Below are positions 1 to 64,000 of a stretch of 64,000 bases of DNA, one piece after another (the first letter of the stretch is position 1; each line of letters opens with the position of its first letter). A program made the translations under genes and the position numbers. Where the stretch lies: NCBI RefSeq assembly GCF_002934365.1, contig NZ_PTIY01000005.1:124001-188000 (forward strand). The letters run 5' to 3'. Source of the DNA: Methylobacter tundripaludum (lineage in GTDB: Bacteria > Pseudomonadota > Gammaproteobacteria > Methylococcales > Methylomonadaceae). The notes beneath the pieces are model-generated. The model did not search any database and was not told the DNA's origin. It saw only the letters and a list, made by a program, of their open reading frames with translations.

Positions 1-602
1 CGGCTGCCCGATTCCCGTAGCGCCGCGACCAGAGCGAGCGCGTTGAGATCAGGAAGTTCGCGTGCGGCAATCATTAAATCGAAAGGCTGATGTAACAATA
101 ATTCCAACGCAGACAATCCCCGCTCCTGGCTCACCAAACGCACAGCCAGCGGTTCCAGCACTCCCTGGCAGAATTTTCGCGTAGCGATCGACGGCTCAAC
201 CAATAATACCGATGCGCAGCCCGGCATGCTGGAAATGCGCAATAGTTCCAAATCCTGCTCGATAGCCGTTGCAACAGCGCCGTCCCGCGCCGGAGTTTCA
301 GCAACACGGCGCAGTAAATCCACATAACTCAAGGCTTGGCTGATCGCCAACGGGTCAAAACGCTCCTTGGCGGCACGGATAAAACTCTCAAACTGGTGAC
401 AAACGCCGGTGACCAACGGCATGCCGAAAGTGCCGCCCGAACCCTTAAGGCTGTGAACACGGCGGAAAAGCTCATCGAAAGCGCCGGCCGCGCCTCGCTC
501 CAAAGCCAATACACATTCCTCAAGAAGATCGCAGTATTCAGGCAATTCTGCGACGAAATCGTCGCGCATTCCGGTCAGTAATAGGGCAAAGTCAGTATTC
601 AT
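1..602 (-). CDS. HPt domain protein with degenerate receiver domain (C-terminus outside window)
   Basis: The minus-strand frame is open from an ATG at 602 to the window edge, giving the first 200 residues. Residues 1-110 form a histidine phosphotransfer (HPt) helix bundle with the motif HSLKGSGGTFG, whose His50 is the expected phospho-acceptor. From about residue 128 a receiver-like fold begins (SVLLVEPS). Where the receiver Asp is expected, the sequence reads FDLMIAARELPDLNA, so the phosphorylatable Asp appears to be Ala. It is therefore probably a pseudo-receiver. The HPt resembles that of the upstream diguanylate cyclase gene, and the gene is likely third in the same operon, 142 bases downstream. 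Further receiver or output domains may follow outside the window. HPt is secure; total architecture is unknown. Confidence 0.8.
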   Translation of the reverse strand, partial: MNTDFALLLTGMRDDFVAELPEYCDLLEECVLALERGAAGAFDELFRRVHSLKGSGGTFGMPLVTGVCHQFESFIRAAKERFDPLAISQALSYVDLLRRVAETPARDGAVATAIEQDLELLRISSMPGCASVLLVEPSIATRKFCQGVLEPLAVRLVSQERGLSALELLLHQPFDLMIAARELPDLNALALVAALRESGS

Positions 603-744
603 AGCAAAGTTTCTTTTATTATAGTTATTGTGACTATTCGGCTCGAAACGTAAAAATCATTCCCTGCGGAGAGAAAACTAAAACCCGGCCCAATGGCGCT
701 ATGGTTTTAGGTTCGTTTATCCGTTCAAGAATAAATCCACCCCT

Positions 745-2397
745 TCAGTATCCGCAAAATTGACACACCTGATTACGACCGCCATCCTTAGCCTTATAAA
801 GCGCCGCGTCCGCGGCGGCGAGTAAACCGGGTGCATCCGTGCACTGCTTGCTCGTGGCTACCCCGGCGCTGAGGGTGATGCCAAAACTTTGCCCTTCATG
901 GATAAACCGCATCTCGGCAAATCGCTGCCGAATGTCGTCAAGCAAGCGCATTGCATCTGCCGCATTACATTCGGGCAGCACCACCGCGAACTCTTCGCCG
1001 CCATAACGGCCGATACTGTCCTGCCGGCGCAAGCGCTGGCGCAGCAAGTGCGCCAAAGTCTTAATGACCTGATCGCCCATCGGGTGGCCCCAGGTATCGT
1101 TGACCTGTTTGAAATTGTCCAGATCGACCATCGCCATCGCCATGACCTTTCCCTGCCGATGAGCGCGTTCGATTTCAATCGCCAGCCGGTCTTTAATAGT
1201 GGAATGCTTGAGCAGCCCGGTCAAACTATCCTGGCTCATCAGTTCACTGACTTTGCGGGCGCGCGCCGCCCGAACCTGCACTGTGGAAACCAGCCGGGCA
1301 TCCGAAACCGGCTTGGTCAGGAAATCATCACCGCCGTTGCTTAAGGCTTTAATCTGTTCATCCAGATCGTCCGCCGCCGAAAGATAAATAATCGGCAGGC
1401 TCATCCAGGCATCTTCGTAACGGATTGCAAGCGCTAAATCAGCGCCATTGCAATCGGGCATGTACAAATCGATGATCAGCAAATCGGGGTTCAAGCTCTG
1501 CATCGCGGCCAACGTCTCCTCAGGGCGGCAGACCTTTTCGGCCAACATGCCGGCCGCTTTCAGGGTTAACCGGTAGTGCTCGGCCAAGACTTCATCGTCG
1601 TCAACAATCAACACCCGGTAAGGCGCATGATCGTGCTCCCGCAACAGCATCTCGATGCGCCCGGCCAGCGTCGAAATGTCCGTCGATTTAGTCAAAAACG
1701 CTCCGCCCCCGGCCCGGGCCGCCGCCAAACGGCTCGGAAAGTCAATCCGGTCCGCCAGAAAAACGGTAGGCAGCCTGTAGCCAAGCCGCTCGAACAGCAA
1801 GGGCAAAGCTTCGGTGCTGTCGGCCGGATTTTGCCCCGGCAACATACTATCGACCACCAGTACGTCAGGCATGCCGGCGCGTATCTCGGCTTCGGCTGCC
1901 GAAAAATCAGCGCAATGGCTCACTTCATAGCCAAACTGGCTCAAGCCCTTATTCAACTCATAGGCGATCAGCGCTTCATCTTCGATCAAGATAACGCGGA
2001 CATGCTCATTCTGCCCAAGCAAAGGGGGAACTAACAGCGCTTTCCCCGCCGACGCATCGAAAGCCGCATCAGTCATGAATGCTTGTCGCAACGCCGACAA
2101 GTCGTTTTTCCATGCCTCCCATTGCGCTGCCTCCAGTACGCTTAGATCGTCAAGCCAGACTTTTACGGCCACTTCCAATATCCGAGCCTGCCGAGACAAC
2201 TCGAAAAAACCGAAAGTGCCGCCCGATCCGGCCAGTTTATGTAAATCGGCATGGAGTTCAGACAGGATGATAGGGGCAATGTCCGCCCCCTTTCCCTTAA
2301 CACGGCTGAGCAAATTATCCAGCGTATGCACCAAGCGCTTGGCGTACTGCTCGCGCAAAGCTGCAAGCTGTGCTGAAAAATCGGTGGAATCAGTCAT
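745..2397 (-). CDS. HPt-REC-REC-GGDEF diguanylate cyclase
   Basis: This 550-residue cytoplasmic protein should make cyclic di-GMP from two GTP. It begins with an HPt domain (HKLAGSGGTFGF, His53). Two receiver domains follow, with intact Asp sites in VLVVDSMLPGQ and LLIIDLYMPDCNG. The C-terminal GGDEF domain has the catalytic signature GGEEF at residues 466-470. An RxxD inhibitory site (RRQD) lies five residues before GGEEF, so product inhibition is likely. No membrane segment is visible. It sits 32 bases downstream of an HD-GYP response regulator, so synthesis and breakdown of the same messenger are probably co-transcribed. HPt and receivers in one chain suggest it is a node of a phosphorelay whose sensor kinase is not in the window. 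Confidence 0.92.
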   Translation of the reverse strand: MTDSTDFSAQLAALREQYAKRLVHTLDNLLSRVKGKGADIAPIILSELHADLHKLAGSGGTFGFFELSRQARILEVAVKVWLDDLSVLEAAQWEAWKNDLSALRQAFMTDAAFDASAGKALLVPPLLGQNEHVRVILIEDEALIAYELNKGLSQFGYEVSHCADFSAAEAEIRAGMPDVLVVDSMLPGQNPADSTEALPLLFERLGYRLPTVFLADRIDFPSRLAAARAGGGAFLTKSTDISTLAGRIEMLLREHDHAPYRVLIVDDDEVLAEHYRLTLKAAGMLAEKVCRPEETLAAMQSLNPDLLIIDLYMPDCNGADLALAIRYEDAWMSLPIIYLSAADDLDEQIKALSNGGDDFLTKPVSDARLVSTVQVRAARARKVSELMSQDSLTGLLKHSTIKDRLAIEIERAHRQGKVMAMAMVDLDNFKQVNDTWGHPMGDQVIKTLAHLLRQRLRRQDSIGRYGGEEFAVVLPECNAADAMRLLDDIRQRFAEMRFIHEGQSFGITLSAGVATSKQCTDAPGLLAAADAALYKAKDGGRNQVCQFCGY

Positions 2398-2429
2398 CTA
2401 TGCGTCCACGGATTGATTGAGAGGCGTCA

Positions 2430-3497
<1,068 letters not shown>

Positions 3498-3618
3498 CTT
3501 GTTCTTTTTTATTTGATAAGTCTGCCGTGATTGTAGATCAACGCTTCGGTTTTTCAAACTTTACTGGTTTTGATCTCCGCCTAAGACCTCATGACGGGGG
3601 TGTCCCACTGAAGCCGTT

Positions 3619-6297
3619 TCAACGGTTCAGCCTGACAACCATGAACTTGCGCAGTTCCTCCAACAGCAGCATCGCCAGAGCAAACGGCAATATGAACAGC
3701 CATACCTCAGGCGCAATCGGCAAGGTGCCGAAAACCCGGTTGCCCCAGGCGGTATAGTCGATAATTAAAATCAGCATAATTTCCAGCGCAATACCCCAGA
3801 GGATGGTGCGGTTGTCGAATAAGCGCGCACCGAACACACTGCGTCCGGGGGTCTTGCAAAGAAATACATTGACTACCTGCGTGACGATAATCGCGCTCAG
3901 ACAGGCGGTAGTGGCCTGAAGATATAAGGGCTCTTGACTTGATAAACTCTCGCCCCAGCGCCAACCGCCGCTGTGCAGCACAAAGAAGTAAGCCGCCATC
4001 GAGACGACCGCTTCGAGTAAACCTAAAAACAGATAAGCGCGCAACAGCAGACGCCAATCGAGCAGACGTTCCTTTCGCGGACGCGGCGGCCGCCTCATGC
4101 TGCCCGGTTCGGGCTTGGCGGCGCCAAGCCCCAAAGCCGGCAGCATGTCCGTCCCCAAATCCACCGCCAGAATCTGGATGATGGTCAAGGGCAGCGGTAT
4201 CTTAAGCAGCGCGAAAGCCAGATAGGGGACAATTTCCGGGATATTGGACGTAAGAATATAAGCGAGAAACCTGCGGATGTTCTCGTAAACGGCGCGTCCT
4301 TCCTCGACAGCGGCGATGATGCTGGCGAAATTATCGTCCAGCAGAATCATATCGGCCGCCTCCTTGGCGACATCCGTCCCGCTGATGCCCATCGCGATGC
4401 CGATATCCGCCAGTTTCAGCGCCGGAGCATCGTTCACGCCGTCGCCGGTGACCGCAACGACGTGCTTTTTCTTTTTCAACGCGGCGACGATGCGCATTTT
4501 CTGGTCGGCCCCGACCCTGGCAAAGATGATGTCCGGCGCACTCAAGGCCAGGCGCAGTTGGGTTTCCGACAGCTTACGCAACTGTTCGCCGGTGATAATC
4601 ACCGGATTATCCGACTGAATCTGGCCGATCTGCCGGCCAATCGCCAACGCGGTATGCGGATGATCGCCGGTCACCATGATGATTTTGATGCCCGCCTCCC
4701 GGCATTTGCGCATTGCTTCAGGCACCTCGGCCCTCGGCGGGTCTTCCAGCCCGACCAGCGCGCACAGAATCAGGTCTTGCTCGTGCGCCTCGCCGTGATG
4801 CTCCGCTTCCAGCTCACGCCAGGCAAAGGCCAGCACCCGCAAACCCTTATTTGCCATCTGTTCCTGGGCGTTAATGAAACCCTGCCGGATTTCCGCCGTC
4901 AGCGGCATTATTTGCCCGCCGATCTGCACTTGTTTGCACAGCGGCAACAGCGTTTCCAGGGCGCCCTTGCAGTAAAGCACCACACCCTTGGGCGTCTGAT
5001 GAATAGTGGACATCCGTTTGCGGTCGGTATCAAACGGCACTTCATTGATCTTGGGGTAAGCGCAAGTTTCGCCAAGACAGGTCTTCGCCATCCGCACCAG
5101 CGCGATTTCCATCGGGTCACCCAAAGTCTGCCATTTTCCGGCGGCAAGGGATTCTCTCAGGTTGTGGCACAGCAACGCATCCTCGAAAAAGCGCCGATAA
5201 GTAAACGCCAATTGCGGCTGCCTCCGCACCGCCGTAATCGTCTGCATTTCCCCGCCCAGATAAAGCGAGCAAACCGCCATGCGGTTTTCGGTCAGCGTGC
5301 CGGTCTTATCGGTACAGATCACCGTCGCCGAACCCAATGCTTCCACCGAAGGCATGTGCCGAATCAGCGCGTTACGCTTGGCCATGCGCTGGGTCGCCAT
5401 CGCCAGCGACAAGGTGACCGTCGGCAATAATCCTTCCGGCACGTTGGCGACGATAATGCCGATAGCGAAGATGAAGTTTTCCCAGAACGACAGGCCCATG
5501 CTGCGTCCGATAAAGAAAAAAACCAGCCCCAAGGCCAACGCGAGCGCCGCGATAAGACGGCTTAAACGCACGATTTCCAATTGCAACGGCGAAACGGTTT
5601 TAACGGCGGTCTGCGTCAGATGGGCGATCTTGCCGAATTCCGTATGCATTCCGGTCGCAAACACCACCGCCCTGCCCTCGCCCGACACGACCGAGGTTCC
5701 GGCCAACAGCGTGTTGCGGCTATGTTCCAGGTTTTCTTCCGCCGAAGGATCGGCATCCCGCGCCTGCGGCCTGGACTCGCCGGTGACGGTGGCGTTATTG
5801 ACGCGCAGGCTAAAGGCTTCGAGCAGCCGGCAGTCGGCCGGCACATTGTCGCCCTCCTGCAATAAGATCACGTCGCCGGGCGCCAGATCGGCGGCCAAAA
5901 TCAGCGCGACTTCGCCGTCTCTGAGCACCTTGACGTAATAAGGCAGCAGCTTTTGCAGTGCGGAAATGGCGCGTTCGGCGCGGTACTGCTGCCAAAACGA
6001 AAATACGCCGTTGATCAGGATCACGCCGAGTATCGCATAGCCCAAAGTCGCCATGCCGCCGCCCGGTTGCCGGGATTCGGCGAAAAACGCCAGACCTGCC
6101 GCCAACCACAGTATCAGCGCGAAGAAATGAATAAATTCCTTGATGAAACGCAGTATCAGAGACTCGCCCCGCAGTTCCTCGACCCGGTTCGGCCCATACT
6201 CGTCCAGGCGGCATTCGACCTCGGCCTGCGATAGTCCGTCATGACCGCTATGGAGGCTTGCCAGCGCCTCATCGGCAGTGAATTGATGTATTTTCAT
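3619..6297 (-). CDS. P-type cation-transporting ATPase, P2 group, Na+/K+-ATPase-like
   Basis: This 892-residue inner-membrane ion pump has the N-terminal cation-ATPase domain, an actuator domain with TGES, the phosphorylation motif CTDKTGTLTENRM (Asp330), the hinge GDGVNDAPALK, and a C-terminal helical bundle. The TM4 motif ANVPEGLLPTVTLSLA and the TM6 motif VDLGTDMLPALGLGAAKPE resemble eukaryotic Na+/K+ and H+/K+ pumps (P2C) more than bacterial Ca2+ pumps. Sodium or potassium movement is therefore a reasonable guess, but calcium cannot be excluded. No beta or FXYD-type partner gene is adjacent. It lies about 120 bases upstream of the HD-GYP gene on the same strand, without obvious functional linkage. 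Confidence 0.9.
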   Translation of the reverse strand: MKIHQFTADEALASLHSGHDGLSQAEVECRLDEYGPNRVEELRGESLILRFIKEFIHFFALILWLAAGLAFFAESRQPGGGMATLGYAILGVILINGVFSFWQQYRAERAISALQKLLPYYVKVLRDGEVALILAADLAPGDVILLQEGDNVPADCRLLEAFSLRVNNATVTGESRPQARDADPSAEENLEHSRNTLLAGTSVVSGEGRAVVFATGMHTEFGKIAHLTQTAVKTVSPLQLEIVRLSRLIAALALALGLVFFFIGRSMGLSFWENFIFAIGIIVANVPEGLLPTVTLSLAMATQRMAKRNALIRHMPSVEALGSATVICTDKTGTLTENRMAVCSLYLGGEMQTITAVRRQPQLAFTYRRFFEDALLCHNLRESLAAGKWQTLGDPMEIALVRMAKTCLGETCAYPKINEVPFDTDRKRMSTIHQTPKGVVLYCKGALETLLPLCKQVQIGGQIMPLTAEIRQGFINAQEQMANKGLRVLAFAWRELEAEHHGEAHEQDLILCALVGLEDPPRAEVPEAMRKCREAGIKIIMVTGDHPHTALAIGRQIGQIQSDNPVIITGEQLRKLSETQLRLALSAPDIIFARVGADQKMRIVAALKKKKHVVAVTGDGVNDAPALKLADIGIAMGISGTDVAKEAADMILLDDNFASIIAAVEEGRAVYENIRRFLAYILTSNIPEIVPYLAFALLKIPLPLTIIQILAVDLGTDMLPALGLGAAKPEPGSMRRPPRPRKERLLDWRLLLRAYLFLGLLEAVVSMAAYFFVLHSGGWRWGESLSSQEPLYLQATTACLSAIIVTQVVNVFLCKTPGRSVFGARLFDNRTILWGIALEIMLILIIDYTAWGNRVFGTLPIAPEVWLFILPFALAMLLLEELRKFMVVRLNR

Positions 6298-6428
6298 GGC
6301 GACTCCTGCTTTACCGGGTCTTAGCTAAACATCACGCAGTTTAAAATACCACGGACTTCATAATTCTTTGATCAGTTGAATGACCAAGTATTGTATTATT
6401 CCAACTTTTAATACTTTAAGAGTCGATT

Positions 6429-6578
6429 ATGAACAGCTATCAACAGAGCAAAAAAGCCAGATACATCGTTTCGGTGGTTTACCTTTTGATAATGGCCGTG
6501 GTAATGGGCGGGACTTACCTGTCGCAGCAGCAAAAAGAGGCGGCTGCGAAGACAGCGCAAAGCGCTCCAAATCAATAA
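6429..6578 (+). CDS. Small single-pass membrane protein, unknown function
   Basis: A 49-codon frame starts at an ATG preceded by AAGAG at a normal ribosome-binding distance. The product has a basic N-terminus (MNSYQQSKKARY), one hydrophobic segment (about residues 13-30, IVSVVYLLIMAVVMGG) and a polar Gln/Ala/Lys-rich tail. This is the profile of an inner-membrane single-pass microprotein. It is divergent from the P-type ATPase gene, and the two share a 130-base intergenic region. A role as a small regulator of the pump is possible but rests only on position. Family not recognised. Confidence 0.55.
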   Translation: MNSYQQSKKARYIVSVVYLLIMAVVMGGTYLSQQQKEAAAKTAQSAPNQ

Positions 6579-6615
6579 GCGGCGTTATTAGGCTATACCG
6601 GACAATACTGTTCTA

Positions 6616-6763
6616 CTTAGGATCGTGCATAAATTAATTTAGGCAATTACCATGAAGAGCATGAAGGACATGAAGACTTAAACCTTTCATGCCGCTTCAT
6701 GTCCTTCATGGTTAAAAAATGAAATATAAAACTTGCTCAAGTTATTTCATGCACGTTCCTTAG
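6616..6763. mobile_element. MITE-like element with imperfect terminal inverted repeats and an inner hairpin
   Basis: Outer arms at 6616-6638 and 6741-6763 are inverted repeats matching at 18 of 23 positions. Inside them is a perfect 16-bp inverted repeat (6660-6675 and 6695-6710) built from CATGAAGGA-type units with a 19-base loop. The 148-bp element has no coding capacity and no clear target-site duplication. The stretch from 6579 to 6803 otherwise holds no gene. It resembles the CACGAAG-type hairpin at 51091-51160, which suggests a family of dispersed non-coding elements. Confidence 0.55.
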
Positions 6764-6857
6764 TTCGCTAGCCATTCCAATCAGACCGGTTTCGGCGAAA
6801 ATCTTGACTGAAAACGCAGATCGCGGTGGCCGCAAGAAATTTACCGGGTGTTACATA

Positions 6858-7334
6858 GTGAAACCTGACAAACCTACCCAAATTAAAAAGGAATCCGATC
6901 TTTGCGGACACAACAGGAAGGTGTTGTTGGATTACCGGATACCCACACGGCTCGAAGAAATCGAAAAACTTGCTGACGCTGTCAATCAGGCTCTATCCGA
7001 CCCCGACCTGGCTTTCCATGCCAACGTGTGTCTGGAAGAGTTGATTACAAACACCATTGTTCACGGCCTCAAGGGCGCCGCCGACCGGTTCATACAGGTC
7101 CAAATCAGTGTATCGAACGAATGGCTGGAAATTCTTCTGAAGGATGATGCGCCGCAGTTTGACCCTTTCATGCAAGCCCCTAGCCCCAATCTGGATCTGG
7201 ATATTAATGAACGCCCCATCGGCGGTCTGGGGGTGCATATGGTGAAGAAACTGATGGACGATGCCCGTGCCGATTACGACGGCAGCGGCAATGTGATTGT
7301 GTTGCTCAAGAAGCTGCATCAGGCTGCCGGATAA
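6858..7334 (+). CDS. RsbW-like ATP-binding serine kinase / anti-sigma regulatory factor
   Basis: The product is a single HATPase domain of the anti-sigma type. The N-box reads VCLEELITNTIVHG, with the Mg-binding Asn present. The G-box reads IGGLGVHMVKKLMDD. Proteins of this group phosphorylate a STAS antagonist and sequester a partner when the STAS protein is phosphorylated. The GTG at 6858 gives about 158 residues, a usual length. A TTG at 6804 in the same frame is also possible. The gene converges on a STAS-domain gene with only 19 bases between stop codons, making that protein the obvious substrate candidate. No sigma factor gene is nearby, so the final target is unknown. Confidence 0.85.
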   Translation: MKPDKPTQIKKESDLCGHNRKVLLDYRIPTRLEEIEKLADAVNQALSDPDLAFHANVCLEELITNTIVHGLKGAADRFIQVQISVSNEWLEILLKDDAPQFDPFMQAPSPNLDLDINERPIGGLGVHMVKKLMDDARADYDGSGNVIVLLKKLHQAAG

Positions 7335-7353
7335 AGCTTTTCCAGGAAAACCT

Positions 7354-7692
7354 TTATCCGGCGATTACCGCAAGCGCTTCAGCGACAGAGTTTTCCATCT
7401 TGAATAAGGTGTTGAAACCGCACATATCGAATACCGACCGAACGTTTCCCTTGACGTTCGCCAAACAGGCCCGCCCGCCTTTCGCATTCAGCAGTTTGGC
7501 CATCAGCAAAAGTCCGCGCAAGCCGGCGCTGCTGATATAGTCGAGTTGTTCAAAGTCGACCACGATGCAAATATTCCCGCCATCAATCAATTCCCGAATG
7601 CTTTTTTCATAATCCGGCGCAGTAACCGCATCCAGCCTGCCGCTAATCGTGACAACGACGGCGTTATTTTCACTTCTAGTCTGCAAATCCAT
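7354..7692 (-). CDS. STAS-domain anti-sigma factor antagonist
   Basis: This 112-residue single STAS domain resembles SpoIIAA/RsbV. The phosphorylatable serine region DYISSAGLRGLL is intact, so it should be switched between phosphorylated and free states by an RsbW-like kinase and a PP2C phosphatase. It starts 12 bases after the ABC ATPase-HATPase fusion gene and is the last gene of that operon. The operon also encodes a SpoIIE phosphatase, and the kinase candidate lies convergently at 6858-7334. All three roles of a partner-switching cycle are therefore present at one locus. Confidence 0.92.
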   Translation of the reverse strand: MDLQTRSENNAVVVTISGRLDAVTAPDYEKSIRELIDGGNICIVVDFEQLDYISSAGLRGLLLMAKLLNAKGGRACLANVKGNVRSVFDMCGFNTLFKMENSVAEALAVIAG

Positions 7693-7704
7693 GGCTATTA
7701 TTTC

Positions 7705-8805
7705 TCAAAGGGGGGTGGTTTTGATCAGGAATTGTAACCTGTTTTTATCGTTGAGCCACTGGTAGTCGATGCTTTCGGTCAAGTTTTTTATGATCGCCAG
7801 TCCCAGGTCATCGCCGGATAAGTTGCCGCTTTCAAGCGGGTTTGCCGCCTTTCCGCTGCTTTCGCAGACCACCTCCAGACGCGCGCTCTTTTCCGAATAG
7901 GCAACTGTCAGATCAAGAACTGCCTCAGGCAGATACGGGGTATAGATTTGCAGCAATTCCTCAACCAGCAACAGCAAGCTGTCTCTTGTATTCTTCGGCA
8001 GGATCTGTTTCTCGCAAAACGCCTCGATTTCGGCATTCATCGCGTACAAATCATAATCCGGCGAACTGATGCGGCAGGTATAACTGCGAATCCTTTGGAT
8101 GAACGCCCTTGTCTTTTCCTTTTGCGGGTTCCCAAAAATCTGTTCCGGGGGACCTTCTTCGTAAATAATCCCTTCGTCCATATACAAGACCCGGTTCGAT
8201 ACGTCACGGGCAAAGTCCATTTCATGGGTCACAATCGCCATCGTCATCCCCTCTCTGGCAAGACGGCGTATGACCGACAACACTTCGCTGACCATGGTGG
8301 GGTCCAGCGCCGAAGTGGGCTCGTCAAACAGGATGATCTGCGGGTCCATGGCCATGCAGCGGGCAATAGCCACACGCTGTTTCTGACCGCCGGAAAGCTC
8401 GTCCGGGAATTTGCCGGCTTTCTCGGCCAGCCCTACCAGCCTCAGAAGATCCATGGCTTTCAGCTGCGCAGCGTCCTTGCTCATCCCCTTAAGCTTGACC
8501 GGCCCGATGGTCAGGTTTTCCAATACGGACAGGTGAGAAAAAAGATTAAACGATTGAAACACCATGTTCATTTTCTGGCGAACTTTAGCCACATCGGTCT
8601 TTTTATCCAGAACATCTACGCCGTCGATGTAAATCTCCCCTCCGCTTGGGTATTCGAGCAGATTAAGGCAGCGGAGAAAAGTGCTTTTGCCGGTGCCGGA
8701 AGGGCCGATGATGGAGACAACCTCGCCTGCTTTTATTTCGGTGCTGATGTCTTTCAGTACGACCAGGTCATCAAATCTTTTCGACAAACGCTCAACTTTT
8801 ATCAC
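7705..8805 (-). CDS. Amino-acid-type ABC transporter ATPase fused to a C-terminal RsbW-like HATPase domain
   Basis: Residues 1-240 are a canonical polar-amino-acid ABC ATPase of the GlnQ/HisP kind: Walker [10 protein letters not shown], signature [12 protein letters not shown], Walker [14 protein letters not shown]. The usual protein ends near residue 245, but here about 120 residues follow. They match an anti-sigma HATPase: an N-box-like [12 protein letters not shown] and a G-box-like [11 protein letters not shown]. The Asn normally found in the N-box is replaced, apparently by Ile, so this domain may bind a partner without acting as a kinase. The ATG overlaps the permease gene by 4 bases, and the STAS gene follows after 12 bases. 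The fusion suggests that transport activity is coupled to partner switching. Confidence 0.88.
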
Positions 8806-11800
8806 GACTTAGCCTCCATTCGCCGTTTGTGTTTCGGGTCGGTGACCCGCTCAACATAATCCAACGCCTGCGTCAGAATCCACGATATTGCGAAATACAG
8901 AATGGCGATCATGATCAGCGGAAAAAACGCATCGAAAGTGCGACTGCGAATGATGTCGCTGGCCTTTGTCAGATCCTGTACCGCTATATAGCCGACGATG
9001 GAGGTCATCTTAACCAGAGAGATGAACTCCCCCTTATAAACCGGCAAAATACGTTGCACGGTCTGCGGGAGAACGATGAACAGGAATGTCTTGATCTTGG
9101 TAAAGCCCATCGCAATGCCGGCCTCGGCCTGGCCTTTATCAACCCCTTCTATGCCGGTCCTGAAGATCTCGGACACGTAGGCGGCAAAATTCATCCCGAA
9201 CGCAATAATAGCCACCAGCACCGGGTTGATGTCGACCGAGGCGAACACGACATAGAAAATCAGCATCAACAGCACCAGTACCGGCGTGCCGCGCAGAATG
9301 GTGATGTAAACCCTTGCGGGCAGGTTCAGGACAGCCCGCTTCGACATCCGCATGAAGCAGACCAGGGCGCCCAGCAGCGTACCCAACACCGTCGAGAATA
9401 TCGAAATAATCACCGTCGTCTTCAATCCGTCCCATATCAGCAGGTAACGGTTTTCCTGGATGATGTTGCTGTAAAAACTGTCGGCCAGCTTGGTCAGGAA
9501 CGGCAACGAGTCTTTTGCCGAATCCTCCTTCGTATCGAAGGCTGCAATATTTTTCTTAAGCGCGAATGCGTTCGCGCCTAACTCATAATAGGGCTCGGAA
9601 AAATCGACTTTGTTTTTTCTTTCCTCGGTAATCATCAAGGTGCTGTCAATCATATCGATTTTGCCGCTGGAAACCGCTGCAATCAGGTTGCCGAACTCCA
9701 TATCGGAAAATTTGGCCTCTTTGCCCAAATAAGCCGCAAATCTTTCCGCAAGTTCGATATCGAAACCGGTCAGTTTGCTGTCTTTGACCACCGCGAATGG
9801 AAGCCCCTTGTCGCTGACAATGCCGACAATCAGCATGCCGTTCGATTTTGCATTGGCGATCTCCGGCATGCGCGTATCGCCGTTTTCCATCCAGCGCTTC
9901 AGCATATCGCCGTAAACGCCGGTTGACTTGATTTGCCGCAGGAATTCATTGAATTGTTCGCGCAATGGGTCGTTGCCCTTGCGGAAACCGATGCCGATCG
10001 GGTAGGAAAGCAAAGAATCCCCCAACAGCCCCAATTCGCTGTCTTCGCGAAGCATTTCAATCAAGGTTTCCCGCGTGTAGATAGCTGCATCGACCTTACC
10101 GGATTTCACAGCCAGCAGCAGGTCGGACGGGGATTTATACTGGAGAGTGGTCGCGTTGGGGTAATGTTCCATAGCGTACCTGTCGTGAACGGAACCCAGC
10201 AGTACGCCGATGCGTTTGTCCTGGAGATCGGCAATCGATGTCAGTTTTTTCCGCTTGCCTTGTTCGGATCCGGCATCGTTCACCGACAAGATATTTTGCT
10301 TCAACGCGAACATCCGGGTGTCCATCTCATAATACGGATCGGAAAAAATGATCTGTTTTTCCCTCTCTTCGGTCACGTAGATGGAACTGGAAATCATGTC
10401 GGCCTTGCCGGTGGAAACGGCGGCAATCAGGCTGCCGAAATCCATGTTGGCGAACTTAAGCTGTTTCCCGAGATACGCCGCGAATCTTTCCGAAAGCTCT
10501 ATATCGAACCCGACCAGCCGGTTGTCTTTGACTGCTGTAAACGGCAATCCGGCATCGCTGACGCCGACGACCAGAACGCCGTTCTTTTTCGCGTCGCCGA
10601 TCGTCGGCATGCGCGTTTCGCCCAGTTCCATCCAGCGATGGATCATGTCCGCGTAGACGCCGTTTTGCTTGATCTGCGCTAAAAACTGATTGAATTGATC
10701 CCTCAGGGCTTGATTGTCTTTGTCGAAACCGACCCCGACGGAAAATGAAAACAAGGAATCCCCTAATAATCCCAAGCTGTCGTCCTGGCGCATGATTTCG
10801 CGCAAGGGTTCGGCATCGAACAGTGCGGCATCGACCTTGCCGGTCTTGACCGCCAAGGCGACATCGGCGGGGGACTTGTATTGGAGGATAGTCGCATCAG
10901 GATAATTTTTCGTCGCATAGGTATCATGAGCGGAGCCGACCAACACACCGATACGCTTATCTTTCAAGTCTGCAACGGATGCCGGCTTGGAGTCCTGCTT
11001 TTTGGCGGCAGAATCAGAGACCGGCGGCCGCCTAACCAGCGCCGAGATGTCGTTCTCGACATACGGAGCAGAGAACAGTACGAGCTTTTTACGCTCTTCC
11101 GTGACATTAAAGTTGGAAAGCGCAAAATCGATTTTGCCTGACTGCAACGCGGGGATCAGGGCTTCAAAGTTCATGTCGGTGATCTCGATTTTTTTGCCGA
11201 GACGCTGACCGATCAACTGGCTCAGCTCAATGTCCAAACCGGCCAGTTTTCCATGCGCATGGAATGAAAAGGGCTCGATGATCGCGCAAGTCCCCATTTT
11301 CAGCACCTCCTCGCGGCCGGAGTCTTTTATTGGCGGTATCTCCGGCACGGCCGCATATTTTGCATCAATCCATTTCGTTCTGAGCTGCTGCAGGACGCCT
11401 TCCTTGTCCAGTTCGGATAACACTTTATTGATCTCGGCAAGCAATGCGGCATTGTCTTTGCGGATCGCGGCGGCAATTTCAAGTTTGTCCACCGGTTCAT
11501 CGACAATGACCAATTCGGGATTTTTCTCGGCAAGATTAAGCAGCACACTCTTGTCATAAATAAAGGCGTCCGCTTTGCGGGTCTTTACCGCAAGGGCCGC
11601 ATCCGCTGACGCGACAAACACCTGAAAAGTTGCATTCGGAAAGTGCCTGCGGGCCGCCAAATCTCCGGCGGAACCGCCCAGGACGCCGATTCTTTTACCG
11701 TCTATGTCTCCCGGTTTTGAAATCCCGTTACCCTTATCAATGCCGGGCGGAGGCGCTGCCGCGGCGTTTTTTTTGACCAGCATGACCTGTGCGTTGGCGT

Positions 11801-12545
11801 AATAAGGCTCAGTAAAATCGACAACTTTTCTGCGTTCATCTGTTGCGGTCATTCCGGTTACGATCAGATCGACCTTGCCTGATTGCAACGCCGGGATCAG
11901 CGCCATGAATTTCATATTGAAAAATTCGACCGGCCTCTGGAGTTTGGCGCCGATAATTCGCGCAAGCTCACCGTCATGCCCGGTTACCCTGCCCTCTTTG
12001 TCGACAAAACTGAACGGCTCCCGCGTGGCGCTGACGCCTATTTTTAGGGGCGCTCCTTCCGCGGGGAGTGTGATGTTCATTTCTTCATAAGGGCTCAAAT
12101 CCGGCTTGAACCAGCGCTTCTTCATCGATTCCAGGGTGCCGTCGCTCTTCAGCTCAGAGATGATCCGGTTCAATGAGGCCAGAAGCGCGTCATTGCCTTT
12201 CCTGAGCGCAATCGCGGTGTCCTCTTGATCAAGCGGCTCGGACAGCAACCCCAACTCCGTATTCTTCTTCGAGACCTGAAGCGCGGCGGGAAATGCGGTT
12301 ACGATCGCATCCAGTTGCCCGGATTTCATCGCGGCGACGGCGTCCATAATATCGTCGAAACTTTTGACCTGGGCCTCGGGGAGCCTTGAGGCAGTGATTG
12401 ACTCTCCGGTTGAGCCGGTCATCACGCCGATTCTTGCATTTTTTGCATCATCCAGACTGGCGATGACGGTTTCACTTTCTTTGCATCCGGCCAGCATGGC
12501 GAGCGCCGCCAGAATAATCAGCGCCAACAGCGTCGTTTTTTTCAT
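8802..12545 (-). CDS. Giant lipoprotein: tandem SBP_bac_3 lobes fused to an amino-acid ABC permease
   Basis: This 1247-residue fusion has a lipoprotein signal (LAMLAGC, Cys21). After it come repeats of the family 3 substrate-binding fold with a period of about 247 residues. Lobe-2 segments (RIGVxxGS) start near residues 37, 281, 528 and 775. Lobe-1 segments start near 166, 414, 655 and 901. The chain thus begins with an orphan lobe 2, carries three complete lobe 1-lobe 2 units, and ends with an orphan lobe 1. From about residue 1035 a polar-amino-acid permease domain follows, with several membrane segments and the EAA loop near residue 1138. It overlaps the phosphatase gene and the ATPase gene by 4 bases each. 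It probably imports or senses amino acids; the ligand cannot be read from sequence. Confidence 0.92.
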
Positions 12546-14503
12546 CCGCCCTTCCCTGCATGGTTCATGCTCGCATTATCCTTCGTCATTCTTATCGCCA
12601 GCATGGTGATGTCGTCTGATTGTGGCGCACCGCCCGCATGTCGTACCAACGCTTCGCTTATGCAGTGGATCATGCCCGAAAGTTCTTCTTTGGGGGCAAG
12701 TTGCAGGGCCTCCCGCAGTTGCGACTCGCCATACAGATCGTCTTTCCGGCTTCTTGCCTCGGTCACGCCGTCGGTATAAAGAAACAGGGTATCGCCCGGT
12801 TTCAAAGTCACTCGCTCAGTCTCATAGACCGTTTCCATGATGGGGCCAAGCATTAGCCCCGGTTTCAAGCTCAGGTAGCGCACACCCTGCGAGTCAATGA
12901 TCAGCGGTGGATTGTGTCCGGCATTGGCAAAACGCACCTCTCCGGTCGTGACATCAAGGATAGCGCAGAACACCGTGGTGAACATGCAGCTTTCATTGTC
13001 CGATGCGAGGATGTTGTTAACGGAGAAAAGTATTTTATCGGGCTCGCCAAGCCGCTGGCCTTCGGTTTTCAGCAGGGTTTTGGCGACCATCATGTACAGC
13101 GCAGCGGGAACCCCCTTGTCGGAAACGTCGGCGATCAGAAAACACAAGTTCTTATCGTCTATGAAAAAGAAGTCGTAGAAGTCGCCGCCGACTTCTTTAG
13201 CGGGAACCATCGATGCGTAAATATCGAACTCGGGATGATTCGGAAAAGGGGGGAACAGGCGTGGCAACAGGCTGGCCTGGATGTTGGTAGCCATCTTGAG
13301 CTCGCTCTGAATCCGCTCCTTGGCAGCGGTGGTCTCGGTCAGGTTCTTGATGTATTCCTTCAGCGACTCCTGCATGACTTGAAAATCGTGCGTAAGAACG
13401 CCCACCTCGTCGTTCGAATGCACTATGGGCAGATCCACGTCAAAATTCCCCGAAGCGATCTCATCGGTCGCTACAGTCAGCAATTGGAGCGGTTTTATGA
13501 CCGTTTTGGCAATGTAGATGACCGCCAGGGTCAGCAGCAGAATCCCGATAAAACCCATCGCCGCCATGGTCATGCTCAACTTTCCGACATTCTCAAGCAG
13601 TTCTGCCTCGGGGAAAACGACGGCAAGCGTCCATCCTGCCGAAGCGATCGGCGCGTAGTACATCCAGCTTCTGACCCCTACCAGGCTCGTGTAATGGACG
13701 AAGCCCGACTCTCCCCTGATCATTTTCTTGCCGAGTTCACGCAGGTAGGCGTCCTGACGCGCTTCTGCAATGCTGAAGAAGGTCTCGTTCATGATGGAGC
13801 CTTTCATCGGGTGAGCCAATATCATCCCGTTGCGTGAAAGCAGGGCCGCGTAGCCGGTCTTGAGTATCTTGACGGAGGAGATGTATTCCGTCAGGGCGTC
13901 GAGGGAAATGTCCGCACTCACTATTCCCTTGAGTTGTTTATCGCCATTGATTTCCTCGTAAAAAGGAACCGAACAGGTCGACATCAGAATATTGCCTGCG
14001 CCTTCATCGAAGTAAGGTTCGCTCCATTCGAGTTTACCCAGCTCACGCGGAATCTGATACCAATCCCAGTACAAGTAAGGCACAAACTGGTATGACTTTT
14101 CCAGGCGGCTGAGGGCGATCTTTCCGTTTTCCCTGTAATAATACGGCGCATACAGGCGCGATTGGGCGCTGAAGGCGTAGGGCTCAAAGGCGATGGCCGA
14201 GCCGTAAATTTCGGGATTGTTCTCGACGGTGGCTTTGAGCAGGGAGTGAAGCTGCGGCTCCGTATACTTGCTTGTCTCCAGCGCTCCGGCTACCCCTTCC
14301 GTCACTTTGGCAACCGCCGTCAGTTGCGTCTCCACCCGATTGACCAATGACATGGCGAGGTTGCGCGCATTACTTTCCAGCTCATCTTGCAGCATGACGC
14401 GGGACCGGTAATAGTTATAGCCGAGCGTCACCGCAAAGATCACGGAGCTGAACAGCGCGATGACCAGCACAAGTTTGGTGACGATGCTATTTTTCCTGAG
14501 CAT
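12542..14503 (-). CDS. Membrane Cache-HAMP-SpoIIE (PP2C) serine phosphatase
   Basis: A TM segment near the N-terminus precedes a large periplasmic Cache-type sensor region. A second TM segment, a HAMP domain and a cytoplasmic SpoIIE/PP2C phosphatase follow. Metal-binding motifs are intact: KEVGGDFYDF, ADVSDKGVPAALYM, YTDGVTEA and SDDITML. It should dephosphorylate a STAS protein in response to an external ligand. The ATG at 14503 (MLRKNSIVTKL) is preferred because GGAAG lies just upstream. An ATG 14 codons earlier would overlap the previous gene further. It is the second gene of the transporter operon, between two binding-protein genes, so the sensed compound may be a transported nutrient. 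Confidence 0.92.
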   Translation of the reverse strand: MLRKNSIVTKLVLVIALFSSVIFAVTLGYNYYRSRVMLQDELESNARNLAMSLVNRVETQLTAVAKVTEGVAGALETSKYTEPQLHSLLKATVENNPEIYGSAIAFEPYAFSAQSRLYAPYYYRENGKIALSRLEKSYQFVPYLYWDWYQIPRELGKLEWSEPYFDEGAGNILMSTCSVPFYEEINGDKQLKGIVSADISLDALTEYISSVKILKTGYAALLSRNGMILAHPMKGSIMNETFFSIAEARQDAYLRELGKKMIRGESGFVHYTSLVGVRSWMYYAPIASAGWTLAVVFPEAELLENVGKLSMTMAAMGFIGILLLTLAVIYIAKTVIKPLQLLTVATDEIASGNFDVDLPIVHSNDEVGVLTHDFQVMQESLKEYIKNLTETTAAKERIQSELKMATNIQASLLPRLFPPFPNHPEFDIYASMVPAKEVGGDFYDFFFIDDKNLCFLIADVSDKGVPAALYMMVAKTLLKTEGQRLGEPDKILFSVNNILASDNESCMFTTVFCAILDVTTGEVRFANAGHNPPLIIDSQGVRYLSLKPGLMLGPIMETVYETERVTLKPGDTLFLYTDGVTEARSRKDDLYGESQLREALQLAPKEELSGMIHCISEALVRHAGGAPQSDDITMLAIRMTKDNASMNHAGKGG

Positions 14504-15515
14504 CGGACTTCCATGAAAATGTCGAATAGTCGGGATAACTTTCAATCAGGCCGTTTCTTTGCATCGCACGGCCTACGGCCTCGTAATCCTGCTCCGTAAG
14601 GCTGCCGAAGCTTCCCTGAGGATTGACCGGCATCATCAGATCCCGCATCCGGTCCAGCATCCATTTCTGATGCATCCTGTTGGCAGGTAAATGGTCCTCG
14701 CGCATATATTTGATCACGATATCCAGCGCCTCGTCGGGATGCTCGAAGGCGTAGCGCCATCCTTCCAACGAGGCGTTGACAAAGGCTGCCGCCAAGGCAG
14801 GATCGTTACGGAGAGTCTTTTCCATCGCGTAGATCCCGTCCTCTATAAAATTCATGCCCCAGTCTCTCAGGAAAATGACGTTCAATTCATCAGGATCGAT
14901 TCCCGAATCGAGTATCGTATGGTATTCGTTGAACCACATCGCGGATGTCACATCGATGCCGCCGCGCAAAAACAGGTTCACCGTATGGGACTGGCGAACT
15001 TCCCGAACCTTGATGCGGTGGTTGGCGAACAGTGTGCGCGGCGGTATTGATACGTCCCCTTCCCACAATCCCACCTTTTTGCCGTCCATGTCGGCGATGG
15101 TCTTGATGCCGGCGGTTTTTTTTGAAACCAGCATCAACGCCGAGCGCTGGATGATTTGGGCCAGGTTAACGAGTTCCTTGCCGGCAGCGCGATGCAGAAG
15201 GGCCGTGGTAAGCCAGACCACGGCGAAATCCGCCGCGCCCTCTTCCAGAGCTTGAGTGGGCGTATGTCCGGGCCCCGCCTTGAGGATTTTAAGGTCGATA
15301 CCGTGGCGGGCGTAGATTCCCTTGTCGAGAGCCACGTAATATCCGGCGAACTGGGCCTGCGAACCCCACAGTGGCATAAAGGAAGCGTTTTTCAGAGGCA
15401 CTTCGGCGGCGCCAACAGGACGCGCGAGCACACAGGCCATGAACAGTACAGACATCACTGCGATGATCGAATGCTTCTTTTGTTGAAGACGGTTTTTATG
15501 CCACATCTTGCTCAT
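14487..15515 (-). CDS. NMT1/THI5-like periplasmic substrate-binding protein
   Basis: The 342-residue product has an N-terminal signal sequence (hydrophobic IIAVMSVLFMACVLA, cleavage expected near GAAEV). The rest follows the SsuA/THI5/NMT1 fold used for thiamine precursors, nitrate, taurine or sulfonates (WGSQAQFAGYYVALDKGIY). It is the first gene of the operon and overlaps the phosphatase start by 17 bases. No permease or ATPase of the matching nitrate/taurine type is present. It may therefore present its ligand to the Cache-domain phosphatase rather than serve classical transport. Family call is strong; ligand unknown. Confidence 0.88.
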   Translation of the reverse strand: MSKMWHKNRLQQKKHSIIAVMSVLFMACVLARPVGAAEVPLKNASFMPLWGSQAQFAGYYVALDKGIYARHGIDLKILKAGPGHTPTQALEEGAADFAVVWLTTALLHRAAGKELVNLAQIIQRSALMLVSKKTAGIKTIADMDGKKVGLWEGDVSIPPRTLFANHRIKVREVRQSHTVNLFLRGGIDVTSAMWFNEYHTILDSGIDPDELNVIFLRDWGMNFIEDGIYAMEKTLRNDPALAAAFVNASLEGWRYAFEHPDEALDIVIKYMREDHLPANRMHQKWMLDRMRDLMMPVNPQGSFGSLTEQDYEAVGRAMQRNGLIESYPDYSTFSWKSDAQEK

Positions 15516-15719
15516 GCTCGCTTCTGTTTGACTCTTCCTGACAAGAGCAACGCACTAAAAACCTCTGCATAATCTATAAACTTAATGAATTATAGTAATT
15601 TTTGGGGTATGCGGCTGGCAATAAAACTCAGTGTACCTGTCCGTCAAGAATGACAGCCGACAACACAATATAAACCATAATGATAAAGTAGCCTGAAGTT
15701 TGTTTCACAATTAAAAACC

Positions 15720-15795
15720 GATGTTACGCGGTCTTTATTTGTTGCAGAAAGGTGTCGCTAACGCGACGGTTATTTGAATCGGGTTCTCGCACCCG
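15720..15795. repeat. Dispersed repeat, copy 1
   Basis: The segment shares the blocks GATGTTACGCG and GCTAACGCGACG plus a 26-base stretch ending in TCTCGCACCCG with 18973-19038. The gene-free stretch 15516-16000 is made mainly of this repeat and the hairpin at 15803-15882. No coding frame is convincing here. Confidence 0.6.
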
Positions 15796-15802
15796 AAAGC
15801 GA

Positions 15803-15882
15803 GTTACTTTCTTTTGCGTCGCCTAAAGCGCCTACTGTTGGTGCTCTACCTCCTGCATCCATGCAGTCGAAAAGAAAGTAAC
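15803..15882. repeat. Inverted repeat with 13-bp perfect arms
   Basis: GTTACTTTCTTTT at 15803-15815 is the exact reverse complement of AAAAGAAAGTAAC at 15870-15882. The 54-base loop is rich in short repeats. It directly follows the dispersed repeat at 15720-15795 and may be part of the same element. Confidence 0.55.
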
Positions 15883-16000
15883 CAAAGAAAAGGCGCGCCG
15901 CGATCATTGAGTGCTTTCTACGCACTCCATCCATGCACTGTCGAATTTTTTGTTAACATGTACCTAAAAGCAACATTTTAACCCACGAGAAAAACCAATA

Positions 16001-16285
16001 ATGTTCACACTACCCTCCGCCTGGAACCTGATCGTCTCCACCGTTGTATTCTTTATCGCAGCCGGTTATTTCCATCGCTATCTGAATAGTCAAGGCCTGC
16101 CCAGAGGCATGACACGCAGCATGGTAGTGTTTACACTCGCCTCCTTGATGTCATGGGGATCGGGTGAATTAGTCGACTGGAGCCAAGAAAAAATAGAAGG
16201 GCCGCAACCGGCGGCGCAAACCCCGGACGATCTGTCGCAACTGCTAAAAACGGTCAGCCGGATGCAATCACAGCCTCGGAATTGA
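16001..16285 (+). CDS. Small membrane protein, unknown function
   Basis: The 94-residue product has two hydrophobic segments (about residues 8-24 and 41-55) and a charged tail containing GELVDWSQEKIEGPQPAAQTP. The frame has a clean start and stop and a codon pattern like its neighbours. It stands alone, between a repeat-rich region and the Sia-like operon, on the same strand as the latter but 248 bases upstream. I do not recognise the family. The helix-loop-helix layout suggests an inner-membrane protein. Confidence 0.6.
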   Translation: MFTLPSAWNLIVSTVVFFIAAGYFHRYLNSQGLPRGMTRSMVVFTLASLMSWGSGELVDWSQEKIEGPQPAAQTPDDLSQLLKTVSRMQSQPRN

Positions 16286-16533
16286 AAGGACCGAATCCGT
16301 GTTCCGTCCAGTATCTGTGCCTAACTATGTTGTAAAGCCATCCAATAAGTAGCACCCGGCGCAAACCGGGTCTAACCCGTCATCGTCTCCTGCAAACTGC
16401 TGGCACATTCCAGCGATCATAAATGTGAAATGATTGGCACTTTATTGCCAGGCAATTAGAACCACGCCCTGATTCATCATTTTGTAATAAATGTCATCTA
16501 TCCTGATGCCATTTTCAGCATCAAGGCGAGTCA

Positions 16534-17814
16534 ATGTTAGATCAATCCTTATTAAGTCAATCGAGAGCCGGACTGTCAGAAATTGAGGCAGAATATATCG
16601 CCAGCAGCCTGCTGCGAGTCTGCCCGCCGGTCTCACCCCAACATACCAATCTTGAAGTCACCAAGCTGCTGAACGAGCATCCTGAGCTGATTTCCATTGC
16701 TGTCGTCGAAGACAATAAGCCGATGGGTCTGATTACCCGCAACGTTTTTATGGAGGGCATGGCCAAACCCTATCACCATGATTTATTCGACCGCAAAAGC
16801 TGTATCGCCTTTATGGACAAAGAACCGCTGGTTGTCGATCAAAACATGAGCATTCAAACACTCAGTTTCAAGGTATTAGGCTCTGGCCGTAAAACGCTGA
16901 ACGACGGATTTATCATCACCGATGAAAACGGCGATTATCTGGGGCTCGGCAACGGTGAAGATTTAGTCAGGGTGGTTTCCTTCTTGCAGGCGGAAAAAAA
17001 CCGGCTGGTCACGGAAAGCATCAATTATGCGAGCGTGATTCAAAAATCTTTCCTGCGTTCGTCAAGAGAAAGCATGGCCGCCGTGTTGCAGGATTATTTC
17101 ATGCACTGGGAGCCACGGGACAAAGTAGGCGGCGACTATTATTTCTGCAAAAAATTTGATGACGGCTTTTTTCTCGCGTTGATCGACTGCACCGGGCACG
17201 GCGTTCCCGGCGCCTTTATGACGCTGATTATGGCATCCTTTCTCGATCACATCCTGCTCGAAGACAACCGTCACGACCCTGCCGGCGCACTGGCGATTAT
17301 GAATAAAAAGGTCAAGACGGCGCTGGGCCAGATAAACGATTCGGCCGCTGAAGGCTTTGACGCCGACCGTTTTTCCACCAAGCAGAACGGGCAATCCGAT
17401 GACGGCATGGATACGGCTTTCTGCTGGGTCAATACGCAAAACAGCACATTGACTTATGCGGGCGCCAAAACAGCCTTATTTTACATAGGCGACGCCTCAT
17501 CCGACGTACAGCTACTGGATCCTGATCGTAAAGGTGTAGGTTATGTCGACACGCCGATGGATTATCAATGGACCAATCAACAACTCGCGTTGAGCAAAGG
17601 GATGTGCATCTACCTGACTACCGACGGACTGATCGACCAGATTGGCGGATTAAAGAAAATTGCTTTCGGCAAAAAACGTTTCTCGGGACTGCTTCAGGAG
17701 CATTATCTCAAGCCCATGCCGGAGCAGGAGTCCATCATCATGCAAACCTATTACGACTATCAGGGAAAACAGAAGCGGCGCGACGATGTCTGCCTGATGG
17801 GATTCAGATTTTAA
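16534..17814 (+). CDS. CBS-SpoIIE (PP2C) phosphatase, SiaA-like
   Basis: The C-terminal half is a SpoIIE/PP2C phosphatase with intact metal motifs (DKVGGDYYF, DCTGHGVPGAFMT, TTDGLID, RRDDVCLMGF). The N-terminal 160 residues resemble the CBS-pair module found in EAL/GGDEF proteins, with PMGLITRNVFM and DGFIITDENGDYLGLGNGEDL. No membrane segment or HAMP is present. Pseudomonas SiaA has a membrane sensor, so this version probably responds to a cytoplasmic signal. The next two genes encode SiaB-like and SiaC-like proteins at spacings of 16 and 12 bases, which fixes its role as the phosphatase of a Sia-type switch. Confidence 0.9.
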   Translation: MLDQSLLSQSRAGLSEIEAEYIASSLLRVCPPVSPQHTNLEVTKLLNEHPELISIAVVEDNKPMGLITRNVFMEGMAKPYHHDLFDRKSCIAFMDKEPLVVDQNMSIQTLSFKVLGSGRKTLNDGFIITDENGDYLGLGNGEDLVRVVSFLQAEKNRLVTESINYASVIQKSFLRSSRESMAAVLQDYFMHWEPRDKVGGDYYFCKKFDDGFFLALIDCTGHGVPGAFMTLIMASFLDHILLEDNRHDPAGALAIMNKKVKTALGQINDSAAEGFDADRFSTKQNGQSDDGMDTAFCWVNTQNSTLTYAGAKTALFYIGDASSDVQLLDPDRKGVGYVDTPMDYQWTNQQLALSKGMCIYLTTDGLIDQIGGLKKIAFGKKRFSGLLQEHYLKPMPEQESIIMQTYYDYQGKQKRRDDVCLMGFRF

Positions 17815-17830
17815 TTAACAGGAAATTTTT

Positions 17831-18385
17831 ATGCTTATCGATGTATTTAGCGTGTTCCGTGAAGAGGCCAATACTAACGGGATTGTTTTTTATTACAGCG
17901 GTATTGTTTCGCAGAACGTCATTAAAACCATGAGTGACTCGTTGAAACAAAACCTGCAGCAACAGGACGAAAAAGGCGCCAGATCCCGGAAGGTATTCTC
18001 CACTTTTATCGAAATGATACAAAACGCGATGCATTACTCGCCTAGCGTTCCCGATGCCGGCGATACCAAGGAAGGCTCTATCCTGGTCAGCAAGAAAGAG
18101 GATAAATATTATGTCATCTGCGCCAATTTTATTCAGAAGCAGCATGAAACGCGCATACGCAACAAGCTTGATCCTATTCTGGAAATGAGCGCTGAAGAGA
18201 TCAGACAAGCTTATCGCGCACAATTAAAAAACGATCAGCACAGCGAAGATACGACGAGCAAAGGTGCGGGTCTCGGATTCTTAACACTGGCAAGAGATTC
18301 AGTCGAACCTATTGAATACGCTATCAGAGACGCAGTAGGTTATGAAGACGAACTGTCTTGCTTTTATCTCAAAGCTACTATTTAA
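17831..18385 (+). CDS. siaB: SiaB family protein kinase (RsbW-like ATPase)
   Basis: The 184-residue product has an N-box (FIEMIQNAMHYS) and a G-box (KGAGLGFLTLARDS) of the HATPase fold in the spacing of SiaB. In Pseudomonas, SiaB phosphorylates SiaC on a threonine. AGGA lies just before the ATG, giving a good ribosome-binding site. The gene is between the SiaA-like phosphatase and SiaC, so kinase, phosphatase and substrate are co-transcribed. The family call rests on motif layout and the neighbouring SiaC. Confidence 0.85.
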   Translation: MLIDVFSVFREEANTNGIVFYYSGIVSQNVIKTMSDSLKQNLQQQDEKGARSRKVFSTFIEMIQNAMHYSPSVPDAGDTKEGSILVSKKEDKYYVICANFIQKQHETRIRNKLDPILEMSAEEIRQAYRAQLKNDQHSEDTTSKGAGLGFLTLARDSVEPIEYAIRDAVGYEDELSCFYLKATI

Positions 18386-18397
18386 GGAGTTATCATC

Positions 18398-18784
18398 ATG
18401 ACCGACATATACATTCCAGCCACTTCAGACACGCCTGAAATCGATTTTAAATTTTCCAGCAATACGCTGAGCATGTCCGGCGAAGCGTACCCTGAAAACG
18501 GCGTCGAATTTTTCCGCCCCATCCTTAAACAATTGCAAAGCCATTTAAAATCGCTCAACGGCGCTCCTGTTGAATTTAATTTTCAGCTGACTTATTTCAA
18601 CAGCGTCAGCACTAAAATCTTTTACAGCATGTTTGAATTATTGAACGAGTATGCCAAAAGCCATCCAAACACTGTTTTATTAAACTGGCATCATGATGAA
18701 GAGGACGACACGATTCTGGAGTTGGGCCAGGATATTCAGGAAGACTTTACCTGGATCGATTTTAACGCGATCGTGTTAGCGTAA
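18398..18784 (+). CDS. siaC: SiaC family regulatory phosphoprotein (DUF1987)
   Basis: The 128-residue protein matches the small SiaC/DUF1987 family, including the central segment YFNSVSTKIFYSMFELL. Thr72 in the STK motif is the likely phosphorylated residue. In Pseudomonas, unphosphorylated SiaC binds and activates the diguanylate cyclase SiaD. No siaD lies beside this operon, which ends here. The GGDEF protein at 745-2397 is the only cyclase of that type in the window. AAGGAG precedes the ATG. Confidence 0.88.
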   Translation: MTDIYIPATSDTPEIDFKFSSNTLSMSGEAYPENGVEFFRPILKQLQSHLKSLNGAPVEFNFQLTYFNSVSTKIFYSMFELLNEYAKSHPNTVLLNWHHDEEDDTILELGQDIQEDFTWIDFNAIVLA

Positions 18785-18835
18785 TTATCCTGTCCGTTGC
18801 GTATCGTCCGAACAGCTAAGGAAGTACTGATTTAA

Positions 18836-18910
18836 TCCTTCGACAAGCTCAGGATGAACGGTAAGTTTTTTATTTCGTTCGTGGTGAGCTTGTCGAACCA
18901 TGAACGAAAT
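18836..18910. repeat. Palindromic repeat with nested inverted arms
   Basis: TTCGACAAGCTCA (18839-18851) pairs perfectly with TGAGCTTGTCGAA (18885-18897). A second pair, ATTTCGTTCGTGG (18872-18884) and CCATGAACGAAAT (18898-18910), is imperfect. The gene-free stretch 18785-19356 holds this element, a copy of the dispersed repeat and an AT-rich palindrome. I see no gene in it. Confidence 0.55.
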
Positions 18911-18972
18911 CAATTTGTTCAGCGCTTCCCTAAACAACCATCAGCTAAAACCTGCCGGTTGTTTAGCTAACT

Positions 18973-19038
18973 GATGTTACGCGATCTGCTGAAAGTTGCC
19001 GCTAACGCGACGTTATTTGAATCGGGTTCTCGCACCCG
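18973..19038. repeat. Dispersed repeat, copy 2
   Basis: This is the second copy of the repeat at 15720-15795. It shares GATGTTACGCG, GCTAACGCGACG and the following stretch up to CGCACCCG. The internal part is shorter by about ten bases. The two copies bracket the small membrane protein and the Sia-like operon. Confidence 0.6.
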
Positions 19039-19299
19039 GCCCTCTGACAATACGCTGCATCCCTCCACCTACCAGTGGCCGGTTTTCTTCATTTTTTCCG
19101 TTCCACACGCTGGGCCCATGTTAAACACAAGCCCGGCTGATCCTTGTCTAAACTTAAACAAATAGACTTTGGAGAGATGTGTATAAAGAAGAGATCTCCA
19201 GGTTGATTTCCCTAGAACCGTTCATACTGAGCTTGCCGAGATGCGAGGTTTTTCGAGATTCCCCAGAGAAGAGAAAGCGCTTGCTTTATTGCCGCTCAT

Positions 19300-19358
19300 A
19301 ATTAAGGCTAAAGGACCGGGCTTTTTGTACCCTTTGTCCTTCGTCTTTTGCCTTAATT
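19300..19358. terminator. AT-rich palindrome at the 3' end of the SH3-protein gene
   Basis: AATTAAGGC (19300-19308) pairs with GCCTTAATT (19350-19358), which overlaps the stop codon of the minus-strand gene. The interior has the AAGG/CCTT composition of other hairpins in this window (56900-56967). A terminator role is possible, but no clear run of T follows. Confidence 0.35.
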
Positions 19359-20028
19359 AATACGAATCCCAGCCGCTTCTGCTGCGGCGCCAGCTGAGTT
19401 TAGGCAAAATAAACCCTAAAACAACGCCGATAAGAGCGAGTATGCCGCCGTATAAAAACCAGTCCTGATTGGTGGTGTCCTGCAACGCCTGATTTTCAAG
19501 CTTGAACTGTTGTAATTCACGTTCAACATTCACTACGCGCTCTTGAAGTTCGTCGCGCTGATTTTTTAATTCTATGGTGCTGGCAGCGGTTTTTTTCAGT
19601 TCGTTAAGTTCCCTGCTTAACTGATCCCGCTCTGACGCCAACGACTGTTCAAGAGAGGTTCCCGGCGTGATGGATTCTTTAACTGTAGCCAACTCAGCCT
19701 TCAGTGCCGCATTTTCAGACTGTATAACCGCCAGATTCTTGTTTGCGGCCTCCAATTGAGAACGGCTGGTCGGTTCCTTCATGGTATTACGGGTCGGCAT
19801 ATAGCCTTCGGTGCCGTCATTCATGCGGACGTGCAAAAAACCCGTGCTTTTGTTTTCTTCTATTACCGTAAGCGGGGTGCCGGTCGGGAGCAACTTTACA
19901 ACTTTACTGTTGTTATTTTCTTCGCTCCTGAGCGACAAATTCAGGTTGTCGGTAACATAAACGGTTTCAGCCTGCGCTGAACTAAAAGCTGCCAGTAAGA
20001 TAAAAAACGAGCTGAGTATTTTTTTCAC
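19357..20028 (-). CDS. SH3-domain membrane protein (TIGR04211 type)
   Basis: The product of about 223 residues has a signal peptide (KKILSSFFILLAAFSSAQA), a bacterial SH3 domain (VTDNLNLSLRSEENNNSKVV), a long coiled coil, one TM helix near the C-terminus (WFLYGGILALIGVVLGFIL) and a basic Trp-Arg tail. This layout is typical of a conserved proteobacterial envelope family of unproven function. The GTG at 20028 is chosen because the signal peptide begins there and AGAG lies upstream. Earlier starts would run into argF. It lies 37 bases downstream of argF and is probably co-transcribed. Confidence 0.85.
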   Translation of the reverse strand: MKKILSSFFILLAAFSSAQAETVYVTDNLNLSLRSEENNNSKVVKLLPTGTPLTVIEENKSTGFLHVRMNDGTEGYMPTRNTMKEPTSRSQLEAANKNLAVIQSENAALKAELATVKESITPGTSLEQSLASERDQLSRELNELKKTAASTIELKNQRDELQERVVNVERELQQFKLENQALQDTTNQDWFLYGGILALIGVVLGFILPKLSWRRSRSGWDSY

Positions 20029-20065
20029 TTGAATCTCTATATTGTTGGTCGTCTGAAAGACAATT

Positions 20066-20974
20066 CTAACGTGATTTATTGCACAGGAGAAATTCCAGCA
20101 GCGCTTTTTGAGCATGCAGTCTATTTTCTGCTTCATCGAAAATAACGCTTTGCGAACCGTCAATCACATCGGCGCTGACTTCCTCGCCCCGGTGTGCGGG
20201 CAAGCAATGCATAAACAGCGCGTCGCTATTTGCGACCTTCATGACGTCGGCGTTGACCTGGTAATCTTTAAACGCAATTTCGCGTTGTTTTTGCTCTTCT
20301 TCCTGCCCCATGCTGGCCCAGACGTCGGTGACGACCAGATCCGAATTTTGGGCGGCGGCCACCGGCGTATCGAAGAAACGGACGCGCTCCCCGGCTGCGT
20401 CGACGATATCTTGTAACGGCATATACCCCTCAGGACAGGCGATGTTCAAGTTGAAATCCAGCACCATTGCGGCATGAATATAGGAGTGGCACATGTTATT
20501 GCCGTCGCCGATCCAGGTCACGGTCTTGCCCTGAATGTCGCCGCGATGCTCAAAATAGGTCTGCATGTCCGCCAGCAATTGGCAGGGGTGTTGCAAATCG
20601 GTCAAGCCGTTGATCACAGGGACGCTTGAATATTGGGCGAATGTAGTCACCGTTTCGTGCTTGTCGGTTCTAAGCATGATGCAATCGACCATGCTGGAGA
20701 TAACCCTTGCGCTGTCTTGCAGAGGTTCGCCGCGGCCCAGCTGGGTGTCTCGGGGCGATAAAAACAATGCGCTGCCGCCGAAGTGGCTCATGCCGGATTC
20801 AAACGAAATGCGGGTGCGCGTCGATGATTTTTCAAAAATCATCGCCAACACTTGGCCTTTTAACGGCTGGTAATTCGGGTCGCGGTTATTTCTCAGGACG
20901 ATGGCCCGGTTGATCAAGCGACGAAACTCGTCGCCGGATAAGTCAAGCAGGCTGATGAAATGTCTAGGATTCAT
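20066..20974 (-). CDS. argF: Ornithine carbamoyltransferase
   Basis: This enzyme makes citrulline from ornithine and carbamoyl phosphate in arginine synthesis. The carbamoyl-phosphate motif [12 protein letters not shown] and the ornithine-site region [11 protein letters not shown] are intact. The length of 302 residues is normal for the anabolic enzyme. The start overlaps the end of argD by 11 bases, giving an argD-argF operon. Confidence 0.96.
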
Positions 20975-22151
20975 AGGGAGTATCCGTATGCTTATGAATA
21001 AGAGTCGATAAGGTTTCTACGAGTTCAGCGATTTGCTGATCGTTAATAACAAATGGCGGCAGCAAACGAATGGTTTTTTCACTGGTGACATTAATCAATA
21101 AACCTTGTTGCAGCGCTGCCTGCACTAACTCGGCACATGGGCTGTCTAGTTCGATACCGATCATCATGCCTTTATGGCGAATATCGACGACGTGCGCATT
21201 ACCTTGTAACCGTTGTTTAAACGCAGCGCTGATAGCATCGCCTTTTTGCGCGGCCTGCTCGATCAGGTTTTCGGCGTCCAGTGTCGCCAATACCGCTAAA
21301 GCCGCGCTACAGGCTAAGGGATTGCCGCCAAAGGTGGAACCGTGATTGCCGGCGGTGAATATTTTGGCCGCTTTGCCGCTGGCAAGACACGCGCCGATCG
21401 GTACGCCGTTGCCCAACGCTTTAGCCAGCGTGCATACATCGGGCAGTATCCCGTTATGCTGGAACGCGAGAAATTTGCCGGTACGGCCTACGCCGGTCTG
21501 GATTTCGTCGAGCATCATCAGCAGGTTATGCTTGTCGCACAGACTGCGGATTTGGTTAAGATAATCGGCGGCGGGAATATTGACGCCGCCCTCGCCTTGT
21601 ATCGGCTCAACCAACACCGCGACGACGTTCTTATTCTGTAGGACAGCCTGTTCGATTGCGTTGACGTCGTTGTACGGTACGCGAATAAAGCCATCAACCA
21701 GCGGCGCAAAGCCTTGTTGGATTTTTGTGTTGCCGGTAGCGCTAAGCGTTGCCAACGTGCGGCCATGAAAGCTTTTTTCCATCACGATAATCGCCGGATT
21801 TTCTATGCCTTGCTCGTGACCGTATTTGCGCGCCAATTTGATCGCCGCCTCATTGGCTTCGGCACCGGAGTTGCAAAAAAATACGTTATCCATGCCGCTT
21901 TTTTCAGTCAGCTTGTCGGCCAACTGCTCTTGAACGGCGATGCCGTACAGGTTCGAGGTATGCAGCAGTTTCTCGCTTTGTTTGCAGATGGCCTGATGCA
22001 CGGCAGGATGAGCATGGCCCAAGCTGCACACAGCTATGCCGGACAATGCATCCAGGTAGCGGGTATTGTTTTGATCAAACAACCATGCACCCTCGCCCCG
22101 TTCGAAGGTAATGGGTAAACGTCCGTAGGTCGGCATAATGTGGCTAGTCAT
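20964..22151 (-). CDS. argD: Acetylornithine aminotransferase
   Basis: This PLP-dependent class III aminotransferase of 395 residues catalyses the transamination step of arginine synthesis. It probably also serves as succinyldiaminopimelate aminotransferase. Visible signatures are [33 protein letters not shown] and the PLP-lysine region [15 protein letters not shown]. It precedes argF in the same operon. About 160 bases of non-coding sequence separate it from hemF. Confidence 0.95.
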
Positions 22152-22313
22152 TGCTTCTGTTCAAAATTTAAAGAATACAGTCCTCAATCTGAGGCCCATT
22201 AAAAAAATGCTCGATTATAGGTTTCAATCTAGTCCCAGGCAAGCTCTGATTACCCTAGGCGTTTTTTAAAATTAAAACCCTGTTTTATATAGTCAAAATT
22301 CGCCATCTCAGCT

Positions 22314-23267
<954 letters not shown>

Positions 23268-23408
23268 CTAGAAGTATATGGCTGCATACACAAAGGGACT
23301 TGTTGCCGCTTTAGCCTGTTGGGCGGTTTCGCGCAGCAAACCGTCAATCGTCCTAACGCGAATCTCAGCCGGTGGACTGCCTACGGCGAATCAACCTCAC
23401 GCGTTATG

Positions 23409-24080
23409 TCAGGCCCATTGTTCACGCACCTGCCCGTCGTGCCCGCAAAATACCGCTGTAGTCAGGCCGTGAAAAATACCGTGTTCGACGATGCCGGGAA
23501 TGGCGTCCAGTTTGCCGTTGAGCTGTTTGCCGTCAAATTCGACAGGAAAGCGCACGTCCAGCACCAGACTGCCGTGCGAAGTGACCGCCAGCCCGTCGCC
23601 GTTGGCGCGGAGTTGGGCTTCGCCGCCGATGGCCGCCAGACTGCGCTGCACCAATTGCCAGGCAAACGGCATCACCTCGACAGGAATCAGATAATTCTGG
23701 CCGATGCGTTCGACCTGTTTGCTTTGATCGATCAACACCCAAAATGCGTCGCTGGCGTTGGCCAGCAGTTTTTCCCGCACCAGATCGCTGCCGCGGCCTT
23801 TCAAAAGGGTCAGATCGGGACTGACTTCGTCGGCTCCGTCGACGTAAACATCGAGCCTGCCGACATGCTCCATCGCCCGTAGCGGCAAGCCCAGTTGCCG
23901 GGCTTTGATAGTACTGACCACCGAGCTGGCGACAGCCTGGATTTGCAGGCCGTCGTCACGACAACGACGGGCGACGGCTTCGATAAAGTAATTGGCGGTC
24001 GAGCCGGTACCCAAGCCGATCAGCATCCCGTGTTTGACTAATTGAGCGGCGTGTTCGGCGACGCGTTGCTTGTCGTTCAT
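23409..24080 (-). CDS. rpiA: Ribose-5-phosphate isomerase A
   Basis: The 223-residue protein interconverts ribose 5-phosphate and ribulose 5-phosphate. The motifs IGLGTGSTANYFIEA, DVYVDGADEVSP and LLKGRGSDLVREK are those of RpiA. It is separated from hemF by 180 bases without a recognisable gene. Its length and both ends are normal. Confidence 0.96.
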   Translation of the reverse strand: MNDKQRVAEHAAQLVKHGMLIGLGTGSTANYFIEAVARRCRDDGLQIQAVASSVVSTIKARQLGLPLRAMEHVGRLDVYVDGADEVSPDLTLLKGRGSDLVREKLLANASDAFWVLIDQSKQVERIGQNYLIPVEVMPFAWQLVQRSLAAIGGEAQLRANGDGLAVTSHGSLVLDVRFPVEFDGKQLNGKLDAIPGIVEHGIFHGLTTAVFCGHDGQVREQWA

Positions 24081-24150
24081 GATCGACCTCCCCGGTTAAC
24101 GTAACTGTACTTTAAATTTCGATTTTGTTTAATCTTTAACAGGATGTTAC

Positions 24151-24178
24151 CTCGTTTCCGCGCCCGCGTAGGAACGAG
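24151..24178. repeat. REP-like palindrome
   Basis: CTCGTTTCC and GGAACGAG form an imperfect stem around a GC-rich loop. This type of sequence is common as a dispersed palindrome in proteobacteria. It flanks one side of the decayed transposase at 24225-24418, as expected for a REP/RAYT pair. Confidence 0.5.
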
Positions 24179-24224
24179 ACAAAAGCAGACATTGCACCAA
24201 ACAACTCTTGCATGAAATAATAAA

Positions 24225-24418
24225 TCAGGCGGATTCAACTCCGAAGTGCATGCCTAATCCATCCGATCCTGCAAGCCTCGCTTCGATGTCGTCCTTGAAC
24301 CGCTCAGCACCGAATTTGTCACCACTATTCACAGCTTCACGAATCGCTTTTAACGACGTATCATCCATTTGATGACGAATAGTGCATAAGCCGCGTGCCT
24401 GAGCTCATCGGTTGCACC
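24225..24418 (-). pseudogene. Remnant of a REP-associated tyrosine transposase (RAYT), C-terminal end
   Basis: Read on the minus strand, the stretch encodes segments typical of the C-terminus of Y1-type RAYT proteins. One frame gives DELRHAAYALF. After a frame change it continues as HQMDDTSLKAIREAVNSG and ERFKDDIEARL, ending at a TGA at 24225-24227. The catalytic HUH domain and N-terminus are gone and the frame is shifted, so this is a relic. The gene-free stretch 24081-24534 consists of this relic and palindromes on both sides. Confidence 0.55.
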
Positions 24419-24462
24419 AAGATCAAGATAGCAGGAATAAAGGGTATCAATCAACCGGCTCT

Positions 24463-24487
24463 ATCCCCTGCTATAGTGGCAGGGGAT
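24463..24487. repeat. Perfect 9-bp palindrome, REP-like or terminator
   Basis: ATCCCCTGC (24463-24471) pairs with GCAGGGGAT (24479-24487) around a 7-base loop. It is 48 bases beyond the stop codon of the giant surface-protein gene, so it could end that transcript, but no T run follows. It also lies beside the RAYT remnant, which supports a REP interpretation. Confidence 0.45.
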
Positions 24488-24534
24488 AATCCCTGCGCCG
24501 TAAACTCTGTCTTTTTTAGAGACCACTTTAAAAC

Positions 24535-27500
24535 TCAAGCGGCATCCTTGTCATTGCTAACAAGGCTTGCCAGACTATCCAGCAGTTTTAGACGCTGCAT
24601 CTCAAAGCCTTTACTGCCCACCATCTGTAGCTGCTGAGTCAAACCTGGCTTGCTAACGTAAACCGGTTGCTTATCGGCATGTCCCGCACGACTTTGCTGG
24701 TCTTGCCCTTTTTCCTTGACGGGTGGTTGATTCTTTTCTGTGTCATCAGGCTGTTGTTGCTTCGGCTGTACTTTGACCAGAACAACCACCTCGTTTCCCC
24801 GGCTGTCACTGATGGTGACTTTCACGATTATAAGGTTAGTCACGACAGCGCCCTCTTTTACCGTAACGGCTCCCGTAATTGGATCAACGCTGATCCAGGG
24901 CGGCAAGCGTTGTCCGGTAGACAGCTCGGCAGTAATCGTTACCCCTCCGAACGTATCCAGCCCGGCAAAGACACTGAACGGCATGTTAATGGTGTCTCCA
25001 GGCGTTTTATTTCCGCTTGCCTCAACGCCCAGCTCCATATACACAACGATGGCCTGTTTAGTGCTGAAACCGGTATTATCGGAGCTAAAACTGTCGATTG
25101 TGCTGTTGCGATAATCTGTACTGAGGCTATCGCTAATAATCTTGTTCTTGTCTGTGTCGATATTAATGCCTGCTCCCGCAATATTGTCCGCACGAACGGT
25201 ATTAACCATACTGATGAGTGGGCTCTGTTTGCCATCCGTATTCCCGCTTATTTGACTGAGGTTGATGGTCGTTGAATTCACTGTGATGGTAAAGGTCTGG
25301 CCGGAGCTGGTATCGACGCCGCCATTGGCCGTACCGCCGCTATCCTTGATAGATACGGTCACTGTTGCACTGCCGTTGGCATTAGCCGCCGGGGTGTAGC
25401 TCAGGTTGCCGTTGCTGTCGATCGTCGGCTGTAGGCTGAAAAGTGCATTGTTGTCATTGTTGACGGTAAAGTTCAGGGTTTGGCCGCTTTCGTCAGCCGG
25501 GCCAGCGCTGAGGCCGGTCGCCCAGTTATTGACCGTTTGCACTCCGGCGTCTTCGTTGACAGTCTGGTCGGCGCCTTTGATAAAGCTTGGAGCGTCATTA
25601 ATTGCCGTGACGTTGGTGCTGATAGTGTTGACGCTGCCGGAAATGGCCGTAGCGCCTCCATTGGCCGAGCTGTCTGCTGTAACGCGAGTTTCATTGCCTC
25701 TCGCAGTGGCGCTGAAAGCACCGTTGTAAGTATTATCCAGAACGCGAATGTTCAGGGCCGTGGGTGCGCCGTTGAAGTTAGCCGCCGGCACGAAGCGCAG
25801 CTGTGTGGTATTCGCCAGAGCCAGGGCAGTAGCGCCGTCCGCGACTGCACCGATGGCTTTCCAATTGGCGCCACTTTCGCTGCTGTACTGCCATGCGCCT
25901 TCCGTAGCTGCATTGGCGCTATTGCCCACCACCAGGAAGCCGGGCGTAGTGGCCCCGGTATCCACATCCTGAAAACTGTAGCCGGTTAAGGCGCTGATAA
26001 CCGTGCCGGTAGGATTGCTCGTATCTTCATTTATCGCGGCCAGTGTCAGACTGCCTACTCCGGTGGGAGCGTCGTTGACGCTGGTGACGGTGATGCTGCC
26101 GTTGGCGCTGTCACTGGAAAACGCCGTATTTCCGCCGCCTGTGCCGGCATTTGCCGTTTGCCGTATATTGTTGGTGGAAGCTGCGCCGCTGGTTTCGTCC
26201 CAGGCTTTGTAGATAAAGGAGGCGGTTTCGCCATTGGCAAGATCGGGCTGGTAGCGCACTTGCGTGGCGCCGTCCAACAATAAGGCGGAGGTGCCGGATA
26301 CCGTGCCGAAATCGGTCCAGGTACCACCGTCGGTGAAGTATTGCCAAGTACCGTTGCCCGTCGTGCCGGTGACGGCGATGCCTTTGGCAACGTCAGTACC
26401 GTCCGGGTCGGTCCAGGATGCGGCGCCGGTAAGGTGAGCATTGACCGTCACGCCGCCGCTAGCTGTTTCTTCGTCGGTGTCGGCGAAAATATAAGTGGTG
26501 CCACTGGTAATGGTCGGAGCATCGTTGACGGCAGTAACATTGAGGGTCACGTTGGTGGTGGCCGAACTTTGCGACCCGCTGGCGCCGGTATTGCCTTGGT
26601 CGTTCACCGACACGCCTAACGTCACCGCAGTTGTATCATTGGACGCCGTGGTGAACTTGAGGCCGCCGGCGGCAATAAAGGCATTGATATTGGCAGTCGA
26701 ACCGGTCAGGGTCAACGCGCCGGAGGTGCCTCCGACATTAACGCTATTGGCGGTGGCGATAGCGCTATCTCCGGTCAAAGCGCCGCTGCCCACCGTGAAA
26801 GTGGCAACCACATTGGAACTACCGGCATCCACGTCGCTAACGCTGATGCCGGTTAGCGACGTGGCCCCATCTTCCGTCACCGTAATCGAGGCAGGAGCTG
26901 ATACTGTCGGCTCGTCGTTGACCGGCGTCACGGTCACCGTGGAGGCGACGCTGAGACTGGTGCTGTCCACGCCGCCGTTGCTGGTGCCGCCGGTGTCTTT
27001 GATGGAGGTCAGCGTGACCACCCGGTTGGCGGCCGTGGGATCGTCACTGCTGTTGCTATAGGCCAGCGCGTTGACCAGTGTCTGCGCCTGGGCAGCGGTA
27101 ATGCCGCCCGCCTTGCTGAGGGTCACCGTCGCGGTGTTCCCCGATAGCGAAACGCCGGCGGTCATGCTGTGGCTGGCGGTAGTCACCGAGTTGTCGTGGG
27201 TCAACGCCACGCTGGAACCGTCGATGCTCAGAATTTCCGCCGCTCCGTCGGTGACGTTGCTGACCGTCAGTACCAGTTGCCCGATGTTGTCGGCCGATTC
27301 TACGGCTGAAACCGCCGCACTGCTGAACAGCGTCGCCGCCGCCCCGCCTTCGGTAAAGGTCGGGTTGGCGGCTATCGCCGTCAGCGTCGGCGCGTCGTTG
27401 ATGGCAGTGACGTTGACGGTGGAGGTGACCCCGGTGCTGGTTTGCGCGCCGTTGCTGCCGGTGCCGGCGGCGTCGGTGACCGCCCAGGTGACGGTGCTGC

Positions 27501-27909
27501 TGGCGGTGGGATTGTCCGAGCTGCTGCTGTAAGTCACCGAGCGCAAGGCCGTTTGGTAGTTGGCGATGCTGGTTGTGCCGCTCAGGGCCAGCACGCCGGT
27601 GCCGCTGTTGTAGCTACCGGTGATGCCGTTCTGGGTGGTGAAGCCCAGCACGTCGCCGCTGGTAAAGCCGCTGCTGATTGTCACTGTCGCTCCGGTAAGC
27701 TGGGTATCGTCGGCATCGCTGAGCACGATGGTATTGTCGATGGCTACCGCCGAGCCGTTCTCCGTGTACGCCAAAGTACCGCCCGCCGTCGCCACCGGCT
27801 CGTCGTTGACCGCCGTTACGGTCGCCGTGGAGGCGACGCTGAGGCTGGTGGTGTCCACGCCGCCGTTGCTGGTGCCGCCGGTGTCTTTGATGGAGGTCAG
27901 AGTGACCAC
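24535..27909 (-). CDS. Giant cadherin-like repeat surface protein, C-terminal part (downstream of frameshift)
   Basis: This reading frame continues the DUF4347 protein encoded at 27944-30808. It is open upstream of the listed start to a frame break near 27985, so it is probably not a separate gene. It encodes many Ig/cadherin-like repeats of about 100-160 residues (TAVNDAPTLTA-type junctions, TVTLSKAGGITAAQAQTLVN). A putative Ig-fold region (LSTGQRLPPWISVDPITGAV) and a hydrophilic Gln/Lys/Pro tail follow. No RTX nonapeptide run is visible. Without the frameshift the full protein would have about 2090 residues. It is expected to be secreted and to act at the cell surface, perhaps in adhesion. 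Confidence 0.8.
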   Translation of the reverse strand: MVTLTSIKDTGGTSNGGVDTTSLSVASTATVTAVNDEPVATAGGTLAYTENGSAVAIDNTIVLSDADDTQLTGATVTISSGFTSGDVLGFTTQNGITGSYNSGTGVLALSGTTSIANYQTALRSVTYSSSSDNPTASSTVTWAVTDAAGTGSNGAQTSTGVTSTVNVTAINDAPTLTAIAANPTFTEGGAAATLFSSAAVSAVESADNIGQLVLTVSNVTDGAAEILSIDGSSVALTHDNSVTTASHSMTAGVSLSGNTATVTLSKAGGITAAQAQTLVNALAYSNSSDDPTAANRVVTLTSIKDTGGTSNGGVDSTSLSVASTVTVTPVNDEPTVSAPASITVTEDGATSLTGISVSDVDAGSSNVVATFTVGSGALTGDSAIATANSVNVGGTSGALTLTGSTANINAFIAAGGLKFTTASNDTTAVTLGVSVNDQGNTGASGSQSSATTNVTLNVTAVNDAPTITSGTTYIFADTDEETASGGVTVNAHLTGAASWTDPDGTDVAKGIAVTGTTGNGTWQYFTDGGTWTDFGTVSGTSALLLDGATQVRYQPDLANGETASFIYKAWDETSGAASTNNIRQTANAGTGGGNTAFSSDSANGSITVTSVNDAPTGVGSLTLAAINEDTSNPTGTVISALTGYSFQDVDTGATTPGFLVVGNSANAATEGAWQYSSESGANWKAIGAVADGATALALANTTQLRFVPAANFNGAPTALNIRVLDNTYNGAFSATARGNETRVTADSSANGGATAISGSVNTISTNVTAINDAPSFIKGADQTVNEDAGVQTVNNWATGLSAGPADESGQTLNFTVNNDNNALFSLQPTIDSNGNLSYTPAANANGSATVTVSIKDSGGTANGGVDTSSGQTFTITVNSTTINLSQISGNTDGKQSPLISMVNTVRADNIAGAGINIDTDKNKIISDSLSTDYRNSTIDSFSSDNTGFSTKQAIVVYMELGVEASGNKTPGDTINMPFSVFAGLDTFGGVTITAELSTGQRLPPWISVDPITGAVTVKEGAVVTNLIIVKVTISDSRGNEVVVLVKVQPKQQQPDDTEKNQPPVKEKGQDQQSRAGHADKQPVYVSKPGLTQQLQMVGSKGFEMQRLKLLDSLASLVSNDKDAA
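26914..27393. repeat. 480-bp intragenic repeat, copy A
   Basis: This 480-bp unit is nearly identical to the units at 27802-28282 and 28283-28762. All contain the same block beginning GGTGTCTTTGATGGAGGTCA. The unit encodes 160 residues of cadherin-like domain. Confidence 0.8.
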
Positions 27910-28282
27910 CCGGTTGGCGGCCGTGGGATCGTCGCTGCTGTTGCTATAGGCCAGTGCGTTGACCAGCGTCTGCGCCTGAACTGCGGGTAATGCCGCCCGC
28001 CTTGCTGAGGGTCACCGTCGCGGTGTTCCCCGATAGCGAAACGCCGGCGGTCATGCTGTTACTGGCGGTAGTCACCGAGTTGCCGTGGGTCAACGCCACG
28101 CTGGAACCGTCGATGCTCAGAATTTCCGCCGCGCCGTCGGTGACGTTGCTGACCGTCAGCACCAGTTGCTCGATGTTGTCGGCCGATTCTACGGCTGAAA
28201 CCGCCGCCCCGCTGAACAAGGTCACTACCGCTCCGCCTTCGGTAAAGGTTGGGTTGAAAGCCGTCGCCGTCAGTGTCGGTGT
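27802..28282. repeat. 480-bp intragenic repeat, copy B (481 bp, carries +1 insertion)
   Basis: This copy is one base longer than copies A and C. The difference lies near 27985, where GCGGGTAATG replaces GCGGTAATG. It is directly adjacent to copy C. Confidence 0.85.
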
Positions 28283-30808
28283 GTCGTTAACCGCCGTCAC
28301 GGTCACCGTGGAGGCGACGCTGAGGCTGGTGCTGTCCACGCCGCCGTTGCTGGCGCCGCCGGTGTCTTTGATGGAGGTCAGCGTGACCACCCGGTTGGCG
28401 GCCGTGGGATCGTCGCCGCTGTTGCTGTAGGTCAGCGCGTTGACCAGTGTCTGCGCCTGGGCAGCGGTAATGCCGCCCGCCTTGCTGAGGGTCACCGTCG
28501 CGGTGTTCCCCGATAGCGAAACGCCGGCGGTCATGCTGTTGCTGGCGGTAGTCACTGAGTTGCCGTGGGTCAACGCCACGCTGGAACCGTCGATGCTCAG
28601 AATTTCCGCCGCGCCGTCGGTGACGTTGCTGACCGTCAGCACCAGTTGCTCGATGTTGTCGGCCGATTCTACGGCTGAAACCGCCGCACTGCTGAACAGT
28701 GTCGCCGCCGACCCGCCTTCGGTAAAGGTCGGGTTGGACGCTGTCGCGGTCAGCGTCGGCGCGTCGTTGATCGGGGTCAGCGTCACTGTGGAGGCGACGC
28801 TGAGCGTGGTGCTGTCCACGCCGCCGTTGGCGGTGCCGCCGCTATCCTTGATCTGGGTCAGGGTTGCCACCCGCGTCGCGCCCGATGCTGTGGGGTCGTC
28901 GCCGCTGTTGCGGTAGCTGACGCCGTTCACCAGCGTTTGCGCAAGGGTCCTGCTGATGCCCGCAGCTTTGGTGATGGTCACTGTCGCCGTGCCGCCGGTT
29001 ACGCTGACGTTTACCGTCATGGCGTTGGTCGCCGTGGATGCCACCGTCGCTAAATCAGTCAGCGTTATGTCGCTGCCGTCGATGCTCAGCACGTCGGTGG
29101 ACGCTACGTTGCTGACCGTCAGCGTCAGCGAGGTGATGGTCTGGCCATTTTCCACCGTGGAAATCGCCGACCCGCTGAACAGGGTCACTGCCGCCCCGCC
29201 TTCGGTAAAGGTTGGGTTGGCGGCTGTCGCCGTCAGTGTCGGTGCGTCGTTTACCCCCGTGACGTTGATGGTTACCGTGTCGGTGTCGGTGGACGAGCCG
29301 TCCCCTGCGGCGATCGTCAACGTGGAATAGCCGGAACCGAAAGCGTTGGCGATAGGCGTGTATTGGAGCCCGTCAAGCGCGGTATTGATGTCCGTTATTG
29401 TGCCGCTGAAAGTCATCGTTTCGTCGGCGCTACCGTCGCCTGTGGTGAAAGAGAGCCCACCAGTGCCTGCCAATGTCAAACCACCGCTACCGGACGTCAC
29501 CGACAGGGACGTGCTGTCCTGGTCGCTGACGGTGATGGCGTTGCCGTTGCCGGAGGAAAACGTAAGTGTCGTGTCTTCCAGCATCGTCTGGGCGCCGGGT
29601 ACGGTGTTGACGGGCGGTACGGTAGTGATGAAATCGTCAAAGGCATCGGTACTCGAATCAAAATTCACTGCGGTGATGACCAGCGTATCGATGATCGTCG
29701 GAGAGCCGAACGAAACCGATTGAAACCCCGCCGCCGCGCTTGTCGTATCGGTTCCGGCCGTGGAACCGCTCAATTTGCCGGTAAACGTCCAGGCTGCGGA
29801 CTGAGACTTCACCTGTATGCTGGTGAAGCTGAACGCGCCGCTCGCATAGGTGATGGTGATGGTTTCTGTCGTATTTGTATTGGTGGAATTGCTAAACGGC
29901 GTCACGGCGCCCGTGCCGCCCACGCCTAAGCTGCTGTCCCAAGCAAAACTACCGCCATCGCCGCCGCTGAAAGCATAGGTGAAGCCGTTCAGCGTGAAAG
30001 AAGACGGAAACGCGCCTAGACCGGGATCGGTATTGTAATTTTCAGTAAAAAGCAGATAGCCGTAATCCGCAGTTTCTGCGTCCGTCAAGGCGATGGAGGA
30101 TTCAACAACGCCCGTCTGGGTTTCCAGCCGCCAGTCTCCTCCCAGCGCCGCCGACCCGGTGGGGCCGCTGGAAGCCGCCACATCCGCCCCGGTCGCGGAC
30201 GCCAATTCGGAAACAAACGCCGCGCCGCTTGCGCCTGCCCCCACATCGCATCCGTACAGCAATATGTCGCCGTTTTGCGTCAGCGCGCCGCCGATGACGG
30301 CCAGTTCGCCGGAATATTGCTGGAGATTCTCGGAACTCAGAAACGTGGCGCCGAACAGCACCGCCCCGTCGGAACCGTGGGAGACGATGTGAATGGCGTC
30401 GATGCCGCTACGCCCAGCCAGTATTTGCGCCATCTGCGCCAAACCGTCCTGTCCTGCATCCAGTACATACACCTCCGTGCCGGGCTTAACGCCATTCTCC
30501 AGTTGCTGGTAATCGGCCACGTTGTTTTCGATAAAGACAATTTCATTGCGTTGCGGTTCGGCTGCGGGGGGTACAACATCAGCCGCGGCTTGAGCAAGCT
30601 TGGCGGCATCCTGATCAATGACGGCGGTATCTTGCATCAGGGGATCGGAGTCGGTCACGGCATCTGCGGTTGTCTCCGCCGCCGCACCGTCGAACATGAT
30701 GCGCGGCTCCAACATCATCATGGTCCGGCAGGGTTTGATTACTGGAGCTGGCAGGCTTGAATTTATCTTGCCTGTTTTCCATTTGAACAGGTTTTTGATA
30801 AATTTCAT
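27944..30808 (-). CDS. Giant LEPR/DUF4347 surface protein, N-terminal part (upstream of frameshift)
   Basis: The product begins with a basic segment and the LEPRIMFDGAAA motif that marks many large secreted repeat proteins. A DUF4347 domain (HIVSHGSDGAVLFGA, DILLYGCDVGAGASG) follows at about residues 90-250. Then come a beta-rich region and cadherin-like repeats with VNDAPTLTATA junctions. The frame ends abruptly with 14 residues unrelated to the repeat consensus, after GGIT. There, sister repeats read GGITAAQAQTLVN. Removing one C on the coding strand near 27985 restores the repeat and joins it to the 24535-27909 frame. No classical signal peptide is seen; type I-like export is inferred from the LEPR/DUF4347 context. 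Confidence 0.85.
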   Translation of the reverse strand: MKFIKNLFKWKTGKINSSLPAPVIKPCRTMMMLEPRIMFDGAAAETTADAVTDSDPLMQDTAVIDQDAAKLAQAAADVVPPAAEPQRNEIVFIENNVADYQQLENGVKPGTEVYVLDAGQDGLAQMAQILAGRSGIDAIHIVSHGSDGAVLFGATFLSSENLQQYSGELAVIGGALTQNGDILLYGCDVGAGASGAAFVSELASATGADVAASSGPTGSAALGGDWRLETQTGVVESSIALTDAETADYGYLLFTENYNTDPGLGAFPSSFTLNGFTYAFSGGDGGSFAWDSSLGVGGTGAVTPFSNSTNTNTTETITITYASGAFSFTSIQVKSQSAAWTFTGKLSGSTAGTDTTSAAAGFQSVSFGSPTIIDTLVITAVNFDSSTDAFDDFITTVPPVNTVPGAQTMLEDTTLTFSSGNGNAITVSDQDSTSLSVTSGSGGLTLAGTGGLSFTTGDGSADETMTFSGTITDINTALDGLQYTPIANAFGSGYSTLTIAAGDGSSTDTDTVTINVTGVNDAPTLTATAANPTFTEGGAAVTLFSGSAISTVENGQTITSLTLTVSNVASTDVLSIDGSDITLTDLATVASTATNAMTVNVSVTGGTATVTITKAAGISRTLAQTLVNGVSYRNSGDDPTASGATRVATLTQIKDSGGTANGGVDSTTLSVASTVTLTPINDAPTLTATASNPTFTEGGSAATLFSSAAVSAVESADNIEQLVLTVSNVTDGAAEILSIDGSSVALTHGNSVTTASNSMTAGVSLSGNTATVTLSKAGGITAAQAQTLVNALTYSNSGDDPTAANRVVTLTSIKDTGGASNGGVDSTSLSVASTVTVTAVNDTPTLTATAFNPTFTEGGAVVTLFSGAAVSAVESADNIEQLVLTVSNVTDGAAEILSIDGSSVALTHGNSVTTASNSMTAGVSLSGNTATVTLSKAGGITRSSGADAGQRTGL
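28283..28762. repeat. 480-bp intragenic repeat, copy C
   Basis: It is adjacent to copy B and nearly identical to it, with the 480-bp length that keeps the reading frame. It belongs to the N-terminal part of the broken gene. Confidence 0.8.
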
Positions 30809-31210
30809 GTCGGCGCTCTCAAAAATAACAGGCTATCGTAGAGAGCTTGAGTATTTTGCGCGTTGTCAGTGTAATTTAAGGCGGCGCAAGGTGATAGTTG
30901 TGGGGGCTTGATACGCATAGCAAGACCTTAAAGGGAAGAGATAATCTATTTACCCACCTCTAAAATTTCTTTTACTGACACCGGCAAACGCCTGTATTAA
31001 ACCAAATTTATACGCCAAGTCATTTGCGTTATTAGAGGGCTTCTTTGCCCTGAAACGTGTTCCTTGTTTCAGAATACTTGTGAACAGTAGAGGACATAAG
31101 GCAATAAAACAATTCGTGCAAACACTTACTCTAACGGGAAAGACGACTGTTTTGTAGGACGGAAGCCTCTTTGGAAGAGGGATTCCGCCACATGATGAAT
31201 GGATAAAAGG
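30809..31210. other. Intergenic region, 402 bases
   Basis: This stretch lies upstream of the giant surface-protein gene and downstream of prfC. It should contain the promoter of the former, but I cannot identify one. An imperfect hairpin is at 31161-31188. No gene is visible. Confidence 0.6.
31161..31188 (-). terminator. Possible stem-loop after prfC
   Basis: CGGAAGCCTCTT and AAGAGGGATTCCG form an imperfect stem around a 2-3 base loop, 23 bases beyond the prfC stop codon. No T run follows on the minus strand, so termination is uncertain. Confidence 0.35.
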
Positions 31211-32797
31211 CTATAGTTCCCGCGTTGCGCTGAATTTAATGTCCGGCCAGCGCTCTTCGGTCAGTTGCAGGTTGACCCTGCTGTTGGCGACATAAACCAG
31301 GTAACCGCCGCCGTCTTCGGCCAGGTTGTCAAAGGCCTTTTTCTTGAACTCTTCCAGCTTGGCCGGTTTGTCGGAACTGACCCAGCGCACGGTTGAGATA
31401 GGTACGGCATCGTAAACGCATTCGACGTTGTATTCGCTCTTAAGCCTGAAGGCGGTGACGTCAAACTGCAACACACCGACCGCCCCCAGAACAAGGTCGT
31501 TATTCTTTAACGGCCTGAATAACTGGGTCGCGCCCTCTTCGGTCAACTGCACCAGTCCTTTTTGCAGGGCTTTGGCTCTTAACGGGTCTTTTAACACCAC
31601 CCGGCGGAATAATTCCGGCGCAAAATAAGGAATGCCGCCGTATTTAAGCGTTTCGCCCTGGGTAAAGGTGTCCCCGACCTGAATGGTGCCGTGGTTATGC
31701 AGGCCGATGATGTCGCCGGGGTACGCTTCTTCGACGCTTTTACGGCTGTCGGCCTGGAAGGTGATCGCGTTCGCAACCTGGATATTTTTACCGATACGCA
31801 CATGATGAATCTTCATGCCTTTGTCGAATTTGCCGGAACAGACTCTCAAAAAAGCGATCCGGTCCCGATGCGACGGGTCCATGTTGGCCTGCACTTTAAA
31901 TACGAAGCCGGTAAAGTTGGGCTCTTCCGGTAACACCTCGCGCTGCTCGGCCTGCCGAGGTCTGGGCGACGGCGCATATTCGGCGAACGCATCCAGCAAT
32001 TCGATAATCCCGAAGTTGTTAATCGCCGAACCGAAAAAAACCGGCGTCAGCTTGCCCGCCAGATAGTCTTCAAGATCGAATTCATGGCTGGCTCCTTTGA
32101 CCAAATCGATTTCATCCCTGAGTTCCTGGGCCTGATCGTCCAACAACTCATCCAACTTGGGATTATCCAGGCCTTTGATGATTTCGGCCTGGGCAATCTT
32201 GCCGCCATGCTGAGCGCTGAACAGGTGGATTTCATCCTTATACAGATGATAAACACCCTTGAAGCGTTTGCCCATGCCAATAGGCCAGGTCATCGGCGCG
32301 CATTTGATCTTCAGGACGTTTTCAACCTCGTCCATCAATTCGATAGGTTCCCGCCCTTCCCGGTCCAGCTTGTTGATGAAAGTCAGAATCGGCGTGGTAC
32401 GCAGACGGCACACTTCCATCAGGTTGATGGTTCTTTCTTCAACGCCTTTGGCGACGTCGATCACCATCAGCGCGGAATCGACCGCGGTCAAGGTGCGGTA
32501 GGTATCTTCAGAAAAGTCTTCATGGCCTGGGGTATCGAGCAGGTTGATAATGCTGTCCTTATGCTCGAACTGCATCACCGAGGTGGTCACCGAAATACCC
32601 CGTTCCTTTTCCATTTCCATCCAGTCAGAGGTCGCATGACGTGCGGCTTTACGGCCTTTTACCGAACCTGCGAGCTGGATTGCGCCTCCGAACAGCAACA
32701 GTTTTTCGGTCAGTGTGGTTTTACCCGCGTCAGGGTGGGAAATAATTGCGAAGGTTCTACGACGCTTGGTTTCAGAGCTTATTTCAGTAATCGACAT
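31211..32797 (-). CDS. prfC: Peptide chain release factor 3
   Basis: This 528-residue translational GTPase recycles RF1 and RF2 from the ribosome after termination. The GTP-binding motifs are complete: [25 protein letters not shown] and [10 protein letters not shown]. Length and domain order (G domain, then RF3-specific domains 2 and 3) are those of RF3. It stands alone on the minus strand. Confidence 0.97.
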
Positions 32798-33358
32798 GTT
32801 TTATGCAAAAATAGGTACGCACGGTACACAACTAAATAGAGTACCCATTGATTTAACGGGGACGAACGGATGATTGAAGGCTTCCCTTACCATTGATGTA
32901 AAAAAATCCCGGTGGTGGTCGGCATTACCGGCCTTAAACAGTTAGCCGGACTTTTAAAAAGTCCAGTACTGCTTCACAACTACCTGATTTTACCTAATTT
33001 AAATAAAATAAGTAAGCCTCCGTCTCTTTGAACAAGGCAAAATGCCCCGTCAGATAGAGCAATACATCCCATCATCCCCGGAAATTAAGCGTATTTGACG
33101 ATGTAAGACATTCGTCTTTAGGCGCTAAATTACATTTTAGTTTTTCAAGTTCACAAGCGCTCAAACGGCTCTTGTTTTCCCTGTTGCAGTGACAAAAGAC
33201 AGTTTTAAGATCCTAAATAGCTCAATTGTCTTGCGCATAAAAAGAGTCTATTATCCCCAAAGTTTTGGGACAGGATGTCTTCCAGCCCAATTTTAGTGGC
33301 GGGTAGACCGACTTATCCTGATAATTCATCACCGTTTAATCATCAAATGGAGCCAGAT
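32798..33358. other. Intergenic region upstream of PilZ gene
   Basis: No gene is convincing here. A short palindrome GGACTTTTAAAAAGTCC lies at 32948-32964. The region must hold the divergent promoters of prfC and the PilZ gene. I looked for a cyclic-di-GMP riboswitch because of the PilZ neighbour and did not find its conserved core. Confidence 0.5.
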
Positions 33359-33640
33359 ATGGACGGCAGCGAAGAAAAGCGACGGGCGAAGCGTTACCTT
33401 ACTTCGTGCATCGTCGAGCTTGACTCGGGTACGGGCGTAACACGCAATCTGAGCACTACGGGGGTTTACTTTACGACGGATAAGGCTGTTGAGCCGGGCT
33501 TGATGCTGCGATGCTTCATTCTAATGCAAAAAGCAGGCGGAAATATAACCCGTCTCCGCTGTGAAGGCAGGGTGGTACGCGCCGCCAAATCGGCGGACGG
33601 CTGGGAAGTCGGCCTGCACTTCACAACATTCGATTGGTGA
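33359..33640 (+). CDS. PilZ-domain cyclic-di-GMP receptor
   Basis: The product of about 93 residues is a stand-alone PilZ domain. It has the ligand-binding arginine motif RRAKR near the N-terminus and the downstream NLSTTGVYF strand (consensus D/NxSxxG). It should bind cyclic di-GMP and pass the signal to an unknown partner. The ATG at 33359 has GGAG upstream and puts the RxxxR motif near residue 8. An ATG at 33275 would add 28 residues of low-complexity sequence. It fits the many cyclic-di-GMP enzymes in this window. Confidence 0.85.
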   Translation: MDGSEEKRRAKRYLTSCIVELDSGTGVTRNLSTTGVYFTTDKAVEPGLMLRCFILMQKAGGNITRLRCEGRVVRAAKSADGWEVGLHFTTFDW

Positions 33641-33756
33641 TTGCGTGCAATTACTCCGCCAAACAGGCTATCACTAAAATGTTAACGCGAGCATCTCGCA
33701 GGCATAAGACTTTTTGCTCGCTGCCGTCCAATTGACGGATATTTAAACGAGGTTTT

Positions 33757-34683
33757 GTGAAAACACTTTATTACAATCATCCTGATTTTCTTTTTCATGA
33801 AACAGGCGCCGGGCATCCTGAATGCGCTGACCGGCTCAGAAGCATAGAAAAAGCATTGGCGGCGCCGGAGTTCTCCAGTTTAATCCGGCAATCTCCGCCG
33901 CTCGGTACAGAGCAGCAAATCAGGCTGATTCATCCCCAGTTCCATATTGATGCGATTCATGAGGCTATCCCCGAACAGGGTGAACGCTGCTTGGATCATG
34001 ACACGGTGCTGTCGCCCGGGTCATGGCAAGCCGCCCTTCGTGCGGTTGGCGCTGTTTGCGATGCCGTTGATAAAGTCCTGACCGGCAAAGCCGACACTGC
34101 CTTTTGCGCGGTACGCCCACCTGGTCACCATGCAGAGCCCGCGCTGGCAATGGGATTTTGTCTGTTCAATAATACCGCGATTGCGGCTAATTATGCGCGC
34201 CACCACTATCAACTTGAACGCATCGCGATTGTTGACTTTGATGTCCACCACGGCAACGGTACGCAGGCGGCTTTTTGCAATCAGCCCAATGTGCTCTACG
34301 CGTCCAGCCATGAGATGCCGCATTACCCCGGCACCGGCCATCCCTCAGAAACCGGAGTCGGCAACATTATCAATGTACCGCTGGCTGCGGGCGATTCTGG
34401 CGTTGAGTTCAGGCAAAAATACAGCAGTATTATTTTACCGGCGCTGAGGCGCTTCAAACCTGACTTATTGCTGATTTCAGCCGGCTTTGACGCCCATAAG
34501 GATGACCCGTTAGCCTCCATCATGCTGGTTGAAGAGGATTTCAAATGGGTTACTGAAGAACTGATGTCCATCGCGGACAGCTGCTGCAAAGGCCGGATTA
34601 TTTCCGCGTTAGAAGGCGGCTATAATCTCAAGGCATTAGCGGCCAGTGTTGCGGTTCATGTTAAAGCGCTAATGAACGGCTAG
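33757..34683 (+). CDS. Histone-deacetylase-family hydrolase (AcuC/class II HDAC-like)
   Basis: The 308-residue protein has the zinc hydrolase motifs of the deacetylase superfamily: RPPGHHAEPA (catalytic His pair), DFDVHHGNGTQ (metal ligands), SAGFDAHKDDPL and EGGYN. Bacterial members remove acetyl groups from lysine, polyamines or acetoin-related substrates; the substrate here is unknown. GAGG precedes the GTG start. It is followed on the same strand by the GAF-HD-GYP gene. Confidence 0.92.
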   Translation: MKTLYYNHPDFLFHETGAGHPECADRLRSIEKALAAPEFSSLIRQSPPLGTEQQIRLIHPQFHIDAIHEAIPEQGERCLDHDTVLSPGSWQAALRAVGAVCDAVDKVLTGKADTAFCAVRPPGHHAEPALAMGFCLFNNTAIAANYARHHYQLERIAIVDFDVHHGNGTQAAFCNQPNVLYASSHEMPHYPGTGHPSETGVGNIINVPLAAGDSGVEFRQKYSSIILPALRRFKPDLLLISAGFDAHKDDPLASIMLVEEDFKWVTEELMSIADSCCKGRIISALEGGYNLKALAASVAVHVKALMNG

Positions 34684-34825
34684 CACACTATTACTATGAT
34701 GAGCCTTGTTAGCCGATTTTTATGATCCTTGATCAGCAAGCCGGATAAACGGCAATCTATTTTTGCGTCGTCAACTCACTTGGACTATAGTTCAAAAATA
34801 CTTTCAAAATACCCCTGCACCACAC

Positions 34826-36481
34826 ATGACTACACAAAACATCATCGACCCGGTTGAAAACCCTACCGCTATGGATAACGGTGTCGGCAATGAATTTTCC
34901 TCCGCCATGCAAAAAATCATAGAACAGGTTGAAAAGTTAACCGACATCGGTATTGCGCTTTCCTCCGAAAAAGATACGATGCAGTTACTGGAAAAAATCC
35001 TGGTAGGGGCAAAATCCATTACCCATTCGGATGGCGGAACGATATACCGGGTTGACGGCGATACCATTAAAATAGAAATCATCCGCTCCGACAGCCTGGG
35101 TATTTGCTTGGGGGGCGAAGGCAATGCGATTAACATTCCCAATATCCCTCTGTACGGAGAAAATGGGGAGCCTAATCTTAAGAACGTCGTTTGTTATTCG
35201 TACCACAACAACAAAACCATCAATATCGAAGACGCCTACGACGCGGTAAATTTCGATTTTACCGGCACCAAAGCATTCGACAAGCAAAATAATTACCGTT
35301 CCAAATCTTTCCTTTCCATCCCGCTGACGAATCACCAAGGCGAGATCATCGGCATCCTGCAACTGATTAACGCCCTTGATCCTGTAACCAAAGAGATTAT
35401 CAAGTTCGACTCAGTCTCACAACGCTTTGCCGAAGCATTGGCTTCGCAAGCCGCCACCGTTTTAACCAAGCAGCAGCTCATTACCGAGCTGGAAAACATG
35501 TTCGAATCACTGGTCAAATTAATAGCGACGGCCGTTGACGAGAAATCGCCCTACACGGGCGGGCATTGCCGCCGCGTTCCCGAGTTGACTTCAATGCTGA
35601 CTGAGGCGGCGCATGATACTGACTATGGCTATTTACAGGATTTCAAGCTTAGCGAAGCCGACCGTTACGAACTCACCATCGCGAGTTGGCTGCACGACTG
35701 CGGCAAAATCATCACGCCCGAGCATGTCATTGACAAGGCGACAAAGCTGGAAACCATTTTTGACCGTATCCATTTGCTGGAAACGCGTTTTGAAGTGTTA
35801 AAACGCGATCAGGAAATTGCCTATCTCAAACAGCAGCTTGCTGATCAGCAGGTCAATAAAGCCCCGTCGCCGGAATTGGAACAAAACTTCCAGGCAGGTA
35901 TCAGCCAACTAAACGACGATTTGGCGTTTATCCGCCGCTGCAATACCGGCGGAGAAGCGATGTCGGATGGCGACATTGCCCGTCTTCAGTCGTTACAAAA
36001 GCTTAGATGGTCGTTGAACAATGCCGATGCGCCGTTATTAAGCGATGAAGAGGTTTACAATTTGAGCATATTCAGAGGCACCTTGACCTCGGAAGAACGA
36101 CATATCATCAACAATCATATCAACGTCACCATTTCGATGCTGGAAGCCATTAAATTCCCCAAGCATCTGCAAAACGTCGTTGAAATTGCGGGCGGTCATC
36201 ATGAGCGCATGGACGGCAAAGGCTATCCCAAAGGGCTGAACCGGGAAGAAATGTCGATTCAGGCGCGGGCAATGGCCATAGCGGATGTCTTCGAGGCGTT
36301 GACGGCAAAAGACCGGCCTTATAAAGCAGGAAAAAAGCTTTCCGAAGCCTTATCCATATTGAAGAAAATGAAAGAAGAGCAGCACATTGATCCCGATCTG
36401 TACGATGCCTTTATTGAACAGAAAATCTACAAAAAATATGCTGAAAAATTTCTGGATGACTTCCAAATCGACATCGATTAA
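34826..36481 (+). CDS. GAF-HD-GYP cyclic-di-GMP phosphodiesterase
   Basis: An N-terminal GAF domain (about residues 25-200, ending near SQAATVL) is followed by an HD-GYP domain of unusual length. The HDCGKIITPEHV motif and the GGHHERMDGKGYPKGL signature are separated by a charged insertion of about 120 residues that looks helical. Key HD-GYP residues are present, so hydrolysis of cyclic di-GMP is expected. The ATG at 34826 (MTTQNIIDPVENP) is preferred over an in-frame TTG at 34763. It is cytoplasmic, so the GAF domain would sense an internal small molecule. It leads a plus-strand cluster with the CHASE2 cyclase and the two-partner secretion genes. Confidence 0.9.
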   Translation: MTTQNIIDPVENPTAMDNGVGNEFSSAMQKIIEQVEKLTDIGIALSSEKDTMQLLEKILVGAKSITHSDGGTIYRVDGDTIKIEIIRSDSLGICLGGEGNAINIPNIPLYGENGEPNLKNVVCYSYHNNKTINIEDAYDAVNFDFTGTKAFDKQNNYRSKSFLSIPLTNHQGEIIGILQLINALDPVTKEIIKFDSVSQRFAEALASQAATVLTKQQLITELENMFESLVKLIATAVDEKSPYTGGHCRRVPELTSMLTEAAHDTDYGYLQDFKLSEADRYELTIASWLHDCGKIITPEHVIDKATKLETIFDRIHLLETRFEVLKRDQEIAYLKQQLADQQVNKAPSPELEQNFQAGISQLNDDLAFIRRCNTGGEAMSDGDIARLQSLQKLRWSLNNADAPLLSDEEVYNLSIFRGTLTSEERHIINNHINVTISMLEAIKFPKHLQNVVEIAGGHHERMDGKGYPKGLNREEMSIQARAMAIADVFEALTAKDRPYKAGKKLSEALSILKKMKEEQHIDPDLYDAFIEQKIYKKYAEKFLDDFQIDID

Positions 36482-36494
36482 TAAACAATCTTGC

Positions 36495-36518
36495 AAGGTG
36501 CGCATCACGCACCCTTTT
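36495..36518 (+). terminator. Rho-independent terminator candidate
   Basis: AAGGTGCG and CGCACCCTT pair with one bulge around the loop CATCA and run into TTTT. It lies 14 bases after the stop codon of the GAF-HD-GYP gene and would separate it from the cyclase gene. Confidence 0.5.
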
Positions 36519-36563
36519 CCAAATCTTCAAGATCAATAAAGGCCGCAGCGCCCCCGGCTTCTG

Positions 36564-38798
36564 ATGAAATTCACTAATAAATGGCTTAAATCTTACCGCT
36601 TTTTGGCATGTACCCTGGTCACGCTGTTATTCATCGCGCACACTGCGCATTGGCTGCATATTCCAACCCTGCAACGCATGGAAAACATTTTATATGACTT
36701 GCGCTTGCGAACCACCGTTGTCAACACCGTAGACCCCCGCATTGTCATTATCGACATTGACGAGGAAAGCCTCGCCAAAGAGGGACGTTGGCCTTGGCGT
36801 AGAGATAAGCTGGCCTATTTGGTCGATATGTTGTTCGATTATTACAACATTAAACTGCTAGGCTTTGACGTGGTTTTTTCCGAGCCGGATACCAGCGGCG
36901 GCGTGGAGCTACTGGAAAAACTGGCCTCCGGCCCGCTACAAAAAGATGCCGATTTTCTATTGGCATTGGAAACGGTGCGCCCGCAATTGTCTTACGATGA
37001 CATGTTTGCCAAAAGCCTTGAAACCCGGCCTGTTGTTCTGGGGTATTTCACCAGTCATATCACCGAAAAGACCCCCGAGATAGGCATACTGCCAAGACCT
37101 TTGGCTGCGGCGGACGGATTGCCGTTCAGCTCTTTGCTGTTCAAAGGAAAAAGTTATGCCGCCAATCTGGCAAAACTGCAAACGGCGGCAATGTCCGGCG
37201 GTTTTTTTAACAATCCCAATGTTGACGAGGATGGTGTTTACCGAAGACTGCCGCTGCTAATGAATTATAACAACCGGCTGTATGAAGCATTGTCGCTGGC
37301 ATTGTTCAGAACCTTGCTGGGCATGCCGGAAATTAAATTCGTTACCGGCGAACACTATGGCAAAAATAACTACGATAGCCGTCTGGAAGCCCTGGAGATT
37401 GAGAACTTCCACATCCCCGTTGACGAGAGCGGCGCCCTTTTAGTACCTTACCGGGGACGGCAAGGAAGCTTTACTTATATTTCGGCAACCGATGTACTTA
37501 ATGGCGTAGCCGATGTGGAGAAATTAAAAGACAAAATTGTTATTGTCGGCACCTCGGCGGCGGGTTTACTCGATTTGCGGGTAACGCCGGTACAAAACAT
37601 CTACGCGGGGGTCGAAGTGCATGCCAACATTCTCAGCGGCTTACTCGACCAAGCCATCAAATCCAGACCCAACTACATCCTTGCGGCTGAATTGGCCGAA
37701 TTGCTGTTAATCTGCTTGGCCGCAATCTTTGTATTTCCGCGTTTACCCGCGTTGTTATCCGCTGTTGTCTTCGGCATATTGCTTGTCTCTGGAATAGCGT
37801 TCAATTTTTACTGTTGGGCAATCTGGAACATCGATACCTTGTTGGCGACCCCCATTACCTTATTGATCGCCCTGTACGGTATCCAGCTGTTTTTCGGTTT
37901 TTTCTTCGAAAGCCGTAAGAAAAAACAAATGGGCAATATGTTCGGCCAATATATTCCGCCCGAATTGGTCGAACAAATGAGCCAATCGGATGAAGAGTTT
38001 TCTTTGAAAGGCGAAAGCCGGGAAATGACCGTGTTATTTTCCGATGTCCGGGGCTTTACCACCATTTCCGAAGGCATGGAGCCGCAGGAACTATGCGAAC
38101 TGATCAACGGCATTTTGACCCCGGTAACCAGCGTCATACACGAATCCAAAGGCACTATCGACAAATATATCGGCGACGCGATCATGGCTTTTTGGGGAGC
38201 GCCGATGCACAACCCTCAACATGCCGCCTACGCTGTAAAAGCGGGCCTGACAATCTTGCAAACCTTAACTTCAATTCAGCAGGAATTTAAAGCCAAAGGC
38301 TGGCCTGAAATTGACATCGGCATAGGCCTTAATACCGGAAAAATGAGCGTCGGCAATATGGGATCGCAATTCCGCATGGCTTACACGGTGATGGGCGATG
38401 CGGTCAATTTGGGTTCGCGCCTCGAAGGGCTTACCAAACAGTACGGCGTAAAAATGATTGTCAGCGAAAGCACTCTTCAGGCCGCCCCTGAATTCGTTTA
38501 CCGGGAACTCGATAAAGTCCGCGTCAAAGGCAAAAACAAACCCATTACTATTTACGAACCCTTGGGGGCAATGGAAGACGTCAGTTCCGAACAAATGCGG
38601 ATTCTCGACTTATTGAATCAAGGCCTGCATGGCTACCGGCAACAACAATGGGCCAGCGCGCAAATCATTTTCGAGCAATTGGCCAGGCAACACCCAGATG
38701 ACAGATTATATTCCATTTATCTTAAACGGATAGCCTACTACCTTGAATCGCCGCCCGGAACCGACTGGGATGGTGCGTTTACCCATACCAGCAAATAA
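36564..38798 (+). CDS. CHASE2-domain membrane adenylate/guanylate cyclase
   Basis: The 744-residue protein has an N-terminal membrane anchor and an extracytoplasmic CHASE2 sensor (VDPRIVIIDIDEESLAKEG, about residues 40-370). About three TM helices follow, then a class III nucleotide cyclase domain. Metal-binding aspartates are visible in LFSDVRGFTTIS and DKYIGDAIMAFWGAP. The purine-site region AYTVMGDAVNLGSRLEG matches adenylate cyclases. It should produce cAMP in response to an external signal. It is immediately upstream of the two-partner secretion genes, and CHASE2 cyclases are recurrent neighbours of FecR/TpsB loci. Confidence 0.92.
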   Translation: MKFTNKWLKSYRFLACTLVTLLFIAHTAHWLHIPTLQRMENILYDLRLRTTVVNTVDPRIVIIDIDEESLAKEGRWPWRRDKLAYLVDMLFDYYNIKLLGFDVVFSEPDTSGGVELLEKLASGPLQKDADFLLALETVRPQLSYDDMFAKSLETRPVVLGYFTSHITEKTPEIGILPRPLAAADGLPFSSLLFKGKSYAANLAKLQTAAMSGGFFNNPNVDEDGVYRRLPLLMNYNNRLYEALSLALFRTLLGMPEIKFVTGEHYGKNNYDSRLEALEIENFHIPVDESGALLVPYRGRQGSFTYISATDVLNGVADVEKLKDKIVIVGTSAAGLLDLRVTPVQNIYAGVEVHANILSGLLDQAIKSRPNYILAAELAELLLICLAAIFVFPRLPALLSAVVFGILLVSGIAFNFYCWAIWNIDTLLATPITLLIALYGIQLFFGFFFESRKKKQMGNMFGQYIPPELVEQMSQSDEEFSLKGESREMTVLFSDVRGFTTISEGMEPQELCELINGILTPVTSVIHESKGTIDKYIGDAIMAFWGAPMHNPQHAAYAVKAGLTILQTLTSIQQEFKAKGWPEIDIGIGLNTGKMSVGNMGSQFRMAYTVMGDAVNLGSRLEGLTKQYGVKMIVSESTLQAAPEFVYRELDKVRVKGKNKPITIYEPLGAMEDVSSEQMRILDLLNQGLHGYRQQQWASAQIIFEQLARQHPDDRLYSIYLKRIAYYLESPPGTDWDGAFTHTSK

Positions 38799-38904
38799 TT
38801 TTGTAAGAATTAACTCACATTTTTTATCACGTTCATGGAAGGAATAGGTATAACTACTTATCTAAATGTTATACTAAACAAACTATTAACGTGGAAGCGG
38901 GCCG

Positions 38905-42968
<4,064 letters not shown>

Positions 42969-42972
<4 letters not shown>

Positions 42973-44453
42973 CCGCCCATTTATCCTCTTTCAATAAAAC
43001 GCCCATACCGGCTCAATCAACTGCAGGAAGCGCTGTAGCGGAACCCGGATGGCGCACCCTTGGTTTCGCCGGGGTTTTTCGGCGAGGCCAAGGACAGTCC
43101 TCCCGCGCTACACTCCTTAATTGGAGTAAACCACGACAACCGCTGTCTCTGGCGGGTTATGGTTTATGGTTATGCTTATTAATTCTCACCCTACCCGCTT
43201 ATGCGGAGCCTCAAGTCGTCGGTCACATCAGTTTTGTCAAAGGTAGCAACGCAGCGCAACAACCTGGCGCCGCACCCCGTATCCTCGGTAAAGACACGGA
43301 GATTTTTCAGGGAGACAACATCCAAACGACCGAGCGCAGTTTTGTGATTGTCGAGTTTATCGACGGCGCCAAAGTTACCGTGCGGCCAAACAGCAACTTC
43401 AGTATTGATCATTACGACAGCCAATCGGCCAACAAAGCCGCTCAGTTGGTATTGCATCAAGGCGGAGTCAACACCAGCACCGGCGACATAGCCAAAGCTA
43501 ATCCCGAAAGTTTCCAGATAAAAACCCCGACATCCACCGTTAAACCCACAACCGAAAAAGCTGAATATACGGTAAATATTTGCGACAAAGAGTGCGCGGA
43601 AAAAGCGAAGCAAGCAGCCGGGACCCGGACCGAACAAAGCGTAGCCGCTCGTGTAGTCGATATTAAAGGCGAAGTCAGCGCGATAAACCGCGCCGAAAAA
43701 GACGCAAAAGAGCGCCCCCTGTCATTAGGCGCCCCCCTGTATAACTCCGATTCCATTCACAGCGAAAAGGACAGTTACGCGCTGTTGGTATTTCCTGATG
43801 GTGAGAAAATCACGTTACAGGCCGACAGCGACATGGATATTAAACAATATGACTACAAAGTTAGCGGAAAAAAAGACCGGATTTTATTGCGTTTGACAAC
43901 CGGCGGATTGCGTGCCTTGACTGGCAGCATCGGCAAGAACGATCATAGCGCCTTTGCGTTGGATACGCCGGTTGCAACAATCGGCATCAGAGGCACAGGT
44001 ACGGACTCCTATACAGACGGATCATCCCTTAATCATTCTACCTGGCAAGGAACATCGTTTTTGCAGAACGAAGCAGGAGAATTCGATGTGCCGGAAGGAA
44101 GCAGCAGCACCACGACCGGTTCGGATCAAATTCCACGGATATATCCCACTCCGCAAAATGCCCCGCAACCGCCCGCACCCAGGCCGGATACCAATAAATC
44201 CGACCCCAAAAAAGTATTCGAGTCAAAAACTCCCAGCGAAGGCGATACATCGGTTAAGTCCACTCGGGGAAACACCGCCGTCGAGAATAACAACGGCGGA
44301 AAAGCCACGGTAAAAGAAGGTGAAACCGGCTCCACAAATCAGGATGGACAAACAACGACGTTTCAGTCCGATGAAGCCTCCTCCGGCAATACTTCATCCG
44401 GTAATTCGGGAGTATTTGACAACGATCCAGGTAATTCACTCGAAGGTTGTTAA
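42969..44453 (+). CDS. FecR-domain secreted protein with two FecR modules
   Basis: After a long N-terminal extension a signal-anchor (GLWLCLLILTLPAYA) leads into the first FecR domain (VGHISFVKGSNAA, DNIQTTERSFVIVEF). A second follows from about residue 228 (VVDIKGEVSAINR, DSIHSEKDSYALLVF, PVATIGIRGTG). The C-terminal 120 residues are Pro/Ser/Thr/Gly-rich and probably disordered. FecR domains are found in periplasmic sensors of iron-type signalling and in proteins next to TpsB genes. The gene overlaps tpsA by 4 bases and is followed by the transporter after 133 bases. The unusual 55-residue region before the signal-anchor may reflect an internal start; the listed ATG is chosen for the coupled overlap. 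Confidence 0.88.
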
Positions 44454-44586
44454 TGTAGCAGTGTAAAAGCGCGTTGCATTGATAACCTTTCTGCGCGAAT
44501 AATGCTGAAAATGCTTCGGCACCCCAAAAAATCATGAAAAAACAATACATCACCACACACACTAAAAAACATAAAGAGCGTTAGAG

Positions 44587-46191
44587 ATGAATAAGAAAAT
44601 TCATTGGTTTACCGCCCGATCCATCGGATCGACTCTAATCGCCGCCGGTTTATACCTGATCCCGCAAGCGTTTTGTCTGGCCGCAGCACCGCAGGAATTC
44701 AGATTTAACATTGAGCATTTTTCGGTTGAGGGTTTATCGCCGCTGTCCCAAACGTTTATCGACGACTACTTTAAACCGCTGCAAAACAAGCCCTACACGC
44801 TTAAAGAACTTCAAGACGTCAGCAAGGCGCTTGAACAGGTTATCCGCGAACAGGGATACCCGTTTTACCGGGTGGTAGTGCCGCCGCAAACGCTGGCCAG
44901 CGGCGATGTCAAACTGCAAGTCATTTCCTTTACCTTGGGCGAAATTGAAGTGACCGGCAATGAACACTTTACCCGCAACAACGTCATTGCCAGTTTACCG
45001 GTTCTTAGCAACACCGAATCGCCCAATACCCAGGCCTTATCCGAAGCGCTTAAAGTGGCTAATAAGCATCCGTCGAAACAGGTGCAGGTCATCTTCAAAC
45101 CCAGCCAAATGCCGGATAAACTGAACGCCAATATTGCAGTCTCGGAACGCCGCCCTTATCAGGCGTCCTTGATAGCCACTAATTACGGCACGCCCAGTTC
45201 GGGCGCTTACCGGTTGACTGGCGCATTGCAGTACAGCAACTTGTGGGGCCTGGATCATATCGTCAACGGCAGCTACTCGACTTCTCCCGATCATGCGGAT
45301 TCCGTAAAGCAATACGGCTTCAGCTACAGCCTGCCGGTCTACCGGCTCAAAGGCTGGTTGAGCGCCTACTATGCCAGTTCATCGGTTAATGTCGGCACCG
45401 TGGCGACCGATTTAACGGTGACTGGGGCCGGTGAAATGTACGGCATCCATTATCAGCAGTTTTTACCCAAACTGGGCAAATACGAGCATAGCCTGGATTT
45501 GGGCATCGATAACCGCTATTTCATCAACGATGTTCAATTTCAAAGCAGCCAAATCGGCGCCAATGTCCGCAGTGTACCGTTCAGCGTGCTTTATAAAGGC
45601 GAATATCCCTGGCAAAACGCTCACACCGGCTATTATGTGCAGTGGGTGGGCAATACCGACTTCGGCGGCCACAATACTGACGCGCATTACCAAGCGTCCC
45701 GCCTTAACACCAAGCAAAACTGGGACTTGCTGCGTTACGGCGGCAGTTTTTCGGTCAATGTTGAAAATTGGCTGATACAAACCAGCCTTACCGGCCAGCA
45801 AAGCAACAATCCGCTGATCGCCGGGGAACAGCTCGGCATTGGCGGCAGTTTTGATGTCAGAGGCTATGAGCAGCGCGAAACCGGGGCAGACAGCGGTGAA
45901 ATTGTAAAATTCGAAGTCACTACGCCCGCTTGGCCCGCCCTGAGCCTAGTCGAAGGGCAAAAAACCAATTTATTTGTCTTTTATGACTACGGTCATGGCC
46001 GTTTGCAAAGCGCTACACCGGGGCAAGTCAAAGACTGGAACCTGAGCGGCACAGGGATCGGCGCGCGCTTTCAATGGCAGGAGTATTTTCTAGGCAATAT
46101 TGCCTTTGCCAATGCGCTGGACACTGCCGAAGCGGGGACTACCAAAGCGGGAGACAACCGCATCCATGCCAATATTGTGTTCAAATACTGA
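44587..46191 (+). CDS. TpsB outer-membrane transporter (ShlB/FhaC/HecB family)
   Basis: The 534-residue protein has a signal peptide, then POTRA modules (VEGLSPLSQTFIDDYF, LGEIEVTGNEHFTRNNV). A C-terminal 16-strand beta-barrel domain follows, with the ShlB-type motif GGSFDVRGYEQRETGADSG and a terminal aromatic residue (IVFKY). It exports TpsA-type exoproteins through the outer membrane. The upstream TpsA gene at 38905 is the evident substrate, with the FecR gene between. Confidence 0.93.
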   Translation: MNKKIHWFTARSIGSTLIAAGLYLIPQAFCLAAAPQEFRFNIEHFSVEGLSPLSQTFIDDYFKPLQNKPYTLKELQDVSKALEQVIREQGYPFYRVVVPPQTLASGDVKLQVISFTLGEIEVTGNEHFTRNNVIASLPVLSNTESPNTQALSEALKVANKHPSKQVQVIFKPSQMPDKLNANIAVSERRPYQASLIATNYGTPSSGAYRLTGALQYSNLWGLDHIVNGSYSTSPDHADSVKQYGFSYSLPVYRLKGWLSAYYASSSVNVGTVATDLTVTGAGEMYGIHYQQFLPKLGKYEHSLDLGIDNRYFINDVQFQSSQIGANVRSVPFSVLYKGEYPWQNAHTGYYVQWVGNTDFGGHNTDAHYQASRLNTKQNWDLLRYGGSFSVNVENWLIQTSLTGQQSNNPLIAGEQLGIGGSFDVRGYEQRETGADSGEIVKFEVTTPAWPALSLVEGQKTNLFVFYDYGHGRLQSATPGQVKDWNLSGTGIGARFQWQEYFLGNIAFANALDTAEAGTTKAGDNRIHANIVFKY

Positions 46192-46280
46192 AGATTGAGT
46201 CATACTCTACGCGGAACTTTATCGCGCTGTTCGACCTTTAGCGCGTTGCACGTAAAAACACTTCCGACAAGTTGACAGAC

Positions 46281-48548
46281 ATGCATCAGGCCGCATCCCA
46301 TATCATTGTCATAGAGCTGGCTCCTCCAGATGAGGCCGTACCGCGTATTAAACTGCTTACCTCCTCCGCTGCCGCATTTTTAGGTTATACCGAGCAAGAA
46401 CTGATCGGCAGCCCTGTCGACCTGATCTACGCCGCCGAACACGACAAGGTGCTCTGGCGGGCGGCCCTTGCCGATGTAATCGCTGGTAAAGAGCGCGAGC
46501 CGGGAGCGGCAAGCTTTGCCTGCGACATACTCACCAAGACCAAGCGCAAAATCCGGGCATTCATATCCCTTGGTCTGTTATCCCCTCGGACAGCCTATAA
46601 AACCGACATTGTTTTGCTGATTCAGGACAAGCCCACCGACTCCGCTGAAGACTTGAGCACTAAATCCGCGCTGGCCGAAAGCGAAGAACGTTTTCGGCAA
46701 ATGGCCGAAATGACCGGCGAATGGTTATGGGAGCAGGATCCTGACGGCTACTATAGCTACAGCAGCACCGCGGTTACTCAAATACTCGGCTATCGTCAGG
46801 AGGAAGTACTCGGCAAACACTATACCGAGTTTTTAGCCCCGCAGGATAAAGCAGACCAACAGCGATATGTGACCAGCCGCCGGCCTTTTTATGCATTATT
46901 GTCCCACTACCGGCATAAAGACGGCCGCCAGATACTGACCGAATCGACCGGATTGCCGATTATCGACGGCGAAGGGAAACTGCTTAAATGGCGGGGCGTT
47001 GACCGTGACATTACCGCCAGAATGCATTTCCAGGATGCGCTTATCGAAAGCGAAAAACGCATCCGGCTCATTATCGACAGCTCGTTGAGCGCGATCGTGA
47101 TTATGGATGCTTACGGCATTGTTATCGATTGGAATCGCCCGGCCGAGAAAATATTCGGTTGGTCCAAAGAAGAAGCTATCGGCCAACGCCTTGACCAGTT
47201 AATTATCCCCCCCGCACAACGTGATGCGCATCGTCGGGCGTTGGGGCATTTCCTTCGTACCGGTTTTGGCCCATTCATAAACCGGTTAATCGAGCAAACC
47301 GCCATTCGCCGCGACGGCACTGAATTTCCGGTTGAACTAAACTTTTCCCCGTTAAAACAGGGCAACACTTATATATTCAGCGGTTTTATCCATGACATAA
47401 CCGAACGTAAACGCCTGGAGCATCGATTTCAACAAGCGGTGGAATCGGCGCCCAATGCGATTGTCATGGTCAACAAGACCGGAACGATCGAGATGGTCAA
47501 TTCGCAAACAGAGACGTCTTTCGGTTATTCACGCACTGAATTAGTGGGGCAACCGGTTGAAATATTAGTGCCGGAGCGCTTTCGCGAAGCTCATACCGGT
47601 TTTCGCCAAGCCTACCTCGCCGCCCCGGTATCCCGGCCTATGGGCGTGGGCCAGGAACTCTACGGGCTACGCAAAGACGGCACCGAATTTCCGGTTGAAA
47701 TAGGCCTCAGCCTGATCGACAGCAAAGAAGAAACATTGGTGCTGAGCACCATCGTAGACATTACCACGCGAAAAGCGACGGAAGCGGCAATCCGCCAAGC
47801 GCAAATCAATCTGGCCATTGCCCAAAGCGAAATCAAGATTGCCCAACGCATCCAGGCATCCCTGTCGCCGTCGGCGCCGATCAAATCCAATCATTTTGAA
47901 GTCACCGGCTATTGCTTGCCCGCCGACCAAGTCGGCGGCGATTATTTCGATTATTTTTACCGCGATGAAAACCATCTGGACATGATTATTGCCGATGTTT
48001 CCGGCCATTCGATCGGTCCCGCGCTGTTTATGGTCGAAACCCGCAGCGCCATTCGAACCCAGGCCGGCGGCCTGGGAACGCCCGCAAAAACCCTAAACAT
48101 ACTGAACAATTTTCTGTTTGAGGATTTGGACAAGTCCGACTACTTTATCACGCTGTTTTATTTGCAATACGACCTCTCCAACCATCAATTGAGTTTCGCC
48201 AATGCGGGCCACCCGCCCCCTTTACTGCTCAGTTCTTTTCAATCCGAATGCAGGCAACTCGATGCCGATGGGTTAATATTGGGCGTATACAAAAATGTGG
48301 TCTTTGAAGAAAAAATCACCACGCTGTCTGAAGGCGACTTAATTCTGCTGTATACCGACGGCTTAACCGAAGCGGAAAACGCTGATGGCGAGTTTTTCGG
48401 CCTAAAACGCGTCAACGACATTCTCGCCGAACATGGGCAGGAAACGCCGCAGACCATCATTGACGCGCTGCTGGAACAGCTAAAGCAATTTTGCGGCAGC
48501 GAATCCTTTAACGATGATATTACGTTGATGGTTTTTAAGCGGAATTAA
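46281..48548 (+). CDS. Multi-PAS SpoIIE (PP2C) phosphatase
   Basis: About 755 residues carry four PAS-like modules, as judged by PAS/PAC signatures (ILGYRQEEVLGKHYTEF, IFGWSKEEAIGQRLDQL, SFGYSRTELVGQPVEIL, and a weaker one at the N-terminus). A C-terminal SpoIIE/PP2C phosphatase follows with DQVGGDYFDYF, ADVSGHSIGPALFM, YTDGLTEAEN and NDDITLMVF. No membrane segment is seen, so it senses a cytoplasmic or bound cofactor signal. The ATG at 46281 is preferred to a TTG nine bases upstream. No kinase or STAS gene is adjacent; it could act on either partner-switching system in the window. Confidence 0.9.
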   Translation: MHQAASHIIVIELAPPDEAVPRIKLLTSSAAAFLGYTEQELIGSPVDLIYAAEHDKVLWRAALADVIAGKEREPGAASFACDILTKTKRKIRAFISLGLLSPRTAYKTDIVLLIQDKPTDSAEDLSTKSALAESEERFRQMAEMTGEWLWEQDPDGYYSYSSTAVTQILGYRQEEVLGKHYTEFLAPQDKADQQRYVTSRRPFYALLSHYRHKDGRQILTESTGLPIIDGEGKLLKWRGVDRDITARMHFQDALIESEKRIRLIIDSSLSAIVIMDAYGIVIDWNRPAEKIFGWSKEEAIGQRLDQLIIPPAQRDAHRRALGHFLRTGFGPFINRLIEQTAIRRDGTEFPVELNFSPLKQGNTYIFSGFIHDITERKRLEHRFQQAVESAPNAIVMVNKTGTIEMVNSQTETSFGYSRTELVGQPVEILVPERFREAHTGFRQAYLAAPVSRPMGVGQELYGLRKDGTEFPVEIGLSLIDSKEETLVLSTIVDITTRKATEAAIRQAQINLAIAQSEIKIAQRIQASLSPSAPIKSNHFEVTGYCLPADQVGGDYFDYFYRDENHLDMIIADVSGHSIGPALFMVETRSAIRTQAGGLGTPAKTLNILNNFLFEDLDKSDYFITLFYLQYDLSNHQLSFANAGHPPPLLLSSFQSECRQLDADGLILGVYKNVVFEEKITTLSEGDLILLYTDGLTEAENADGEFFGLKRVNDILAEHGQETPQTIIDALLEQLKQFCGSESFNDDITLMVFKRN

Positions 48549-48588
48549 TGACTGGGCCGCGTTAATCCAGAAAAGTACAAATGCCGAC

Positions 48589-49095
48589 TCAAAAATAGTC
48601 TGAAGCTGCCAACAACAAAGCGCCCGCGAACACGCCCGCCAGCACATCGTCCAGCATAATGCCCAAACCGCCGTGAACCTTCCGGTCAATCCACTTAATC
48701 GGCCACGGTTTGAGTATGTCGAAGAACCTGAACAGAACAAAACCCAGCAGCATCGCTTGCCAACTGAAGGGAACCAGCCACATCGTTATCAGGTAACCGG
48801 CAATCTCGTCCCAAACGACGCCGCCAAAATCATGTTCATCCAGTTTTTTTGCGGCAATGTCGCAAATCCATATCCCGGCAACGGTCACGATCAGCGTCAA
48901 CAGGCTGTAAACGAACAGATTGGTTTGCGCAAACAGCCAGTAAACCGGAACGGCGGCCAATGTGCCCAAGGTGCCCGGAGCTTTTTTTGCCAGACCGGAG
49001 CCGAAGCCGAAGGCCAGAAACAGGATCGGGTCAGACAGGATCTGCCGGGGTGTCAGTTTGTTTTTACCCAGCCGGGTGTTAAGAAAAATGCTCAA
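48589..49095 (-). CDS. pgpA: Phosphatidylglycerophosphatase A
   Basis: The 168-residue membrane enzyme dephosphorylates phosphatidylglycerol phosphate. Family signatures GFGSGLAKKAPGTLGTLAA, VVWDEIAGYLITM and RFFDILKPWPI are present, with several TM helices. It overlaps thiL by 17 bases, the usual thiL-pgpA pair. Confidence 0.95.
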   Translation of the reverse strand: MSIFLNTRLGKNKLTPRQILSDPILFLAFGFGSGLAKKAPGTLGTLAAVPVYWLFAQTNLFVYSLLTLIVTVAGIWICDIAAKKLDEHDFGGVVWDEIAGYLITMWLVPFSWQAMLLGFVLFRFFDILKPWPIKWIDRKVHGGLGIMLDDVLAGVFAGALLLAASDYF

Positions 49096-50014
49096 AGCCT
49101 TTTACCTCTAATGGTTGGATATTGCCTGATTTGTTCAAGCGCAAACCCGGCTTGGCTTCAATGATGCCGATTTTGCTAGCCGCTATAGTTAATTGCTCGG
49201 CCTGATCTGGGCTTACGGTAAAGCACAATTCATAGTCGTCACCGGCAGTCAACGGCATAGCCCAATCGCCGGTATTGTTTATGTAGCTGAGCACCGGTTT
49301 TGACAACGGCAGCGCTTCCCAATCGATACACGCGCCGACTTGGCTTTGCTCCAGAATATGGCTCAGATCACCGGCCAAGCCGTCCGATAAATCGATGCAG
49401 GCATTGGCAACGCCGATTAAGGCCAGCCCCGCTTCGATTTGCGGATCAGGCCGGTTAAACCGGGTTAAAGCGGCGTCGGAATCGGCACAGCGGTACCCCT
49501 GTTTTATTTTCAAGCCTAGCCCTGCATCGCCTAAGAAGCCGGTCATATAAATAAAGTCACCGGGCCGGGCCGCTGAACGCCTCAGCGCCCTGCCTTTCGG
49601 AACTAGCCCCATAGCCTGAACGGTCAAGGTCAACGGGCCTGAGGTCGTATCGCCACCGATCAAATCCACCGAATGGCGCTCGGCCAGATTTAAAAAACCT
49701 TTGGCAAAAGCCGTCAGCCAGTTTTCATCAACCTTAGGCAGGGTTAATGCCAATGTCACGGAAATCGGTTTTGCGCCCATGCCGGCAAGATCGCTCAAAT
49801 TCACGGCCAACAGTTTATGCCCCAGCAATTCGGGGTCGGCTCCGGCAAAAAAATGCACATTTTCGACCATCGTATCGGTGGTCACGGCCAGCTCATAGCC
49901 GTCTGGAATGGACAACAGCGCGCAATCGTCGCCTATGCCCAACAGCGTTGAGGGATTGGCGATACGTTGCTGGGTGAAAAAACGCCGGATTAGGGAAAAC
50001 TCGGAAAGGGGCAT
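49079..50014 (-). CDS. thiL: Thiamine-monophosphate kinase
   Basis: This 311-residue AIR-synthase-like kinase phosphorylates thiamine monophosphate to the active cofactor. The motifs GIGDDCALLSIPDGYELAVT, VNLSDLAGMGAKPISVT and GGDTTSGPLTLT are present. It follows nusB, separated by a 7-bp tandem repeat array, and overlaps pgpA. Confidence 0.95.
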   Translation of the reverse strand: MPLSEFSLIRRFFTQQRIANPSTLLGIGDDCALLSIPDGYELAVTTDTMVENVHFFAGADPELLGHKLLAVNLSDLAGMGAKPISVTLALTLPKVDENWLTAFAKGFLNLAERHSVDLIGGDTTSGPLTLTVQAMGLVPKGRALRRSAARPGDFIYMTGFLGDAGLGLKIKQGYRCADSDAALTRFNRPDPQIEAGLALIGVANACIDLSDGLAGDLSHILEQSQVGACIDWEALPLSKPVLSYINNTGDWAMPLTAGDDYELCFTVSPDQAEQLTIAASKIGIIEAKPGLRLNKSGNIQPLEVKGFEHFS

Positions 50015-50021
50015 GAGATTA

Positions 50022-50091
50022 GGCTAAAGGCTAAAGGCTAAAGGCTAAAGGCTAAAGGCTAAAGGCTAAAGGCTAAAGGCTAAAGGCTAAA
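50022..50091. repeat. Tandem repeat, ten perfect copies of GGCTAAA
   Basis: Ten uninterrupted 7-bp units lie between the start of thiL and the stop of nusB. Because the array sits just upstream of the thiL start codon on the minus strand, copy-number changes would alter the distance from nusB. Similar AGGCTAA words occur in hairpins near 19300 and 56900. Confidence 0.95.
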
Positions 50092-50110
50092 AGTATAGGC
50101 CTTTCCGCCC

Positions 50111-50545
50111 TCACCTTGCGCCTTTCGCCTTTATTTCCATCGCCCTTTTTTGCTGCGCGACTTTGTCCAGTATGCCGTTGACATACTTGTGGCTGCCGTC
50201 GGCGCCAAAATGTTTGGCCAGATTAATGCCTTCATTCAACACAACCCGGTACGGCATATCCAGTCGATGCAACAACTCGTACACGCCGATTCTTAAAATC
50301 GCCCTTTCGACCGGGTCTATCGTATCGACAGGACGGTCTACAAATTCCGACAGCACCTGATCAATAGCTTCCAGATTTTTAGGCACACCGTAAAACAACT
50401 CGACAAAATAACTTTTCTGAGCGTCTTTCAATCGCTCTTCTTCCAGGAACTGCCGTTCAATCTCGCTAAGACTCTGACCGGCCATCTGCCATTGATACAA
50501 TGCCTGTACAGCCGCTTTTCGGGCATTGGTTCGAGCTTGACTCAT
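50111..50545 (-). CDS. nusB: Transcription antitermination factor NusB
   Basis: The 144-residue all-helical protein matches NusB, a component of the rRNA antitermination complex (ARKAAVQALYQWQMAGQS, RAILRIGVYELLHRLDMPY, LAKHFGADGSHKYVNGIL). Its ATG shares one base with the stop codon of ribH. This ribH-nusB-thiL-pgpA order is standard in gammaproteobacteria. Confidence 0.96.
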   Translation of the reverse strand: MSQARTNARKAAVQALYQWQMAGQSLSEIERQFLEEERLKDAQKSYFVELFYGVPKNLEAIDQVLSEFVDRPVDTIDPVERAILRIGVYELLHRLDMPYRVVLNEGINLAKHFGADGSHKYVNGILDKVAQQKRAMEIKAKGAR

Positions 50546-51021
50546 TAGTTTTCCAGATTATTAAATAAATTGACCATTTCAATGGCCGACATGGCCGCTT
50601 CCGCGCCTTTATTACCGGCTTTGGTGCCTGCGCGCTCTATCGCCTGCTCAATACTGTCGACGGTTAACACGCCAAAACTGACCGGTACGTCATATTGCAG
50701 GGAAACCTGGGCCAAGCCCTTAACGCATTCACCGGCGACATATTCGAAATGCGGCGTACCGCCCCGGATTACTGCGCCTACGGCGATGATCGCATCGTAT
50801 TTTTTAGTCGCCGCCACGCGTTGCACCACCATCGGCAATTCAAACGCACCGGGAGCCTTGACCAGATGAATATCCGCTTTGTTGGCGCCGTGACGCACCA
50901 GCGCATCGATCGCACCGGCTTCCAGTTGTTCAACGATGAAACTGTTAAAGCGGGAGGCTACAATGCAGAATTTTCCGCCTTGAACGAGCAAATTCCCTTC
51001 AAAGGTTTTTAGTGTTGACAT
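50545..51021 (-). CDS. ribH: 6,7-dimethyl-8-ribityllumazine synthase
   Basis: This 158-residue enzyme condenses the pyrimidine and butanone-phosphate precursors in the penultimate step of riboflavin synthesis. It has [29 protein letters not shown] and the C-terminal [14 protein letters not shown]. It is co-directional with ribBA, but 158 bases containing a hairpin element separate them. Confidence 0.96.
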
Positions 51022-51090
51022 GATGTTTCTCTACTGTGTGATTAACTGGTAATGTTATTGGAATCGCGTTGTAACAATTAATTGATTCAC

Positions 51091-51160
51091 CACGAAGACA
51101 CGAAGGGCACGAAGAAAACCAGGGTAAAAACGTTGTGCCCTTCGTGGTATTATTTTTTTA
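51091..51160. repeat. CACGAAG-type hairpin element
   Basis: CACGAAGGGCAC (51099-51110) pairs perfectly with GTGCCCTTCGTG (51135-51146), followed by a T-rich tract. Upstream are further CACGAAG words. It resembles the inner hairpin of the element at 6616-6763 and lies between ribBA and ribH. Confidence 0.55.
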
Positions 51161-51179
51161 GCCTATAAAGTCAATATCT

Positions 51180-52283
51180 TCAACCCACATGCTCGGCGAC
51201 TTCCAAATCAAAGCCTGACAACGCGACATACTTTTTCTGGATGCCTAAAACTTTCAGTTTGCGCACACCCAGGTCGGCCAGAATTCTCGCGCCCGTGCCG
51301 GTGGTGCGCCAATCCGCGGCTCCGGCAGCCTGGACGGCGTTAACGATGCCGTTATCTTCCAACTGATAATGATGTATCAGTTCCGCCAGCGACTTGTTAT
51401 CCTCACTTTGCCTGATAACCACCAGCACTCCGCGCCCTTCCCCGGCTATTTTCTGCATGGCCTCGCGCAATGAAATACTGCAATCGCTGCGTTTGGATGC
51501 AAACACGTCATCCAGCAGATTCCGTGCGTGGACCCGGACTAGAACCGGTTCGTCGCCGGAAACCTGGCCCATGACCAGCGCCAAGTGCAGATTATTGTCA
51601 TTCCTGTCCTGATAGGCATACAACCTGAAATCGCCGAATTCGGTCGGATAAGCGCATTCGCTGATGCGTTCCAGGGTGTTTTCGTGCTGGATACGGTAAT
51701 GGATCAAATCGGCGATCGTGCCGATTTTAAGGTCGTGCTGCTTGGCGAACACCTCCAGATCAGGGCGCCTTGCCATCGAACCGTCTTCATTGAGTATCTC
51801 AACGATAACCGCCGCCGGTTCCACGCCTGCCAATCTGGCTAAATCGCAACCCGCTTCGGTATGCCCGGCACGATTTAATACGCCGCCGGATTGCGCCATT
51901 AACGGGAAGATATGCCCCGGCTGCACCAGATCGTCGGCCTTGGCGTCCGCCGCCACGGCGCATTGAATGGTACGCGCCCGGTCGGCTGCTGAAATGCCGG
52001 TGGTTACGCCGGTTGCCGCCTCGATAGACACGGTGAAATTGGTGGAATGCGCCGTTTTGTTTTCATTGACCATCAACGGCAAACGCAATTGCTGGCAACG
52101 CTCGCCGGTCAAGGTCAAACAAATCAGGCCGCGGCCGTAACGCGCCATAAAGTTAACATCTTCAGGGCGCGTGAATGAAGCCGCCATAACCAGATCGCCT
52201 TCGTTTTCACGGTCTTCATCATCCATAATGATGACCATTTTGCCTAAGCGTAAATCTTCTATAATTTCTTCGATAGTATTCAT
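51180..52283 (-). CDS. ribBA: 3,4-dihydroxy-2-butanone-4-phosphate synthase with degenerate GTP cyclohydrolase II domain
   Basis: The N-terminal 200 residues are an intact RibB domain ([43 protein letters not shown]). The C-terminal 160 residues follow the GTP cyclohydrolase II fold, but the zinc-binding region reads [18 protein letters not shown]. Active enzymes have a CxxxxxxxxxxCxC pattern, so two of three zinc Cys appear lost. The cyclohydrolase activity is therefore probably absent, and a separate ribA should exist elsewhere. This fusion state is known in proteobacteria. Confidence 0.9.
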
Positions 52284-52296
52284 TTTACCCTTGGGC

Positions 52297-52953
52297 TCAA
52301 CCTAAAAAACCGCTTTTTTGCAATAATTCTTCCGTGATGCCGCTGTGGCTTCTGGCCGCCGCATCACCCTTGATTAACCGCTCCAGATAACGAGCCAACA
52401 AATCCACTTCCAGGTTGACTTTGGTTCCGACCACCGCGTCACCCAACGTCGTCTCCTTGAGCGTATGCGGCACGATGTTAACGCTAAACACGGCGCCGTC
52501 GACTTCATTGACAGTCAGGCTGATGCCGTTGATGCAGATAGAGCCTTTTTCGGCAATATATTTGGCCAAGTTGTCAGGCGCTTTAAATTTGAAGCGGAAA
52601 GAACGCCCGTCCGCCCGCTTTTCCGTCACTGCGCCGATGCCGTCGACATGGCCGCTGACGATATGCCCGCCCAACCGGGTTGACGGAGTCAAGGCCAGTT
52701 CCAGATTGACCGGGGTGCCGACTGCCGCGGCATTTAATGTGGTTCTGGACAGGGTTTCATTGGAGACATCCGCGCAAAAATAATCTGCGCCCAGTTCCAC
52801 TGCGGTCAGGCACACGCCGTTGACGGCAATACTGTCGCCCAGCGCGACATCATGCAACGGTAATTTTCCGGTCGCTACGGTCAATCTGCAATCGCCGGCT
52901 TTCTGCTCGATTACCGATATTTTGCCCACTGCCAAGATAATGCCTGTAAACAT
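52297..52953 (-). CDS. ribE: Riboflavin synthase alpha subunit
   Basis: The 218-residue protein contains two lumazine-binding repeats ([12 protein letters not shown] and [15 protein letters not shown], each with the [10 protein letters not shown] or [12 protein letters not shown] motif). It dismutates two ribityllumazine molecules into riboflavin. It lies between ribD and ribBA with gaps of 8 and 13 bases, in an operon. Confidence 0.96.
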
Positions 52954-52961
52954 TGCTGCCC

Positions 52962-54047
52962 CTACAATGGTGTATAAGTTAATTTTAAATCCTGTCCGAT
53001 CTGCCTGACATCGCGCAATTTCAACTGCTCTTTGTCGGCCATCTGCTGCAAACCCGGCAGGTTAAACAATCCGCGCCCTTGGTCGCCTAAAATACAGGGG
53101 GCCATATAAATGACATATTCATCGACCAAGCCTTCAGCCAGCAACGCGCCGTTAAGCACGAAACCCGCCTCAACAAGCAACTCGTTGATTTGCTGCCGGC
53201 CTAAAAAATCCATCACCGCATGTAAATCCAACCGCCCGTTTTTTCCCGGCAGTCGATAGACTTCAAAACCCGCCTGCTGCAATGTCTGTTGTTTTTGTTG
53301 GTCCTCTGCACAGGTCAAAATCAGGCTGCGTCCCGGAAGCTTAACCATCTGCGCGGTAACAGGCATGTTTAGCTCAGTGTCCAAAACGACTCGGATCGGT
53401 TGCAAGACGTCTACATCGACACGCGCATTCAACGCCGGATCGTCAGCCAGCACGGTGCCGATGCCGGTCAAGATCGCCGAACTTTCCGCTCTTAGCCGAT
53501 GCACATCGGCTCTGGCCTCGGCCCCGGTAATCCATTTGCTTTCGCCCGACGCCATCGCGGTGCGTCCATCCAGACTCATTGCCAGCTTGCTGCGCACAAA
53601 CGGGCGATTTTGGGTCATGCGCTTGATGAAACCGCGATTCAACGCCATCGCGTCTTCCTGCAACACGCCGCAGGATACTTCAATCCCCGCAGCTTTAAGC
53701 TTTTCCAGCCCGCTGCCCGATACCTGCGGATTCGGGTCCTGCATGGCCGCAACAACCCGAGCGATTCCGGCTTTTATCAACGCATCGCAACACGGCGGCG
53801 TCCTGCCCTGATGGCTGCAAGGTTCCAGCGTCACATAGGCGGTCGCGCCCTTGGCATCCGGCACATTTTTTAACGCTTCGATTTCCGCATGGCCTTGGCC
53901 CGCTTTAACATGCCAGCCCGCCCCGATCACCGTATCGTCCCTGACTAAAACACAACCTACGCGGGGATTAGGATCGGTCGTATAGCGGCCTTTTTTCGCC
54001 AAGGAAATGGCTTGCGCCATATAGAAAGCATCGTGCGGCGCCGTCAT
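52962..54047 (-). CDS. ribD: Bifunctional riboflavin deaminase/reductase
   Basis: An N-terminal zinc deaminase (HAEIEAL, PCSHQGRTPPCCDALI) is followed by a C-terminal reductase (RSKLAMSLDGRTAMASGESKW region). The 361-residue length is normal. It performs steps two and three of riboflavin synthesis. The start shares one base with the nrdR stop. Confidence 0.96.
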   Translation of the reverse strand: MTAPHDAFYMAQAISLAKKGRYTTDPNPRVGCVLVRDDTVIGAGWHVKAGQGHAEIEALKNVPDAKGATAYVTLEPCSHQGRTPPCCDALIKAGIARVVAAMQDPNPQVSGSGLEKLKAAGIEVSCGVLQEDAMALNRGFIKRMTQNRPFVRSKLAMSLDGRTAMASGESKWITGAEARADVHRLRAESSAILTGIGTVLADDPALNARVDVDVLQPIRVVLDTELNMPVTAQMVKLPGRSLILTCAEDQQKQQTLQQAGFEVYRLPGKNGRLDLHAVMDFLGRQQINELLVEAGFVLNGALLAEGLVDEYVIYMAPCILGDQGRGLFNLPGLQQMADKEQLKLRDVRQIGQDLKLTYTPL

Positions 54048-54499
54048 TATTTCTTCTGCAAATGTTCGATCATATCGGTGAATTCACTGACATCCTGAAA
54101 ACTGCGATAAACCGAGGCAAAGCGCACAAAAGCGACATGATCGAGCAAACTGAGTTCCTTCATGACTTGCTCGCCCAACTCCTGCGCCGGTATTTCCCGC
54201 TCACCCTTTGCCATCAAATCCTTTTTTATCCGATTGATCGCGGCTTCGATGTCATCGCTGCCTACCGGCCGCTTTTCCAGCGCCCTGAGCATGCCCGCAC
54301 GCAGTTTATTTTCCTCGAAAGGTTCGCTTATGCCGTTGCGTTTAACAATTCGGGGCAATGTTAACTCGGCCACTTCATGCGTCGTAAAGCGCTCCTTACA
54401 GGCGTTGCATTCGCGTCGGCGGCGAACCTGATCGCCTTCATGCGCCAATCTGGAATCGAGAACCCGCGTATCTTGCGCCCCACAAAACGGACATCGCAT
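54047..54499 (-). CDS. nrdR: Transcriptional repressor NrdR
   Basis: The 150-residue regulator has an N-terminal zinc ribbon (CPFCGAQ and CNACKERF) and an ATP-cone domain ([19 protein letters not shown]). It represses ribonucleotide reductase genes according to nucleotide state. It starts the riboflavin operon, divergent from the class II aldolase gene with 192 bases between. Confidence 0.96.
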
Positions 54500-54691
54500 A
54501 GTTAAGCCACTGTTTTATATAGACCGATGACCACCATGAATGGAGGAAATGCCGTCGGCTGCAAGAAGCAGCCCAGGAAAATCGGTCGTCAAATTTGAAA
54601 ACCGCTAATTTTATAACACTCTGCATTTTATCTGTATTTTATTTTCTAAACTATAATGTCCGCTCAACCACACCGCTCAAGGCAAAGCTAA

Positions 54692-55342
54692 ATGAAAGAA
54701 CAAGAAGGCGTCATCAAATATCAGTTAAATCATACGCAACAACCGATTGATCCTTTATTCCCATTAACCGAAATCAACGCGTGGCGGACTATCGCAGTCC
54801 GGCTTGAACTGATTGGACAAGTCCCGGATCGATACGACAACATCGGCTTCGGCAATATCAGCCAAAGAATCGATCCGCACAGCAACCAATTTATCGTCAG
54901 CGGAACTCAAACCGGACATATCGAGCAACTCAGCCGGGAACATTATTGTCTTATCGTCAAAGCGGAACCGCACCGGAACCGGATTGAATCCTGCGGCTTG
55001 TGCAAGCCCTCTTCAGAGTCACTGACCCATGCCAGCGTTTACGCCCAGGACAATGCCATTCAAGCCATCATCCACGCACACAGTCCCGACATCTGGAAAC
55101 ATACCATAGCGCTTGGACTGCCCCACACGACTGCCGACGTTCCCTACGGTACGGTAGAAATGGCGGCGGCTGTTGAACACTTATTCCAATCCGGCAAGCT
55201 GTCGCACACTTCAATATTTACCATGCTGGGGCATGAAGACGGCGTTGTCGCTTTCGGCAGAAACATGCAGGAAGCGGCTTGGGAACTGATTAAACACTTA
55301 TCGCTGGCTATCAGCATTGAACAACAATCGCTTAACCGATAA
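54692..55342 (+). CDS. Class II aldolase/adducin family protein
   Basis: The 216-residue protein has the adducin-fold metal site: IIHAHSPDIW gives the His pair and LGHEDGVVAFG the third His. The family includes fuculose-phosphate aldolases and methylthioribulose-phosphate dehydratase; specificity cannot be assigned. It is followed 34 bases later by grxC on the same strand. No salvage or sugar genes are nearby. Confidence 0.85.
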   Translation: MKEQEGVIKYQLNHTQQPIDPLFPLTEINAWRTIAVRLELIGQVPDRYDNIGFGNISQRIDPHSNQFIVSGTQTGHIEQLSREHYCLIVKAEPHRNRIESCGLCKPSSESLTHASVYAQDNAIQAIIHAHSPDIWKHTIALGLPHTTADVPYGTVEMAAAVEHLFQSGKLSHTSIFTMLGHEDGVVAFGRNMQEAAWELIKHLSLAISIEQQSLNR

Positions 55343-55376
55343 AATGCAAAGCTTTATCAGCAACTGTTAATGAAAT

Positions 55377-55634
55377 ATGCCGGAAATACTGATCTACACC
55401 ACCAATATTTGCCCTTACTGCATGATGGCTAAACGCCTGCTCGACAAAAAGGGCGCTCACTACACGGAAATTAATGTGGATGCCGAACCCGGTTTAAGAG
55501 AAGAAATGATGCTTAAAACCAAGCGCCGGACGGTTCCCCAAATTTATATCGGCGATTACCATGTCGGCGGCTTTGACGAGCTGCATGCGCTGGATCAACA
55601 AAAGAAACTGGATGATTTGCTGAAAACGGCATAA
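55377..55634 (+). CDS. grxC: Glutaredoxin 3
   Basis: The 85-residue protein has the redox motif CPYCMMAKRLL, the TVPQIYIGDYHVGGFDEL glutathione-binding region and normal length for GrxC. It reduces disulfides and glutathione-mixed disulfides in the cytoplasm. It is convergent with metZ. Confidence 0.94.
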   Translation: MPEILIYTTNICPYCMMAKRLLDKKGAHYTEINVDAEPGLREEMMLKTKRRTVPQIYIGDYHVGGFDELHALDQQKKLDDLLKTA

Positions 55635-55648
55635 ATGTAGCGGCAACG

Positions 55649-55673
55649 GTCGGGCATAAACCGCATGCCCGAC
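55649..55673. terminator. Stem-loop between convergent grxC and metZ
   Basis: GTCGGGCAT and ATGCCCGAC form a perfect 9-bp stem with a 7-base loop in the 43-base gap between the two stop codons. A bidirectional termination role is likely from position, although the T runs are poor. Confidence 0.5.
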
Positions 55674-55677
55674 AGGC

Positions 55678-56859
55678 TTACAACCCCCTTAAAATATCCT
55701 TTTTAATATCCTCAACATTTTCCAATCCTACGGAAATTCTTATCAAACCATCCTTAATACCGGCCGCCGCTCTGACTTCCGGCGTTAATCGGCCATGCGT
55801 GGTGGTTGCAGGATGGGTGATCGTAGTTTTAACATCGCCCAGATTTGCGGTAATCGACAGCATTTCTGTCGCATCGATCAGCTTCCAGGCGTGATCCTTA
55901 CCGCCAGTCAATTCAAAACTGACTACGCCGCCGAAATAACTTTGCTGACGCTTGGCCAATTCGTGCTGGGCATGCGATGCCAAACCGGGATAATGAACCT
56001 TGGCGACTCCGGCCTGTTGTTCGAGCCAAAGAGCCAACTCAAAGGCGTTGTCGCAATGCGCTTTCATCCTGACCGCCAACGTTTCCAATCCGGACAAGAA
56101 CACCCAGGCGTTAAAAGGACTCATCGTCGAACCGCCGGTGCGCAGATAGGGGTAAATATACTTTTCTATAATCTCTTCACTGGCGACAACGGCGCCGCCG
56201 ACACAACGTCCCTGCCCGTCTATATACTTGGTTGCCGAATGGACAACAATGTCCGCGCCCAGTTCCAGAGGCTTTTGCAACACCGGAGTGCAAAAACAAT
56301 TGTCCACGATCAGTAGGCAGCCGTGTTTATGGGCTATGTCGGCAAGCACCGAAATATCGGCAATTTCAGTCAACGGATTGGACGGCGTTTCCAAAAACAA
56401 GAACCGGGTATTCGGCTTAATCGCCGCCTCCCAGGCCGATGCATCGATCAAATCGACAAAATCGGTCTCAACGCCGAATTTGCCGAAATAATTCTGGAAC
56501 ATCAATACGGTATTGCCGAACACGCCGCGCGAACAGACCACGTGATCACCGGCTTTGAGCAGCCCCATGCCGACCGCCATGATGGCCGCCATGCCCGAGG
56601 AGAATGCCAGGCAGCGTTCGCCTTTCTCCATTAACGCCAGTCTTTCCTGAAACGCGCTGACCGTCGGGTTGGTAAAACGGGAGTAAATATTGCCCGGCTT
56701 CTGGCCGGTAAAGCGCAAAGCGGCCTCTTCGGCGCTCTTAAACACATAACTTGATGTGGCGAAAATCGGAATGCTGTGCTCATCTTCATGAGTACGTTGA
56801 TGCCCGGCCCTGATCGCCTGGGTTTCCAGAGAATAGTCGTTCCAGTTAATGTCTTTCAT
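55678..56859 (-). CDS. metZ: O-succinylhomoserine sulfhydrylase
   Basis: The 393-residue Cys/Met-metabolism PLP enzyme has the PLP-lysine region VVHSATKYIDGQGRCVGG and SSGMAAIMAVGMGLLKAGDH. Its position directly downstream of purF and cvpA matches metZ of pseudomonads and relatives. It makes homocysteine from O-succinylhomoserine and sulfide. A cystathionine synthase role is less likely given context. Confidence 0.9.
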   Translation of the reverse strand: MKDINWNDYSLETQAIRAGHQRTHEDEHSIPIFATSSYVFKSAEEAALRFTGQKPGNIYSRFTNPTVSAFQERLALMEKGERCLAFSSGMAAIMAVGMGLLKAGDHVVCSRGVFGNTVLMFQNYFGKFGVETDFVDLIDASAWEAAIKPNTRFLFLETPSNPLTEIADISVLADIAHKHGCLLIVDNCFCTPVLQKPLELGADIVVHSATKYIDGQGRCVGGAVVASEEIIEKYIYPYLRTGGSTMSPFNAWVFLSGLETLAVRMKAHCDNAFELALWLEQQAGVAKVHYPGLASHAQHELAKRQQSYFGGVVSFELTGGKDHAWKLIDATEMLSITANLGDVKTTITHPATTTHGRLTPEVRAAAGIKDGLIRISVGLENVEDIKKDILRGL

Positions 56860-56899
56860 TTGTCTTTAAACGTATTTATTTGTTAAAAAGATCAGGCAA

Positions 56900-56967
56900 A
56901 AGGCTAAGGACGAAAGGCAAAAAATAGGCGCCAATCCGGCCGATCTTTGCCTTTCGCCCTTCGCCTT
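56900..56967. repeat. Imperfect inverted repeat between purF and metZ
   Basis: Arms at 56900-56921 and 56946-56967 match at 20 of 22 positions and consist of AAGGC/GAAAGGC words. It fills most of the 124-base gap between purF and metZ and resembles the AT-rich palindrome near 19300 and the array at 50022-50091. Confidence 0.65.
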
Positions 56968-56983
56968 TAGTCTTGCTTGCTCC

Positions 56984-58492
56984 TCAATCGCCGTTTTGCA
57001 TGCCGATGATGAAATTTTCCGAGTTTTTTTCTGCTTGCGCACTGTCATTACGCAAAGCCTCGGTACGCTCCAGATACGCATCGTCAATATCACCGGTGAT
57101 ATATTCCTTACTAAAGCAGGAGGTATCGAAGTGCTTGATGCTCTGATTGCCTTTGCGAACCGCATCGATCAAGTCGCCCAACTCCTGATAAATAACCCGG
57201 TCTGCGCCTATTGCCTCGCAGACTTCATCTTCTGTACGGTCATGGGCGATCAATTCATGCGCGGCCGGCATATCAATGCCGTACACATTCGGATAACGCA
57301 CCGGCGGCGCAGCGGAAGCAAAGTATACCTTTTTAGCGCCCGCATCCCTGGCCATCTGGATAATCTGCGCAGACGTAGTGCCTCTGACGATTGAGTCATC
57401 AACCAGTAATACATTCTTGCCTTCAAACTCCAGGCTGATGGCGTTTAATTTTTGCCTGACCGATTTCTCCCTCATTTTCTGGCCCGGCATGATAAACGTC
57501 CGGCCGATATAACGGTTTTTTATGAAGCCCTCACGGTACTTTACGCCCAGCAGGTTTGCCATCTGCAAAGCCGCTGTCCTGCTCGTGTCTGGAATCGGGA
57601 TAACGACGTCAATATCATGATCCGGCCAGTCTCTTTGCACTTTTTTGGCCAACTTCTCGCCCATACGCAACCGCGCCTTGTAAACCGAAATACGGTCAAT
57701 GATTGAATCCGGTCTGGCAAAATAGACATACTCGAAAATACAGGGGCAATGATCTATCTTGTCGGCGCATTGCTTGGTGTGCAATACACCTGATTCTTCA
57801 ATAAATACCGCTTCGCCAGGCTCAAGATCCCTGATCAGATCAAAGCCCAACACGTCCAGCGCAACACTCTCGGAGGCTATCATGAATTCCGAACCCTGCT
57901 CGGATTTTCTTTCCCCAAACACGATGGGTCGGATACCGTTAGGATCCCTAAAACCTAAAATCCCGAATCCTGCAATCATAATTACAACAGCATAAGCCCC
58001 GCGACAACGGCGATGCACGCCGGAAACCGCCTGGAAAACATCGTCCACGCTTAACTGCAATTTACCCAAACTCTGCAATTCGTGAGCAAAAGCATTCAAC
58101 AAAACTTCAGAGTCCGAATCGGTGTTGATATGTCGTTGATCTTCTACGAACAGCGCTTTTTTCAGCTCTTCGGTATTGGTCAAATTACCGTTATGGGCAA
58201 GGGTCAAACCAAAAGGGGAATTCACATAGAAAGGCTGCGCTTCCGCGGAACTGGTGCAACCGGCCGTTGGATACCGGACATGAGCGATACCCATATTGCC
58301 TTTCAATCTCAACATCTGAGCATTGGTAAAAACATCACGGGTCAAGCCGTTTTCCTTGCGCAAATGCAGCCTGCCGGCCTCGCAGGTCACAATGCCCGCG
58401 GCATCCTGACCTCTATGTTGCAACACGGTCAGAGCATCATATAACTCCTGATTAACAGCTTGATGTGAAACGATAGCGGCAATACCACACAT
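56984..58492 (-). CDS. purF: Amidophosphoribosyltransferase
   Basis: This 502-residue enzyme makes phosphoribosylamine, the first committed step of purine synthesis. The nucleophile Cys2 is in [10 protein letters not shown]. The phosphoribosyl site [14 protein letters not shown] is intact. Gene order cvpA-purF-metZ is typical. Confidence 0.97.
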
Positions 58493-58522
58493 TATTTTTT
58501 AACCTGCATTGTTTTATAGAAA

Positions 58523-59014
58523 TTAGCGATAACTGATGAATTCCGCCATACCTGACGGAATATGATCTCGCAACCAGACGGCGAGCAACTGAAAAGGCGG
58601 AATCAGTTTTGATTCTGTCCACCATGAGTCTTTGGGCAGGGACGTCAGTCCCGCCAGTAAAACAACGATTGTAACGACAATCATGCCGCGAACAACGCCA
58701 AAAATCATCCCACCGAAACGATCCATGAAGGTTAATCCGGTGTCTTTAGCCAATACACTCAATAGAAAACCGATTAAACCGCCAAGGCCAAGCGTGATTG
58801 CAAATAACGCCAAAAAAGATGCTGTCATCTTGGCAAGCGGGTGATTGATGGTCGAGTCAAGAAAACCGGAAAACTCACGACTAAACCTCAAGCTCACCCA
58901 AATGGCCAGTACCCAGAAGACCAATGAAAAAAACTCCCTGATAAATCCGCGCCGCAGCCCCATTACAAGGGAAATAAAAACAAGCCCGATAAGCGTAAAA
59001 TCTATCCAGATCAT
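58523..59014 (-). CDS. cvpA: CvpA family membrane protein
   Basis: The 163-residue protein has four hydrophobic segments, GLRRGFIREFFSLVFWVLAI among them, as in colicin V production protein. Its position between dedD and purF is the family hallmark. Function in purine-associated envelope processes is unclear. Confidence 0.94.
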   Translation of the reverse strand: MIWIDFTLIGLVFISLVMGLRRGFIREFFSLVFWVLAIWVSLRFSREFSGFLDSTINHPLAKMTASFLALFAITLGLGGLIGFLLSVLAKDTGLTFMDRFGGMIFGVVRGMIVVTIVVLLAGLTSLPKDSWWTESKLIPPFQLLAVWLRDHIPSGMAEFISYR

Positions 59015-59030
59015 GCTTTCATTGCCCGCA

Positions 59031-59990
59031 TCACTCGGATATCAAAATTGCCTTTATGTTTTGCTTATCCAGTCTTAACTTCATTGCCGCGGCCTTTTTC
59101 CCGTCAAGCTCAGGACCTACCCGAAGACGATATGCGGTTCCCTTATCTGTTTCAATGGTATCCAGCGAGGCAGGCACGCCTTGTTCACGCAAGCTGTCCC
59201 AAAGAGACATTGCATTTTCTTTTTTACTAAAACTGCCGAGCTGAATATACCATCGCACCAATTTTGCATTCGTTTTAGGGGCCGCTTCCGGCTTTTTCGC
59301 TTCCGCGACAGCGGCGGCAATGCTCTTTGCATTACTAGGCGTCTTAACGGCCGGTGGTGGCGTGGCTTCAGCCGGAGTTCCGCTGGTTTTGACTGCTGGC
59401 GGTGCAATTTCAGGTTTTTTAACCGTTACCGGCTTTACCGGCTCTACGGCTTTTTTAACCTTTGCAGCCGCCTCTTTAACCGCCGTTTCTGCGCGAATAT
59501 CTCTGACTTGCGCCTTGGAGGCTATGCTGTTGTCTTCTACAGGACGTAAGCGAGGAGCTGCGGCTTCTGCCGATACCGGAGTCTGTTTTTGACGTTGCTT
59601 CGGCAGATTGCCTTCAGGTTCGACGGTTTCTTCCGCATTGGTATAACCTTCGGATTCGGCATATAAAGACTCGCCGGAACGCCCCTGCTCCGCTTGACCG
59701 GCTTCGGGCTCTTCCGTCACCTCTTCCGCAGCTCCGGTGCTTTCAAGAGTATCGCCCGCAGTTTCGGTGGATAAAGGCTCCGGGTCCGGCAACTTTAAAA
59801 CCTGATCGGCGCCGGCCGGTAATTTTGCAGCCGTATCGGCGCCTGAACCACCTGAAGCCGGAATACTCAATTCGCTTACTACCTGCCCACTGTTATCGAC
59901 AGGATCATCGAACAGCATCGGGATAAAAATAGCGCATAAGGCCGTAACAACGACGGCGCCAATCAAACGTTGTTTTAATTCATGATCCAT
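59031..59990 (-). CDS. dedD: DedD-like SPOR-domain protein
   Basis: The 319-residue protein has one N-terminal TM helix (LIGAVVVTALCAIFIPML) after a short cytoplasmic stretch. A long Pro/Ala/Glu/Lys-rich periplasmic linker follows, then a C-terminal SPOR domain (WYIQLGSFSKKENAMSLW, YRLRVGPELDGKKAAAM). SPOR domains bind denuded peptidoglycan at the division septum. It sits between folC and cvpA. Confidence 0.93.
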   Translation of the reverse strand: MDHELKQRLIGAVVVTALCAIFIPMLFDDPVDNSGQVVSELSIPASGGSGADTAAKLPAGADQVLKLPDPEPLSTETAGDTLESTGAAEEVTEEPEAGQAEQGRSGESLYAESEGYTNAEETVEPEGNLPKQRQKQTPVSAEAAAPRLRPVEDNSIASKAQVRDIRAETAVKEAAAKVKKAVEPVKPVTVKKPEIAPPAVKTSGTPAEATPPPAVKTPSNAKSIAAAVAEAKKPEAAPKTNAKLVRWYIQLGSFSKKENAMSLWDSLREQGVPASLDTIETDKGTAYRLRVGPELDGKKAAAMKLRLDKQNIKAILISE

Positions 59991-59999
59991 TTCGTCTAC

Positions 60000-61271
60000 T
60001 CACTTATTCTCAAATTCAACCAAGCACTCAGATACCAAAAAGAAAGATCCAAAAACCAGTAACAGATCACCTTCATTCGACTGATTTTTTGCGGCCGCAA
60101 AGGCTTCAGTGAAATCGGCAAAACCAAAAGAAACTCTGGACACGGAACTTTGCGAAAAAACTTCACGCATAACCGATTCCGTAGCCGCTCTGGGATTCGC
60201 CAACGGCGCGAAAAACCAGTCGTAAACCACTGGATTCATAATTTCAAGCACACCGGCGATGTCCTTGTCTTTCATCATAGAAAAAACAGCATGGATGCGT
60301 CTGCCGGGAAATACAGCGGTCACATAGTCAGCCAATGTTCTGACTGCCTGGGGATTATGCCCCACATCCAGCAGCACGGGGATTTCGCCGTCAATCAGCT
60401 GAAATCGTCCGGCTAAATGGACATTTGCCAGTCCCTGCCTGATTGATGTTTCGGTGACCGGCAAAACCCCGGCCATCTTGGTCAACGCAAAAACAACCGC
60501 CGATGCATTACGATATTGATGCTCGCCTTTTAAACCCGGATCGGGTAATTGTAGCATTTGCCGGTCGGCAGAAAACCAATCCCATCCTGTCGTCTGCTTT
60601 TTATAAGTAAAATCCTTACCGATACAATACAGCAAGGCATGCTGCTCAATAGCGCTCTGTATCAATGATTCGGGAGGGGAGGGATCGCCTGTGACGGCCG
60701 GGGTTTCCGCCCGGAAAATACCTGCCTTTTCCCGGCCTATCGCTTCCCGTGTACCTCCCAGCCACTCAACATGGTCAATACAGATGCTGGTCACCAATGC
60801 CACGTCGGGGTCGACGATATTGACTGCATCCAGTCGTCCGCCGAGGCCCACTTCCAATAATTGAACATCGACGCCGGCACGGTGGAATATGTCCAACGCA
60901 GCCAATGTACCAAATTCGAAATAGCTTAACGAGGTATCGCCCCTTACCGATTCTATTCGGGCAAATGCCTCGCAAATCCGGTCATCCGAAACAGGTTTGC
61001 CGCCTATTTTTATTCGTTCATTATATTTCAGAATATGCGGCGATGTGTAAGCGCCTACCCGATAGCCCTGCGCAGTATAAATGGCCTCAAGATAAGCGAC
61101 AGATGAGCCCTTGCCGTTGGTTCCGGCTACGGTAAGGGTCGGTGGTTTGACATAATCAGGGTTTAGTGCATGAAAAACTTGCGCCGCCCGCTCCAAGCCC
61201 AAATCAATTACTAAAGGATGTAAGCTTTCCTGCCATTTCAGCCAACCCTGTAGCGAATCAAAATGTATCAT
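60000..61271 (-). CDS. folC: Folylpolyglutamate synthase / dihydrofolate synthase
   Basis: The product of about 423 residues has the Mur-ligase P-loop VAGTNGKGSSVAYLEAIY, ICIDHVEWLGGTREAIGREK and LLDVGHNPQAVRTLADYV. It adds glutamate to dihydropteroate and folates. The ATG at 61271 (MIHFDSLQGWLKW) is preferred over one 20 codons earlier because it leaves 13 bases after accD and begins at the conserved N-terminus. Confidence 0.94.
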   Translation of the reverse strand: MIHFDSLQGWLKWQESLHPLVIDLGLERAAQVFHALNPDYVKPPTLTVAGTNGKGSSVAYLEAIYTAQGYRVGAYTSPHILKYNERIKIGGKPVSDDRICEAFARIESVRGDTSLSYFEFGTLAALDIFHRAGVDVQLLEVGLGGRLDAVNIVDPDVALVTSICIDHVEWLGGTREAIGREKAGIFRAETPAVTGDPSPPESLIQSAIEQHALLYCIGKDFTYKKQTTGWDWFSADRQMLQLPDPGLKGEHQYRNASAVVFALTKMAGVLPVTETSIRQGLANVHLAGRFQLIDGEIPVLLDVGHNPQAVRTLADYVTAVFPGRRIHAVFSMMKDKDIAGVLEIMNPVVYDWFFAPLANPRAATESVMREVFSQSSVSRVSFGFADFTEAFAAAKNQSNEGDLLLVFGSFFLVSECLVEFENK

Positions 61272-61284
61272 TAACCGATATTTG

Positions 61285-62232
61285 TCAGTCTTCCTGATCC
61301 GGCTGATGGCCGGCATCATCCGCTTCAGCAATTACTTCCAGATCTGTATCCGCAGCGGCGCGTTGGGCAATAGCGTCTCTACCGGCCATCAGTATCGCCA
61401 AAATAGCGGCTATTTTGTCGCGCATTTCACGCCTGTCGATAATCATATCGATAGCGCCATGCTCCTGTAAAAACTCGCTGCGCTGGAAGCCTTCCGGCAG
61501 TTTCTCACGGACGGTTTGCTCTATGACTCTGGGGCCTGCAAAGCCGATCAAGGCATTGGGTTCGGCAACATTAATGTCGCCCAGCATGGCTAAACTGGCT
61601 GAAACGCCGCCCATGGTCGGGTCGGTCATAAACGAAATATACGGCAGTCCCGCCTCGGACAACTTGGTTAACGCCGCGCTGGTTTTCGCCATCTGGAACA
61701 ATGAAAACAACGACTCCTGCATACGCGCGCCACCACTGGCCGTAAACACAATAAACGGTACGCCCAATTCCAGGCTTTTGTTGATGCCGCGAACAAATTT
61801 TTCACCGACCACCGAACCCATCGACCCGCCCATAAAACCGAAATCGAACGCAGCTGCAACAATATCCCGGCCCTTTAACTGACCTTTCATGACCACCAGC
61901 GCATCGTTTTCTTTAGTCTGTTTTTGCGCCTGTGTAACACGGTCTTTATATTTCTTGCTATCTTTGAATCTCAACGGATCGACGGGCTTAACATTTTTTC
62001 CGATCTCTTCATGGCCGCCCTCGTCCAAAAACATATTCAATCGCGTTCTGGCCGAAATGCGCATGTGATGCTCGCATTTTGGACAAACACTGAAATTTCT
62101 TTCCAGTTCCGTATTGTAAAGAATCGCATTACAGCTAGGGCACTTATTCCACAATCCTTCGGGTACGGCGCCTTTTTTATTCGACCCTTCCGTTCTAATT
62201 GTTGAAGGGATTAACTTTTCAAACCAACTCAT
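61285..62232 (-). CDS. accD: Acetyl-CoA carboxylase carboxyltransferase subunit beta
   Basis: The 315-residue subunit carries the four-Cys zinc ribbon (CPSC and CPKC) and the carboxyltransferase core ([19 protein letters not shown]). With AccA, it transfers carboxyl to acetyl-CoA for fatty acid synthesis. It follows trpA, as usual. Confidence 0.96.
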
Positions 62233-62302
62233 TCATATGCCCCATTGTGTTGCTGTTGCCTGATGGACTTTCTTGCGTCAGCCCATCCTACTTATCTATT
62301 CT

Positions 62303-63106
62303 CTAGTTATCCATTGCCTGGCGCATGGCGACCAATAACTCGACTATTTCGTTTTTAGCGCGTTCCGGCTCATCCAGATTGGCTTCAATTTTGCTGATCA
62401 GAGCGCTGCCAATGACTACACCGTCACCTAAGCCTGCAACCGTCTTTGCCGTTTGTGCATCTTTGACGCCAAAACCGATGGCCACAGGCAAGCGGGTATT
62501 GGCCCTGATTCGATTGAGCTTGGCTTCGACATCCGCAGTATTCAGATGTCCGGCGCCGGTTACGCCTTTCAGCGAAACATAATAAATATAACCGCTGCCG
62601 GCAGTGTCCATTTTCTTAATACGCTCATCACTGCTGTTGGGCGCCAATAGAAAAATCGGATCAATGTCACGCGCTTTCAGCAAGGCAACGCATTCTTCCG
62701 CTTCTTCCGGCGGCAAATCGACGGTTAAAACACCATCAATCTCGGCGCGTTGGGCGGCATTGGCAAAATCTTCGTAACCCATAGCTTCGATAGGATTCAC
62801 GTAACCCATCAGCACCACCGGCGTATGTTGATTGGTTTTCCGAAATTCCGCCGCGATCGCCAATGTCCGCCGTAAGCTCATTTTATGTTCTAAAGCGCGC
62901 TCACTGGCCCGCTGAATAACCGGGCCGTCCACCATAGGATCGGAAAACGGCACGCCCAATTCGATAATATCAACGCCGGCTTCGACCATTGCATGCATCA
63001 TCGGCAAGGTAAAACCGGGTCTCGGATCGCCAGCGGTAATAAACGGGATTAACGCCTTGCGGCCTGTTTTGGATAATGCTTCAAATGTAGCGGCTAATCG
63101 GCTCAC
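62303..63106 (-). CDS. trpA: Tryptophan synthase alpha subunit
   Basis: The 267-residue TIM-barrel protein cleaves indole-glycerol phosphate. It has the catalytic Glu in [17 protein letters not shown] and Asp in [14 protein letters not shown]. Its ATG overlaps the trpB stop by 4 bases, giving coupled translation of the two subunits. Confidence 0.96.
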
Positions 63107-64000
63107 AGTTCTATCCCCTCGCGTTGCGCCATCGTTTGCATGTCTTTATCGCCGCGACCGGACAGGCAGACAATGATAATGTCGTCTTTGCTCATAGTCG
63201 GCGCAAGCTTCATCGTGTAAGCCATCGCATGGCTGGATTCCAACGCTGGAATAATGCCTTCCATCCGGGTCAATGAATGAAAACCTTCCAACGCCTCATT
63301 GTCGGTAATATTGACATACTCGGCCCTACCGGTATCTTTCAGCCAGGCGTGTTCAGGGCCTACGCCCGGATAATCGAGACCCGCTGAAATGGAGTGCGTT
63401 TCGATGATTTCACCATCGTCATCTTCCATCAGGTAAGTCCGGTTGCCATGCAGCACGCCGGGACGGCCAGCGCATAAAGGCGCGGAATGCCGGCCTGTTT
63501 CAATGCCGTCGCCGGCTGCTTCGACACCGATCATTTTTACCGAACGGTCGTCGATAAACGGGTAAAACAAACCGATGGCGTTCGATCCGCCGCCAACGCA
63601 GGCAACCAGCGCATCCGGCAAGCGCCCGGCTTGGTCCAGGCATTGCTGTCTGGCTTCGCGACCGATGATGGCCTGAAAATCCCTGACCATTGCTGGATAA
63701 GGATGCGGGCCCGCAACCGTACCGATGATATAAAAGGTGTTGTCGACATTGGTCACCCAATCCCTGAGCGCCTCGTTCAACGCATCTTTTAAGGTTTTTG
63801 AACCGGACTCAACGGCGACAACTTTCGCACCCAGCAACTTCATCCGGTACACATTTAAAGACTGCCGCGCAACATCGACGGCGCCCATGTAAACCACGCA
63901 TTCCAGGCCCAGCCTTGCTGCAACCGTCGCCGTCGCCACGCCATGCTGACCGGCTCCGGTTTCGGCAATAATCCGTGTCTTTCCCATGCGTTTGGCCAAC
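63103..64000 (-). CDS. trpB: Tryptophan synthase beta subunit (N-terminus outside window)
   Basis: About 298 C-terminal residues are present, and the frame runs off the right edge. The segments [20 protein letters not shown] and [14 protein letters not shown] (PLP phosphate loop) identify TrpB. The N-terminal part with the PLP lysine lies beyond the window. It combines indole and serine to make tryptophan. Confidence 0.96.

Follow-up and report, generated by a model that had tools for sequence, protein, structure and literature searches.

A STAS partner switch encoded with an amino-acid-type ABC importer whose ATPase carries a conserved pseudokinase-like domain

What might a SpoIIE phosphatase, a STAS protein and two RsbW-like domains be doing around the genes of an amino-acid-type ABC importer? 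The question is raised by a 64,000-nucleotide stretch of the Methylobacter tundripaludum genome (contig NZ_PTIY01000005.1, positions 124,001 to 188,000; hereafter the window), in which a first-pass annotation had described a co-directional hybrid operon of transport and switch genes. The open reading frames and their Pfam domains bear this out, with five genes on the minus strand and a kinase gene on the opposite strand (Table 1). The kinase gene converges on the STAS gene, as had been noted, and lies just beyond the 7354-15515 interval then assigned to the hybrid. Within the operon, the NMT1-like and SpoIIE genes overlap by 17-59 bp, set by whether the phosphatase starts at the TTG at 14545 or the ATG at 14503, while the SpoIIE/permease and permease/ATPase junctions are 4 bp overlaps (ATGA and GTGA, respectively) and 12 bp separate the ATPase and STAS genes. 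Because it lies on the opposite strand, the free kinase is a separate transcription unit, and its stop codon is 19 bp from that of the STAS gene. The strong hairpin at these convergent ends overlaps both genes and has no T run, and a promoter and terminator scan gave no clear excess over shuffled sequences.

Table 1. Features of the operon and the convergent kinase gene, in window coordinates.
Feature	Position	Strand	Evidence
NMT1/THI5-like periplasmic binding protein	14487..15515	-	Pfam PF09084, E=2e-40; signal peptide
dCache-HAMP-SpoIIE (PPM) phosphatase	12542..14545	-	Pfam; metal motifs intact
SBP_bac_3 array and PAAT-type BPD_transp_1 permease	8802..12545	-	Pfam; lipobox first
GlnQ-like ABC ATPase with fused C-terminal pseudo-RsbW domain	7705..8805	-	Pfam/NCBIfam
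Fused RsbW/SpoIIAB-like domain (about aa 233-363; I287 at N-box Asn position)	7717..8109	-	
STAS antagonist	7354..7692	-	Pfam PF01740, E=1e-20; TIGR00377 above cut-off
Free RsbW-like kinase	6804..7334	+	Pfam PF13581, E=8e-20
Hairpin spanning the convergent STAS and kinase 3' ends	7326..7362	.	-21 to -22 kcal/mol on either strand

The transporter genes have the composition of a PAAT importer, namely a GlnQ/HisP-like NBD, a HEQRo-type permease and SBP_bac_3 domains (NCBIfam; TIGR01726 above cut-off). In the permease polypeptide, a lipobox is followed by four SBP_bac_3 units, each with its C-half ahead of its N-half, and then by the permease domain (half-domain map, CNCNCNCN-T). Judged from the sequence, these units are apparently circularly permuted, and the permutation appears to be common to the whole transporter family. 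The C-half-first order is also seen in stand-alone 260-aa lipoproteins of Chlorobiota (e.g., L036:7583-8377), where the start of the Pfam profile matches residues 172-261 of 264, and an ordinary SBP-permease in locus L056 has the N-C order. GlnPQ-type importers have tandem SBDs fused to the permease (PMC8025302). The likeness lies in the fusion of several SBP_bac_3 domains to a PAAT permease; the present transporter differs in having four SBP equivalents, with the C-N order of a permutation, and an extra, putatively regulatory domain on its ATPase. The NMT1-like protein has no cognate permease adjoining it, and in most full operons its gene directly precedes that of the Cache-SpoIIE protein; we propose that it is the ligand-sensing partner of the Cache phosphatase.

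The switch components retain the residues on which a phosphorylation cycle would depend. The metal-site motifs of the SpoIIE domain (VGGDFYDF, DVSDKG, AGHNP, TDGV and DDIT) are intact and the STAS protein has a predicted phospho-acceptor, Ser55, within YISSAGLR; both sets of motifs are kept in nearly all relatives. The free kinase has an intact N-box (E78, E79 and N83) and GGLG motif, as anti-sigma-type kinases do. The window also encodes a multi-PAS SpoIIE phosphatase (46272-48548, plus strand), one of just four SpoIIE matches genome-wide. Head-to-head with the operon lies another partner-switch set of a different kind (16534-18784, plus strand), CBS-SpoIIE/DUF6272/SiaC in a SiaA-SiaB-SiaC-like arrangement, and no such set was seen beside the relatives L013-L019.

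A closer look at the ATPase shows the second RsbW-like domain at its C terminus. The Pfam HATPase_c_2 match of this fused domain is weak (E = 1e-3, under the gathering score) and a PDB sequence search with an eight-sequence profile gave matches at chance level only, while profile-profile comparison with the free operon kinases gave a 97.4% probability (E = 1.1e-11). In the AF2 model, pLDDT is >90 over most blocks, and on the HATPase side Foldseek ranks chains of SpoIIAB, RsbW and UsfX highest (TMt 0.65-0.76). Such homology and fold could point to a working kinase that phosphorylates the STAS protein and closes the cycle on the ATPase itself. We reject this reading as highly improbable, since the Mg-binding Asn of the N-box is absent from all 82 fused domains (Ile in 41, Leu in 34, and Met, Val, Arg, Tyr or Ala in the rest), the lid segment is gone, and GGLG is mostly replaced by D-D/E-LG; the G1 Asp is mostly Glu. 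The same Asn is present in 26 of 26 free kinases that could be read by pattern, and by eye in a 27th (L086_15, TEEAVVN). The fused domain therefore combines a SpoIIAB-like fold with loss of the GHKL Mg/ATP-site features (N-box Asn, G1 Asp, GGLG and lid), and from general knowledge of GHKL proteins it presumably should not hydrolyse ATP. It looks like a conserved pseudokinase, with its best-conserved stretch, of 20 residues, covering the first helix of the fold, and may plausibly serve the STAS protein as a docking site.

Two earlier descriptions have to be narrowed as a result. Calling the ATPase-borne domain RsbW-like is right for its fold and profile homology and wrong for the catalytic features of RsbW. 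The “complete” partner-switching cycle finds its STAS, phosphatase and free-kinase motifs in place, while the domain on the ATPase is not a working kinase, so that a complete cycle depends on the free kinase. That kinase lies beside the operon in only five of the eight fused-ATPase genomes of the host's family; in the other three the orthologue is missing, and kinases elsewhere in those genomes, only 36-40% identical, could act as substitutes.

The arrangement is not confined to this genome. Within the host's family, to which Methylobacter marinus A45 and Methylovulum miyakonense also belong, 8/151 genomes encode the fused ATPase domain, and the other seven loci keep the order NMT1, Cache-SpoIIE, SBP-permease, ATPase-fusion, STAS, although two (L013 and L015) are interrupted by inserts or frame breaks; the convergent kinase is kept in 4/7. 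A wider scan, taking one genome per species, recovered 74 loci, some sharing a genome, from Chlorobiota, Geobacterales, other Deltaproteobacteria, Gemmatimonadota, Verrucomicrobia, Bacteroidota, Acidobacteria, KSB1, Nitrotoga, Nitrosomonas and others. The ATPase fusion is known from 82 loci in many phyla, and it follows a permease of the same SBP type in every locus with upstream sequence. The single extra match of a phylum-wide search (n=400) was weak, and the protein is of the free-kinase type, with no ATPase fused to it. Conserved co-occurrence of the five architectures, which the first-pass annotation had proposed looking for, is found: some 20 other loci in Methylobacter, Methylovulum, Nitrotoga, Nitrosomonas, Geobacterales and Chlorobiota have the same gene order. 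Its recurrence beyond the genus and the phylum shows that the operon is not a chance assembly, and the idea of an order unique to this genome is rejected.

The position of the switch genes varies among lineages. The kinase gene directly follows the STAS gene on the same strand in Geobacterales, Chlorobiota and Burkholderiaceae. One Bacteroidales locus (L094) has the order SpoIIE, kinase, STAS, permease, ATPase-fusion, and another (L091:222-10351) places response-regulator-SpoIIE, kinase and STAS ahead of a second ABC system, of the ABC_sub_bind type and with a second STAS protein, after which come the permease and ATPase-fusion. In several STAS-less lineages, hybrid or ordinary histidine kinases are encoded near or beside the transporter. 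In Methylophilales (L038:4574-7795, the locus that was scanned, and L042:1452-4724), an SBP-PAS hybrid histidine kinase after the fused-ATPase importer replaces STAS, and the genome of L042 has an NMT1-SpoIIE-STAS set at a separate locus (L103).

Many fused-ATPase loci have no STAS gene nearby. A rival reading gives the fused domain a generic role in regulation or dimerisation, comparable to that of the C-terminal domains in MetN or ModC, with the switch genes merely co-expressed. The histidine kinases near the domain in other lineages are in keeping with this reading, as is its retention in Chlorobiota that lack any close STAS: in several of the 16 such genomes there was no STAS match at E<=1e-6, so there the domain persists without a STAS partner. 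Three kinds of evidence make us consider a generic domain unlikely. First, the ATPase and STAS genes keep company when they are not neighbours. Within the host's family, a STAS orthologue occurs in the same 8/151 genomes as the fused ATPase, a co-occurrence that is not independent because the genes are linked; the one addition is a decayed relic, interrupted by three stops, next to which 28 residues of a kinase remain. A STAS protein as close as these orthologues was found in 0/368 other gammaproteobacterial genomes, whose best matches were ~1e-20 to 1e-23. Where the transporter lacks a STAS gene nearby, some genomes encode separate switch cassettes, with the orders STAS-kinase-NMT1-Cache-SpoIIE (L099), STAS-kinase-Cache-SpoIIE (L100), NMT1-Cache-SpoIIE-STAS (L103) and STAS-kinase (L101). 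Across 141 genomes of Geobacterales, the order of Trichlorobacter thiogenes, and with a STAS cut-off of E<=1e-28, STAS is present in 14/16 genomes with the fused ATPase and in 12/125 without it. Counting unlinked genes only, the comparison is 10/12 to 12/125 (Fisher p ~8e-8, with no phylogenetic correction). A close STAS homologue also shares one 573 aa ORF with an ATP-grasp domain (L102:3774-5495), which may reflect a genuine fusion or an error of assembly.

Second, the fused domain and the STAS protein diverge together. Their distances correlate with r=0.66 after NBD distance is removed and r=0.58 after NBD and permease distances are both removed (permutation p=0.0005, n=31 loci), although mirror-tree correlations of this kind can be inflated by shared operon history; the fused domain-SpoIIE correlation is just 0.12 (n=16 loci). 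Third, the domain is eroded where its putative partner is missing. With the positions that STAS-bearing loci conserve outside Chlorobiota as reference, the 16 Chlorobiota loci that lack a close STAS show 18% violations, compared to 8% for Chlorobiota that have STAS and 6% for genomes in which STAS lies elsewhere, both being held-out STAS-bearing groups. The NBD differs far less, at 3.4% versus 2.1-2.6%.

The association also leaves room for information to flow the other way, with the transporter as sensor. Its pseudokinase domain would hold or free STAS in step with the transport cycle, and the STAS protein would act on something more distant, for instance a regulator bound by a kinase or a protein with an HD domain. 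The 12 Geobacterales genomes with a STAS module and no fused ATPase would fit this reading, as would the 11 further STAS matches of the host genome. The unlinked STAS-kinase cassettes L099 and L101 adjoin genes for HD_5-domain proteins, and together with STAS in genomes lacking the ATPase these neighbours mean that STAS may have other targets. The conserved operon, however, contains no sigma factor or other effector, and the transporter alone is consistently linked to the switch; we consider the reverse direction rather improbable.

We lean slightly towards a post-translational switch on the importer itself, with STAS docking on the pseudokinase domain of the ATPase. This is supported indirectly, by the operon linkage and by the co-occurrence, joint divergence and erosion described above; against it count the loci with no STAS nearby, the Geobacterales that have STAS and no fused ATPase, and the three family genomes lacking a kinase orthologue. 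Ligand capture by the NMT1-like protein, the Cache domain or both would set the activity of the SpoIIE phosphatase, which, given its intact catalytic motifs, would dephosphorylate the STAS protein at Ser55. An RsbW-like kinase, encoded beside the operon or elsewhere and likewise intact in its catalytic motifs, would rephosphorylate it. Unphosphorylated STAS may then dock on the kinase-dead domain and alter coupling within the ATPase dimer or between ATPase and permease, and our guess, by analogy with MlaB on MlaF, inclines modestly to import going up over going down. The earlier suggestion that the state of the STAS protein may gate the transporter is supported as a possibility. We also folded the ATPase and STAS as one tethered AF2 chain, joined by in-frame read-through of the TGA stop and the 12 bp gap as a modelling device only. 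The pTM was 0.63 with no confident interface, and a true STAS-kinase pair (L044), tethered likewise as a positive control, gave no confident interface either (pTM 0.64).

In its components the system resembles SpoIIAA/SpoIIAB and RsbV/RsbW with SpoIIE/RsbU, which share the three folds, the phospho-Ser STAS motif and the phosphatase motifs, and by Foldseek the fused domain and STAS match the SpoIIAB/SpoIIAA and RsbW/RsbV structures. The difference is in the output, which is a sigma factor in SpoIIA and Rsb, whereas this operon has no sigma factor and an extra copy of the kinase fold is dead and fused to an ABC ATPase. Partner switching with a non-sigma output is found in SiaC. Excerpts of a review of STAS-only proteins describe the same for SypA and BtrV, and those excerpts name no ABC output (PMC8256260). 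All three share SpoIIE/kinase/STAS-like logic with the present system, whose probable output differs in being a membrane transporter. The nearest precedent for control of an ABC transporter by STAS is MlaB on the ABC ATPase MlaF, where phosphorylation of MlaB Thr52 is proposed and unproven in cells (PMC7367683). Both cases pair a STAS protein with an ABC ATPase, the pairing here being predicted from the genes. MlaB binds the NBD directly and is not known to have a kinase or phosphatase, whereas here the ATPase, of the amino-acid importer class, carries a pseudo-RsbW domain. A literature search, with most subscription journals outside its scope, found no description of an ABC ATPase with an RsbW-like domain or of such a hybrid. 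From these comparisons, we regard the system as a variant of partner switching, probably with an ABC importer as its output, and not as a separate category.

Whether ABC importers of this widespread family are gated by a STAS protein that is reversibly phosphorylated on Ser and docks on an anti-sigma-factor-derived pseudokinase, so that the transporter takes the place of the sigma factor, is to us an even call. If so, an anti-sigma-factor enzyme domain became an adaptor through which a transporter is regulated, with conservation reaching from Bacteroidota to Gammaproteobacteria, and nutrient import may be under a protein switch usually used on transcription factors. The authors of the MlaFB work left open phospho-control of STAS regulators of ABC transporters (PMC7367683). 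With STAS, kinase, phosphatase and a docking-type ATPase domain encoded together, this question becomes directly testable.

Elsewhere in the window (38905-46191), a large repeat protein that resembles haemagglutinins and has a tail rich in N and S is followed by FecR-like and TpsB/ShlB-like outer-membrane genes, in what looks from its gene content like a two-partner secretion locus.
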